From contig JAUYGZ010000003.1 of the NCBI GenBank assembly GCA_030690415.1, positions 124,001 to 188,000 on the forward strand: 64,000 nt of DNA. Reading direction: 5' to 3'. Made by a program: the position numbers and the translations under genes. This DNA is from a bacterium. Its GTDB lineage: Bacteria > Patescibacteriota > Gracilibacteria > JAUYGZ01. Below the pieces are notes generated by a model. That model saw only the letters and a list, made by a program, of their open reading frames with translations, ran no database searches and had not been told where the DNA came from. This document shows positions 1 through 64,000 of the stretch, one piece after another. Position 1 is the stretch's first letter. Each line of letters begins with the position of its first letter.

Positions 1-2
1 TC

Positions 3-83
3 AAAGAGAACGTGAAGAAAGCGGATGCCGAAGAAATAAAGGCGAAGCTCGAAGCAGCCGGTGCTTCTGTAGAGCTCAAATAA
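3..83 (+). CDS. rplL: 50S ribosomal protein L7/L12, C-terminal fragment (truncated by window edge)
   Basis: Frame 3 reads KENVKKADAEEIKAKLEAAGASVELK*, the typical L7/L12 C-terminus. Confidence 0.85.
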   Translation, partial: KENVKKADAEEIKAKLEAAGASVELK

Positions 84-108
84 GTCTCTTATTTTCTTGA
101 AGCAACTT

Positions 109-141
109 AATAACCCTCGTCCCGATGTGGCGGGGGTTATT
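109..141 (+). terminator. Strong hairpin after rplL
   Basis: aataaccctcgtc-ccgatgt-ggcgggggttatt, 13-bp stem including G-U pairs; only a weak T-tract. Confidence 0.6.
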
Positions 142-280
142 GATTATGTATTGAGTTCGCAGCAAAGTGTTGCAATTTGCCCGAGAATTGAGCAATGAGT
201 AGCGGAAAAATTAAAAAATATTCCTAAAAAACGTCAAGCACTGAGGACTCCCATGAAAGGCCTTTTTCTGCTATAATGAA

Positions 281-2587
281 ATGAAATTCAAACAAAAAAT
301 CATGTTCAATATGTTCAAAAAAGCTTTCGCCATTCTTGTCGTAGTCCAGATGCTCATCGCCTCTGTCCCCAGCGTATTCGCGCAGAGCGGGGGAGTGCTG
401 AGAGTCATGAATATCACGGCTGGAAAGCCAGCACTCATCATGTTGCAGGGTAAACCCGGTGAAGTGGTCAATCTGCGGATCACGAACCCCTTCAAATCAA
501 CCGTGACTCAAAAATTTCAGCTGGATAAGACTGGAGTACTGCAATACTTGTACTCTCAGGCAGTGATCGCGGGTCAGTACAGCGTCAGTTCTGGCGACCA
601 AACGGCCACGTTCAGCGTGAGTGCCGGACAACCGGACACTCAAAAATCATACGTTGAATTGAGTGATTATACTGCCTTCACGGGCGAAGAGATCCAGGGA
701 TCACTTCTGCTCCAGGATCATTATGGCAATAAAATTGGACAGCGTTTGATCAGCATTCAGACCAAGGGGTCCGCTCAGATCAGCTGCGCGCAGATCTGTC
801 AGACCAATGCTCAGGGATTGCTCACGTTCAGTGTCTACTCCAGGAACGCCGGACTGGTTCAGCTCGACTTCATCGACCAGAAGACAGGATCTCCCATCTT
901 CCATGAAGACATCGGGTTTTTGCCTCAGGTGCAGCAGACCGTTCAGCAGCCCTTTTACAATCCCTACGGACAAATGAGCACCTCACCCTACCTCTTGCCA
1001 ACCCAGCCGGTGAATAGTTTCCTTCCGGTTCAGCCAAACGTGGCTAATCTCAACCAACTGTTGAATATTCCGTCGAATTTTCAGTATCAGTCCAGTCCTT
1101 CTCTCGACTACATCCCCGTCTTCGACCCAACCCGGGCTACGACCAATTCTGAAGGAGGGGATGATGATGGTTTTTTCTCAACTTTTTCCTACGACCAGGG
1201 ATTGAACGACTTTTTCGGAGCCGATCTGATAGGCACTCCCGAAGCGGTCGCTCAGAGCAATGGAGGGACAGTTGATTCATTTGAAATCATTTTTGGTGAT
1301 GATCCCGAAGGCGAGTTTCAGAATCAGGTAAGTTTCCCCGCTCAAAGCGCGCAGGATTTTTATATCCGAGCCGTGGATCAAAATGGAGCGGTGGTGATGG
1401 ATTATACTGGAGAAATCACCTTTGATATCAGTCCTGAGGGCCCGCTATTGCCTCCTGACTACGAGTTTGCTCCCTTGGACCAAGGTGTCACCCTCTTTGA
1501 GCTCGCACTAGTATTACCGGCGGGTGAATACACCCTCAAGGTGGAAGACACTCTGAACAGCAGTATCGAAGGAGAGGTGGAAATCAACGCTCTTCTCGGA
1601 GGAGCCCCTACGCTGAATAATACAAATATTGAGCTGATCCTGGATTCACCGGTATCAGGCAGTGTCTATACCGGGACCATCGCAGTTCAGGGGTCCACTA
1701 ATACCGAAAACACAGAAGTGATCGTAAAAGAAGGCGATCAGGAGCTGGCCAGAGCGGAGGTGGACAACAATCGCGGATTCAATTTCCCGATCGTTCTCGC
1801 CGATGGATCTCATCATCTGGAGATTATCGCCAACTACCTTCCCGACGGGTCACAAACCACGACGACGGTAAATGTGGACATCGATCAGACCCCACCTGTG
1901 ATCATCAGTGTCGACGACCAAATCGACCCCGTGAGGGCAGGGGATAATTTTACAATGCGTGTAGAAGCGGAAGCGGAGAGCAAGCTTGAGGCCATAATCG
2001 ATAACCGAACCTACGAGTTCACGAATACCAGCGGAACGAGCTACGAACTCACCGCCAAATCTCCTCTCACAGTCGGTGACTACGCGATTAGCCTGAAAAT
2101 CGCTGATGAATTGGGAAACAGCGACAGTTCTCCGGATGTGGCTACCTTGAGTGTCCTTGAGCCTCTCAAGGAAATCGAAAACCTTTTTGGTATTCCCGGA
2201 GTGGAAAGCCTGACCCTATCCTGGAATCCCGTGGAAGGTGCCGTGGTCTACGAGATTGAGCAAAGCTCTATTCTTGGCACCATGACCTACACGAGCACCG
2301 AGCCTCGAACAACCATTGAAAAACTTCAGCCGGAAACCAGCTACAAGTTCAAAGTCCTGGCCAAAGACGCGGCCGGAGAATCAATCAGCCTGGTGACAGA
2401 AACCAGAGCGCTAAAAGTGTTGGCCGCGCCTGCCGAAGAAGTCCAACCCACGGTTTCTGCTGCGCCTGAAACACCAACACCGTCTGAGCAGCCAAAGTCC
2501 GGACCAGAGGTTTACCTGCTGATTTTAGCCTCGGTCATTCTTCTTAATTTTTACAGCAAACTTCGCAAGAAGTTCTGTTGTAGCTAA
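281..2587 (+). CDS. Secreted/surface-anchored protein with Ig-like and fibronectin type III domains, C-terminal TM
   Basis: Signal peptide (AFAILVVVQMLIASVPSVFAQ); Fn3-like region (PGVESLTLSWNPVEGAVVYEIE...LQPETSYKFKVLAKDAAG); C-terminal hydrophobic helix plus KLRKK. Confidence 0.7.
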   Translation: MKFKQKIMFNMFKKAFAILVVVQMLIASVPSVFAQSGGVLRVMNITAGKPALIMLQGKPGEVVNLRITNPFKSTVTQKFQLDKTGVLQYLYSQAVIAGQYSVSSGDQTATFSVSAGQPDTQKSYVELSDYTAFTGEEIQGSLLLQDHYGNKIGQRLISIQTKGSAQISCAQICQTNAQGLLTFSVYSRNAGLVQLDFIDQKTGSPIFHEDIGFLPQVQQTVQQPFYNPYGQMSTSPYLLPTQPVNSFLPVQPNVANLNQLLNIPSNFQYQSSPSLDYIPVFDPTRATTNSEGGDDDGFFSTFSYDQGLNDFFGADLIGTPEAVAQSNGGTVDSFEIIFGDDPEGEFQNQVSFPAQSAQDFYIRAVDQNGAVVMDYTGEITFDISPEGPLLPPDYEFAPLDQGVTLFELALVLPAGEYTLKVEDTLNSSIEGEVEINALLGGAPTLNNTNIELILDSPVSGSVYTGTIAVQGSTNTENTEVIVKEGDQELARAEVDNNRGFNFPIVLADGSHHLEIIANYLPDGSQTTTTVNVDIDQTPPVIISVDDQIDPVRAGDNFTMRVEAEAESKLEAIIDNRTYEFTNTSGTSYELTAKSPLTVGDYAISLKIADELGNSDSSPDVATLSVLEPLKEIENLFGIPGVESLTLSWNPVEGAVVYEIEQSSILGTMTYTSTEPRTTIEKLQPETSYKFKVLAKDAAGESISLVTETRALKVLAAPAEEVQPTVSAAPETPTPSEQPKSGPEVYLLILASVILLNFYSKLRKKFCCS

Positions 2588-2730
2588 GATTATGCGCTTC
2601 ACTCGAGTGGTCTTTCTCTGAAAAACGCTTCACTCCGGGTGAAGGGTGTTTGATCGTTCTTTGATGAGATAAAGAGAGACAGATAAGATATACTGAGTCC
2701 GAAATCGAATTACACAAACACTCCTCTTAT

Positions 2731-2892
2731 ATGAAAAAGCTGCCCCCTCAACCCCTAACCCCTTACAAGGTGAACAGCTCCTCCCAGCTTTTTTCATATC
2801 TCCTTTCCCAAGTTCTCAAGCAAAAAATGAAAAGGCTTGGGTTGGTATTCTCCCCTTGTAAGGGGATGGGGGTTTGAAGGGAGACTTTTCAT
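2731..2892. repeat. Imperfect palindrome of about 162 bp (MITE/REP-like) upstream of cysS
   Basis: Paired arms share one centre (~2812): atgaaaaagctgccccctcaacccctaaccccttacaagg / ccttgtaaggggatgggggtttgaagggagacttttcat, and inner cccagcttttttcat / atgaaaaggcttggg. Confidence 0.75.
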
Positions 2893-2908
2893 TTTTTATT
2901 ACCACACT

Positions 2909-4366
2909 ATGAACCCCCTCCACCTCTACAACACCCTCAGCAATAGCCTCGAAGAGTTCAAGCCCCTGCATCCCGGCCAGGTGCTGATGTACAACTGCGG
3001 ACCGACCGTCTACAACTTCGCGCATATCGGCAATCTGAGCTCTTACCTTATGGCCGATCTCCTGCGCCGGTATCTGGAGTACAAAGGTTACGAAGTGAAA
3101 CAGGTCATGAATATTACCGATGTGGGCCACCTCGTGTCCGACAGCGATACGGGCGAAGATAAAATGGAGAAAGCGGCGAGAGAACAGCAGCAGGATCCCA
3201 TGGATATTGCGCGGAAATACGAGCAGGTCTTTCATGAAGACCGAAAAAAACTGCACATCAAAGACGCCATGGCTTATCCGAGAGCAAGCGAATATATTCC
3301 GCAGCAATTGGAGGCGGTGAAGAAACTCCTAGAGCAGGGGATAGCTTATGAAACCTCTGATGGGGTTTACTTTGACGTGAGTCAGTTTCCTGACTACGGC
3401 CAGCTCTCGAATAACAAGCTGGAGGACCTGAATGCCGGAGAGCGAGTTGAAATTGATGAAGAAAAAAGGAATCCCGCTGATTTTGCGCTCTGGAAAAAAT
3501 GCACAGGAGAAAATGCCCACCATATCCTGCGATGGAGCTTCGAGACGGGAGAGAGGGTTTCAGGATTGGAAGAAGATGTCTCGGTCGGGTTTCCTGGATG
3601 GCATATCGAGTGTTCGGCTATGGCTTCGGCGCTCTTGGGAGAAACAATCGATATCCATACGGGTGGTGAGGACAATATTTTTCCTCATCACGAATGCGAA
3701 ATTGCCCAATCGCGAGCCGTGAGTGGGCAATCTTTCTTTGCTCATTACTGGGTTCACAAGCGCCATATCTTCGTGGATGGAGAAAAGATGAGCAAGTCCA
3801 AGGGCAATTTTTACACTCTGTCAGACCTGGAGAAAAAAGGCTTTGAACCCTTGGCTTACCGTTACCTGATCTTCTCCACGCACTACCGACAAAACACTAA
3901 TTTCACCCTAAAGGGGATGGAAGACGCAACCAAATCCATCGAACGACTTCAGACCTTTTTAGAATCCCTGCAGGAAGCCTCTGACCAGGGGCCAGAGCTG
4001 GATGCCCAAGCGGCCCGGGAAAAATTCGAACACTCCCTTGATGATGATTTAAACAGCTCGGGAGCTCTTGCAGCGGTCTTTGACCTTGTAAAAGAAGGCA
4101 ATAAAGCCATCGCCGAGTTTGGGGGCATCAAAAACCGTCTGGACCTCCTCAAGTTCCTGCGTGATTTCGATCAGATCTTTGCCATCCTCAGCTGGGATGT
4201 GGAAGAGGAGAAGGACCCTGAAATTGAGATGCACATCACCCGTCGGAATGAAGCCCGGGCCAACAAAGACTTTGACAAAGCTGATGAAATCCGTGACCAA
4301 CTTAAGGAAAAGGGCGTTGAGTTAATCGACAAAGATGGTAGGACGGCGTGGAAGAGGGTGAAATAG
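2909..4366 (+). CDS. cysS: Cysteinyl-tRNA synthetase (start trimmed to MNPLHLYNTLS)
   Basis: YNCGPTVYNFAHIGN (HIGH region), GWHIECSAMA, KMSKSKGN. Confidence 0.95.
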   Translation: MNPLHLYNTLSNSLEEFKPLHPGQVLMYNCGPTVYNFAHIGNLSSYLMADLLRRYLEYKGYEVKQVMNITDVGHLVSDSDTGEDKMEKAAREQQQDPMDIARKYEQVFHEDRKKLHIKDAMAYPRASEYIPQQLEAVKKLLEQGIAYETSDGVYFDVSQFPDYGQLSNNKLEDLNAGERVEIDEEKRNPADFALWKKCTGENAHHILRWSFETGERVSGLEEDVSVGFPGWHIECSAMASALLGETIDIHTGGEDNIFPHHECEIAQSRAVSGQSFFAHYWVHKRHIFVDGEKMSKSKGNFYTLSDLEKKGFEPLAYRYLIFSTHYRQNTNFTLKGMEDATKSIERLQTFLESLQEASDQGPELDAQAAREKFEHSLDDDLNSSGALAAVFDLVKEGNKAIAEFGGIKNRLDLLKFLRDFDQIFAILSWDVEEEKDPEIEMHITRRNEARANKDFDKADEIRDQLKEKGVELIDKDGRTAWKRVK

Positions 4367-4435
4367 CATTTGTCACTATTATTTCTCATTGTCCTCCCTC
4401 TTGAAGAGTGTTAATTTTGAGAATGAAACAATTAT

Positions 4436-5536
4436 TTGTTCATGAAGAAGAAACTCATCGTGTTAGGGCTCCTCATCCTGGGCGTTGGGATCTTCGTCAC
4501 TGTCCTTCGAAGTGCCGATTGGCAGGATATCGTCGCTAATTTGAGTCAGATCACCTTCGGAAAGTTTTTGCTCTTCATGGCTTTCGCGCAGATAAGCTTC
4601 GCGATCTTCAATTTACGCTGGAAAATTCTGCTCAAATGCCATGGACATGATATTCCATTCTGGACGCTGTGGCTGTACCGAGCTGCCGGGTACGGAGTTT
4701 CCTACATCACCCCCACCCAGGTGGGAGGAGAACCGGTCCGTATTTACCTGCTGCATGAAAATCATGGCATCAAGCTTCGTGAAGCAACGGCTTCGGTGCT
4801 GCTCGACAAGCTGATAGAGCTATCGGCCTTTATCGCCTTCGTGGCTTCTGGGATTTTCGTCGTGAGCTTTACCAATCTCATTCCAAAGAACAGTCTTCAC
4901 CTTTTCTCAGCCCTCATCGTGGTCTTCGTTGGGCTATCGATTTACGTTTTCAAAAAACTTCTCGACGGAGAAGGATTTCTTACCACTCTGTTCAACGGCC
5001 TTCGTCTCAACAAGGTCAAAAAACTGCAGCGCTTCGAAAAGAAGATTCATCGAACAGAAAACCTCATCACAAAGTTTCTTAATCATTCTCAGCACAAGAG
5101 ATCGACCTTACCCATTATCATCGGTCTTTCATTACTCGGCTGGGCCTTCACGATCGGGGAATACTATATGCTCGCACGATTTGTGGGTGTTGGCCTGGGC
5201 GGATACGAAAGCTTTTTGATCGCGACAATTCCTTCCGTGGCCTACCTACTGCCAATGCCGGCGGGACTAGGCATGCTGGAGAGCGCTCAGGTCGGACTCT
5301 TTAGTCTGCTGGGATACAGTGCTGGAAGCGCTTTGGCGGTGATGGTGATGGTGCGGGTAAAGGAACTCTTTTTCTCAGGGGTCGGATTTGCCTATGCCCT
5401 GACTCACGGTTTGACCCTGTTGGGGAAGGAAAGCACCAAAAAGCAGTTTGTAAAGGGGCCTACAGGACTGAAGCCGAGAAAAATCACAAGGATCGGGATA
5501 AAGAAGATTCTTCAACAAACAAAAGCTTCGGTTTAG
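4436..5536 (+). CDS. UPF0104/LPG-synthase-TM family membrane protein (flippase-like)
   Basis: Multi-TM; ITPTQVGGEPVRIYLL and LPMPAGLGMLESAQVGLFSLLG motifs. Confidence 0.75.
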   Translation: MFMKKKLIVLGLLILGVGIFVTVLRSADWQDIVANLSQITFGKFLLFMAFAQISFAIFNLRWKILLKCHGHDIPFWTLWLYRAAGYGVSYITPTQVGGEPVRIYLLHENHGIKLREATASVLLDKLIELSAFIAFVASGIFVVSFTNLIPKNSLHLFSALIVVFVGLSIYVFKKLLDGEGFLTTLFNGLRLNKVKKLQRFEKKIHRTENLITKFLNHSQHKRSTLPIIIGLSLLGWAFTIGEYYMLARFVGVGLGGYESFLIATIPSVAYLLPMPAGLGMLESAQVGLFSLLGYSAGSALAVMVMVRVKELFFSGVGFAYALTHGLTLLGKESTKKQFVKGPTGLKPRKITRIGIKKILQQTKASV

Positions 5537-5537
5537 T

Positions 5538-6572
5538 TCATTCTGATTTCTTGCGAAGGAAGATTAAACGGACTGTAACCATGAGTCCGAAGAGCAGCAA
5601 GATTGCCAAGAGCTTTCCGAAACTCTGGAGGAAGAGTGCGATGAATCCAAAGCACAGTGACACGACATAATAAAAGATATTGACCTGTCGTTGCGACAGC
5701 CCGGCTTTCATGAGCTCATGATGAAAGTGCTGAAAATCCCCCTTGAAAGGAGACTGTCTCTTTATAATCCTCCGAACAATCGTCCAGGCGGCATCCAAGA
5801 TGGGGAAGGCTAGTACGATGAAAGCCGTGGCCAGTTTGCCTCCACTAAAGATCGCCATCACGGCGATCATCAGGCCGAGAAACATCGTGCCGCTATCTCC
5901 CATGAGGATTTTCGGCTTGGGAAAATCAAAACAGAGAAAGACCAGACTGGAGCCCCCTAGGATGAGGGCCATGGTGGAGAGAGTGCTCTGGTCAATGACG
6001 TGCAATTCGCTCATGCTGGCTAAACCGTACAAGACGAAGCAAGCAATAGTTGAAATCCCACTCACGATGCCTGGGGACCCATCGAGCCAGTTCATGGCGT
6101 TCATGACGAAGACGATCCAGAGTAAGGCCACAAGGTTCGCGAGGGGTTCGATCAGGATCTGCACACCTCCCAGCTCCAGCGTCCAGCGGACGCTGTCCAA
6201 AACAATCATGCCTCCAAAAGGATTCGAAATCGCGGGAACACCGATTCCCGCCAGCACTATGATCAACGCGGAAATGATTTGAATCCCCAGGCGATAGGAT
6301 GCCGAAAGACCGAGTCGGTCATCGATGAAGCTGACCAGAGTGATTAAGCCACTTGCGGTAAGGACCGCGGTCAGCTTCAGAGTGATACTCAAAAATGAGA
6401 AAACTAAAAGAAGAAAGACCAGAAAAAAAACGATTCCAATACCATAGGGGACAGGAGAGCGCTGGTATCCGAAGAGTTGTGGCTTATCAAGCCAGCCGAC
6501 TGTTCTGAAAAGCCGACTGAAACAAACGATCAGCAAGAAGGTGATTCCGAGTGAGACCAGAAGAATGTTCAT
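5538..6572 (-). CDS. MraY/WecA-like UDP-sugar phosphotransferase (GT4)
   Basis: NAMNWLDGSPGIVSG, MGDSGTMFLG, FPILDAAWTIVRR, HFHHELMKAGLSQRQ. Confidence 0.85.
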   Translation of the reverse strand: MNILLVSLGITFLLIVCFSRLFRTVGWLDKPQLFGYQRSPVPYGIGIVFFLVFLLLVFSFLSITLKLTAVLTASGLITLVSFIDDRLGLSASYRLGIQIISALIIVLAGIGVPAISNPFGGMIVLDSVRWTLELGGVQILIEPLANLVALLWIVFVMNAMNWLDGSPGIVSGISTIACFVLYGLASMSELHVIDQSTLSTMALILGGSSLVFLCFDFPKPKILMGDSGTMFLGLMIAVMAIFSGGKLATAFIVLAFPILDAAWTIVRRIIKRQSPFKGDFQHFHHELMKAGLSQRQVNIFYYVVSLCFGFIALFLQSFGKLLAILLLFGLMVTVRLIFLRKKSE

Positions 6573-6574
6573 AT

Positions 6575-8122
6575 TTAACTCACGATAGGAAGACCCTTCT
6601 TAATTTTTTCCAGCTTCTCATGACTTTCACGACGCTGCTGTTCCCATTCATCGATGGTCTCGGTGGTGATGTCGCCGGTGGGGTAGTCTCCATCCATACA
6701 GGCCATGCAATGGCGTTTGATCTTCGGGTTACCGGTCTTTACGGCTTTTTTCAGGTCTTCAAGATCCTGATAAAAGAGCGCGTCCGCACCTAGTTTAGCG
6801 CAGATCTCATCCTGTGAGAGCTTGTTGGCGATAAGCTCCTCTCTGGTCGGCATATCGATTCCATAATAACAGGGGGAGATAATGGGAGGTGCCGCAGAAG
6901 AAAAGTAGACTTTATTGGCGCCAGCGTCCCGCATCATCTGTATGATGGCGGCTGAGGTATTTCCTCTGACGATCGAGTCATCTACCAGGAGTATATTCTT
7001 TCCCTTCACTTCGAGCGTAATCGGATTAAATTTGTAGCGAATGGTTTTCTTTCGAATTTCCTGACCGGGCATGATGAAGGTTCGCCCTACGTATCGATTT
7101 TTGATCAAGCCTTCCCGATAGGGTTTTTTCAATACTCGCGCTGCACCAAGAGCAGCCTCTCGGGAGCTGTCGGGAACCGGCATCACTACATCGATATCCA
7201 ATCCGGCTTTCCGAACCTGTTTCCCCAAAAGTTCCCCCATCCTCATACGAGCTTTGTGAACAGAAATATTGTCAATCATGGAGTCCGGACGAGCCAGGTA
7301 AACATGCTCGAAGACACAGGGGCGGAAAGCTTTTTGTAAAACAACCTTCCGATGCACCTTTCTTTTTTCATCAATGAAGACGACTTCGCCTGGCTCAAGG
7401 TCGCCTACTTTCTCAAATCCGAGAATATCCAGGACAACCGATTCCGAAGCAAAGATGTACTCATCCAGCGGAGCATCTTCTTTTCGTCCGGAGCCTTCTT
7501 CGAAGAGACTCTGTTGTCCGACATTCGAGCGTTTACCCATGATCAGAGGCCTGATCCCATGAGGGTCGCGGAAGGCAAGGAGACCCTTATCTCCAACATA
7601 GCCAACGATGGAGTATCCTCCCTTTAGCTTTTGAAAAACCCTTCGCATGGCTCTCCAGATCTGTTTCACATCAAACCCGTTCCCATGACGGTGGGCCTGC
7701 TTCACCAGCGAGCTGCGGAAGATATGCAGGATGGCTTCTACGTCACATTCCGAATTCACCCGACAGAGATCATTCTTATACACTTCTTCTTTGAGCTCGT
7801 AAAAATTAAAACAGTTTCCGTTTTGAGCCATTGTGATGCCGTAGGGCATGTCGAAGTAAAAGGGCTGTGCGTTTTCAATGCCAACCCCTCCAATGGTGGG
7901 ATAGCGTATGTGACCGAGTCCGGTGTACCCCTTGAGTCGTGCCATGTTCCCCTTATGAAAGATATCGCGGACTAGTCCGACATCTTTTTTCTGATGAAAG
8001 GCTTTGCCGTCATAGGTAATGATTCCCGCTGCATCCTGCCCTCGGTGCTGTAGGATGGTCAGTGCGTCATAGATGTCTTGAGCGACTGGTTTGTTGCCGA
8101 TAATGCCAACGATTCCACACAT
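6575..8122 (-). CDS. purF: Amidophosphoribosyltransferase
   Basis: N-terminal MCGIVGIIGN with QHRGQDAAG; PRTase motif VLLVDDSIVRGNT; start moved to 8122. Confidence 0.95.
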   Translation of the reverse strand: MCGIVGIIGNKPVAQDIYDALTILQHRGQDAAGIITYDGKAFHQKKDVGLVRDIFHKGNMARLKGYTGLGHIRYPTIGGVGIENAQPFYFDMPYGITMAQNGNCFNFYELKEEVYKNDLCRVNSECDVEAILHIFRSSLVKQAHRHGNGFDVKQIWRAMRRVFQKLKGGYSIVGYVGDKGLLAFRDPHGIRPLIMGKRSNVGQQSLFEEGSGRKEDAPLDEYIFASESVVLDILGFEKVGDLEPGEVVFIDEKRKVHRKVVLQKAFRPCVFEHVYLARPDSMIDNISVHKARMRMGELLGKQVRKAGLDIDVVMPVPDSSREAALGAARVLKKPYREGLIKNRYVGRTFIMPGQEIRKKTIRYKFNPITLEVKGKNILLVDDSIVRGNTSAAIIQMMRDAGANKVYFSSAAPPIISPCYYGIDMPTREELIANKLSQDEICAKLGADALFYQDLEDLKKAVKTGNPKIKRHCMACMDGDYPTGDITTETIDEWEQQRRESHEKLEKIKKGLPIVS

Positions 8123-8139
8123 GGGGAGAACATTAAGTG

Positions 8140-9000
8140 TTAAATTTCCATTTTTTCCACCTGCCTTTCCGCCGCACTCACCGTATTTTCCACGATCGAA
8201 TAAATCGTCATAGGCCCCACACCTCCGGGTACGGGCGTGATCATGGAGCATTTGTTTTTTACGGCGTCAAAATCAACATCTCCGACGGTCTTCCCATCCA
8301 CCTTCGCATATCCGGCATCAACAACAATCACTCCTTCTTTGACCCAGTCTCCTTTTACGAGCAGAGGGACACCCGTGGCAGCGACGATGAGATCGGCATT
8401 TTGACAAAAGGAAGCGGGATTCTTCGTTTTGCTATGGCAAATGGTCACGGTAGCCCCTCGATTCAAGAGCATGAGTCCGATAGGCTTTCCCACAAGGTTG
8501 GAGCGGCCCAGGACCACTACGTTCATCCCGCTGACATCAATCTGATAGGCATCCAGGAGGCGGATAATACCCAGCGCGGTGGCCGGGGGAAGGTGCTCAA
8601 AATTCCTTGAAATGGCCATTTTTCCAAAATTGTAGGCGTGAAAGCCGTCTGCATCTTTGTACGGATTGAGGGTTTTGGTGACCTCAGAGACGGGGAGATG
8701 CTTCGGTAGGGGTAGCTGGACCATGATGCCATGGACGGAGTCATCGTGGTTGAGCTCTTCTATGCGATGAAAAAGCTCCTTTTGGGTGACAGATTCATCA
8801 TATCGGATCACTTCTGAGATGATTCCGGTTTGTTCACAGGCCTTTTGCTTCATCCCCACATAGGCCACGGAGGCGGGATTGTTTCCAATGAGAAAAAAAA
8901 CAAGCTTGGTATGGATTCCTTTCTGTTTCAAGGCCTCAACACGAGGGTATAATGTTGAAAACAGCTCGGCTGAGACACGGGATCCGTCGAGAAGCTGCAT
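8140..9000 (-). CDS. folD: Bifunctional methylenetetrahydrofolate dehydrogenase/cyclohydrolase
   Basis: VQLPLPKHL, VVLGRSNLVGKPIGLMLL, TPVPGGVGPMTI. Confidence 0.95.
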   Translation of the reverse strand: MQLLDGSRVSAELFSTLYPRVEALKQKGIHTKLVFFLIGNNPASVAYVGMKQKACEQTGIISEVIRYDESVTQKELFHRIEELNHDDSVHGIMVQLPLPKHLPVSEVTKTLNPYKDADGFHAYNFGKMAISRNFEHLPPATALGIIRLLDAYQIDVSGMNVVVLGRSNLVGKPIGLMLLNRGATVTICHSKTKNPASFCQNADLIVAATGVPLLVKGDWVKEGVIVVDAGYAKVDGKTVGDVDFDAVKNKCSMITPVPGGVGPMTIYSIVENTVSAAERQVEKMEI

Positions 9001-9154
9001 AATTCTTTATGAAAAAGTACACTGATTGTAGGTGAATTTCGTAAAAAATCAAAAAAATAAGCCAATCCTGAACAAAAAATTTATTATTTCGAATAAAAAA
9101 ATATCGATGAAGAAAAATGAAATACGAATCCGTCCGTTTCGTTATATACTACAG

Positions 9155-10999
9155 ATGATAACCTACAAAAAAATGCTTAAAAAACTCTTGGTCCTCTTTT
9201 CCGTTTCCCTTTTCGCAGCCTTTTTGGTGATGACAGCGAAGGCTCAGGATGCAGACAACGTCTTCTACTACCTGATCCCACCTCAAAAAAGCATCACGAT
9301 CAACGGAGAAAGGGTCACCAATAACTTGGCCACAAAGGGAAAAATGCTGTTTCTGAACGTCGTCCCTGAAAAGGTCACGGTAGACAAAAGCACCTCCGGT
9401 GTGCGGGTGATCAGTAAGAATTACCATATTGACGTCAATAAGGATGTCCAATTCATCCTCACGGAGCAGTTTCAGCTCACTGCGGGGAGTGTCCATGTTA
9501 TCACAAAAGATGGAAGTACGGCTCCGGAAACCATCTTGTTGGGAAATCTCTCCATCCAATTTCAATCAGCTGATTTCCTCTTGTTCATCAGTGGAGACCA
9601 GTCTCAAAAGATTCTCAAAGTCTTGGAAGGAGATGTGACGATTGAGAGCACCCAATCGGAACAAAAAACGATTCTGAAGTCTCAGCAAATGACGAGTACC
9701 GATGCTACAGGGAAGATTTTGGTACCGGTAGGCTTCGAAATGAGTCCGGAACAGCAGTGGTGGACAGGGAAAGAATACCAGGTTGATTTCGTCAAACTTC
9801 CGGTCGCCAACGCGGGCGAGGATCAAAGAGTCTTGGGGAGTATTGCGGTAGTACTGGAAGGTTCCAGATCCACCTTTGAAACAGGAGATATCTTTGAATG
9901 GAGCCTTGTCAAAGGCCCTACGGATAGCCAGGGCGTTCAGGTCAAAGAAGTCGCCTTTGATTCCACGAATATTGTCAAACCTCTCTTCACGCCGACAGTA
10001 GAGGGGGAGTATCGCTTCAGTCTGCAGATCACGAATCAGCAGGGAGAGAAGAGTAATGTGGATCTGGTGACCATTTACGTGGGAAAACGCTACCTCAAAC
10101 CGATTGTGATCTTTCCTGATGTCCCAGCGGATCACCCCAACAATATCGCCATCAGCTATCTCTACAAAAAAAACGTTATGACCGGATCAGATGATGCAGC
10201 GACCGGAAAGAGACTCTTTCGGCCTGAAGAAAAGCTTAACCGGGTGGAGATTCTCAAAACTATTTTTGTCCTTTTGGGGAATGAAGATATTCCCACTGAG
10301 GAAGAACTCCAAGCCCTGGGGGATGATATCTTCTTAGATGTGAAATCCAATCACTGGTTTGCTCCCTATGTCTATCTGGGAAAAAAAACGGGGCTCATCA
10401 CCGGTCATCCGGATGGCAGCTACCGTCCGGCGGATCCCGTCAACCTGGTCGAGGCGCTGAAGATCATCACGAAGGCTTATAAGCTGAGTCTGGAGCCTTA
10501 CAAAGGAGTGGGCAGACCTTATCCTGATGCGGAAGGCGATGCCTGGTACTCGCTGCTGCTCTTTTTTGCAAAAACCTACAACCTGGTCGATATGGATAGT
10601 CTTGGCAATATTCATCCGGATCAGGATCTGACTCGGGGAATGTTCGCGGAGATTATTTATCGGCTCGACAATGTGAACTTTCTCGAAAAACGAGGCTACC
10701 TCATGGGGACGGTCAGGAACGCCTCTACAAAGGCCGTGATAAACGCCGCGGAGGTTTTTATCTATGAAGCTTTAGATTCAGGAGCCACGAATGGATCAGA
10801 GGGAGATGGATTTGTAAAAAAGGGAGATTTGAAGCTCAAGACCAAGACAAAACAGGATGGTAGCTTTACTGTCTCGCTCCCGACGCGGACAAAATACTAT
10901 ATCGAAGTGATCAGTAATGATAAGGTGTCCGAGAAGAAGATCGTGACGGAAGTGACGGAAGATAAGGCGACAGTCATCGAACTGGAAATAAAACAATAG
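9155..10999 (+). CDS. Secreted S-layer homology protein with FecR-like, PKD-like and carboxypeptidase-regulatory-like domains
   Basis: Signal peptide; PVANAGEDQRVLGS...VVLEGSRS (PKD-like); SLH repeats (FPDVPADHPNNIAISYLYKKNVMTGSDD, GLITGHPDGSYRPADPVNLVEALKII); C-terminal GTVRNASTKAVINAAEV. Confidence 0.75.
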   Translation: MITYKKMLKKLLVLFSVSLFAAFLVMTAKAQDADNVFYYLIPPQKSITINGERVTNNLATKGKMLFLNVVPEKVTVDKSTSGVRVISKNYHIDVNKDVQFILTEQFQLTAGSVHVITKDGSTAPETILLGNLSIQFQSADFLLFISGDQSQKILKVLEGDVTIESTQSEQKTILKSQQMTSTDATGKILVPVGFEMSPEQQWWTGKEYQVDFVKLPVANAGEDQRVLGSIAVVLEGSRSTFETGDIFEWSLVKGPTDSQGVQVKEVAFDSTNIVKPLFTPTVEGEYRFSLQITNQQGEKSNVDLVTIYVGKRYLKPIVIFPDVPADHPNNIAISYLYKKNVMTGSDDAATGKRLFRPEEKLNRVEILKTIFVLLGNEDIPTEEELQALGDDIFLDVKSNHWFAPYVYLGKKTGLITGHPDGSYRPADPVNLVEALKIITKAYKLSLEPYKGVGRPYPDAEGDAWYSLLLFFAKTYNLVDMDSLGNIHPDQDLTRGMFAEIIYRLDNVNFLEKRGYLMGTVRNASTKAVINAAEVFIYEALDSGATNGSEGDGFVKKGDLKLKTKTKQDGSFTVSLPTRTKYYIEVISNDKVSEKKIVTEVTEDKATVIELEIKQ

Positions 11000-11029
11000 C
11001 TTCTCCCCATAGATCTCCCTCCTTCGCCC

Positions 11030-12061
11030 ATGCTTGAAATCCATGAGAAAGAAACCTGGGAAGGGTTTCCCTTCATGCAAGATAAAGGCTTGTTCCTGCA
11101 GTCTTTTCACCAAAAGGAACTTTATGAGTCTTTGGGGCAACGGACCTGGCTCTTCGAGGTGACTGGAATCCGTTCGCTCGTCACGAAGATTGAGGCCAAA
11201 AGGGGGACTTTCCTCTTTCTACCCTATGGCCCAATGCCGTCTGACGCGGATTCGGAAGCTTTCACAGCCTTTTTCACGGAGCTCAGAACTTTGGCCCAAG
11301 AAGAAGGGGCGTCTTTTATTCGTGTGAGCCCCTACTGGGAAGAAACAGACGAGAAAAAAGCGCTTTTGGTCGGTCATGGCTTTCGACCTGCTCCTATCCA
11401 CATGCTTGCGGAGACGCTTTGGGTATTAGATCTGGAAGGCAAGACTGATGAACAACTCCTGGAGGGCATGGAAAAAAAACATCGCAATCTCGTCCGTCGG
11501 GCGATCAAAGATGGGGTGGAGATTTCTAGGACCACGACTCCAGAGGCGGTTGATCGTTTTGTAGAGCTCCATTGGGAAACGAGGGAAAGACATCAGTTTA
11601 CGCCGTACCCAAAAGACTTTTTCCGAAACCAGGTCAGGCTCTTCGCAGAGGATGATCAGGTGCTGGTGATCGAAGCCACTCATGGAGGAGAGCTTCTAGC
11701 GTCAGCCATTATTATGACCTACGGGAAGGTCGGAGCCTACCATCACGGAGCCTCGTCTTCCAACCCTGAGCACCGCAAAATCCCGGCGTCCTACCTCATC
11801 CAGTGGGAGGCCATACAAGAAGCTCGACGGAGAGGGTGTAGCCGGTATAATTTCTGGGGAGTGGCTCCATATCGTCTGGATGCCGAAGGCAAGCGAGTGT
11901 ATGAAAATCTAAAACACCCCTTTTGCGGTATTACGCACTTCAAAACCGGATTTGGGGGCCATCGAGTCGATCTCCTTCCCTGTCATGACCTCGTCGTTAA
12001 CGCCCGGTATTACCTCAATTGGTCCATCGAGAAGGTTCGGAAGTGGAAAAGGGGATTTTAA
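11030..12061 (+). CDS. FemAB/FemX-like peptidoglycan bridge aminoacyltransferase (GNAT fold)
   Basis: LEGKTDEQLLEGMEKKHRNLVRRAIKDGVEI; NFWGVAPYRLDAEGKRVYENLKHPFCGITHFKTGFGG. Confidence 0.8.
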   Translation: MLEIHEKETWEGFPFMQDKGLFLQSFHQKELYESLGQRTWLFEVTGIRSLVTKIEAKRGTFLFLPYGPMPSDADSEAFTAFFTELRTLAQEEGASFIRVSPYWEETDEKKALLVGHGFRPAPIHMLAETLWVLDLEGKTDEQLLEGMEKKHRNLVRRAIKDGVEISRTTTPEAVDRFVELHWETRERHQFTPYPKDFFRNQVRLFAEDDQVLVIEATHGGELLASAIIMTYGKVGAYHHGASSSNPEHRKIPASYLIQWEAIQEARRRGCSRYNFWGVAPYRLDAEGKRVYENLKHPFCGITHFKTGFGGHRVDLLPCHDLVVNARYYLNWSIEKVRKWKRGF

Positions 12062-12132
12062 AAAGTGGAAGAAATGTCTTGTAATGCCTGAGGAGAATCT
12101 ATAAACTGCGTTAGCAATTGAGACTTTACGCA

Positions 12133-12160
12133 CTCAATACTTAACTCTCAACCTCAACTT
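12133..12160 (+). repeat. Degenerate heptameric tract (CTYAAC) immediately upstream of rpmF
   Basis: CTCAATA CTTAACT CTCAACC TCAACTT. Confidence 0.5.
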
Positions 12161-12163
12161 CCC

Positions 12164-12406
12164 ATGGCCAAACACCCTACCCCGAAACGCCAACTGCCCA
12201 AGTCAGACGGACGTAAGCGATACGGTATGTTTCAGTACAAAGCTCGAAAGAGACTCGAAAACGCCGTTAATCTGGTTGATTGTTCCAACTGCAAAGGAAA
12301 GCGCATGTCTCATCACGCATGTCCGAGCTGTGGATACTACAGGGGAAGAAAGGTGATCGACATGAGTTCTAAAGTGAAGGAAAAGATCCAGAAGATATCC
12401 GCTTAA
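12164..12406 (+). CDS. rpmF: 50S ribosomal protein L32
   Basis: [21 protein letters not shown]; zinc ribbon [26 protein letters not shown]. Confidence 0.92.
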
Positions 12407-12417
12407 GTTATTTTGTC

Positions 12418-12651
12418 ATGAAAAAAGAGATTCATCCCCAGTACTTCATCAACGCTCAGATTACCTGTGCTTGCGGAAACGTCATCACTTCAGGGTCCAC
12501 TCAGGAGGCACTGAGCGTTGAAGTATGCAGTGCTTGTCATCCTTTCTACACCGGGAAGAAGAAGCTTCTGGATACCGCTGGACGAGTCAACAAGTTCATT
12601 GAGCGACAGAAGAAGGCGGAAGCCTCGAAGCAGACGAAAAAAACTGCCTAG
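12418..12651 (+). CDS. rpmE: 50S ribosomal protein L31 (zinc-binding type)
   Basis: [10 protein letters not shown]...[13 protein letters not shown]...[27 protein letters not shown]. Confidence 0.93.
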
Positions 12652-12685
12652 TGGAAAGGCTGTCGTGGACAGTTCTGAAGATTTT

Positions 12686-12711
12686 AAGGCCATCATCGAT
12701 GGCTTTTTTTT
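12686..12711 (+). terminator. Rho-independent terminator after rpmE
   Basis: gccatc-atc-gatggc stem followed by T8. Confidence 0.8.
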
Positions 12712-12739
12712 GTACCTCCTCGCAATGACAGCGTAGCGA

Positions 12740-14041
12740 TTACCTTTTTTTCATTCCTTTAGGATTCTTCTTTCGCTTCACCTGCATCCTGACCTTATCG
12801 ATCCGCTTGCCATCCATTTTTTCCACGACAAACTCAACCCCTTCCTTTGCCAGAATAATCTTTTCTCCTTCACGGGGAAAGGCTCCCAGTTTTTTCAGGA
12901 TAAGAAAGGCCACCGTCCGATGAGTGGGGATATCCACCTCAAAGGGATGGTGTTCGAAGATCTCATCCAGTGTGGTGTTCGCCTCGAGATGGTAAACGTT
13001 GGCACTGGTTTTTTTCACGGAATCCACTTCAACGTCTGATTCATCGACGATGTCACCCACGATTTCCTCAAGTACGTCCTCGATGGTCACCAGCCCAGCG
13101 GCTGATCCGAACTCGTCCAAAATGATCGCGATGTGAACTCGCTTTTGTTGAAAGCTTCGGAAAATCTGATTGATGGGCTTGGTGACGGGGAAGAAAAGGA
13201 TCTTATACTGTTTGAGGTCTTTGAGTTTTTTCTTTAGGTTGGACAGTTTTCGGGACTCCTTGATCAGGTCTTTTATAGTCACATAACCGGTGATGTGATC
13301 AAGCGTCTGGTCGTAGACCGGAAATCGGGAATGAGTGCTCCTGGTGATGATTTTAAGGGCCGTTTCGAGTGTACATTCATCGGAGAAGGCTTCAATCTCA
13401 CTTTTTACCACCATGATCTCTTCAGCCGTGGTATCGCTAAATTCAAAAATATTCTGAATAAACTCGCTTTCTTGTTTATTAAATTCACCTTCCTCATGAC
13501 CAATATTCAGCATGGCGATGACCTCATCCTCCGTGACGGACTTAAAATTCTTTTTGCCGAGACTCCAGATAAAAAACCGGGTCATCAGCTCCAGGAGGTA
13601 AATAAAGGGGTAGAGGAGGATGCTGAGGAGCAGGAGGAGAGGGCTGCAGAATTGGGAAACAGGCACGTTGAAGCGTTGGGCAAGTGTCTTGGGAATAATC
13701 TCACCAAGGATAAGAGAAACCAGGGTCATGACTCCTACTACGTAGGCGATGAGCAGATCGCCGTAAATTTGCTCTGCGAGCTTTGTAGCCATGACGGAAG
13801 CCCAGACATTGACCAGATTACTTCCAATGAGAATAGTGATCAGCATCCTGTCAGGATGTGCTTTGAGTCTCGCGATGAAGTTGGAAAAAGTTTTCTTTTG
13901 CTCGACGAGCGTCCTTACCCTGGCATACGAAAGAGAAGTCAGAGCAGTTTCTGAAGCTGAGAAGTATCCTGAGAGAATAACCAGAAAGACCAACAGGAGC
14001 ACACTCGATTCAGTATCCATTTCTGCAAAAAACAAAAACAT
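12740..14041 (-). CDS. CNNM/CorC (DUF21-CBS-CorC_HlyC) family transporter
   Basis: LSGYFSASETALTSLS; CBS region; AIILDEFGSAAGLVTIEDVLEEIVGDIVDESD. Confidence 0.9.
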   Translation of the reverse strand: MFLFFAEMDTESSVLLLVFLVILSGYFSASETALTSLSYARVRTLVEQKKTFSNFIARLKAHPDRMLITILIGSNLVNVWASVMATKLAEQIYGDLLIAYVVGVMTLVSLILGEIIPKTLAQRFNVPVSQFCSPLLLLLSILLYPFIYLLELMTRFFIWSLGKKNFKSVTEDEVIAMLNIGHEEGEFNKQESEFIQNIFEFSDTTAEEIMVVKSEIEAFSDECTLETALKIITRSTHSRFPVYDQTLDHITGYVTIKDLIKESRKLSNLKKKLKDLKQYKILFFPVTKPINQIFRSFQQKRVHIAIILDEFGSAAGLVTIEDVLEEIVGDIVDESDVEVDSVKKTSANVYHLEANTTLDEIFEHHPFEVDIPTHRTVAFLILKKLGAFPREGEKIILAKEGVEFVVEKMDGKRIDKVRMQVKRKKNPKGMKKR

Positions 14042-14172
14042 TCAAGATATCTTTATCCTACCTGAAGAGCCCATTTTTGAAAAGGGGATTGAACTTGTCA
14101 GAGGATAAGGGATTGATATAGTACCAATACAGAAATTCACACCTCCTACAACTTACTACTGTTCTGTCTCCC

Positions 14173-15966
14173 ATGTTCACCGCCAAAAAACTCCGCCAGC
14201 AATACATCGACTTTTTCGTGTCAAAAGGACATAAGCAGATTTCTTCAGCGTCATTGGTGCCGCAGGAGGATCCGACAGTCCTCTTCACGACCGCGGGAAT
14301 GCACCCTTTGGTTCCCTTCCTGATGGGAGAAAAGCACCCCATGGGCTTAAGGCTGGTGAATGCTCAGAAGTGCGTTCGAACAGGTGATATCGATGAAGTG
14401 GGGGACTGCTCACATCTGACCTTTTTCGAAATGCTGGGAAACTGGTCGCTGGGAGATTACTTCAAAAAAGAAGCCATTGAATGGAGCTTCGAATTCCTGA
14501 CCAAAGTTCTGGAAATCCCACTCGATCGCCTTGCCTTCACCTGTTTCGAAGGGGACGCTGACGCGCCAAAAGACGAAGAAGCAGCAGGGATCTGGAAAGT
14601 ACTGGGGGTCCCTGAGCACCGTGTCTTCTTTCTTCCGAAAAAAGATAACTGGTGGGGGCCGGCAGGGGAGACGGGACCCTGCGGACCCGATACCGAGATG
14701 TTTTATATTCACGATGTCGAGCAGTTCGACACCGTTGCCAAAGGAAGCAAAGAAGGGTTTCAGGAGGCTGATAAATTGAAGCTTATGGTCGAAATCTGGA
14801 ATGACGTCTTCATGCAGTACAACAAGCAGGCCGATGGATCTTTTGTTCCCCTCACGCAACAAAACGTCGACACCGGTATGGGTCTGGAGCGAACCTTGTG
14901 CGTCCTCAACGGCTACGACAATGTCTACGAAACAGAACTCTTCAAACCAACGGTTGATAAAATAAAGGAGCTTGCGACCGTTCAAGACGACATCCAATCT
15001 CTCCGCATCATCGCGGACCACACCCGCACCATGACCTTCATGGCCGGCGACCACGTCCGGCCATCCAATATGGGACAGGGCTATGTCATGCGACGCATCA
15101 TGCGCCGTGCGATTCGTCATGGAAAGAAAATCGGGATTGAACAGCATTTTTTGGGAGAACTGGCACGGATCATTATCGACCAATACTCGGATATCTACCC
15201 TGAGCTGGGTCAGCATCGGGAAGAGATGCTGAAAGCCATCAAAGACGAGGAAGACCGTTTCACCAAGACCCTCACTCAGGGACTCAAAGAGTTTGAGAAG
15301 CTTGCGAAGCAAATTCAAGAAGAGGGGCAGAAAACTATTCCCGGCGATCAGGCTTTCCACCTCTATGATACTTACGGATTCCCGATCGAGATGACGGATG
15401 ATCTGGCGAAGGAGAATGACCTGGAGGTGGATCTTCAGGGTTTCGAAAAGGCGTTTGAACAGCACCAGGATCTTTCCCGAACGGCTTCAGCAGGGATCTT
15501 CAAAGGAGGTTTGGCAGATCACAGCGATGAATCAAAGCGTTTGCACACCGCTACCCATCTCCTGCACACCGCTCTCAGACGAGTTTTGGGAGACCATGTG
15601 GAGCAAAGAGGATCCAACATTACCAAAGAACGACTGCGATTTGATTTCACCTTCGAGCGAAAGATGACGCCCGAAGAGATCCAGCAGGTGGAAAAGCTGG
15701 TCAATGACGCCGTCCAGGCCAAGATCGACGTGTACTTCAAGGAAATGACTTTTGAAGAAGCTCAGAAGGTGGGGGCGATTGGTCTCTTCGAGTACAAGTA
15801 CGGCGACACGGTGAAGGTGTACTTCATGGGTGATTATTCGACTGAGGTCTGTGGAGGGCCGCATGTCGACAACACAGGCGAGTTGGGTGGATTTAAAATC
15901 ACCAAAGAAGAGTCCTGTGCCGCCGGAATTAGGAGGATCAAAGCTACTGTTGCGGCGAATCAGTAG
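14173..15966 (+). CDS. alaS: Alanyl-tRNA synthetase, short form without C-terminal DHHA1/C-Ala domains
   Basis: TTAGMHPLVPFLMGEKHP, NVDTGMGLERT, HTATHLLHTALRRVLG, CGGPHVDNTGELG; ORF ends at 597 aa. Confidence 0.93.
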   Translation: MFTAKKLRQQYIDFFVSKGHKQISSASLVPQEDPTVLFTTAGMHPLVPFLMGEKHPMGLRLVNAQKCVRTGDIDEVGDCSHLTFFEMLGNWSLGDYFKKEAIEWSFEFLTKVLEIPLDRLAFTCFEGDADAPKDEEAAGIWKVLGVPEHRVFFLPKKDNWWGPAGETGPCGPDTEMFYIHDVEQFDTVAKGSKEGFQEADKLKLMVEIWNDVFMQYNKQADGSFVPLTQQNVDTGMGLERTLCVLNGYDNVYETELFKPTVDKIKELATVQDDIQSLRIIADHTRTMTFMAGDHVRPSNMGQGYVMRRIMRRAIRHGKKIGIEQHFLGELARIIIDQYSDIYPELGQHREEMLKAIKDEEDRFTKTLTQGLKEFEKLAKQIQEEGQKTIPGDQAFHLYDTYGFPIEMTDDLAKENDLEVDLQGFEKAFEQHQDLSRTASAGIFKGGLADHSDESKRLHTATHLLHTALRRVLGDHVEQRGSNITKERLRFDFTFERKMTPEEIQQVEKLVNDAVQAKIDVYFKEMTFEEAQKVGAIGLFEYKYGDTVKVYFMGDYSTEVCGGPHVDNTGELGGFKITKEESCAAGIRRIKATVAANQ

Positions 15967-15970
15967 GTTT

Positions 15971-16058
15971 AACTCACCCCCCTCTTCGCTTCCGCTCAGC
16001 GTCCCCCTCTCTTCCGAAGAGAGGGGGACAGCGAACGTTAGTGAGCAGGGGGTGAGTT
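15971..16058. repeat. Palindromic repeat element, copy A
   Basis: aactcaccccc...gggggtgagtt arms with nested gtccccctctcttccgaagagagggggac; same architecture as 50996..51072. Confidence 0.8.
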
Positions 16059-17267
16059 GAGTTCCTCCGCGTCCTCCATGCTCAACCCTTCAGGAATACT
16101 CGCCAGAGTCTGGTTCCTTTTCGCCAGTTGCTGATCAACGTCATTCAGAACTTTCGAGAAGGGGACAGAAACTTCCTTCTCTTTCTTCTCTTTCTTCTCT
16201 TGCTTCTCTTCCTTGCCTTTGCCTTCCAAACGCAGGAAAACAGGAGGGGCGTCCCAAACAAGATAGTCAAAATTCTTTCCATCTTTCGTAAAGGTCACCC
16301 AGAAGGAGCCCCGTTCACGTTGTCCAGGAATCATATTATTCTCGGTTCTTTTCGCATTGATCGCGATCTGTACATCCGGATGAGTACTTTCCTGTTCAGT
16401 TTTCAGCGCCTGAAAATATTCAGCCAAAATCGGCCGGGTTGCCACAGCATTTTCAATGGAGTCGGTGTAGGCAAGATCAGGGTCTATGAAGACTCTGTTC
16501 CTTTCTGAGGGAAGTGAAGGCTGCCATTTACTTTTTTTATCTCCTCTGAAGAGCACGACCAAATAGTATAAGGTCTGTCCATTCTTCGGATCCACTCCCG
16601 ATCGGATCGCGTACCCAGTATCCGTGTAGTCTCCCAAGAGTATCCGGCGGTGGTGAATCTTGACATCCTCTTGAGATTCGATGAAAAACGCCAAGGCCTC
16701 TTCAGCAGTGCGGAAACCCTGGGTGAGGATCTCGCCGTGGATCTTATGATCCGTCTGAAAGGTTGTCGAGGTGTGATCCATTTCTTGTCCTTTGGCGAAA
16801 CCATCAGCGATCTGGGCAGCCAATTGAGAGAGCTCATCGTTCTCCGTGAGCTGGGGCTTCCGAAGTGGAATAAAGTCAGTCGGTTGCTCAATTTTCGCGG
16901 ACGATTCACGGTATTCGTTCATGAGCCGTCCAAACTGTTGTGCCATCTGATCGACGTGTTGTTTTTCAAGCTTTTCAGCCTGTTTGAATGGATTGGGAAG
17001 GGTTTCTTTTACTTGCTCTTGAACACTTTGCTGAAGGCTCTCAATGGGGCTTGTAACCTCTTTAGTCTCTGGAGCTGATGTTTTTTCTGTTTTCGAGGAG
17101 GAAAAGAGACTCGAAATGCGGTTCCAATAGCCTTTGATCGTCTGAACAACAGTATTTTCAGTCAGCAAGCCTTTGATCCGATCTGAGAAGGATTTCTTCA
17201 GAGTCTCAACCGGATCAGGTTTCTCAGTTTGTTCCTGTGGCCGTTCTGGAAGGGTGGTGAGTGCCAT
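16038..17267 (-). CDS. Uncharacterised cytoplasmic protein (409 aa)
   Basis: Long ORF with low-complexity K/E segment; C-terminal region resembles the downstream-encoded neighbour 17278..18939. Confidence 0.7.
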   Translation of the reverse strand: MALTTLPERPQEQTEKPDPVETLKKSFSDRIKGLLTENTVVQTIKGYWNRISSLFSSSKTEKTSAPETKEVTSPIESLQQSVQEQVKETLPNPFKQAEKLEKQHVDQMAQQFGRLMNEYRESSAKIEQPTDFIPLRKPQLTENDELSQLAAQIADGFAKGQEMDHTSTTFQTDHKIHGEILTQGFRTAEEALAFFIESQEDVKIHHRRILLGDYTDTGYAIRSGVDPKNGQTLYYLVVLFRGDKKSKWQPSLPSERNRVFIDPDLAYTDSIENAVATRPILAEYFQALKTEQESTHPDVQIAINAKRTENNMIPGQRERGSFWVTFTKDGKNFDYLVWDAPPVFLRLEGKGKEEKQEKKEKKEKEVSVPFSKVLNDVDQQLAKRNQTLASIPEGLSMEDAEELNSPPAH

Positions 17268-17277
17268 AATAAAAAAA

Positions 17278-18939
17278 TTAGCTAAGACCTGCTGCTATAA
17301 GCTCTTCTTCGTCAGGGACAGGAGCCGGTGCAGGAGCTTTTTCCCCCTTCTTGGGAGCTGGAGCTTCCTTCCCGGTGGCGCTGTGTCGTCTCATCTGAAG
17401 TCCGTCGGCACCCTTCTTCCCGACCATATCCTGGATCCTCGCCAGATACTGGCTCAGGGGGATACGGACCTTGGCCGCGCCTTGACTCTGTTCCTTTTTC
17501 GAAGTGGAAAGGGGAGTGGACGGTCCAACGATTTCGATGAGGTCTGTGCCTGAAAACAGTTTAAACTTCTCATCATGCCCGTTAATCCTGATACTGATCT
17601 CGACACTGCTTGTGTTGGGTTCGAAGAAATGTTCTTCCTGCTGGATGATGAGAGCTTGTCCTTCCAGATTGAGGCCAATATCGCGTCCACTGTCGTGAAG
17701 CTGGTTGATCTCTCTCTGAAATTCGTAGAGGCGGTAGAGGGAGTAGCCACTCTGAAAGGAAGGCTTTCCGGGAGGGGTCCCTTCGAAGAGCGTCCGGTAA
17801 GGACTGGGGCTCATCCGATCATCGAGCGGGATCCGTTCATACCACCAGGTATTGCTAAAGGCATTTTCCTGTTCCACTTGAGGTGAAATTTCAGCCGCTT
17901 CGGCTTCTTCCTCTCCCCGTACAGCAATAACATCGACGCTTACATTTCCCGAGCTGTCCCGATGAATACCGATCGCCAGCTGATTAAAATCGTCCTCTCC
18001 CTTCAGGAGTTCTTCAAACTCAGGCTTTTGCTTCAGGGCCTGAAACAAGGCTCGGGGATCGCCGCCAAAAGGATATTGCTGGTCTTCAAATCGGAAGGTG
18101 GCGGAGATTTCCTTAGCGTGTAGATTCTTTCTCTTTTGTCTGACTTCTTTGATTCGTTTTGCGAAGGATTCATCTGTTTCCGAGACCTCTATGGGAGTGC
18201 TGGACTTGCCTACTTCAGGCTCGGGAGGTCCTTCCAGCCTCCACTCTTCTCCATTTTTAAACGTAAAGCGAGGCTGTCCTCCGGGAGTCCACTCCGTCGC
18301 GGCCTCACTCTTCAGGGTTTCCCGGGAAAGGGGAGGGAGTTCACGGTACCTCAGGTCAGTGAGGCGTGTCCCTGAGTCCTGGTTGACAAGGGCAGCCCTT
18401 TTCAGAGCTTTTTTGGACAGAGGATGGCTGCTCTTGAGCAAAGCAAGCCCGGAGCCTCTGGCCTGATTGATTTGTTGAGAGAGCTCCTGGACGAACCATC
18501 CGTCAGAGGAAATTTCCGGCCCGGTCACAACGGCTTCTTCTGTGTGAATATCAGTGATCAGAGGCGTCAATAAGCCTTCCCTCTCTATGAAATCCGCATC
18601 ACTTCCGGCCCCTGCTGGCATGCGATCCAGTTCCGGTATTCTCTTCTCGAGGTATTCTGCAATTTGCTTTCGAATACTGAAAAGAAAGGGCTTCTCCTTT
18701 CCAAGAACATCCTTGTTGCCAACCATATCCTGAAGAGAACGGAGATTGTCCGCAGCCAATTTGTCGAGTTCCTCACCTCCCGGGAAACGCCTTAATAAAG
18801 CTGTAGCTAGCTTTTCACGGGTTTCGGTCGCAACATTCAGGATTGTTTCGGGAGCTTTTTTCAGCAGTTCAAATCCCTTTCCGAGGTGTTCTTTGCCCAA
18901 TCCCCAAACCTTGCCGATACTATTAGTAATGAGTCCCAT
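17278..18939 (-). CDS. Uncharacterised cytoplasmic protein (553 aa), likely distant paralogue of 16038..17267
   Basis: Long ORF; C-terminal block [17 protein letters not shown] parallels EVSVPFSKVLNDVDQQL. Confidence 0.7.
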   Translation of the reverse strand: MGLITNSIGKVWGLGKEHLGKGFELLKKAPETILNVATETREKLATALLRRFPGGEELDKLAADNLRSLQDMVGNKDVLGKEKPFLFSIRKQIAEYLEKRIPELDRMPAGAGSDADFIEREGLLTPLITDIHTEEAVVTGPEISSDGWFVQELSQQINQARGSGLALLKSSHPLSKKALKRAALVNQDSGTRLTDLRYRELPPLSRETLKSEAATEWTPGGQPRFTFKNGEEWRLEGPPEPEVGKSSTPIEVSETDESFAKRIKEVRQKRKNLHAKEISATFRFEDQQYPFGGDPRALFQALKQKPEFEELLKGEDDFNQLAIGIHRDSSGNVSVDVIAVRGEEEAEAAEISPQVEQENAFSNTWWYERIPLDDRMSPSPYRTLFEGTPPGKPSFQSGYSLYRLYEFQREINQLHDSGRDIGLNLEGQALIIQQEEHFFEPNTSSVEISIRINGHDEKFKLFSGTDLIEIVGPSTPLSTSKKEQSQGAAKVRIPLSQYLARIQDMVGKKGADGLQMRRHSATGKEAPAPKKGEKAPAPAPVPDEEELIAAGLS

Positions 18940-19149
18940 AGAGAGGGTTATGCTCCCTATATTATACTATAAAATACATAAAAATGCCATCAGAGATCAT
19001 TGGAATATCACATTGCCTTTTCAAGAAAAGCATCCTAAAATGCCTCCTTGTATACTTTCCGTATACGAGCGTTTATTGTCCCGGGTCATGATGTTGGGAA
19101 GGGAAATATTGAACCCTTTTTCACATCACGGCCTCCGAATGATGAACCT

Positions 19150-19165
19150 TGACAATCAGGACGGA
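19150..19165. repeat. 16-bp inverted repeat flanking nhaD, left arm
   Basis: tgacaatcaggacgga; exact reverse complement tccgtcctgattgtca at 20840..20855. Confidence 0.8.
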
Positions 19166-28046: not shown

Positions 28047-29060
28047 TCACCTCCCCATGACCACCGCAATCTTGTTGATGCCATCCAGCACGTCATCCAA
28101 AGTCTTGTAGGTAATGGACTGATCACCGTCTGACCAGGCTTCTTCGGGCTTGGGATGGACCTCGATGATGAGGCCGTCAGCTCCGGCAGCAACACCAGCC
28201 ATCGCCATCGGTTTCACCATGTCGTAAGAGCCCGTCCCATGGCTGGGGTCGACGATAATCGGGAGATGAGACATTTTCTTGACCCAGGGAATGACGTTCA
28301 GATCCAGGGTGTTTCTGGAGTATTTGCAAAAGGTTCGGATTCCTCTTTCACAAAGCACGATATGCGAGTTTCCCTCCTTGGCGATGTATTCCGCGGCGAG
28401 CAGAAACTCATCGAGATCAGCACTCATTCCTCGCTTGAGCAGGACAGGCTTCTGTTTCCTCCCGAGAGCCTTGAGGAGTTCAAAATTCTGCATATTCCGC
28501 GCCCCTACCTGATACATATCGATGTAGTCTGCCATCATATCCACATGCTGGGTATCCATGATTTCGGTGACGACTTTCAGGCCGGTTTTTTCAGCCGCTC
28601 GTTTCATCCACTTGAGAGCCTCCTCTCCATGGCCCTGGAAGGCGTAGGGGGCCGTGCGTGGCTTGAATGCTCCTCCACGAAGGAACTGGACTCCCCTCTT
28701 CTTCATTTCCTGAGCGATTTCCAGGAGGAGTTCTTCCGTCTCGACGGAGCAAGGTCCTGCCATGATTGCGATAGGATTGTTTCCTCCGATTTTCACACCG
28801 TCTCCGAAATCCACCACGGTGTCTTCAGGGTGGGATTCACGCGACACGAGACGGTATGGGCGCAGGACCGGCATGACTTTTTCGACACCATCCATGGCTC
28901 GAAACTTCTTCATATCGAGATCTCGTTCGTCTCCGAGCACGGCAATCACGGTCCTCTCTGTTCCAAACAAAGGAGCCGGCTCCAGTCCCGCATCTTTCAC
29001 GGCCTGAATGACATGTTCAGCGTTTCCTTTCGTGGCTCCCTGGCGCATACAGATAATCAT
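28047..29060 (-). CDS. aroF: 3-deoxy-7-phosphoheptulonate synthase, type I-beta with N-terminal ferredoxin-like regulatory domain
   Basis: [63 protein letters not shown]. Confidence 0.93.
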
Positions 29061-29206
29061 GGGTGGGGGGTTATGAGTACTAAGTGTGGGTGGGATAAAG
29101 CCAAAGACAAGATGGGATTGTTGCAGCCTGAGCGTTGCTAAAAAGACAGTGATTCTGACTGAGCTCTAATGAAGGACTGTGTTGGGGTTTGAGAAAGGTT
29201 TTCATA

Positions 29207-29241
29207 GTTGAGCGTTAAGAGTTTAGGGTAAAGAATTAAGA
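29207..29241 (-). repeat. Degenerate heptameric tract at the tyrA 3' end
   Basis: GTTGAGC GTTAAGA GTTTAGG GTAAAGA ATTAAGA (plus strand). Confidence 0.5.
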
Positions 29242-30081
29242 AATATTTTTTGAAAGGGTCAAAAGATGGTTGGTGCGTCGATAGGCCTGATTCTTAAAGT
29301 CGCCCATAAAGTCTGCCGCTTCACGGAAGGCCTGGACGAACCGGTTTTCATCTCGCTCCTGAACGGTCTTCATCAGCAGAGTTATAGCTTCCTGGTATGC
29401 TGTCAAAGATTGCTCCGTGAGCGGATTTTCAATGGCTATCTCCGCGTAGAGTTCGGGACTTTGAGAGAGCACCCGTCCGACCATATCCAGACGAAGCTTG
29501 TATATCGGACTGGAGAAATCAAGACTCTTATTGATCTGAAACCCAAGTTTCTTCATGGCCATACCGGTTGCAATGGCTGAGATATGGGTGATGCCCTGGA
29601 TCAGACTCATCATGCGGTCATGTTCTTCAGCAGAGCACTCCTTGATGTGTGCTCCTTCAGATCGAAAGAAGTCCAGCAACTGTTCAGCTAAGGTTCCAGA
29701 ACGAACGGGACAGCTCACGATGACCTGTTGTTTTAGATCCGATCCAAATTCGGGACCGAACATCGGATGAAGGCCCAGCACTTCACAGGACTCAGGAGCC
29801 GATTCAAGCAGAGCCTGCACAGCAGGTGACTTGATCGAAGTGAAATCAGCGATCAGAGCTCCGGACTTAGCTAATGGAGACAGTTCCCGAATCACTTCCA
29901 CGGTTCGTGTGATCGGAACCGAAAAGATGAGGATATCAGCCTTACGCGCGACCTGTTCTCCCGACAAGTCAGTGTTCAGGTCAGCTCCGATGACTTCGAA
30001 TTCTCTTGATACGAAGAGCTGAGAGAAGGCTTTTCCCATCTTGCCTTCCGAGCCGATAATGCCAATAAGTGGTTTATTCAT
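29236..30081 (-). CDS. tyrA: Prephenate dehydrogenase
   Basis: IGIIGSEGKMGKAFSQLFVSREFEVIGAD; LGLHPMFGPE; THISAIATGMAMKKLG. Confidence 0.88.
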   Translation of the reverse strand: MNKPLIGIIGSEGKMGKAFSQLFVSREFEVIGADLNTDLSGEQVARKADILIFSVPITRTVEVIRELSPLAKSGALIADFTSIKSPAVQALLESAPESCEVLGLHPMFGPEFGSDLKQQVIVSCPVRSGTLAEQLLDFFRSEGAHIKECSAEEHDRMMSLIQGITHISAIATGMAMKKLGFQINKSLDFSSPIYKLRLDMVGRVLSQSPELYAEIAIENPLTEQSLTAYQEAITLLMKTVQERDENRFVQAFREAADFMGDFKNQAYRRTNHLLTLSKNIS

Positions 30082-30949
30082 GGTGTTTTTGAGCAGAAAT
30101 AAAGCGGGTGTAGTTTATCTTGAGATCCTGTATGGCCTCTTCGACTAGGTCCAGATGATAGAGTTCCGCGCATCGTTTGGGAGCGATCACAGCGAGATCT
30201 TTTTCATCAGGGCACTGTTCGAGTATGCGTGCCCCCTCGGCCGTATCAGTCGATTCGATGAGCTCAGCATTCGGGAAATGGGTCTTCAGATAATCCTTGC
30301 ACTGCTTTAGCGCCTGCTGGTGAGACATGATTTTGATAATGTCTTCCTTCTTCACTCCCGGCAGGGCCATCAGACAGTGCACCACGTCAAATTCGAAAAT
30401 ATCCTGAATATCGAATCGATGCTGACTAGCGGCATAGATGGACTCGGTGACCAGGCCTGCCGTGGAGTTCTCGATAGGAAAGATCCCTACATCGATATGC
30501 CCTGACTCCAGATCTTTCAGCACATTCTCTGAAGAAATAGGGTAATGCAGCTCGAAGTCCTCAATGCCCTGTTCTTTCAGATGCTCCAGCGCCGCAGCCT
30601 CCGAAAAGCTTCCGATCCCTCCCATAACTCCCACCCTCAGCTTCTTCCCTTCATCCCTCAGCAATCCTCCCCTTTTTTCCGACTGGGTATCCCGGGCCAG
30701 GAGGACGACTTGCTCAAAGATGAGTTCCAATCGCAGGGGGTCAATGCCAAGTTCTTTTGCCAATTCGTTGCGTTTCGTACGGGCTTCCAGTTCTCGCTTG
30801 GGGTCGTACACTGACAAATCCGACTCTCGTTTAATCTCACCGATTTGCCTAACCTCGTTCAAGCGTTCAGCAATGGAGTGAATCATCTGTTGATCGATCT
30901 GATCGATCCGATCGCGATGCAGTTTGATCCTATCTTGAGGAGTAGGCAT
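30074..30949 (-). CDS. pheA: Bifunctional chorismate mutase/prephenate dehydratase lacking a C-terminal ACT domain
   Basis: N-terminal chorismate mutase helix (RDRIDQIDQQMIHSIAERLNEVRQIGEIKRE); PDT motifs GSFSEAAA, GIFPIENSTAGLV, INYTRFISAQ; ends directly after PDT. Confidence 0.9.
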   Translation of the reverse strand: MPTPQDRIKLHRDRIDQIDQQMIHSIAERLNEVRQIGEIKRESDLSVYDPKRELEARTKRNELAKELGIDPLRLELIFEQVVLLARDTQSEKRGGLLRDEGKKLRVGVMGGIGSFSEAAALEHLKEQGIEDFELHYPISSENVLKDLESGHIDVGIFPIENSTAGLVTESIYAASQHRFDIQDIFEFDVVHCLMALPGVKKEDIIKIMSHQQALKQCKDYLKTHFPNAELIESTDTAEGARILEQCPDEKDLAVIAPKRCAELYHLDLVEEAIQDLKINYTRFISAQKHHE

Positions 30950-30961
30950 AGGAATTGAAAT

Positions 30962-30991
30962 AAAAAAAATCCTCTCGTTGCTGAGAAGATT
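30962..30991 (-). terminator. Intrinsic terminator in the pheA leader (attenuator)
   Basis: Minus strand aatcttctc-agcaac-gagaggatt then T-tract, ending about 13 nt before the pheA ATG. Confidence 0.85.
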
Positions 30992-31022
30992 GTATTGAAG
31001 TTCACACTGCAAACAACACTTC

Positions 31023-31073
31023 TCAGGCGGAGAAGAAGTAAAAATAAAACCAATTGTTGTTTGATGCGTTCAT
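31023..31073 (-). CDS. pheL: Aromatic leader peptide MNASNNNWFYFYFFSA controlling pheA
   Basis: 17-codon ORF with W-F-Y-F-Y-F-F run; stop lies in the cttctc-cgcct-gagaag hairpin (31019..31035) whose 3' arm can pair with the terminator 5' arm. Confidence 0.85.
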   Translation of the reverse strand: MNASNNNWFYFYFFSA

Positions 31074-31136
31074 GAGGTTCTTGAAGGTATTAAAAGGATA
31101 CAGGAGAATGGCTGAAAAAGAAAGCTTTTCTTAACC

Positions 31137-31153
31137 TCCCGACAGAGTCGGGA
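31137..31153 (-). terminator. Hairpin directly downstream of tRNA-Leu
   Basis: tcccga-cagag-tcggga. Confidence 0.45.
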
Positions 31154-31155
31154 TT

Positions 31156-31245
31156 TGGTGCGCGGGAGAGGACTTGAACCTCCACGGACGGTATTTTGTC
31201 CACTAGCCCCTCAAGCTAGCGCGTCTACCATTTCGCCACCCGCGC
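31156..31245 (-). tRNA. tRNA-Leu (anticodon GAG), CCA encoded
   Basis: gcgcgggtggcgaaatggtagacgcgctagcttgaggggctagtggacaaaataccgtccgtggaggttcaagtcctctcccgcgcacca; class II variable arm, GAG in TTGAGGG loop. Confidence 0.96.
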
Positions 31246-31490
31246 AATTAAACTTAATTTTTATATTTCTACTGCAACAGAGAGCGAATCCTTCCGAAGC
31301 TCGCAGGGAGCTTGAGAGGGAGTGAGGGAGGATCGCCACCTGCGCAGGGTTTTGAGCCTTACGATTATAGGGAATATGTCCATGGCTTCAAGCCATTCTG
31401 TTTTTTTCGTTCTCCATCTCGAAATCTCGAGTGCAAATTATTTTCAATTCCAGTAGAGTAAAGGGGCATATCCGCTTGTCTTTTCTCCCC

Positions 31491-32531
31491 ATGAACCACA
31501 AAAAATCAGAATTGTATTTTTTGCTTATTCTTCTCGTGGGGATTGCTCTTCTCACCTACTTTATTTTTAAGCCCTTTCTCTACGCACTTATCCTGGCAGT
31601 GCTCTTTGCAACGGTACTCGCACCGGTATACAAGACGGCGCTGAGGATTACGGGTGAGAGAAAAGGTATAGCGGCGCTGTTGGCAACCGCTTTTGTTCTC
31701 ATCGTGGTCATCGTGCCGATTTCATTTTTAGGGATACAGATTTTCCAGGAGGCCACCCAGCTCTATTCTTCCCTGACGCAGAATGGTGGAGCAACGACGC
31801 TTTCTTCCACCATCCAGGATGGTTTGAATTATGTTAAAGAATTAATCCCCTTCCCGGTAGAGTTCTCATTCGACTTTGACCAGTATCTGAAGTCGGGCTT
31901 GATTTGGTTGATCCAGTATCTCGGACCCCTCCTAGCAAATATTGCGAAGGGAATACTGGGTGTCTTTATCTTCCTGATGGCTCTGTATTACTTGTTTATA
32001 GACGGCCCCAGACTTAAGGCGGCAGTGATGGCATTAAGCCCCCTTCAGGATATTCACGATAAAACCATTTTTAACACCCTGGCATTGGCCATCAATTCCG
32101 TCATGAGGGGGAGTATCACGGTGGCGCTCATCCAGGGTTTCCTGACGGCAATCGGTTTTGCTCTTTTCGGGGTTCCAAACGCAACGCTATGGGGAAGTGT
32201 CGCGGCTATCGCGGCGTTGATTCCTGGTATTGGAACGGCTTTGGTGCTCCTCCCGGGTGTTTTATTTCTCTTCCTCAGCGGGGAAACGCTTTTCGCGGTG
32301 GGTCTCCTTGTTTGGGGGGTGATAGCAGTGGGAATGGTCGACAATCTTTTAGGACCGAAACTCGTTGAACGGGGAATGAAACTTCATTCATTTCTTATTC
32401 TGCTTTCTATTCTGGGAGGAATCGGTTTTTTCGGTCCTCTGGGATTATTGCTGGGCCCGCTCGTTCTCAGCTTGCTCTTTGCTCTCATTGAGATTTACTT
32501 TACCATCAGCAAAGTCCGCAAAGCGAACTAG
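31491..32531 (+). CDS. AI-2E/PerM (UPF0118) family transporter
   Basis: Multi-TM; ALIPGIGTALVLLPGVLFLFLSGE; VDNLLGPKLVERGMKLHSFLILLSILGGIGFFGPLGLLLGPLVLSL. Confidence 0.9.
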   Translation: MNHKKSELYFLLILLVGIALLTYFIFKPFLYALILAVLFATVLAPVYKTALRITGERKGIAALLATAFVLIVVIVPISFLGIQIFQEATQLYSSLTQNGGATTLSSTIQDGLNYVKELIPFPVEFSFDFDQYLKSGLIWLIQYLGPLLANIAKGILGVFIFLMALYYLFIDGPRLKAAVMALSPLQDIHDKTIFNTLALAINSVMRGSITVALIQGFLTAIGFALFGVPNATLWGSVAAIAALIPGIGTALVLLPGVLFLFLSGETLFAVGLLVWGVIAVGMVDNLLGPKLVERGMKLHSFLILLSILGGIGFFGPLGLLLGPLVLSLLFALIEIYFTISKVRKAN

Positions 32532-32572
32532 GTTTTTATTGTCGGCCTGAATACCTGCCCGCAACGATGGGA

Positions 32573-33838
32573 TCATTCTCCCCTGATCTCTTCAAGATTT
32601 GCTTCTTCCAGCATCACCTGAGTTTCTTTCTCCTCTCCCTGGCGCAGGTACTTGACCACGATGGTGTCACCGGGATTGTACTTCATGATCTCCTGCTGGA
32701 GTGGATGGTCCTGGTCGATCTTCACGTCATTGACTTCAATGATTATATCTTTTTCCAGAAGACCCGCCTTTTCCGCGGGCTTGCCGGGAAGAACGGCAAA
32801 ATTCTGACCATCTCCTCTCAGGAGAGCCCCATCTTCCGTCTCAATACCCAGTTCTTTCGCCAGCTCAGGGGTGAGCATGGTAAACATGACTCCAAGGATG
32901 GGTCGTATAATACGGCCGTTTTCGATTACGCTCTTGACAATGATTTTCACCTCGTCGATGGGGATCGCGAAACCAATGTTATTCGCCCCTTGGGCGATAG
33001 CGGTATTGACTCCAACGACTTCTCCCGCGAGGTTGATCAAGGGGCCACCGGAGTTTCCGGGGTTGATAGCGGCGTCAGTTTGAATTAGCCCTAAAAGGTT
33101 CTCCCCTCTTCCAGACCCATCTGAGGCAACAATCTGTCTCCCAATAGCGGAAACAATCCCCTTGGTGGCGGAATTCTGAAACTCTGCCAAAGCATTTCCA
33201 ATGGCGATCACACTTTGTCCGATACTCAGATTAGCTGAGTTCCCGAAGGTAACGGGTTGAAGAGTGGGAAGGGTCGCACCATCCTCCGGTTTCAACTGAA
33301 TGACGGCGATGTCATTAAAAAAATCACGACTGACGACATCAGCGGAAAACTCAGTTCCGTCATTCAAAATAACGGTGTATTCCACATCATCTCTGGAGAC
33401 CACATGACGATTGGTCATGACGAGACCTTTGGCATCAATGATGAACCCGGAGCCACCGCCAACTTTTTGAAAAACCGGATCAGCCTCCTCCTGGGGCACT
33501 TCAGGGAGCACTTGAGGCTGATTTGGAGAAGGTTGATCAAAAAACTGTTCGAACTGAGGATTGTCGTTAAAAAACAAATCGAAAGGACTCATCCCCTGCC
33601 TTCGAATAGTCTTCAATTCCTGCGAAATAACGATACTGACGACCGAGGGAGAAACATTCTCAATGGCGGAAATGACATCAGATTCTTCATTGACCAGCTT
33701 CATCTGGACTGGCTGAACAACACCCTGATCACTTCTGTCTTTTCCGGCAGAGGGGCGCAGTTCGCTACTGATCATGCCTCCGATCAATCCGAAGACGAGT
33801 GCCAAGACTACGATGAGAGTAATTGATTTTTTTTCCAT
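32573..33838 (-). CDS. HtrA/DegP-like serine protease with PDZ domain
   Basis: TM anchor; GSGFIIDAKGLVMTNRHVV; DIAVIQLK; TDAAINPGNSGGPLINLAGEVVGVNTAI; PDZ. Confidence 0.93.
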   Translation of the reverse strand: MEKKSITLIVVLALVFGLIGGMISSELRPSAGKDRSDQGVVQPVQMKLVNEESDVISAIENVSPSVVSIVISQELKTIRRQGMSPFDLFFNDNPQFEQFFDQPSPNQPQVLPEVPQEEADPVFQKVGGGSGFIIDAKGLVMTNRHVVSRDDVEYTVILNDGTEFSADVVSRDFFNDIAVIQLKPEDGATLPTLQPVTFGNSANLSIGQSVIAIGNALAEFQNSATKGIVSAIGRQIVASDGSGRGENLLGLIQTDAAINPGNSGGPLINLAGEVVGVNTAIAQGANNIGFAIPIDEVKIIVKSVIENGRIIRPILGVMFTMLTPELAKELGIETEDGALLRGDGQNFAVLPGKPAEKAGLLEKDIIIEVNDVKIDQDHPLQQEIMKYNPGDTIVVKYLRQGEEKETQVMLEEANLEEIRGE

Positions 33839-33999
33839 GGAAGAGAGAAGAAAGAGTATAAACTCGGGTACCCACTATAGCGGAGTCCCCTCCTTTTTTA
33901 TACGGGTTCTTAAGAAATATGTTACATGATATTTTCATATTTATAGCTTTCCATTTCCCACCCGCTATGATGGGAATGTTTTTTTGATAAACCCCACCT

Positions 34000-35448
34000 A
34001 TGTTCGAACAAGCCTTCAAGAATATCGATAACGCGCTGCGCAAAGATGCTGGGGCCAGCAGCGAGCTGGACTACATCGAACAGAGCTCGTGGATTTTGTT
34101 TTTGAAGTATTTGGATGATTTGGAGGAACAGAAGAAAAAAGAGGCTCAACTGGCGGGAAAAGAATACAAGTACATCATCGCTCCTGAGTATCAGTGGGAT
34201 ACCTGGGCAGCGCCGAAGTCGAAGGACGGAAAGATTGATCACCACAAAGCGATGACGGGTGATGATTTGAAAGAGTTTGTGGATCAACAGCTTTTTCCTT
34301 ATTTAAAAAAATTCAAAGCGGATGCGGAGCATGCAGATATGATCGAGTACAAGATTGGGGAAATTTTTCATGAGCTGAAGAACAAGGTTCAGAGTGGATA
34401 TACCCTTCGTGAAGTGCTGGACATCGTCGACCACATGCGTTTCCGCTCACAACAGGAGAAGCACGAGCTCTCACATCTCTATGAGGCTCGTCTGAACAAT
34501 ATGGGCAACGCCGGGCGCAATGGCGGCGAATACTACACGCCTCGTCCGCTCATTCGAACCATCGTGAAAGTGGTGGCTCCGGAGATCGGTGAACGTATCT
34601 ACGATGGCGCCTGTGGCTCTGCCGGATTTTTGGTAGAGGCCTTTGATTATCTGATGCACAGCAAGAAGCTCAGCACCAAGGATATCGACACCCTTCAGCA
34701 CAAGACCTTTTACGGCAAAGAAAAGAAATCCCTGGCCTACATTATCGGCATCATGAATATGATCCTCCACGGCATTGAAGCGCCAAACATCGTGCATACG
34801 AATACCCTGGCAGAGAACATCATGGATTTTCAGGAAAAGGATCGATATGACATCATTTTGGCAAATCCTCCTTTTGGAGGCAAAGAACGCAGTGAGGTCC
34901 AGCAAAATTTTCCCATCAAGACAGGAGAAACCGCTTTTCTCTTCCTTCAGCACTTCATCAAAATCCTGAAAGCAGGCGGCCGAGCGGGCATCATCATCAA
35001 AAACACCTTTCTTTCCAATGGCGATGCCACTGCTCTTCGCAAATATCTCCTCGAATCCTGCAACCTGCACACCATTCTCGATCTCCCAGGAGGCACGTTC
35101 ACGGGGGCGGGCGTGAAAACCATCGTGCTGTTCTTCGAAAAGGGAAAGCCGACAAAGAATATCTGGTGCTACCAGCTCAATCTGGATCGCAACCTGGGGA
35201 AGACCAATCCCCTGTCCGAGAAAGATTTGGCAGATTTCGTTGCGCTGCAGAAGAAGCAGGTCGATTCAGAGAATTCGTGGACGATGAAGGTCAGTGATTT
35301 AGACCAGAAGACCTTTGATTTGTCGGTGAAGAATCCGAATCGGAAGGATGAGGCGGAATTGAGGGATCCGAAGGAGATTTTGGAGGAAATGGGTAAGCTC
35401 GATCTCGAATCAAAAAAAATATTGGAATCCATAAAGTCTAGAATTTAA
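34000..35448 (+). CDS. hsdM: Type I restriction-modification DNA methyltransferase subunit
   Basis: HsdM N-terminal domain; GEYYTPRPLIRTIVKVVAPEIGERIYDGACGSAGFLVEAFDY; NPPFGG (N6-MTase motif IV). Confidence 0.95.
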   Translation: MFEQAFKNIDNALRKDAGASSELDYIEQSSWILFLKYLDDLEEQKKKEAQLAGKEYKYIIAPEYQWDTWAAPKSKDGKIDHHKAMTGDDLKEFVDQQLFPYLKKFKADAEHADMIEYKIGEIFHELKNKVQSGYTLREVLDIVDHMRFRSQQEKHELSHLYEARLNNMGNAGRNGGEYYTPRPLIRTIVKVVAPEIGERIYDGACGSAGFLVEAFDYLMHSKKLSTKDIDTLQHKTFYGKEKKSLAYIIGIMNMILHGIEAPNIVHTNTLAENIMDFQEKDRYDIILANPPFGGKERSEVQQNFPIKTGETAFLFLQHFIKILKAGGRAGIIIKNTFLSNGDATALRKYLLESCNLHTILDLPGGTFTGAGVKTIVLFFEKGKPTKNIWCYQLNLDRNLGKTNPLSEKDLADFVALQKKQVDSENSWTMKVSDLDQKTFDLSVKNPNRKDEAELRDPKEILEEMGKLDLESKKILESIKSRI

Positions 35449-35462
35449 TAAATGAATTAAGG

Positions 35463-36131
35463 ATGGAACCAGACAAAAAAATAATGAAAGAAGTCAAAGA
35501 CTTGAAATTAATTTTGAAAGACTTTGAAACGATTGTGAAACAGGGTGACACTTGGAAACACGTGACTCTTGATGATGTTTGTGAGATTTCCTCAAAACTG
35601 GTTGACCCACGTAAACCTGATTTTATAGACCTCGTTCATGTTGGTGGAGCCAACATTCAATCTGTCACAGGAAAGCTTATATTGCTGAAAACATCTCGAG
35701 AGGAAAAGCTGATATCAGGTAAGTTTTTGTTTGACCAGAATATGGTGCTTTATAGCAAGATTCGTCCCTATCTCATGAAAGTTGCACGACCTGAATTTAG
35801 AGGTTTATGTAGTGCTGATATCTACCCTTTATTACCAAAACCGAACAAGATACTTCGCGACTATTTGTACCATTTGCTTTTATCAAAGAATTTTACAGAG
35901 TATGCCATAAAAGGATCTGCTAGGGCAGGTATGCCAAAGGTCAATCGAGAACATCTTTTTGCTTACAATTTTTGGATTCCCCCACAAAAAGAACAAAAAC
36001 AGATCATTTCCAAGTTAGATACTCTCTTCGAACAAACCAAAAAACTCGAGCAGATCTACCAGCGCAAGCTCGAACTGCTCCAAGAACTCAAGCAGTCGGT
36101 GCTGCAGAAGGCGTTTGCGGGGGAGTTGTGA
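35463..36131 (+). CDS. hsdS: Type I restriction specificity subunit, single-TRD half-size
   Basis: 222 aa; TRD then IPPQKEQKQIISKLDTLFEQTKKLEQIYQRKLELLQELKQSVLQKAFAGEL. Confidence 0.9.
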   Translation: MEPDKKIMKEVKDLKLILKDFETIVKQGDTWKHVTLDDVCEISSKLVDPRKPDFIDLVHVGGANIQSVTGKLILLKTSREEKLISGKFLFDQNMVLYSKIRPYLMKVARPEFRGLCSADIYPLLPKPNKILRDYLYHLLLSKNFTEYAIKGSARAGMPKVNREHLFAYNFWIPPQKEQKQIISKLDTLFEQTKKLEQIYQRKLELLQELKQSVLQKAFAGEL

Positions 36132-36203
36132 TCATCAGTGTGGATGATTTTAGGAACAATCTTCGGAAGAGATGTATACTGTCAACGAACCTAAGAATTA
36201 TTC

Positions 36204-37169
36204 ATGAAGCCTTACCTGGTCGGCAAACTAGATGAAAAGAGCTATAAGGTGCTGCGATACGAAGAACCGGTCGGTGGATCTAGAGCTCGGATTGTTCTCC
36301 AACATAAACAGAATTGTCAGAAATTTCTTTTCAAAACCTATTCCAAAAACCCACGAGAAATTTGGGCTGAACTTTTCGCATCCAATTTGGGAAACCGTTT
36401 AGGCATAGATATTCAAAAAGTCTCTATCAAAACTATTTCAGGTGAAATGAAAAATAAATTTCAAAAAGCAAATGAAAAACTTCCCCTCGACTGGATTCCA
36501 ATCGGAGTCCTCGTGAGACATGCTTTCCCACGTGAATTCGATATCCGATATGGCAAGTCAGTGATCGCTGAAGATTCTAACTACTTTTCCCTCGAAGAAA
36601 TCGAGAATAAAATCAGGGACCGCTATTATGCACCTGAAAAGATTCTAGTGGCATTTGCCGATATGATCATTTTTGATGCCCTAATAGGCAATATGGACCG
36701 TCATCATGATAACTGGGGCATTCTTGAGCACATGTTGGTCAAAAGTGGGCAGACCTCAATAGATCCAAAAGAACTGGTGAGCAAAATTCGATTTGCAACT
36801 TTATTTGATCATGGAAGCAGTTTACTCTTTGAACTAGAAGAAGACACGGTAGAGAGATATCTTCTCGATCCTGAACTTTTCAAGCAAAAGTACACCTTAG
36901 GGACAAATTATACCTTCTTTCTCAATCAAAATCGGGGTTCCGAAAACATTTTTTCCCTGATAAAATGGTATATAGACAATACAATTGACTGGAAAAAGCG
37001 CTTTAAAGACTCTATAAGGAAGATGCTTGATGGAATTAATAACTATGATTTCAGTAAGCTATTAGTGAAAATGCCCCAAAATCAGGAACTTGATTATTCT
37101 GAAAAAAGAAAAGCTCTGCTCCTCAATTCATTATCACTCAGGAAATTCATTCTCACTTCCTACCTATGA
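36204..37169 (+). CDS. HipA-like kinase-fold protein inside the R-M operon
   Basis: FDALIGNMDRHHDNWGIL and ATLFDHGSSLLFEL (HipA/PI3K-like catalytic and metal motifs). Confidence 0.72.
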   Translation: MKPYLVGKLDEKSYKVLRYEEPVGGSRARIVLQHKQNCQKFLFKTYSKNPREIWAELFASNLGNRLGIDIQKVSIKTISGEMKNKFQKANEKLPLDWIPIGVLVRHAFPREFDIRYGKSVIAEDSNYFSLEEIENKIRDRYYAPEKILVAFADMIIFDALIGNMDRHHDNWGILEHMLVKSGQTSIDPKELVSKIRFATLFDHGSSLLFELEEDTVERYLLDPELFKQKYTLGTNYTFFLNQNRGSENIFSLIKWYIDNTIDWKKRFKDSIRKMLDGINNYDFSKLLVKMPQNQELDYSEKRKALLLNSLSLRKFILTSYL

Positions 37170-37474
37170 AAATGATGAAATTTAATCTCGTATACAACCG
37201 AGATGGTAAGACCGAAAAATTCGGAACTATGACATTTAATGGAAAATTTATTTTTGAACTCGAGAAGAATGTTTCTTTTGAGAGGTGGGAACAAGTAGGG
37301 ATTATCCCAGTAGATAGAAAAACTCTGAAATTTGAAAGCAATGATCTGTATTTTTACCTTAACTCTCGACTACCACTACACCTCAGAAAGGCTTCAAAAG
37401 ATCAAAAATTAGCCTATATTGAAAAATCAGGTCTTAAAGTTCCTTCTGACAATTTTCAACTGATCCCCGCCTAG
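37166..37474 (+). CDS. Small protein (102 aa) translationally coupled to the HipA-like kinase; possible HipA-N1/HipS-like partner
   Basis: 4-bp overlap with the preceding stop; GTMTFNGKFIFELEKNVSFERWEQVG...SRLPLHLRKASKDQKLAYIEKSGLKVPSDNFQLIP. Confidence 0.6.
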   Translation: MKMMKFNLVYNRDGKTEKFGTMTFNGKFIFELEKNVSFERWEQVGIIPVDRKTLKFESNDLYFYLNSRLPLHLRKASKDQKLAYIEKSGLKVPSDNFQLIPA

Positions 37475-37546
37475 GAAAAAACATAAGTTGCTGGGCCAGA
37501 CCATTTCAATCTGGAGGATGTCCAATCTGTGTGACATACTACAGCT

Positions 37547-39883
37547 ATGAACGAAGCCGAAACCAGAGCGGAACTCATTGACCCTCTTCTGAAACTTTCG
37601 GGATGGGGAGAGACTGAAGGCACCAAGATTCTTCGGGAATACCGCATTACCGAGGGACGTATCCAAACCAATGGGAAACGAGGGCTTCCGGACATTGCCG
37701 ACTATGTTTTGGTGTACAACGGTCAAAAAATGGCCGTCATTGAGGCTAAGAAAGCAGCATCAGAAGCGACTGAAGGCGTTGCCCAAGCCAAAGAGTATGC
37801 CAACAAGCTTCAAGTTCCATATACCTACTCCACCAACGGAAAAAAGATCTACGAGATCGACATGAAGACGGGGAAAGAAAAGTATGTAGATGGCTTCCCA
37901 ACTCCAATGGACTTGCTCGGGATGACGAAGGGAGAAAAGAATGAATGGAAAAATAAATTTCAGGATGTGCCCTTCAAGGACGTCTTCGGCAGTGTGTTCT
38001 TGCGCTATTATCAAGAAATCGCCGTCAATCGTGTGTTGGATGCTGTGGCGGAAGACAAAAAGCGAATCCTGCTGACCCTGGCAACCGGAACAGGGAAAAC
38101 CTTTATCTCCTTTCAGATCGCCTGGAAGCTTTTCCAGTCTCGATGGAATTTGAAGAAGGATGGGCAGAGGCAGCCTCGAATACTCTTCCTGGCGGATCGA
38201 AATATCCTCGCTGACCAAGCCTTCAATGCCTACACGTCATTCCCTGAAGACGCTTTGGTGAGGATAAGCCCATTGGATATCCGTAAAAAAGGCAAGGTCC
38301 CGACCAATGGTAGTATCTTCTTCACCATCTTCCAGACCTTCATGAGTGGAGCGAATGATGCGCCATACTTTGGAGAGTATCCCAAAGATTTTTTTGATTT
38401 CATCATGATCGATGAATGTCATCGGGGTGGAGCCAATGATGAATCCAACTGGCGGGGAATCCTGGAGTATTTCTCTCCAGCCGTACAGCTCGGGCTTACC
38501 GCCACTCCCAAACGAAAAGACAACGTCGACACGTATCGGTACTTTGGAGATCCCGTGTATACCTATTCGTTGAAAGAAGGGGTAAATGATGGCTTTCTGA
38601 CGCCATTCAAGGTCAAACGAATTCAGACGACTATGGATGAGTACGTCTACACGTCGGATGACAACGTCGTAGAAGGAGAAGTCGAGGAAGGGAAAGTGTA
38701 TACCGAGCCCGAATTCAATCGCAGTATTGAAATCATCGAGCGTGAAGCTAAGCGAGTTCGTGTCTTAATGGATGAAATAGTTCAGGATGAGAAGAGCCTG
38801 GTGTTTTGTGCTACCCAAGCACATGCCTTGGTGATTCGTGACCTCATCAATCAGGTGAAGGACAGTAAAGACCCCAACTACTGCGTCCGCGTCACTGCCA
38901 AAGATGGAGCACTCGGAGAACAATATTTACGAGAATTTCAGGATAATGAGAAAACTATTCCAACTATTCTTACGACCTCACAAAAGCTCTCCACAGGAGT
39001 TGATGCGAGAAACGTCCGCAATGTCGTTCTCTTGCGACCGGTGAACTCCATGATCGAGTTTAAGCAGATTATTGGCCGTGGAACGCGCCTCTATGAGGGC
39101 AAGAATTTCTTCACCATTTATGACTTTGTAGGTGCTTATAAGAACTTTTCAGATCCGGAATGGGATGGAGAACCCATCGAAGATCTGTCAGAACAACTTT
39201 CAAGTGAGAAAAAGGAAAGAGATCAGCCACATGCAAAGATTGATTCCAATGAAGAAGAAATGATACCTGCAAAGAAAAAGCTCAGGATCAAGCTACGAGA
39301 TGGCAAAGAGCGGGAAATACAGCATATGATTTCCACTTCGTTTTGGAGCGCCGATGGCAAACCCATCTCTGCAGAAGAATTCATGCAAAATCTCTATGGT
39401 GATTTGCCAGGACTCTTCAAGAACGAATCGGAACTGCGAAAAATATGGTCTGATCCCAAGACCCGGAAAACCCTGCTGCAGAAACTTTTGGACATGGGAT
39501 ACGGCCTCGATGAACTAGAGCAACTCAAGGAACTCGTTAATGCCAAAGAGAGCGACCTCTATGATGTTTTATCCTATTTGGCGTTTGCCAAGAAGCCGGT
39601 GAGCCGAAAAGATCGGATAAACATCATCGATGGGAAACTTTACGAAAAACTTACCGATCACCAACGAGAATTCATTGAATTTGTCGTCTCACAATACCTG
39701 GAGCGAGGTTCTGAAGACCTGGATGATGAAAAGTTGAGCGTGCTCCTCAATATCAAATATCACTCCATCGATGACGCGGAGGAAGCATTGGGAAGTGTCG
39801 AGGAGATCAGGAAGGTGTTTCTTGATTTTCAGAGAAGGTTGTATGGGGAACACCATGGCAATAGCACTCAAAATCTGCTATAA
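37547..39883 (+). CDS. hsdR: Type I restriction endonuclease subunit R
   Basis: N-terminal nuclease motif LPDIADYVLVYNGQKMAVIEAKK; TLATGTGKTFISFQI; MIDECHRGG; IIGRGTRL; EcoEI-type C-terminus. Confidence 0.94.
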   Translation: MNEAETRAELIDPLLKLSGWGETEGTKILREYRITEGRIQTNGKRGLPDIADYVLVYNGQKMAVIEAKKAASEATEGVAQAKEYANKLQVPYTYSTNGKKIYEIDMKTGKEKYVDGFPTPMDLLGMTKGEKNEWKNKFQDVPFKDVFGSVFLRYYQEIAVNRVLDAVAEDKKRILLTLATGTGKTFISFQIAWKLFQSRWNLKKDGQRQPRILFLADRNILADQAFNAYTSFPEDALVRISPLDIRKKGKVPTNGSIFFTIFQTFMSGANDAPYFGEYPKDFFDFIMIDECHRGGANDESNWRGILEYFSPAVQLGLTATPKRKDNVDTYRYFGDPVYTYSLKEGVNDGFLTPFKVKRIQTTMDEYVYTSDDNVVEGEVEEGKVYTEPEFNRSIEIIEREAKRVRVLMDEIVQDEKSLVFCATQAHALVIRDLINQVKDSKDPNYCVRVTAKDGALGEQYLREFQDNEKTIPTILTTSQKLSTGVDARNVRNVVLLRPVNSMIEFKQIIGRGTRLYEGKNFFTIYDFVGAYKNFSDPEWDGEPIEDLSEQLSSEKKERDQPHAKIDSNEEEMIPAKKKLRIKLRDGKEREIQHMISTSFWSADGKPISAEEFMQNLYGDLPGLFKNESELRKIWSDPKTRKTLLQKLLDMGYGLDELEQLKELVNAKESDLYDVLSYLAFAKKPVSRKDRINIIDGKLYEKLTDHQREFIEFVVSQYLERGSEDLDDEKLSVLLNIKYHSIDDAEEALGSVEEIRKVFLDFQRRLYGEHHGNSTQNLL

Positions 39884-39907
39884 AGACCAGTGCTAAAATA
39901 CTTTTCC

Positions 39908-40633
39908 ATGCACCATTATCAGCTCGGATCGAAACGGAAACCCTGCCTCGTCATTCTTCACGGCTGGGGAATCGATGGCGGCAACTATCAAGAGCTGGCG
40001 AAGCTGCTCTCCGACAATTTTTTTGTCCTGGTGCCAGACCTTCCGGGATTTGGCAAAACGCCTGAACCAAAGCAGGCTTTCAATGTGAGTGACTACGCTA
40101 AAGAAGTTCAAAAATGGTTGAAAACAGAGGGGGTACAGGAGGCGTATTTTATCGGACATTCCTTCGGGGGCAGAGTCCTCATCAAGCTCTCTCAGCTTTC
40201 ACCGGACCTGGTCAAGGGGTTGATTCTCACGGGAACCCCGGGGATAGAACGCTTTCAATGGAAGCGGAGCCTGAAGAGACTACTCTACGGAGTTGCCGCA
40301 AAAGGACTTAAAATGTTCAGCTTTGTGCCAGCGGTGAAGAGACTGAGAACACGATTTTATCGGTCACGGGATCTGGGAAAACTGGATGGGGTCATGAAGC
40401 AAACCTTTCTGAAGGTGATCAAAGAACCCCTGCTGCGAAGTGCTCAAGCGATTCAAAAGCCAACCCTTCTCCTGTGGGGAAACCGTGACCAAATGACGCC
40501 TGTTGGAGATGCCGAAAGAATGCTCCAAATCATTCCCGGGAGTTATCTGAAGATCTTTACCCGGGTAGGTCACCGACTCCCCTATGAAAAACCTCATGAA
40601 TTTGCCCGTGAAGTGATCCAATTCTTCACATGA
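39908..40633 (+). CDS. Alpha/beta hydrolase
   Basis: PCLVILHGWGIDGGNYQELAKLL; GHSFGGRV; GNRDQMTPV; GHRLPYEKP. Confidence 0.88.
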   Translation: MHHYQLGSKRKPCLVILHGWGIDGGNYQELAKLLSDNFFVLVPDLPGFGKTPEPKQAFNVSDYAKEVQKWLKTEGVQEAYFIGHSFGGRVLIKLSQLSPDLVKGLILTGTPGIERFQWKRSLKRLLYGVAAKGLKMFSFVPAVKRLRTRFYRSRDLGKLDGVMKQTFLKVIKEPLLRSAQAIQKPTLLLWGNRDQMTPVGDAERMLQIIPGSYLKIFTRVGHRLPYEKPHEFAREVIQFFT

Positions 40634-41883
40634 TCCACACCTCTCTTTCTCCCAATACCGAACGGGATGATCTCTGGACCGCCTTCAAGCTGCTGTTCAT
40701 GCCTTGGAATTGGTTCCATTGGAAGACCGGAGGAACCATACCAAATCTGGAGAGGACTTTTGAAGAACGGCTGGGAAGCAAGCATGCGGTTTCTTTTCAA
40801 AGAGGACGAGATGCCTTATTCGTTCTCCTCCAGGCACTGGGTATTGGTTCCGGTGACGAAGTGATCCTGCAGGCCTACACCTGCATTGTGGTCCCCAACG
40901 CGATTCAGTACACCGGAGCGAAGCCGGTGTACACGGATATTGAAGAAGAGGGCTTCAACATGGATCCGAAGAGCCTTGAAAAAGCGCTGAGCCAAAAGAC
41001 CAAAGCTGTTATTGTTCAGCATACCTTCGGTGAGCCAACCGACATGGAGGCCGTTCAGGCCCTGTGCAAAAAGCATCATTTGATCCTGATCGAAGACGGT
41101 GCCCATTCCCTTTCCGCTTCAGCCGGAGGACAGAAGGTCGGCAGCTTCGGAGATGCGGCGATCTGGAGTTTCGGTCGGGACAAGATTATTTCCGGAGTCT
41201 GGGGAGGGATGCTGACCACCCTATCGGATGAACTGGCTGAAAAAGTGAGGAATCTTCAGGCTCAGCTTCCTTTGCCTTCGGCATCCGAAGTAGCTTCAGC
41301 CCTCTTTCATCCGCTTGTATTTGCTCTGATTAAACCGTTTTACGCGTCCAAATTTGGCAAAGCAGTGCTGGTGTTGGCTCAAAAACTCAAGCTGATTCCA
41401 AAAGTAATTTTTTCCGCTGAAAAACGAGGAGATAAGCCTGTCTTCATGCCCCAGCGCATGGCCAATGCGATGGCTCGACTTATTCACCGTCAGCTCAACA
41501 AGCTGCAGCGATTTCATCAGCATCGGGTTCGGCTTTCTGAGTTCTACGGGGAACAATTGAAGGACATTCCTGAGATCCAGCTCCCCCGCACGAACGAGCA
41601 ATCAGCCTGGCTTCGGTACACGATCCGAACTACGGAAGCGGCAGACCTGATTCGATCTGCTCAGAGGAAGGGAATTTATCTTGGTGACTGGTATCGGAGA
41701 GTCCTGGCTCCGGAAGGCTGTGACCTGAAGCACTTTGCATACCTCAAAGGATCCTGTCCTCGAGCCGAGAAAGCTGCTGAAGAGACGGTCAATCTTCCCA
41801 CCCACATTCAAATGACGGAGGAGAAGGCGAAAAGGGTGGTGGATTTTATCAAGGAATATTTTCCACCATCTCACCAATCGTAA
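40630..41883 (+). CDS. DegT/DnrJ/EryC1/StrS-family PLP aminotransferase
   Basis: GSGDEVILQAYTCIVVPNAIQYTGAKPVYTDIE; VQHTFGEPTDMEAV; LIEDGAHSLSAS; FGRDKIISG. Confidence 0.88.
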   Translation: MIHTSLSPNTERDDLWTAFKLLFMPWNWFHWKTGGTIPNLERTFEERLGSKHAVSFQRGRDALFVLLQALGIGSGDEVILQAYTCIVVPNAIQYTGAKPVYTDIEEEGFNMDPKSLEKALSQKTKAVIVQHTFGEPTDMEAVQALCKKHHLILIEDGAHSLSASAGGQKVGSFGDAAIWSFGRDKIISGVWGGMLTTLSDELAEKVRNLQAQLPLPSASEVASALFHPLVFALIKPFYASKFGKAVLVLAQKLKLIPKVIFSAEKRGDKPVFMPQRMANAMARLIHRQLNKLQRFHQHRVRLSEFYGEQLKDIPEIQLPRTNEQSAWLRYTIRTTEAADLIRSAQRKGIYLGDWYRRVLAPEGCDLKHFAYLKGSCPRAEKAAEETVNLPTHIQMTEEKAKRVVDFIKEYFPPSHQS

Positions 41884-42649
41884 CCATCAGACCCTTTTTC
41901 TGAGCAATAAACTCTCCCACCTCACCCCATTTCTTCGTCGCCTCTTTTGCCGCTTCAAATCCGGACATCCCCTGAGCCATGAGCCCTCCAATGAGCCCCG
42001 CCAAGACGTCTCCGGTTCCGCCCTTCGTCATCACGGGATGACCGGTTGTATTGATGTGAAGATTGCCCTCTGGATCAGCAATGATGTCTTCCGGCCCCTT
42101 AAGCACGATGGTGACGTGCCATTCACTGGCTTTCTGCTGAACAAGGGTTTGCAGCTGTTTTTGAGTGAGATCTGAAACACTTTTTTCAAGCATTCGATCA
42201 AGCTCTCCTTTATGGGGGGTGAGAACAACGATTCGTTTTCCTGCTTCAAATCCCTTGAGTTCAGCCAAGGCCAATAGGGCGGCCGCGTCGAGAACCAGAT
42301 GACAAGGACACTGTTCGATGATCTTTCTCAGCGCCTTGAGGGTCTGGGGCTTCTCTCCCAATCCATTGCCGATGACCAGCACATCAGAAGATTCGGCTCG
42401 ATCAAGGATTTTAGCCACATCTCGAAATCTGAGTGACCTTCCGGAAAAAATGTCAACAATCAGGTTCGTCGAAAACTGCCGGGCAAGGTTCTGCTGATTG
42501 ACGGGGACGATCAGGTTCACGAGATCTGCTCCGCTTTTCTCCGCTCCCAGTCCGGCGAGGATGGGGGCACCATGGTAGGTTTCATTTCCTCCGACGACGA
42601 GGACCCGTCCGTTATCTCCCTTGTGTGATGTTTTCAGACGCTTCATCAT
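41849..42649 (-). CDS. nnrD: ADP-dependent NAD(P)H-hydrate dehydratase
   Basis: GRVLVVGGNETYHGAPILAGLGAEKSGADLV; LTPHKGELDRML; TGHPVMTKGGTGDVLAGLIGGLMAQG. Confidence 0.85.
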   Translation of the reverse strand: MMKRLKTSHKGDNGRVLVVGGNETYHGAPILAGLGAEKSGADLVNLIVPVNQQNLARQFSTNLIVDIFSGRSLRFRDVAKILDRAESSDVLVIGNGLGEKPQTLKALRKIIEQCPCHLVLDAAALLALAELKGFEAGKRIVVLTPHKGELDRMLEKSVSDLTQKQLQTLVQQKASEWHVTIVLKGPEDIIADPEGNLHINTTGHPVMTKGGTGDVLAGLIGGLMAQGMSGFEAAKEATKKWGEVGEFIAQKKGLMVTIGEMVENIP

Positions 42650-43050
42650 GTTTTCAAATGGTAAGCGGTTTCGAGCCAGTCGAGGAGTTCCCGGTCAATT
42701 TGTTCAGGGTAGCGGATTTTCAAATGAAAGACCTGCTGTCGGGGAGAAATCCTCTGCACACGTTCAAAGCGATCTGATGAAATATTTTTGTTCAACACAA
42801 AGGCAAGATTGATGCTGCGGTGTAAGAGACGGACTTCCGCAAAGGGTGAACGGGCAATCAGAATACTGCCGGTGGGATTCGCCTCAGCGCGCGCGGGGAC
42901 CCGTCTTTTCAGCTTATTGATGAGAAATTGCGCGAGCTGTTTGATCTCCGGAGCGATGTCTCCGGGTTTCTGTGCCTGCGAAACAAGACCGCAGGAGTGC
43001 CTTTGCTGAGGTTTTTTGAATCTTCTTCGGCAATGGGGACAAGTCCACAT
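42646..43050 (-). CDS. DUF5655-like protein with N-terminal zinc knuckle
   Basis: MWTCPHCRRRFKKPQQRHSC; SILIARSPFAEVRLLHRSINLAFVL. Confidence 0.65.
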   Translation of the reverse strand: MWTCPHCRRRFKKPQQRHSCGLVSQAQKPGDIAPEIKQLAQFLINKLKRRVPARAEANPTGSILIARSPFAEVRLLHRSINLAFVLNKNISSDRFERVQRISPRQQVFHLKIRYPEQIDRELLDWLETAYHLKT

Positions 43051-43084
43051 AGAGATATCGAAACTCAGGGTCTTCATAGGATTA

Positions 43085-43237
43085 TTAACATCCTTTGGTC
43101 AGCGCCTGGAAAGCCATGACAGCCTCAGCCTTTCGGACACGGGCTTTAGCCTTATTATCGCGTTTGTGTAGTGGGGATTTGGGTCTTTTGAGACCTACGA
43201 GACAGTGCTTGTGAGATTTGCCACCTTTGTTACTCAT
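43085..43237 (-). CDS. Small basic protein (50 aa), unknown
   Basis: MSNKGGKSHKHCLVGLKRPKSPLHKRDNKAKARVRKAEAVMAFQALTKGC. Confidence 0.4.
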   Translation of the reverse strand: MSNKGGKSHKHCLVGLKRPKSPLHKRDNKAKARVRKAEAVMAFQALTKGC

Positions 43238-43312
43238 GAGAAAAATATGAAAAAATGCGAGATGAAAATGTAAAAAGAAGAATGGAACTGCTAGTATGAA
43301 TACAGCCAATAA

Positions 43313-46332
<3,020 letters not shown>

Positions 46333-46433
46333 TTGCAGAGAAAAATCATATCTAGTCTAGAGACAAGAGTGTTCAACGCCAAAAAATTTCTCTTGTCCAG
46401 AAAAAAAGTATGGGGTAAAGGAGCACTTTGAGA

Positions 46434-47636
46434 CTAGGCTGATTTTATTCTTACCGGAAGCGAGAAGACAAAGGTGCTCCCCTTTTGAGTGTCGGACGTG
46501 AGAAGTTTTACTTCGCCGTTCAGAAGTTTGGCGAGCTGATGACTGATCGCGAGTCCTAACCCTGAACCGCGTTCATGCACCGACTGATTGTCGAGATACT
46601 GCTCAAAGGAGCGAAAAACTCGTTTATGGTAATGGGATGGAATACCTATTCCGGTATCAGAGACGTAAAAATAGAGTTTTTGGGTAATTTTTTTGGGGAA
46701 ACGGCGGATCTTCACGGATAGGGAGACTTTCCCTTTATGGGTAAATTTAATGGCGTTTCCGATAAGATTCGTGAGGATCTGACTGACGGCTATAGGATCA
46801 GAATAAATGTTTTCCGGAATATGCTCACCCAGTTGGCAGTGAAATTGTAGGCCTTTTTCTCGTGCGAGGACCTGGTAGGTATCCATCAGGTGCTTGATCA
46901 GATTGCAGAGTGAAAAGGTTTTCTCATGGATCTGATACCGGTCCTGTTCGATCTTAATCATATTCAGGGTTTCGTTGATCATTTCCAAAAGACCTCTGGC
47001 ATTTTTTTCAATAACAGATACAAACTGTTTCCGATCGGCATCAGAGATCTCATCTTCTTCCAAGAGTTCTGCGTATCCACGGATGGCCGTCAGAGGGGTT
47101 CGGAGTTCATGACTCATTTTGGAGAGAAAGAGTGCTTTCGCCTGGTGGAGCTCTATTGCTTTTTGTTTCTCCTTTTCGAGCTCGTGAGTTCTCTCGTACA
47201 CCTTTTCTTGAAGGTTTTTCGTATAGTCTTCGACTTTTTTTTGAAGATCCATATGTTCGGTCATGTCTCGAATAATAGCCATGGCCTTCTTTTTTTTACC
47301 GATAACAAAAACCTTGGTTTTCCAGTCCAGGTGACGATTTTCCCCCGCATGAGTTTTGGATCGGGTAATAAAACTTTTTTCTTCAAAAATGGTCTTTAAG
47401 AGTTCCTCCGCACTCAGCAGATCATCGAAATAATTCCTTTCCGAAAGATTTCTTCCCGTAAAGCGGATGCGATTCTTTCCCAATTGTCTTCGAAGAGCCG
47501 TGTTGGCGAACTCGATCATTCCGGAGTCATCCAAAATAAGGATCATATCATCCATTTCCTCAAACATCTCCCGATAGGGATCGAGGCTCATGGCAAGGTA
47601 CTTCTTCGACGGTCTGGGCACTTGAGACGCGCTCAT
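46434..47636 (-). CDS. PAS-domain sensor histidine kinase (no TM)
   Basis: FLSKMSHELRTPLTAIRGYAELL; NLIGNAIKFTHKG; DTGIGIP; GSGLGLAIS. Confidence 0.93.
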   Translation of the reverse strand: MSASQVPRPSKKYLAMSLDPYREMFEEMDDMILILDDSGMIEFANTALRRQLGKNRIRFTGRNLSERNYFDDLLSAEELLKTIFEEKSFITRSKTHAGENRHLDWKTKVFVIGKKKKAMAIIRDMTEHMDLQKKVEDYTKNLQEKVYERTHELEKEKQKAIELHQAKALFLSKMSHELRTPLTAIRGYAELLEEDEISDADRKQFVSVIEKNARGLLEMINETLNMIKIEQDRYQIHEKTFSLCNLIKHLMDTYQVLAREKGLQFHCQLGEHIPENIYSDPIAVSQILTNLIGNAIKFTHKGKVSLSVKIRRFPKKITQKLYFYVSDTGIGIPSHYHKRVFRSFEQYLDNQSVHERGSGLGLAISHQLAKLLNGEVKLLTSDTQKGSTFVFSLPVRIKSA

Positions 47637-48004
47637 GAGAAATAGCTTTGAAGACGGGAAGCAAGCATCTTCGGGGTAATTTCGGATTTCACCCAGTAGT
47701 CAATGACCTGATCGTCATACTGGGAGAGGTCAAGAGTACCCGGATTAAGATTACTGATGATGATGACCGGAATATTCTGTGATTTGGCATTGAGCCGAAG
47801 CATGGCCAGGACGTCTCGTCCGTCCGCAAGGGGCATCATCAGATCCAGAAGAACGAGATCAACTTCTTTCTCAATAGCTTTGGTAATACCCTGAAGGCCA
47901 TTTTTAGAAGTATACACAATAAACCCTTCCTTCTCCAGCCCTATCCGGTACAGCGTAGCCAGGTCTTCATCATCTTCGATGAGAAGAATTCTATGTTGGG
48001 ACAT
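47633..48004 (-). CDS. Receiver-only response regulator
   Basis: RILLIEDDEDLATLYRIGLEKEG; DLVLLDLMMPLADG; IPVIIISN. Confidence 0.92.
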   Translation of the reverse strand: MSQHRILLIEDDEDLATLYRIGLEKEGFIVYTSKNGLQGITKAIEKEVDLVLLDLMMPLADGRDVLAMLRLNAKSQNIPVIIISNLNPGTLDLSQYDDQVIDYWVKSEITPKMLASRLQSYFS

Positions 48005-48038
48005 GGTATCTGGTTACTGATCCAGAGAACTCTAAACT

Positions 48039-50933
48039 CTAAACCTTCAATAGCATTCGTTTCAGGTACATTCCCGTATGACTGCCTTTCACTTCAGCCA
48101 CTTCTTCGGGACTCCCGATCGCGACAATCTGACCTCCACCATTGCCCCCTTCAGGCCCGAGATCAATGATCCAATCCGCACACTTAATCACGTCCAGATT
48201 ATGTTCAATAATAAGCACCGTATTGCCGCTGTCAACCAGAGTTTGCAAAACATGCAACAATTTCGCCACGTCATCGAAGTGGAGTCCAGTTGTCGGCTCA
48301 TCCAGGACATAGATCGTCTTGCCGGTAGATCTTTTGGACAGTTCGTTCGACAGCTTGATTCGCTGAGCCTCTCCACCGGAAAGGGTCGTAGCTGGCTGTC
48401 CCAGCTGAATGTAATCCAGCCCAACGGCCAGGAGGGTCTCCAGCTTACGCTTGATATCTGGGATATGTTCAAAGAACTCGAGAGCCTCGATCACAGACAT
48501 CGTGAGGATGTCGGAAATATTTTTTCCTCGCCAGGTGATATCCAGAGCTTCCTTATTGTATCGCCTTCCATTACACACCTCACAGCTCACGTAGATATCC
48601 GGCAGAAAGTGCATTTCGATCTTCTTGAGGCCATCACCTCGACACTCTTCACAGCGTCCACCTTTCACATTGAAGCTAAATCGGCCGGACTTGTAGCCGC
48701 GAAGCTTCGCTTCAGGTGTACTGGCGAAGAGCTCTCTGATATGGGTGAAGAGACCCGTGTACGTCGCGGCATTTGATCGAGGGGTCCGCCCGATGGGTGA
48801 CTGGTCAATGTTAATAATTTTATCCAGGTACTCGATACCTGTGATTTCATCATGGGCACCCGGGACCCGTTTTGCGTTGTTCAATTCGGTGACGAGCTTC
48901 TTGACCAGGATATGATTGATGAGGGAAGACTTTCCGGATCCCGATACCCCCGTCACGCAGGTCAGAATCCCGAGCGGTATCTCAACCGTGAGGTTTTGTA
49001 AATTGTGCTCACGAGCCCCTTTTATGACCAGGGATTCTCCATTCCCTTTTCGGCGTTTTTTTGGCATGGAAATCTCGAGTTTCCCACTGAGGTATTTTCC
49101 GGTCACGGAGTTTTTATCAGCCATGACTTCTTCGGGAGTTCCCGAAGAAACCACTTCTCCTCCGTACTTCCCCGCTCCAGGCCCAATATCGAGCAGGTAG
49201 TCCGCCTGTTTGATAATGTCTTCGTCGTGCTCGACGACGAGGACGGTATTGCCCAGATCACGGAGCTTCATGAGGGTCGCGATCAGGCGGTCATTGTCAC
49301 GCTGGTGGAGACCGATCGAAGGTTCGTCCAGAACGTAGAGGACACCCTGAAGCTGTGATCCGATCTGTGTCGCCAGGCGGATGCGCTGCGCTTCCCCGCC
49401 AGAGAGCGTATTCGCGACACGGCTGAGGGTGAGGTATTCGAGTCCGACATCGATCAAAAACTGCAGCCTTTCTCGGACTTCCTTCAGGATCCCTGAAGAA
49501 ATCTTCTTCTCAGAATCAGAAAGTTTCAGTGCGTCGAAGAAATCAAGTATACCAGTGACGGCCATTTCCGTGACCTGAATAATGTCCAGGGAGTCAATTC
49601 TGACCGCCAAAGATTCCGGCTTCAGGCGCTTTCGATGACATTTCGGGCAATCCAGAATGCGCATGTACTGTTCGATCTTCTTGTGCACATACTTCGAATC
49701 CGTCTCGGTATAGCGGCGCTCAAGATTAGGGACAACCCCCTCAAAACCGGTTTTGTATTCCTTGTCAAATCGATCGGAACTAAAGCTCATCGTGTAGGTT
49801 GGCTCAGGATCTCCGTTGAGGATGATCTCCATTTGCTCCTCTGTCATTTTCTTGATCGGTGTTTGCAGGGTGAATCCATGGTTTTTCCCGACCTGTTCAA
49901 GGATTTTGTTGTACCAGGAGAGCTTCGAGTTTGTCGAGCTCCAGGGCAGAATCGCTCCCTCAGCGATAGTCAGTCGTTCATTGGGAATAAGCATGTCCCG
50001 GTCGATCTTCAGCTTGGTCCCCAGTCCATGACATTCTTCACAGGCACCATGGGGCGAGTTGAAGGAAAAAATACGAGGATGAATCTCGGGAATATTGATG
50101 TCACAGTCCGCGCAAGCATAGTTTTCTGAGTAGAGGTTGTCATGCCCTGTATCTGGGTTGTGGATGATGAGCAGGCCATTACCCTGCTTGAGAGCTAGCT
50201 CCAGCGAATCCGCCAAACGAGTCCGATCAGGGTTTGATTCCTCGATTTCCTGCCCTGATTTCAGCCTGGTTATTTTCGGCTGAAAGTCCTTGACCACCAG
50301 ACGGTCGATGACGATCTCTATATTGTGCTTCTTCTTGGGATCCACATCAAACTCATCCAGAACGCTGTAGATCTGACCATCGAAACGATAGCGAACAAAA
50401 CCATCCTTCTTGATCTGGCTCAAAACCACCTGATGTTCCCCTTTTTTTCCACGCACGACCGGAGCAAGAATCATAAATTTGGCCCCCTCATTCATTTCTT
50501 CGATTTTCTCGATGATTTGGCTCACCGACTGGCGATCGATCTTTTTTCCACAGTTCGGGCAATGAGCCACTCCGATTTTTGCGAAAAGAAGCCTCAAATA
50601 ATCATAAATCTCTGTGACTGTTCCCACCGTTGAGCGAGGATTCCGAGATGTGGTCTTCTGATTGATGGCGATCGCCGGAGAAAGACCCTTGATTTCATCC
50701 ACGTCAGGCTTTTCCATGAGGTCCAAAAACTGCCGAGCGTAGGTCGAAAGGCTCTCTACGTAGCGTCTTTGACCTTCCGCGAAGATGGTATCAAAAGCCA
50801 GCGACGACTTCCCCGAACCGGAAAGACCGGTAATGACCGTGAGCTTATCGCGGGGAATCTCGACATCTACATTCTTGAGATTGTGTACTCGGGCTCCTTT
50901 GACGATGATTTGCTTTCCAAACATGATATCCAA
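48039..50933 (-). CDS. uvrA: Excinuclease ABC subunit A
   Basis: [56 protein letters not shown]; start possibly MFGKQ at 50924. Confidence 0.96.
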
Positions 50934-50995
50934 AATTTATAGCAAAGGCCATTCTAGCATCACTTTCTCGGATGCCAAAGGGAAAGAATTGAAAA

Positions 50996-51072
50996 AACTC
51001 ACCCCCTATCGTCCGCCGCGGCGGACTCCTTCCCCCTCTCTTCGGAAGAGAGGGGGACAAAGGGGGTGAGTT
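50996..51072. repeat. Palindromic repeat element, copy B
   Basis: aactcaccccct...agggggtgagtt arms; nested ccccctctcttcggaagagaggggg; internal palindrome gtccgccgcggcggac (51011..51026). Confidence 0.8.
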
Positions 51073-51169
51073 ATTCTCATATTGACACCATAACCTGTGT
51101 TTTCTCCAAGACCATTCTCTCGTCAAAAAGGCCTGTTTTCGTTACAATCGTGGCAAATAAGCTGCTGAT

Positions 51170-51820
51170 ATGAAGAAAAGATTACGGAGATCTGTTACCG
51201 CCCTTCTCGTGGTCGTAACAATGGGTTTGGGAATGATGGAAACTGCTTTTGCTCTGGATACTTTTGGAGATATCAATTCGGCAGCAGATGCGGTTCGATG
51301 TGCCGAAGTTGGCAATACCGACTGCGATTGCATTCTTCAGGGCATCTCCACAGACACGGTTCAAGTCACGGATGATATCATTGTTTTCCTTACCGAAGGG
51401 ATAGCTACCCCTGAGCAAGGGAAGGATGAGCAAGGGAAGGAATATAGCTGTAGTCGTGTGATCGAATGCCTTCGGGAGGATGTGGGGAAGAACAATAAGG
51501 AAATTACAAAGGCTCAACTGGAAGGCACGGTAGGGGTCATTCTCCAGAGTAAGTTTAGCCAGTGCGTCGTTGTCGGCAAAACCGGCCTCGATCTGCTGAA
51601 CAATTACGCCACGCTGGTCTACCGCTGGATCGCCGGAATTGTCGGCAGCATCTGTATCCTGGTCGTCATCATCAGCGGGATTCAGATTTCCATCGGAGGA
51701 CTGAGCCAGGAGGAGGTTAGCTCGGCCAAAGACCGTATCCTTCGATCTCTTGTGGGTCTGGTGGTCCTCTTCTTGTCCGCGTTCATCCTGTACACGATCA
51801 ACCCGATTTTCTTTATCTAA
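51170..51820 (+). CDS. Secreted/membrane pilin-like protein (TrbC/VirB2-like C-terminal region)
   Basis: Signal peptide; GIVGSICILVVIISGIQISIGG...AKDRILRSLVGLVVLFLSAFILYTINPIFFI. Confidence 0.6.
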   Translation: MKKRLRRSVTALLVVVTMGLGMMETAFALDTFGDINSAADAVRCAEVGNTDCDCILQGISTDTVQVTDDIIVFLTEGIATPEQGKDEQGKEYSCSRVIECLREDVGKNNKEITKAQLEGTVGVILQSKFSQCVVVGKTGLDLLNNYATLVYRWIAGIVGSICILVVIISGIQISIGGLSQEEVSSAKDRILRSLVGLVVLFLSAFILYTINPIFFI

Positions 51821-51824
51821 GAAA

Positions 51825-52223
51825 ATGAAAAAACTCCTCACAACTCTTGGAATCGGAATACTGATGATCACGAGCTTCGCCTCATCAGAACTCGTTTTAG
51901 CACAACCAGCTCCAGAACAACCAGTTCCGGCCCAAACCGCACCACCTATCACAGGCACCGAATTCCAATTTGGAGGCAACATCACCCTGTCGTCATTTAT
52001 CAGTGATATTCTTCCCAGTATCGCCAACTGGATGGCAGGATTTTTGGCGGCGATCGCAGTCCTGGTCCTGATCTATGCAGGGATTCAGTACCTGACGGCG
52101 GAAGGCGAGCCGGAAAAGATCAGCGCCGCGACGAAGACCGCTTTTTATACCCTGGGAGGCTTACTCCTCCTCATGTTCGGCTACGCGATCGTGTACCTGT
52201 TCCTGTCGATCTTCACGCCATGA
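51825..52223 (+). CDS. TrbC/VirB2-like pilin-family membrane protein
   Basis: Signal peptide; WMAGFLAAIAVLVLIYAGIQYLTAEGEPEKISAATKTAFYTLGGLLLLMFGYAIVYLFLSIF. Confidence 0.65.
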   Translation: MKKLLTTLGIGILMITSFASSELVLAQPAPEQPVPAQTAPPITGTEFQFGGNITLSSFISDILPSIANWMAGFLAAIAVLVLIYAGIQYLTAEGEPEKISAATKTAFYTLGGLLLLMFGYAIVYLFLSIFTP

Positions 52224-53116
52224 GCTCTCCCCGCCCCCATCCCGGTTTCTTCCCCAACCTTATCTCGGTCCTCATCTTCTGTGGGATCATGATCGGAATG
52301 TTCTTCGGCTTGACCCGATTCTACCCTCAGCTCGCCATGCGGTATGTTCAGCAAAATGGTGATACGACCTTTGTAGTGGACCGCAGTCCTCTTGTTCGGG
52401 GTATCGTCTCAGGCGTCGAAACCGCTCAGATCAGTTCGAGAGTGGACGCGGGAGAGCCTCTCAATATCAACCAGATCAGTGGGTATCGACAGGGTATTTT
52501 AGCATCGGGGATTACGAGTAAAAATTGGTACAACCTCGACAGGCAGCTCTTTCGGGTCCAGGGCCTCGAGCTGGGGGTCATCAATGCCATCCAGACAAGC
52601 AAAACCGAGCAGGAAAGAGCGACGCTCAGCTATCAGGTGAAGCTTATTCAGCAGATCCAAACCGCTCTTGGAGTCAATCTGGAAGACCTGCTCCAGTCTA
52701 ATCCTGACAACAGACGCCAGGCGCTTCAAAACTACCTGACGAACCTCAGGCAGCTGGCACAGGAAGGCGGAGTTGAGATAGAGAATATGCAGCGGATCAT
52801 CGATGAAGCTCAGACTGAGTACCAGCTAAATGTGGACACCGCTGAGCAATTTAGCGGAGCCTTCACCTCGGAAACGGATAACTTCCAGACGGGTAATATT
52901 GACACGAATCTCAATCTCTACCTGGATGCCCGAAAAAAAGCTGAAGAATCCAGAGTCGTCATCAATTCAACCCAGGAGATATTGAATCGTTTGACTCCCC
53001 TTGTCCAGAGGGCCAATCAAATCATCCCCGCAATCGAAGCTAATTTCGAGGCTCTAGAGGCAGGGATCAAGGTGACTCCCACTCCGGGAGTGAATTTACC
53101 CGTATTTGAGCAGTAG
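52220..53116 (+). CDS. Membrane-anchored coiled-coil-rich protein, unknown
   Basis: Single N-terminal TM; long Q/E/N-rich helical region; overlaps the preceding stop by 4 bp. Confidence 0.65.
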   Translation: MSSPRPHPGFFPNLISVLIFCGIMIGMFFGLTRFYPQLAMRYVQQNGDTTFVVDRSPLVRGIVSGVETAQISSRVDAGEPLNINQISGYRQGILASGITSKNWYNLDRQLFRVQGLELGVINAIQTSKTEQERATLSYQVKLIQQIQTALGVNLEDLLQSNPDNRRQALQNYLTNLRQLAQEGGVEIENMQRIIDEAQTEYQLNVDTAEQFSGAFTSETDNFQTGNIDTNLNLYLDARKKAEESRVVINSTQEILNRLTPLVQRANQIIPAIEANFEALEAGIKVTPTPGVNLPVFEQ

Positions 53117-53122
53117 AGGAGC

Positions 53123-53548
53123 TTATTTCGCCTTCACCTTCTCCAGCACTTTCATTTGATGAACCATGGCGATTTTCTCCGTCTCCAGGTACTTGATCTG
53201 AAAGTCATTGAGGTCAGCACCGGCAGCAAGCTTTTCATTGATAAATTCCAGATAGTGTTTGGCGGTCTTGTATTCAATATCTTTTTGTTCTTTGCAAGAA
53301 TAACAGAGCAATTGAGCTGAGTTGTGTTCCACAGAGAAGAAGAGAATACCTTGCTGGACGAGGTATTGCAGCTCACTTTGGGCGTTCCGGATATCCAGTC
53401 GACTGAAGAGGATTGATCCGGTGAGTGAAGCGTGATGAGGGTATATTTCCATCTCACCACCTTCGGTGTTAACCTTGATCGAGTTTACCTCCTGAGAAAG
53501 GATCTCAGCTTCCGGCGTGCGGACGGAGAGGTGAAAGGTATCGGCCAT
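53123..53548 (-). CDS. atpC: ATP synthase F1 epsilon subunit
   Basis: FHLSVRTPEAEILSQEVNSIKVNTEGGEMEIYPHHASLTG; start moved to 53548. Confidence 0.9.
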   Translation of the reverse strand: MADTFHLSVRTPEAEILSQEVNSIKVNTEGGEMEIYPHHASLTGSILFSRLDIRNAQSELQYLVQQGILFFSVEHNSAQLLCYSCKEQKDIEYKTAKHYLEFINEKLAAGADLNDFQIKYLETEKIAMVHQMKVLEKVKAK

Positions 53549-53570
53549 GGAAGAAGGTAAAGTATAAATT

Positions 53571-53622
53571 GTCCGCCAGAGGTGCCAGTCCGACAGTCTG
53601 GCGGGGGTCCGCCTCTGGTGGA
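53571..53622. repeat. Hairpin/REP-like palindrome between atpD and atpC
   Basis: ccgccagagg...cctctggtgg outer arms and gccag...ctggc inner arms. Confidence 0.6.
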
Positions 53623-53652
53623 TAAAACTTAAAAACTCTGAATGTTTAAGCG

Positions 53653-56080
<2,428 letters not shown>

Positions 56081-56107
56081 GAGAGTCTAAAGGAAAATGA
56101 AAATTTT

Positions 56108-57616
56108 TTACTGAGTGAAGAACTGTTGACACGCTCTGGAAATCCCCTCCTTGATCACTTCCGTGAGATCTTTTTCATCCATAATATTCTTCACGAGTTC
56201 CTTCTTTTCCAGCTCCACATACGTGAGGAATTGTTTGAGCTTTTTTTGAATCTCAGCAGCCTCGACCGCATCGAGGTATCCTCCGGTAGCCGCCGAAAGT
56301 ACCATGACTTCCTGCCACAAGGCATAAGGTGAATTCTGCTTTTGTTTGAAAGATTCCACGATTCGACGTCCGCGGGTTAGGGTTTTTTTGGTTGCTTCAT
56401 CCAGGTCAGAAGCAAATTGAGAAAAGGCTTCCAGCTCGTAGTACTGAGAAAGTTCCAGCTTTACCGTACCGGAGATTTTTTTCATAATTTTGGTCTGAGC
56501 CGATCCTCCCACTCGAGAGACGGAAATACCGACATTAATGGCAGGACGGATTCCTCGGTTGAAGAGATCGGTTTCCAAAAAAATCTGACCATCGGTGATG
56601 GAAATGACGTTCGTCGGAATATAAGCCGAAACATCTCCTGCCTGGGTCTCAATAATCGGTAAAGCCGTAATACTTCCTCCACCATGGTTTTCATTCAGCT
56701 TAGCCGCTCGCTCGAGCAGTCTGGAATGCAGATAAAAGACATCCCCGGGGTAGGCTTCACGTCCGGGAGGTCGTCGAAGGAGGAGAGACATTTCACGGTA
56801 AGCAACGGCGTGCTTAGATAGGTCATCATATATGATCAGACATTCTTTGCCTTTATCCATAAAATATTCGGCAATGGCCGATCCGGCATAAGGAGCAAGA
56901 AATTGCATGACCGCTGATTCAGAGGCTCCAGCCGCGACGACCAGAGAGTAGTCGAGAGCACCATGTGCCCGGAGGGTTTCGTAGACCTGAGCAGTCTTGG
57001 ATTCACGCTGTCCGATCGAAACGTAGATACAGATGATGTCCTGCCCCTTCTGATTCAAAATAGTATCGATAGCGACAGTGGTTTTCCCCGTCTGACGATC
57101 ACCAATGATCAGCTCACGTTGACCTCGGCCAATGGGGACCAGGGAGTCGATGGAAATAATTCCGGTCTGGACAGGGGTATTGACAGACTTTCGGGCAATA
57201 ACACCCGGGGCGATCTTTTCATGCTCATAGTGAGCATCCGCTTTCAGGTCTGCTCCACCATCGATCGGGGCTCCCAGGGCATTGACCACACGTCCAATAT
57301 TAGCCTCAGAGACGGGCATTTGTAGAAAGTGCCCATTGGATTCAACGAAAAGTCCTTCCTTGACACCTTCACCGGACTGGAGGACGAGCGCGAAGGCCTG
57401 GTCCTTTTCCAGATTCATGACCAGAGCCTGGTTTGAAGTACCCTGTACAGTGACCAATTCCCCCATTCGGAGATCCGAAAGACCTTTGATCTGAATAACT
57501 CCATCCTTAAACGACGTAATGACGCCGAAACGACCTTCGTCAGAGCCCTTTTTTTGTTCCTTAAAGAGAGCTTCGGAGATCGTGTCGAGAAAGGAGGTGA
57601 GGGTTTGTTCGGACAT
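56108..57616 (-). CDS. atpA: ATP synthase F1 alpha subunit
   Basis: [47 protein letters not shown]. Confidence 0.96.
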
Positions 57617-57620
57617 AAAA

Positions 57621-57648
57621 GGTTGAGGGTTAAGAGTTAAGGGTTGAG
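57621..57648 (-). repeat. Heptameric tract upstream of atpA
   Basis: GGTTGAG GGTTAAG AGTTAAG GGTTGAG (plus strand), four in-register units. Confidence 0.7.
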
Positions 57649-57651
57649 AGA

Positions 57652-58317
57652 CTAAACGAGTTCTTTGAGGCGATGGATCGCTTGTATGCGTGAGAACCAG
57701 GATCGGTCCACCACCTTGCCATCGATGAAGAATCGGATTCCTCCGATGAGCTGGGCATTGATGCTGAAGGCGACAAAGCTTTTCGGAAGCTTCAGCCCGA
57801 AATGACGGCGAATGGCATCCTTGGTTTCACGGTCGCATTCGATAGGACTCTGCGTGAGGACACGCGGGCTCTTGAAAAGAGCTTGAAGAAAGACAACAAT
57901 CTCTTCTGTCATTTCCTGAACAGAGTAGAGAGAAATGAAGTATCGCAGTTCGGCCATGAAAGCCGCGCCATGTGGCAGGAGTTGATCAAGTTTTTTTCGT
58001 CGTTCTGTTGTAGTGGATCGATAGAAGTCCTTATCCAGTTGGTCAAAAATGAGTGAAAATTCCTCAACGAAAAAAACGCCAAGGGATTTTAGCAGATTAC
58101 TGCCTGAAAAGTCCTCTGAATTACTCAGTATTTTTATCGTCGTGCCAAGATCATTCACGAAGCTGGATTCGGTCTCCCGGGATAGATGACGCGCGATGAT
58201 CTTGGATCCGATCATCTGCTCAGCTTTTTCCGCATTCGGGGCACTGAAGAATGTTCTCTCTTTTTTGAGAAAATGAATGATGTCTTTTATGAGCGCTGAT
58301 GTGAGATCAGGAATCAT
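57652..58317 (-). CDS. atpH: ATP synthase F1 delta subunit
   Basis: Operon position; C-terminal [31 protein letters not shown]. Confidence 0.85.
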
Positions 58318-58320
58318 GCT

Positions 58321-58818
58321 TTAGGATTTATATGTTTTCCAGGCATCGGCAACAGAGTTTTTCACGACGTCCTGAGGGATATTATTCGAAACAACGTGAA
58401 GGACAACTTTCTCAATGAGTTCGATGGTCTGCTTTTCCGCGGACTTGAGGATCCCTCTTTTTTCCTCATCGACAATGCTTCGTACCTCTTCGATCATCCT
58501 GGTCTTTTTAAGCTCAAGACTTTCCTCCTGTTCCTTCCGACGAATTTCCATTTCCTTTTGGAGATCAGACATTTGAGACTCCATATCAGCGCGAAGCTTC
58601 TCTTTTTCTTCATCAGCATTTTTTTTCTCAGCCAAAAACTCATTCTTGATTTTTTCGGCTTGGGCAAGATTATCTGTGATCGTCTTGCGCCGCTCATCGA
58701 GCATTTTCAGGACGGGACCTGTAAAGAAATAGGCCAAAATAACGGCCAGAAGGCCGAAGTTGACGACATAAACGATAATGCTATGCCAATCGATACCAAG
58801 TTTCGCGAAGATTTCCAT
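58321..58818 (-). CDS. atpF: ATP synthase F0 b subunit
   Basis: N-terminal TM then long charged helix; PVLKMLDERRKTITDNLAQAEKIK. Confidence 0.93.
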   Translation of the reverse strand: MEIFAKLGIDWHSIIVYVVNFGLLAVILAYFFTGPVLKMLDERRKTITDNLAQAEKIKNEFLAEKKNADEEKEKLRADMESQMSDLQKEMEIRRKEQEESLELKKTRMIEEVRSIVDEEKRGILKSAEKQTIELIEKVVLHVVSNNIPQDVVKNSVADAWKTYKS

Positions 58819-58862
58819 AAAAAGAGGGAGGGGGGATGAGAAAATGAATGAAGGTCAGGTAT

Positions 58863-59920
<1,058 letters not shown>

Positions 59921-59923
59921 AGG

Positions 59924-60211
59924 CTATTGGAGTGTGGAGAATTTTTTGTAGATCGAGTACTGAGTGAAGATGAAGGAGAGGACGAAACCAACGATGAGGA
60001 GCACGGGACGGGTTCCGAGGTATCGGTCGAGGAGATATCCTCCACCGGCAAAGATTACTAAACCCCCAATGACATAGCCAAAGACGGTCGCGGTGAGCAG
60101 ATAGTGTTTGGAAAACATGAGGTCATAAGCCTTCTTCCCTTCCGAATCCATTCTCCGGCGGATGGGATCGGGATCCACAGGGCTGTGATGAGGGTCTTGC
60201 TCATGCTTCAT
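59924..60211 (-). CDS. AtpI/AtpZ-like F0 accessory protein
   Basis: Two TM helices; first gene of the atp operon; GYVIGGLVIFAGGGYLLDRYLGTRPVLLIVGFVLSF. Confidence 0.75.
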   Translation of the reverse strand: MKHEQDPHHSPVDPDPIRRRMDSEGKKAYDLMFSKHYLLTATVFGYVIGGLVIFAGGGYLLDRYLGTRPVLLIVGFVLSFIFTQYSIYKKFSTLQ

Positions 60212-60365
60212 GACATCAGATTATACTAATAAAAAGGTATCATATTTTGATACCTAAAACTGAAGCAGAAAGACTGTAAAGAGGGGGCTAAAAAATGTCA
60301 ATGGTTAATTTTTTTGATTTTGTACCACCGACCTGTTGGGCAGCTTGAGTGATTATCTAAAGTGT

Positions 60366-60400
60366 TCCCGCGGTCCTGACAGGTGTCGGGATCCGCGGGA
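60366..60400. terminator. Strong GC-rich hairpin upstream of the atp operon
   Basis: tcccgcgg...ccgcggga with inner ctgac/gtcgg pairing. Confidence 0.55.
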
Positions 60401-60418
60401 GTTGGGATCGAGAGGAAT

Positions 60419-60661
60419 TTAATCCAAATCGATCCCTGGAAGAACGTCATCCGCCAACTCTGGGGAAACCTCCCCCGAGTTCCAGTCGGCCGCGATCACT
60501 CGCAGCCGCGCGGATTCACTCCTACGCGGAGCCTGGGAGTCGCGCCGCTTGGATGCGCGCTGTAGCCCGCGAGCCCGTTTGTCACTCACCTCTTCCCCCT
60601 TCGGTAGAGAGTGACCAGAAACACTGTCGCCCCGTTGCGACATCGGCACTATAGTTTCCAT
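60419..60661 (-). CDS. Small Arg-rich protein (80 aa) or structured RNA region; uncertain
   Basis: ORF METIVPMSQRGDSVSGHSLPKGEEVSDKRARG...; GC-rich with several local hairpins. Confidence 0.35.
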   Translation of the reverse strand: METIVPMSQRGDSVSGHSLPKGEEVSDKRARGLQRASKRRDSQAPRRSESARLRVIAADWNSGEVSPELADDVLPGIDLD

Positions 60662-60671
60662 TGTTGAAATG

Positions 60672-62642
60672 TCAAATCCTCCAAAACCCCTCCAAGACAT
60701 ACCTTCTCTCCAGTTCAGCCAAATCCTCTTCCATCACCCCCATCTTCAGGCCCGAATGCCAGACTTTTGTTCCCCTTACGATCCCCACATGGGAGATATG
60801 CTTCTTTCGGGAGTGAAGGAAGACCAAGTCATCATTCTGCAGTTCATTTCTCTCCACCTTGCCTGAACAAAAGCTCTTCTGATCCTGCGAGTACTTCGGC
60901 AAAAGAATCCCCTTCACCTCCCAAAAGTAGCGTTGGACAAAAGCGGAGCAATCAATCCCCTGCTCGGAATTCCCTCCCCAGCCGTAGGGTGTTCCCTTCC
61001 AGTTTTCAAAAAAGTCTTCAGCATTTGTCGAAGCTTTGTTGGGGAGTTCAAAACTCTCCACCGGACCCATTTCTTCCAGAGAAACCGATTTGGAGAGCCA
61101 TCCTCGGGTCTTATCCGCTTTTTTAACGAGGAAAAAATCACCCTGTTCACCCAAGAGTTTGAGCACTTCACCAGCTTGAACCTCTGTCTGCCGATTGCGG
61201 TCAAGATGTGGTTTTGGAATGGGTTTGCGGAGCAAAGGAGCCGATTCCTTCATCTTCACAAAGCGATCATTCCAGATATCTTTCTCCCGAATTCGGAAAC
61301 CAATGACCACCCGCTCATAAAAATCAATAAAGATATCCTTAAAATGATGTCGGGTAGGGTGATTCCCCCCTTCAAAGGGATTAGAGGGGGCAGAGGCGAC
61401 ATCATCATGCGCATCGTAAGCAGAACCTTTGAACTGAATGCTGGCATAATCCGAGCCCGGATCAATGGCAGTATTTGGGAGATGAGAAAGCAACAGTAAC
61501 AATTCCCCTTCCTCCAGTTCCCGGGCATCGAAGCTTCTCAATCTGAGTTTCCAGTCTTGTCCGTCAAAGGCATAAATGCCTGACTTCAGGGTCTTGGGCG
61601 TTTTCCAGGCTCTATCCTTGGTATTTCTCAAAATAATCTGGCCGAAGAGCTTCCCATCCTTATCCAGGAAATCAAAACGGTGTTCTTTTAAACTCGCGCG
61701 TTCCGCATGGAGCTTGAGAAGGGGTTCACGTTCATTCACCACATCCATGAGGCACTGAAGGCTGATCGAAGCGGTCAAACGGGGGTTGCACTCGATCAGA
61801 TACCACTGCTCTCCATTCCAGATCAGGTCAAGGCCGAAAAAGCCGATGTACCCGACTTCACGAAAAAGAGGACCCTTTTTCTCGAGCTCCTTCCGCAGCT
61901 TCGACAATATCTCATCATTCAAATCAAGAGTGGGGCTGACTCCAACCGTTCCAAACTGAAAATGGTTCCAGACCTTCATGTTCATCATTTGCTGCCAGAG
62001 CGGCCCAAAGGCCATTTTTCCCTGAGCATCCACATAGCCATTGAGAGTATAGGTGTTTCCGGACACAAAACGGCTGATTTTGACCTGAGTCCCCTGGACG
62101 AGTGGGGCGAAGAGCTCATTTCGTTTGGAGAAAAAGGAAGAACTTCCCGCGTGTCCCATCCGACCCTGAACCACTATTTCATCTCCCAGTTCATCATGAT
62201 AGGCGTGATGCTGTTTCTCATCCCAGAGCACAATCCGGTGTTCCGGCATGGGAAGAGCATGTTTTACAGCTAATCCCGCAAAGCTGATTTTATCCTCCAG
62301 CTCTCGGCACACCTTCACATCAGCCGAAACCAGATCCCATCCCTGCTCCTCTATCCATCGCCGAATCTTGTTCGAAGGCTTGAAGACGAGAAACTTCAGA
62401 TCAGCTTTGAGGCTTCGAAGCCAGTTTAGGGTCAGAGCGCGGCTGAGGATGAGGAAAGTACTCCCGGGAATGACCGCTCCGGGGAATTCTTCCTCGAAGC
62501 ATCGGACAGCTGTCCCTTGCTCCCTCATCCAGCTCAGCATATCCGATTGATATGAGCAGAGCACAGTCGCTCCCACAGCTTCAGAGACCCAGAGTGCTCT
62601 GCGGAGGTCGAGGGTGACGTAGATGGTTTTGGAGGGGTTCAT
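60672..62642 (-). CDS. ATP-grasp domain protein fused to SH3-like and NlpC/P60 cysteine peptidase domains
   Basis: ATP-grasp: VGYIGFFGLDLIWNGEQWYLIECNPRLTASISLQ; SH3-like: QAGEVLKLLGEQGDFFLVKKADKTRGWLSKS; NlpC/P60: WKGTPYGWGGNSEQGIDCSAFVQRYF...NDDLVFLHSRKKHISHVGIV. Confidence 0.85.
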   Translation of the reverse strand: MNPSKTIYVTLDLRRALWVSEAVGATVLCSYQSDMLSWMREQGTAVRCFEEEFPGAVIPGSTFLILSRALTLNWLRSLKADLKFLVFKPSNKIRRWIEEQGWDLVSADVKVCRELEDKISFAGLAVKHALPMPEHRIVLWDEKQHHAYHDELGDEIVVQGRMGHAGSSSFFSKRNELFAPLVQGTQVKISRFVSGNTYTLNGYVDAQGKMAFGPLWQQMMNMKVWNHFQFGTVGVSPTLDLNDEILSKLRKELEKKGPLFREVGYIGFFGLDLIWNGEQWYLIECNPRLTASISLQCLMDVVNEREPLLKLHAERASLKEHRFDFLDKDGKLFGQIILRNTKDRAWKTPKTLKSGIYAFDGQDWKLRLRSFDARELEEGELLLLLSHLPNTAIDPGSDYASIQFKGSAYDAHDDVASAPSNPFEGGNHPTRHHFKDIFIDFYERVVIGFRIREKDIWNDRFVKMKESAPLLRKPIPKPHLDRNRQTEVQAGEVLKLLGEQGDFFLVKKADKTRGWLSKSVSLEEMGPVESFELPNKASTNAEDFFENWKGTPYGWGGNSEQGIDCSAFVQRYFWEVKGILLPKYSQDQKSFCSGKVERNELQNDDLVFLHSRKKHISHVGIVRGTKVWHSGLKMGVMEEDLAELERRYVLEGFWRI

Positions 62643-63562
62643 AATGACAAAAATTCTTCCCAAAGCCTGTCCATATCCTGAAAGGTCTCGGCCCTCCTTG
62701 GCGAAACAAGTTCAGCCTTCGGCCATTTTTTTCCGGAAAAAATACAGACGAGGGATTCATAGCGGTCTTTCAGTCGGAGAGCAATGGCGAAACTGCAGAC
62801 ACCCTCCCAAGAAGTTTCAAGGTGGTTTTCGAGCAGTACCCGCTCGGCCTCCTGACGATCTACATCGGTCACGTACCAGGCATCGCCTCCGCTCTTTTGA
62901 ATCAGCCCGAGCAACTCTTTCTTTCGAGGAGTTTCGGACAGCCCAATTCCAAATTCCGCTTCTGTCGGGACTTGCTCAGGATGTAATTCCCTGACGATCG
63001 AACAGCTTTTCCCACTCTGGACCAGATGCAGAGCGGGTAACTTCAACCCTTTCGATTCGTAAGCTCTCATCAGACCCAAGCTGGAAGTGCCTGAAGTGGC
63101 AAAGTTGACGATGGCCTTTGCCTGTTGGGCCTGTACAATCAGTTCATCGCCGAGTGAGGCATAGGCATCAAGAGCTAATGCGTCTCCTGAGATCCGAGGG
63201 AAAGGCACCTTGTACCGCTTAGCCAGATACTTCGCGAAGCGAAGCGGACGAGAGCTCAACACGACAAATGCCCCTTCTTTCTCAAGTTGAGCGGCTTTGT
63301 TCAGATCTCCCCGATCGGACATCAGGCAAAAGACTGTGATGCCCATTTTCCGACCATAGTGCGCGGCAGTGATGCCGGCATTTCCGGTCGTTGACAAAAC
63401 CAGAGTGAAAATCCCCTCTCCCTGATACTTTTTCAGAAGTGGCTTTAGGTACCGAAATTTATGCGATCCCGCATCGGACTGGTCTTCTCTCTTGATGAAA
63501 ACCGAAGCGAAAGGGGAATCGGCAGAGAATGAGATGAGAGGCGTTATACTAGGGGTGTTCAA
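62639..63562 (-). CDS. PLP-dependent fold-type II enzyme (threonine synthase/cysteine synthase-like), TTG start
   Basis: KREDQSDAGSHKFRYLKPLL (PLP lysine); LSTTGNAGITAAHYGRKMGI; NFATSGTSSLGLMRAYE; ATGA overlap with the next gene. Confidence 0.82.
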   Translation of the reverse strand: MNTPSITPLISFSADSPFASVFIKREDQSDAGSHKFRYLKPLLKKYQGEGIFTLVLSTTGNAGITAAHYGRKMGITVFCLMSDRGDLNKAAQLEKEGAFVVLSSRPLRFAKYLAKRYKVPFPRISGDALALDAYASLGDELIVQAQQAKAIVNFATSGTSSLGLMRAYESKGLKLPALHLVQSGKSCSIVRELHPEQVPTEAEFGIGLSETPRKKELLGLIQKSGGDAWYVTDVDRQEAERVLLENHLETSWEGVCSFAIALRLKDRYESLVCIFSGKKWPKAELVSPRRAETFQDMDRLWEEFLSL

Positions 63563-63651
63563 AGCTGTCGAGCTATGTGAATAGAGACTGATATTGACCT
63601 GAATTTTATTTTTTGATATGACCGATGGAGTATAGTGCTTAATTTCCCCCT

Positions 63652-63807
63652 ATGCCACCAATCGTACTGTGTCCCGACTGTAATTTTGAAATAGATCTCG
63701 ATGGAGGAGCCATTGGTGACTATTTTGAATGCGATATCTGTGCCTGTGAACTTATGGTGATATCCATGGATCCTCCGAAGGTGGAGGTGCTTGATGAAGA
63801 GAAATAA
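63652..63807 (+). CDS. LysW-like small zinc-ribbon protein (51 aa; absent from the supplied ORF track)
   Basis: MPPIVLCPDCNFEIDLDGGAIGDYFECDICACELMVISMDPPKVEVLDEEK: CPxC...CxxC plus EL-V--xDPxxVE as in LysW. Confidence 0.72.
   Translation: MPPIVLCPDCNFEIDLDGGAIGDYFECDICACELMVISMDPPKVEVLDEEK

Positions 63808-64000: not shown

Follow-up and report, generated by a model that had tools for sequence, protein, structure and literature searches.

Patescibacteria, a large branch of mostly uncultured organisms, have a reduced metabolism, and little is known of how their genes are controlled. The region ahead of pheA in the window (the whole 64,000-nucleotide stretch of DNA analysed here) raises the question of whether such a host regulates aromatic amino-acid synthesis by attenuation. 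The first-pass annotation had proposed a ribosome-mediated attenuator at this site; homology, conservation among relatives and ribosome-occlusion folding support this proposal, which remains a prediction. Very probably, the element controls pheA-tyrA-aroF by ribosome-mediated transcription attenuation, with charged Phe, Tyr and Trp tRNAs as the signal sensed.

Architecture of the pheA leader

The leader ORF (Table 1) encodes a peptide of 16 amino acids, MNASNNNWFYFYFFSA, in which codons 8-14 read W8 F9 Y10 F11 Y12 F13 F14, that is, one Trp, four Phe and two Tyr within seven codons; its earlier placement on the minus strand, with the WFYFYFF run, was correct to the base, and aromatic runs are also found in the leaders of two relatives. 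The genes downstream make the amino acids that the leader reads, and the Pfam domains of all three agree with the target operon that had been named. The run intermixes Trp, Phe and Tyr codons, and the operon comprises the shared first enzyme and the enzymes of both branches; for these reasons we read the leader, which is presumably translated, as a likely general aromatic sensor responding to Phe, Tyr and Trp, not to Phe alone.

Table 1. Location of the leader, operon and related features discussed in the text.
Feature	Location	Strand	Basis or content
Leader peptide ORF MNASNNNWFYFYFFSA	31073..31023	-	Direct sequence reading; ATG at 31073, TGA ending at 31023
Hairpin 1:2, CTTCTC-CGCCT-GAGAAG	31019..31035	-	Sequence reading; core conserved in three genomes; arms CTTCTC 31035..31030 and GAGAAG 31024..31019 read directly
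Antiterminator 2:3, TGAGAAG..GTTGTTT with ..ACAATCTTCTCA	30982..31025	-	Folding; arms complementary across genomes
Intrinsic terminator 3:4, AATCTTCTC-AGCAAC-GAGAGGATT and T-tract	30962..30991	-	Folding and sequence reading; AATCTTCTC 30991..30983, loop AGCAAC, GAGAGGATT 30976..30968, T-tract 30969..30962
pheA, chorismate mutase and prephenate dehydratase	30074..30949	-	Pfam CM_2+PDT (PF01817, PF00800)
tyrA, prephenate dehydrogenase	29236..30081	-	Pfam PDH_N+PDH_C (PF02153, PF20463)
aroF, DAHP synthase	28047..29060	-	Pfam DAHP_synth_1 (PF00793, PF18152)
Counterpart leader ORFs in family relatives	L002 1276-1326; L003 1352-1405		
trpR-trpL(WW)-terminator-trpE	G000 contig C3, L125: trpR 3081-3344, leader 3031-3084	-	TrpR family PF01371
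His-His-His leader MTSFVREIASHHHASLRT and strong terminator before hisG	G002, L126:2203-2289	-	
HisR-like ORFs with His tail	L130:2204-2539; L134:2212-2553; L132:919-1275; L136:2185-2571; L141:661-984	-; -; +; -; +	

Hairpin 1:2 overlaps the last Phe codon, the Ser and Ala codons and the stop of the leader, and the UGA lies within it, as had been claimed. The intrinsic terminator reported ahead of pheA is likewise present, with a segment z of -4.3 and none of 200 shuffles equally stable; its T-tract stands 12 nt from the pheA ATG (30949). The isolated 2:3 segment has the antiterminator as its minimum free energy fold (-15.0 kcal/mol, z -3.1), and by folding the antiterminator and the terminator are mutually exclusive.

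Predicted ribosome-dependent switch

If Phe, Tyr or Trp were scarce, a ribosome would halt in the WFYFYFF run and cover arm 1, arm 2 would pair with arm 3, and RNA polymerase would read on with no terminator formed. With all three aromatics plentiful, the ribosome would reach the UGA inside arm 2 and cover that arm, and arms 3 and 4 would form the terminator. We infer accordingly conditional termination at the pheA leader, responding to amino acids, and a sufficiently close coupling of transcription and translation there.

The switch was modelled by masking the RNA up to the front edge of the ribosome for each A-site codon and computing the probability of the terminator helix. In this calculation, which describes equilibrium and not kinetics, the window has a terminator probability of 0.00 while the A site holds any codon from W8 to Y12; the value rises to 0.31 for F13, 0.96 for F14 and 0.97 for the stop codon. 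A ribosome on the control codons thus frees the antiterminator in silico and one on the stop codon permits the terminator, and the two family relatives give curves of the same kind. With the front edge set between +10 and +14, the switch point shifted by roughly one codon only and stayed within the last part of the codon run. Such a switch arose in 14 of 500 shuffled-spacer controls and in 170 of 500 when the GAAG after the stop was kept, so much of the fold is due to the conserved core by itself. Together with conservation, these results favour the 1:2 / 2:3 / 3:4 switch with alternative pairing of GAGAAG that had been put forward.

That the computed switch point falls where the codon run ends also bears on whether the leader RNA is bound by something else, such as a tRNA in T-box fashion or an RNA-binding protein, the short ORF being incidental. 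T-boxes are switch RNAs that also stand ahead of amino-acid genes, which makes this thinkable. However, the leader has no match to a T-box or any other riboswitch in Rfam at threshold, nor to the T-box covariance model, and conservation concerns the run of aromatic codons and the arms, with the peptide frame kept despite base changes; we consider such binding very unlikely.

Initiation at the attenuator leader was considered at both the transcriptional and the translational level. A tRNA-Leu gene lies just upstream (31156-31245), and in the window the interval from this gene to the leader shows no consensus promoter, which counts against the attenuator. The same arrangement would suit a constitutive terminator, for instance of the tRNA-Leu transcript, next to a chance aromatic-rich short ORF and without regulation. 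Both relatives, however, keep the leader, the hairpin core and the terminator, with no tRNA in the upstream stretch read; the core pattern occurs in 3 of 361 genomes, and an aromatic leader with a terminator was observed three times against 0.10 in shuffles, so that an unregulated terminator is highly improbable. Upstream of the pheA leaders of these relatives (G001 and G002) stand the promoters TTGAAG-17-TATGAT and TTGACT-17-TAAACT, respectively, each matching 9 of 12 consensus positions and ending 20-odd bases 5' of the leader ATG. The leader of the window is possibly co-transcribed from tRNA-Leu.

No Shine-Dalgarno sequence precedes MNASNNNWFYFYFFSA in the window. Such motifs were found before the starts of 2 of 45 long ORFs of the window, with starts chosen mechanically, versus 15.6% at random sites, which suggests that initiation there is Shine-Dalgarno-independent; since the motifs are below background, their absence at the leader weighs little. 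Recoding of TGA, present in parts of the class, was rejected for the host genome, as 12 of the 45 long ORFs end in TGA.

Conservation in the family and candidate leaders across the phylum

The genome containing the window (G000; 1.45 Mb, 98.8% complete) has as nearest relatives, among the genomes compared, the 'Candidatus Gracilibacteria' MAG JARGOK01 (G001) and the MAG JAUYKR01 (G002), which places the host in the Patescibacteria (CPR), as had been suspected. At the same position before pheA, whose products are 58-68% identical to that of the window, the two relatives carry the leaders MNTPLYSFGTFFYFSF and MSISKAFYSFYFWNFSA; the peptides differ and the layout is kept. Persisting across the three leaders are mainly the aromatic residues, the CTTCTC...TGAGAAG core, the arms, the stop within the hairpin and the terminator. 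In the antiterminator arms outside the core, sequence varies between genomes and complementarity is maintained. Loss of the run and hairpins at homologous loci had been named as grounds for abandoning the attenuator; both same-family relatives retain them, with changed sequence.

The core pattern CTTCTCNNNCTGAGAAGN{22,52}CTTCTC was found solely in the three family genomes among 361 genomes of the class, and reversed controls gave none; with the same layout in both relatives, this is more than chance. No leader was found upstream of more distant pheA genes (L004/L034, L033, L035). A covariance model built from seven Paceibacteria leaders (R1) had the window attenuator as its sole match in G000 (28.2 bits, E 0.046); given this weak score and its failure to find the pheA leaders of G001 and G002, the result is suggestive only. 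The other R1 matches in G001 and G002 were rejected on inspection as not being leaders.

These leaders also bear on whether the element works mainly through translation coupling or a leader peptide acting in trans, as reported for TrpL in Sinorhizobium (PMC7298713). Against this, the stretch from leader to pheA contains a complete intrinsic terminator with a run of eight T, and the peptide sequence is unconserved except for its aromatic residues; we see little chance that termination is not the main route, and retain transcription attenuation.

Attenuation does not appear to be a one-off at pheA, its prediction also being supported at trpE in the same genome and at hisG in G002. In G000, the trpR stop overlaps the start of the trp leader MISLLSTFHDSWWTHSF (ATGA), followed by a terminator and trpE. 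Here a ribosome on the first or second Trp codon leaves the terminator a computed probability of 0.01 and 0.00, respectively, against 0.98 with the ribosome at the stop. G002 carries the leader MTVTDFKLTWWNNSLRR before trpE. By ribosome-occlusion folding, neither the trp leader of G001 (MKPLFQKSYWH, one Trp) nor the His leader of G002 gave a clean switch. hisG was not found in G000 or G001.

The survey was extended to trpE and hisG loci sampled from the phylum, to which the hisG locus of G002 was added. A Trp-run leader with a terminator preceded trpE at 6 of 30 loci (0.15 in shuffles), and a His-run leader preceded hisG at 8 of 30 (none in 20 shuffle sets), or about 7 of 30 without L139, discounted because its His residues lie inside a TrpR-family domain. 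No Leu-run leader was found at the leuA loci examined. Phe-rich leaders stand before an AroD-AroE-AroK fusion (L062), a PDT-ACT pheA (L036) and an aminotransferase gene (L054) in Paceibacteria, and a Falkowbacteria MAG has one upstream of a PDT gene cluster (MIKNITKGFYFFWFYFFSKETNLL, L039); at L037, L043, L047, L048 and L057, also Paceibacteria, no aromatic gene was identified directly 3' of the Phe-rich leader. The leaders scanned gave no Rfam match at threshold. On balance, we favour the view that ribosome-mediated attenuation is widespread, and possibly old, in Patescibacteria, with phe, trp and his genes as its targets across several classes and with a variant whose His leader is the tail of a HisR-like repressor.

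At five hisG loci (L130, L132, L134, L136, L141), a YerC/TrpR-family (HisR-like) ORF (TIGR02531) has the His run as its C-terminal tail, and the stop of this ORF is followed by a terminator-like stem, lacking a proper T-run at L136, and hisG. Regulator and attenuator leader are thus seemingly joined in one gene; if so, a single ORF encodes both a DNA-binding regulator and a ribosome sensor.

Two further loci were noted. A possible Ile-rich leader, MYNNNSFIIILFTNR, with a terminator precedes an aminotransferase class III gene (L115, near 1501-1628, plus strand), and an aromatic leader, MGRISITTNNYFSYFYFSALYGG, with a terminator precedes PEP-mutase-like and aminotransferase class IV genes (L113, 1495-1566, plus strand).

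Comparison with known attenuators

The mechanism is already known, and its presence across Patescibacteria appears unreported: we found no earlier report in the open literature searched, a coverage that mostly leaves out subscription journals. Three papers describe predicted attenuators in other phyla, namely in Actinobacteria (PMC1262725), as His leaders in Firmicutes (PMC9413887) and as uORFC-13-1 before aroF in Acholeplasma (PMC8632094). These too are uORFs carrying cognate codons, with a terminator and amino-acid genes behind them; Patescibacteria are not among the hosts in the passages found.

A 2013 survey suggested that gamma-proteobacteria may be where amino-acid attenuators arose, and that transfers were few (PMC3766115). 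Phe, Trp and His attenuators of unrelated sequence in CPR genomes would argue for a wider or repeated origin. They would also imply that transcription and translation are closely coupled in their hosts, and their leaders would offer a readable signal of which amino acids a cell senses and makes for itself.

Among the closest counterparts of the window element is the pheA attenuator of E. coli (pheL), in which Phe codons cluster in a short ORF, the arms are of the 1:2 / 2:3 / 3:4 type and a terminator stands just 5' of pheA. In a 221-base search, Phe_leader (RF01859) was the best-scoring Rfam family, at full length (E 0.028), and its 24.8 bits fell short of the gathering threshold of 55. Unlike pheL, the leader of the window mixes Trp, Phe and Tyr codons, its operon adds tyrA and aroF, and its host belongs to the Patescibacteria. 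The trpE leader of the same genome, a locus separate from the window element, resembles the trp operon attenuator (Trp_leader, RF00513) in its tandem Trp codons, overlapping arms and adjacent TrpR, but has no Rfam match at threshold (L168). Finally, PMC9413887 reports His attenuators from those Firmicutes lineages that lack HisR (TrpR family), the two being found in different lineages, whereas in Patescibacteria a HisR-like protein and a His run appear joined in one ORF.

Follow-up and report, generated by a model that had tools for sequence, protein, structure and literature searches.

A cytoplasmic ATP-grasp–NlpC/P60 fusion protein as two parts of a candidate cell wall module that may stand in for MurI in Patescibacteria

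Introduction

An ATP-grasp ligase that makes an amide bond and a papain-like amidase that breaks it are joined in one cytoplasmic protein in two described systems, the E. coli glutathionylspermidine synthetase/amidase (Gss) and the trypanothione synthetase-amidase (TryS) (PMC10318531, PMC2784880). These enzymes possess an N-terminal CHAP amidase and a ligase of another ATP-grasp family than the one described below, act on a polyamine-glutathione substrate, and have no link to Mur ligases. A cytoplasmic SH3b and NlpC/P60 pairing furnishes YkfC/dipeptidyl-peptidase VI, with a Cys-His-His triad and an S1 pocket for gamma-D-Glu; YkfC Asp256 reads the free amine of L-Ala, and an acidic residue at this position defines the recycling subfamily (PMC2954226). 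The protein described here shares these features with YkfC, but it lacks the Asp256 equivalent and is fused to an ATP-grasp domain.

D-Glu is regarded as a universal occupant of position 2 in the peptidoglycan stem peptide, and MurI as an almost indispensable enzyme. Alternatives to MurI have nevertheless been described. The MurD2/MurL system of Xanthomonas employs a variant MurD without a PLP enzyme, ATP-grasp or NlpC partner, and two residues, Glu197 and Arg358, at the positions of D182 and K348 in E. coli MurD, switch MurD2 to L-Glu (PMC8788868). In Chlamydia, the gap left by the missing MurI is filled by DapF acting as a glutamate racemase, a PLP-independent isomerase (PMC5885031). Mur-type ligases adjoining a non-Ddl ATP-grasp enzyme are found in the pseudomurein gene cluster, which builds an archaeal wall polymer; in the description consulted, no NlpC/P60 or PLP enzyme is noted (PMC11915815). 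Alternatives to MurI are thus known as a kind, while the four-part combination reported here was not found described in the open-licence literature searched. We encountered it through a fusion protein, ATP-grasp_3 domain first and NlpC/P60 domain last, encoded in the window, the 64,000-nucleotide stretch of a Gracilibacteria-class genome analyzed here.

Results

The fusion gene occupies positions 60672–62642 on the minus strand, as identified from its open reading frame, Pfam matches, an AF2 model and homologous fusions in three other genomes. The initial annotation had placed the gene correctly but gave a length of 657 residues; read from the ATG at 62642, the open reading frame encodes 656 residues plus the stop codon. 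A TTG is present in the same frame at 62663; the ATG is favored as the start because it shares an ATGA (62642–62639) with the stop codon that ends the PLP-enzyme gene upstream. Directly downstream of the fusion gene is a co-directional ATP-synthase operon (53123–60211), a neighborhood preserved in one of the genomes carrying a homologous fusion (G001). The AF2 model is confident (pLDDT 87.3, pTM 0.76) and poor only at residues 411–432. No signal peptide or transmembrane helix was detected, the maximal 19-residue hydropathy being 1.23 overall and 0.89 within the first 45 residues, in agreement with the original suggestion that both catalytic domains appear to be cytoplasmic. The co-occurrence of ATP-grasp, SH3-like and NlpC/P60 segments in one chain, likewise noted at the outset, was reproduced by Pfam searches, with the SH3_3 match falling under its cut-off.

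The ATP-grasp region comprises residues 1–330 (61653–62642, minus strand), within which residues 117–292 match ATP-grasp_3 (PF02655; E=1e-7, 32.5 bits against a cut-off of 23.2), placing the domain in the ATP-grasp superfamily; its fold matches biotin carboxylase/PurK-type ATP-grasp enzymes. In an alignment with nine relatives, E116-D117-K118, G163..A165-G166, D272 and the E, N and R of the metal/phosphate motif E284-C-N286-P-R288 (61779–61793, minus strand) are invariant. A weak match to the gamma-glutamyl ligase MfnD was recovered for the window protein (5e-6) and for an unfused homolog in genome G015 (3e-7), and Pfam and NCBIfam searches of the window protein returned neither CHAP nor GSP_synth, setting it apart from Gss. 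No match to the D-Ala-D-Ala ligase profile Dala_Dala_lig_C was found by Pfam in the window protein. The window genome possesses no Ddl, which made a replacement Ddl an attractive assignment for this domain; we rejected this assignment in its general form, since the module and a Ddl-type gene are found together in locus L145 and in the f8/f14 genomes. The four genomes carrying the fusion (the window genome, G000, and G001–G003) and the f6/f7 genomes encode MurC, MurE and MurF with no Ddl detected to supply D-Ala-D-Ala for their MurF. A distinct system occurs in other genomes of the Gracilibacteria class, in which runs of two to four consecutive ATP-grasp genes (L038:2261-9859, L041:2833-10435, L043:2511-8742) are followed by genes that appear, by inspection, to be of the diaminopimelate-decarboxylase/alanine-racemase type.

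A linker follows the ATP-grasp region (residues 331–470; 61233–61652, minus strand), delineated from the AF2 pLDDT profile as a beta-rich extension and then the poorly predicted residues 411–432; alignment detects the extension in the unfused ATP-grasp protein of G015 as well. The SH3-like domain (residues 477–525; 61068–61214, minus strand) is weak but real: SH3_3 matches residues 483–519 with E=3e-5 and 24.4 bits, under the cut-off of 27, and RxRQTQ and D-x-(T/S)-x-GW are conserved in separately encoded NlpC proteins. The NlpC/P60 domain (residues 541–656; 60675–61022, minus strand) matches NLPC_P60 (PF00877, clan CA C40) over residues 550–625 with E=6e-19 and 68.4 bits against a cut-off of 23, and is a member of that family, with PDB profile matches to MepS and dipeptidyl-peptidase VI. 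Catalytic Cys565 (GIDCSAF; 60948–60950), catalytic His618 (SHVGI; 60789–60791) and the third catalytic residue, His629 (VWHSG; 60756–60758), all on the minus strand, are invariant in the NlpC alignment. No catalytic residue is missing from either the ATP-grasp or the NlpC domain, and by conservation both look active. This is the sole NlpC/P60 domain of the 1.45-Mb window genome.

Homologous fusions are present in three other genera spanning two families (G001, 50% identity; G002, 52%; G003, 34%), so that the architecture is neither due to chance nor an assembly artifact. It is uncommon, having been seen only in these three genomes and the window genome. The addition of the ATP-grasp domain had been singled out as unusual, which holds for this architecture; the pairing of an ATP-grasp with a papain-like amidase has precedent in Gss and TryS.

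The fusion itself proved to be only the tip of a module of four genes, the parts of which are usually separate. Upstream of the fusion gene and on the same strand are genes for a PLP-dependent enzyme and a MurD-type ligase. Other families of the class carry separate adjoining genes in the order NlpC/P60–MurD–PLP enzyme–ATP-grasp (G009, G015, G021, G030, G033, G039, G260 and others); in-frame TGA codons in genomes of this class, together with relatives labeled Gracilibacteria, assign the window to the Gracilibacteria branch of Patescibacteria. In genome G257, MurD and the PLP enzyme (PALP) are fused in a 788-residue protein, and in L161, a metagenome-assembled genome (MAG) labeled Anaerolineae, PALP and ATP-grasp are fused in a 905-residue protein. 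Together with the fusion in the window, these make three kinds of fusion that connect the four parts one to the next, arguing that the four act together. Catalytic residues are intact in all four.

To map the module, genome contigs were scanned with the window protein alone, which gave no matches; when GTDB genomes were searched with an alignment of the PLP enzyme, 80 loci were recovered, nearly all from Patescibacteria. The ATP-grasp gene was adjacent or fused to PALP at 63 of the 71 loci that left space for it, and an NlpC/P60 protein lay near PALP in 37 of the 44 with enough upstream sequence. At many loci the NlpC/P60 protein is divergent and shows DCS and His motifs; profile comparison relates it to the module family at a probability of 94%. 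The variant MurD was near PALP in 16 of 44 loci and absent nearby in the other 28, as in Shapirobacteria. In several lineages (L133, L209, L145), the module is inside the dcw cluster, with mraY on one side and ftsW/murG on the other; with names assigned partly by sequence inspection, the order reads MraY–amidohydrolase–NlpC–MurD–PALP–ATP-grasp–FtsW–MurG–MurC at L133 and MraY–NlpC-like–PALP–ATP-grasp–FtsW–MurG–FtsA–FtsZ at L209. In Paceibacterota loci, the gene of the D-aminoacylase-like amidohydrolase (L133:1542-3119) separates mraY from the NlpC gene of the module. Module parts also occur in MAGs labeled Anaerolineae and Thermoleophilia (L161, L148, L188, L202), reflecting either transfer beyond Patescibacteria or misbinned contigs.

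We lean, by a slight balance of probability, toward the fusion constituting half of a four-part cell wall module of Patescibacteria that supplies and installs stem residue 2 without MurI. The initial annotation had offered editing, recycling or synthesis of a precursor; the context, with the sole MurD of the genome adjacent and the dcw cluster hosting the module in relatives, speaks for synthesis, while recycling is disfavored by the NlpC pocket, as detailed below.

The variant MurD, 483 residues in full, enters the window with its C-terminal part (63752–64000, minus strand), the complete gene (L002:7753-9204) running past the window end. It scores 243.9 bits against TIGR01087, above the cut-off of 211.95, with the N-terminal domain left outside the match, which begins at residue 120; that domain is divergent, with a conserved QxWxxYxxN where an SPGI segment is usual. 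This is the only TIGR01087 match among the four Mur ligases of the window genome, the others reading, by inspection, as MurC, MurE and MurF. Lys348 and Thr321 of E. coli MurD bind one carboxylate group of D-Glu-type ligands, and the other is bound by Ser415 together with the Phe422 amide (PMC3527612). In that numbering, E157, H183, K198, R302, D317, T321 and K348 are conserved wherever a variant covers them, whereas Ser415 is found in none of the 29 module MurDs with the region, being replaced by Trp (8), Tyr (6, including the window genome), His (5), Phe (5), Gly (4) or Ala (1). The serine is present in 27/27 canonical MurDs of Patescibacteria that aligned correctly; three more canonical loci, which gave wrong ORFs, were left out. 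With Thr321 and Lys348 kept and Ser415 lost, the contacts to the alpha-carboxylate would remain while the side-chain contact is altered; on this alignment, the side-chain pocket of the module MurD is remodeled. Both published switch residues rule out an assignment as MurD2/MurL, Asn/Asp and Lys taking the place of Glu197 and Arg358.

A remodeled side-chain pocket with its alpha-carboxylate contacts intact could mean that residue 2 is an amino acid other than glutamate, for instance a D- or beta-substituted one, made by the PLP enzyme and added by the variant MurD, with the ATP-grasp and NlpC parts attaching and trimming a further residue; the fusion of MurD to PALP, and the many amino acids made by this PLP fold family, fit such a scheme. 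We nonetheless hold it to be unlikely: the NlpC S1 pocket suited to gamma-D-Glu is retained, MurE, which extends the stem from D-Glu, is present, and strict conservation of D-Glu at position 2 has been described for bacteria (PMC5885031). As a separate observation, MurE of the DAP-adding type typically has a DNPR motif, which the MurE proteins of this class lack, carrying DDEPYTEDP, DDSFTEDR and similar segments instead (L074:8628-9980, L077:9105-10460, L083:8648-9937, L085:7162-8439), and residue 3 of the stem may therefore be unusual too.

The proposed replacement of MurI was queried in a sample of 389 genomes of the phylum, with thresholds of E<=1e-28 for the module PLP enzyme and E<=1e-15 for MurI (TIGR00067). 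The PLP enzyme was detected in 34 genomes, MurI in 120 and MurC in 311, and all 34 module genomes were MurC-positive. MurI occurred in none of these 34, as compared to 116 of the 277 MurC-positive genomes without the PLP enzyme (Fisher P=5.5e-8). At the family level, the 135 families included 19 with the module and 60 with MurI, and the two sets showed no overlap (P=5.5e-6), where families are not fully independent, kinship is handled at this level only, and MAGs can miss genes; the exclusion could partly reflect lineage history. Neither MurI nor the module was found in 161 MurC-positive genomes, which indicates that further routes exist. Asp/Glu-racemase matches in module genomes of the class set are not glutamate racemases: a hidden MurI was dismissed in G009 and G015, whose PF01177 matches are an aspartate/cysteate-type and a hydantoin-racemase-like protein, and in G021, whose match fits no glutamate-racemase model. 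DapF, considered as a source of D-Glu, was absent from the module genomes of the 40-genome class set and was dropped. We consider it probable that the module is a residue-2 module replacing MurI.

The PLP enzyme, a 307-residue fold-type II protein (62639–63562, minus strand; PF00291, E=3e-26; AF2 pLDDT 92.3), carries its PLP lysine, K35, in the segment GSHKFR. Alignment shows K35 and the (S/T)(S/T)GNA phosphate loop to be invariant or nearly so, and the fold match agrees with membership in fold type II. In structure it is closest to threonine synthase, serine dehydratase, cysteine synthase, and serine or aspartate racemase; sequence and fold fit racemase, synthase and dehydratase alike, Foldseek resolving fold class only for this enzyme as for the fusion protein. 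A second, weaker PALP group resides in proteins of ~610–620 residues apart from the module (L120:2705-4567, L121:2861-4681).

The absence of MurI, and the serine and aspartate racemases within the PALP family, would also be accounted for if the PLP enzyme alone were a glutamate racemase feeding free D-Glu to MurD, with the ATP-grasp and NlpC parts making and trimming an unrelated modification of the stem or cross-bridge. A likeness for such a modification is the D-Asp ligase of lactic acid bacteria (Aslfm type), which adds D-Asp onto the stem Lys. Free D-Glu, however, demands no change in the MurD side-chain pocket, and a separate modification does not predict an ATP-grasp gene beside or fused to PALP at the frequency observed; we judge this arrangement improbable.

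Returning to the residue-2 module, the NlpC domains bear on the substrate. In YkfC numbering, the residues of the gamma-D-Glu S1 pocket are kept among 13 module NlpC domains (Tyr226 and Asp237 in all 13, Trp228 in 10, Ser239 and Ser257 in 12 each). At the Asp256 position, none of the 13 has an acidic residue, with N, H or Y present instead. A kept S1 pocket and a non-acidic residue 256 point to a gamma-D-Glu-X substrate whose N-terminal side is not free L-Ala.

Patescibacteria are ultra-small bacteria and often epibionts, and the module could conceivably serve muropeptide scavenging, the cytoplasmic NlpC/P60 cutting imported stem peptides and the ATP-grasp religating the pieces onto precursors. 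Cytoplasmic NlpC/P60 enzymes with such a role exist, as exemplified by YkfC (PMC2954226, PMC9928106). The loss of the Asp256 equivalent argues against YkfC-type recycling, and the location of the module in the de novo dcw cluster, together with a Mur ligase and a PLP enzyme, further makes this reading a distinctly poor prospect. That the fusion is incidental, joining an exported wall hydrolase to an unrelated ATP-grasp enzyme, is hardly credible: SH3 and NlpC pairs are usually secreted, but signal peptides were found neither in the fusion nor in the separate module NlpC proteins, and the same partners recur phylum-wide in three kinds of fusion.

Discussion

The scheme that best fits, being the simplest to give each of the four parts a task and to account for both altered pockets, is one of gamma-protection, its catalytic steps being inferred from linkage, exclusion and residue patterns. 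The ATP-grasp domain would first join the gamma-carboxylate of L-Glu to an amine X, giving gamma-L-Glu-X. The PLP enzyme would then invert the alpha-carbon of the glutamate; it could act on gamma-Glu-X because the free alpha-amine that it needs is still present there. The variant MurD would attach to UDP-MurNAc-L-Ala either gamma-D-Glu-X or the D-residue set free from it, and the NlpC/P60 domain would cleave gamma-D-Glu-X, freeing X and rendering the inversion irreversible. Housing ligase and hydrolase in one protein would channel or balance the addition and removal of X, and protection and deprotection would stay side by side in the fusion, as they do in Gss. The exact order of the four steps is offered tentatively, and we doubt that it is correct in every detail.

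Read as a module, the locus explains an otherwise puzzling ligase-hydrolase fusion. It is possible, at somewhat less than an even chance, that a new route to residue 2, proceeding by gamma-protection, inversion, coupling and deprotection, operates across much of Patescibacteria, or else that residue 2 in these bacteria is not D-Glu. If true, the route would constitute a new alternative beside MurI, MurD2/MurL and DapF and, to our knowledge, the first role of a cytoplasmic NlpC/P60 enzyme in de novo precursor synthesis. How Patescibacteria build their walls, and the identity of residue 2 therein, would thereby become addressable with four small soluble proteins.
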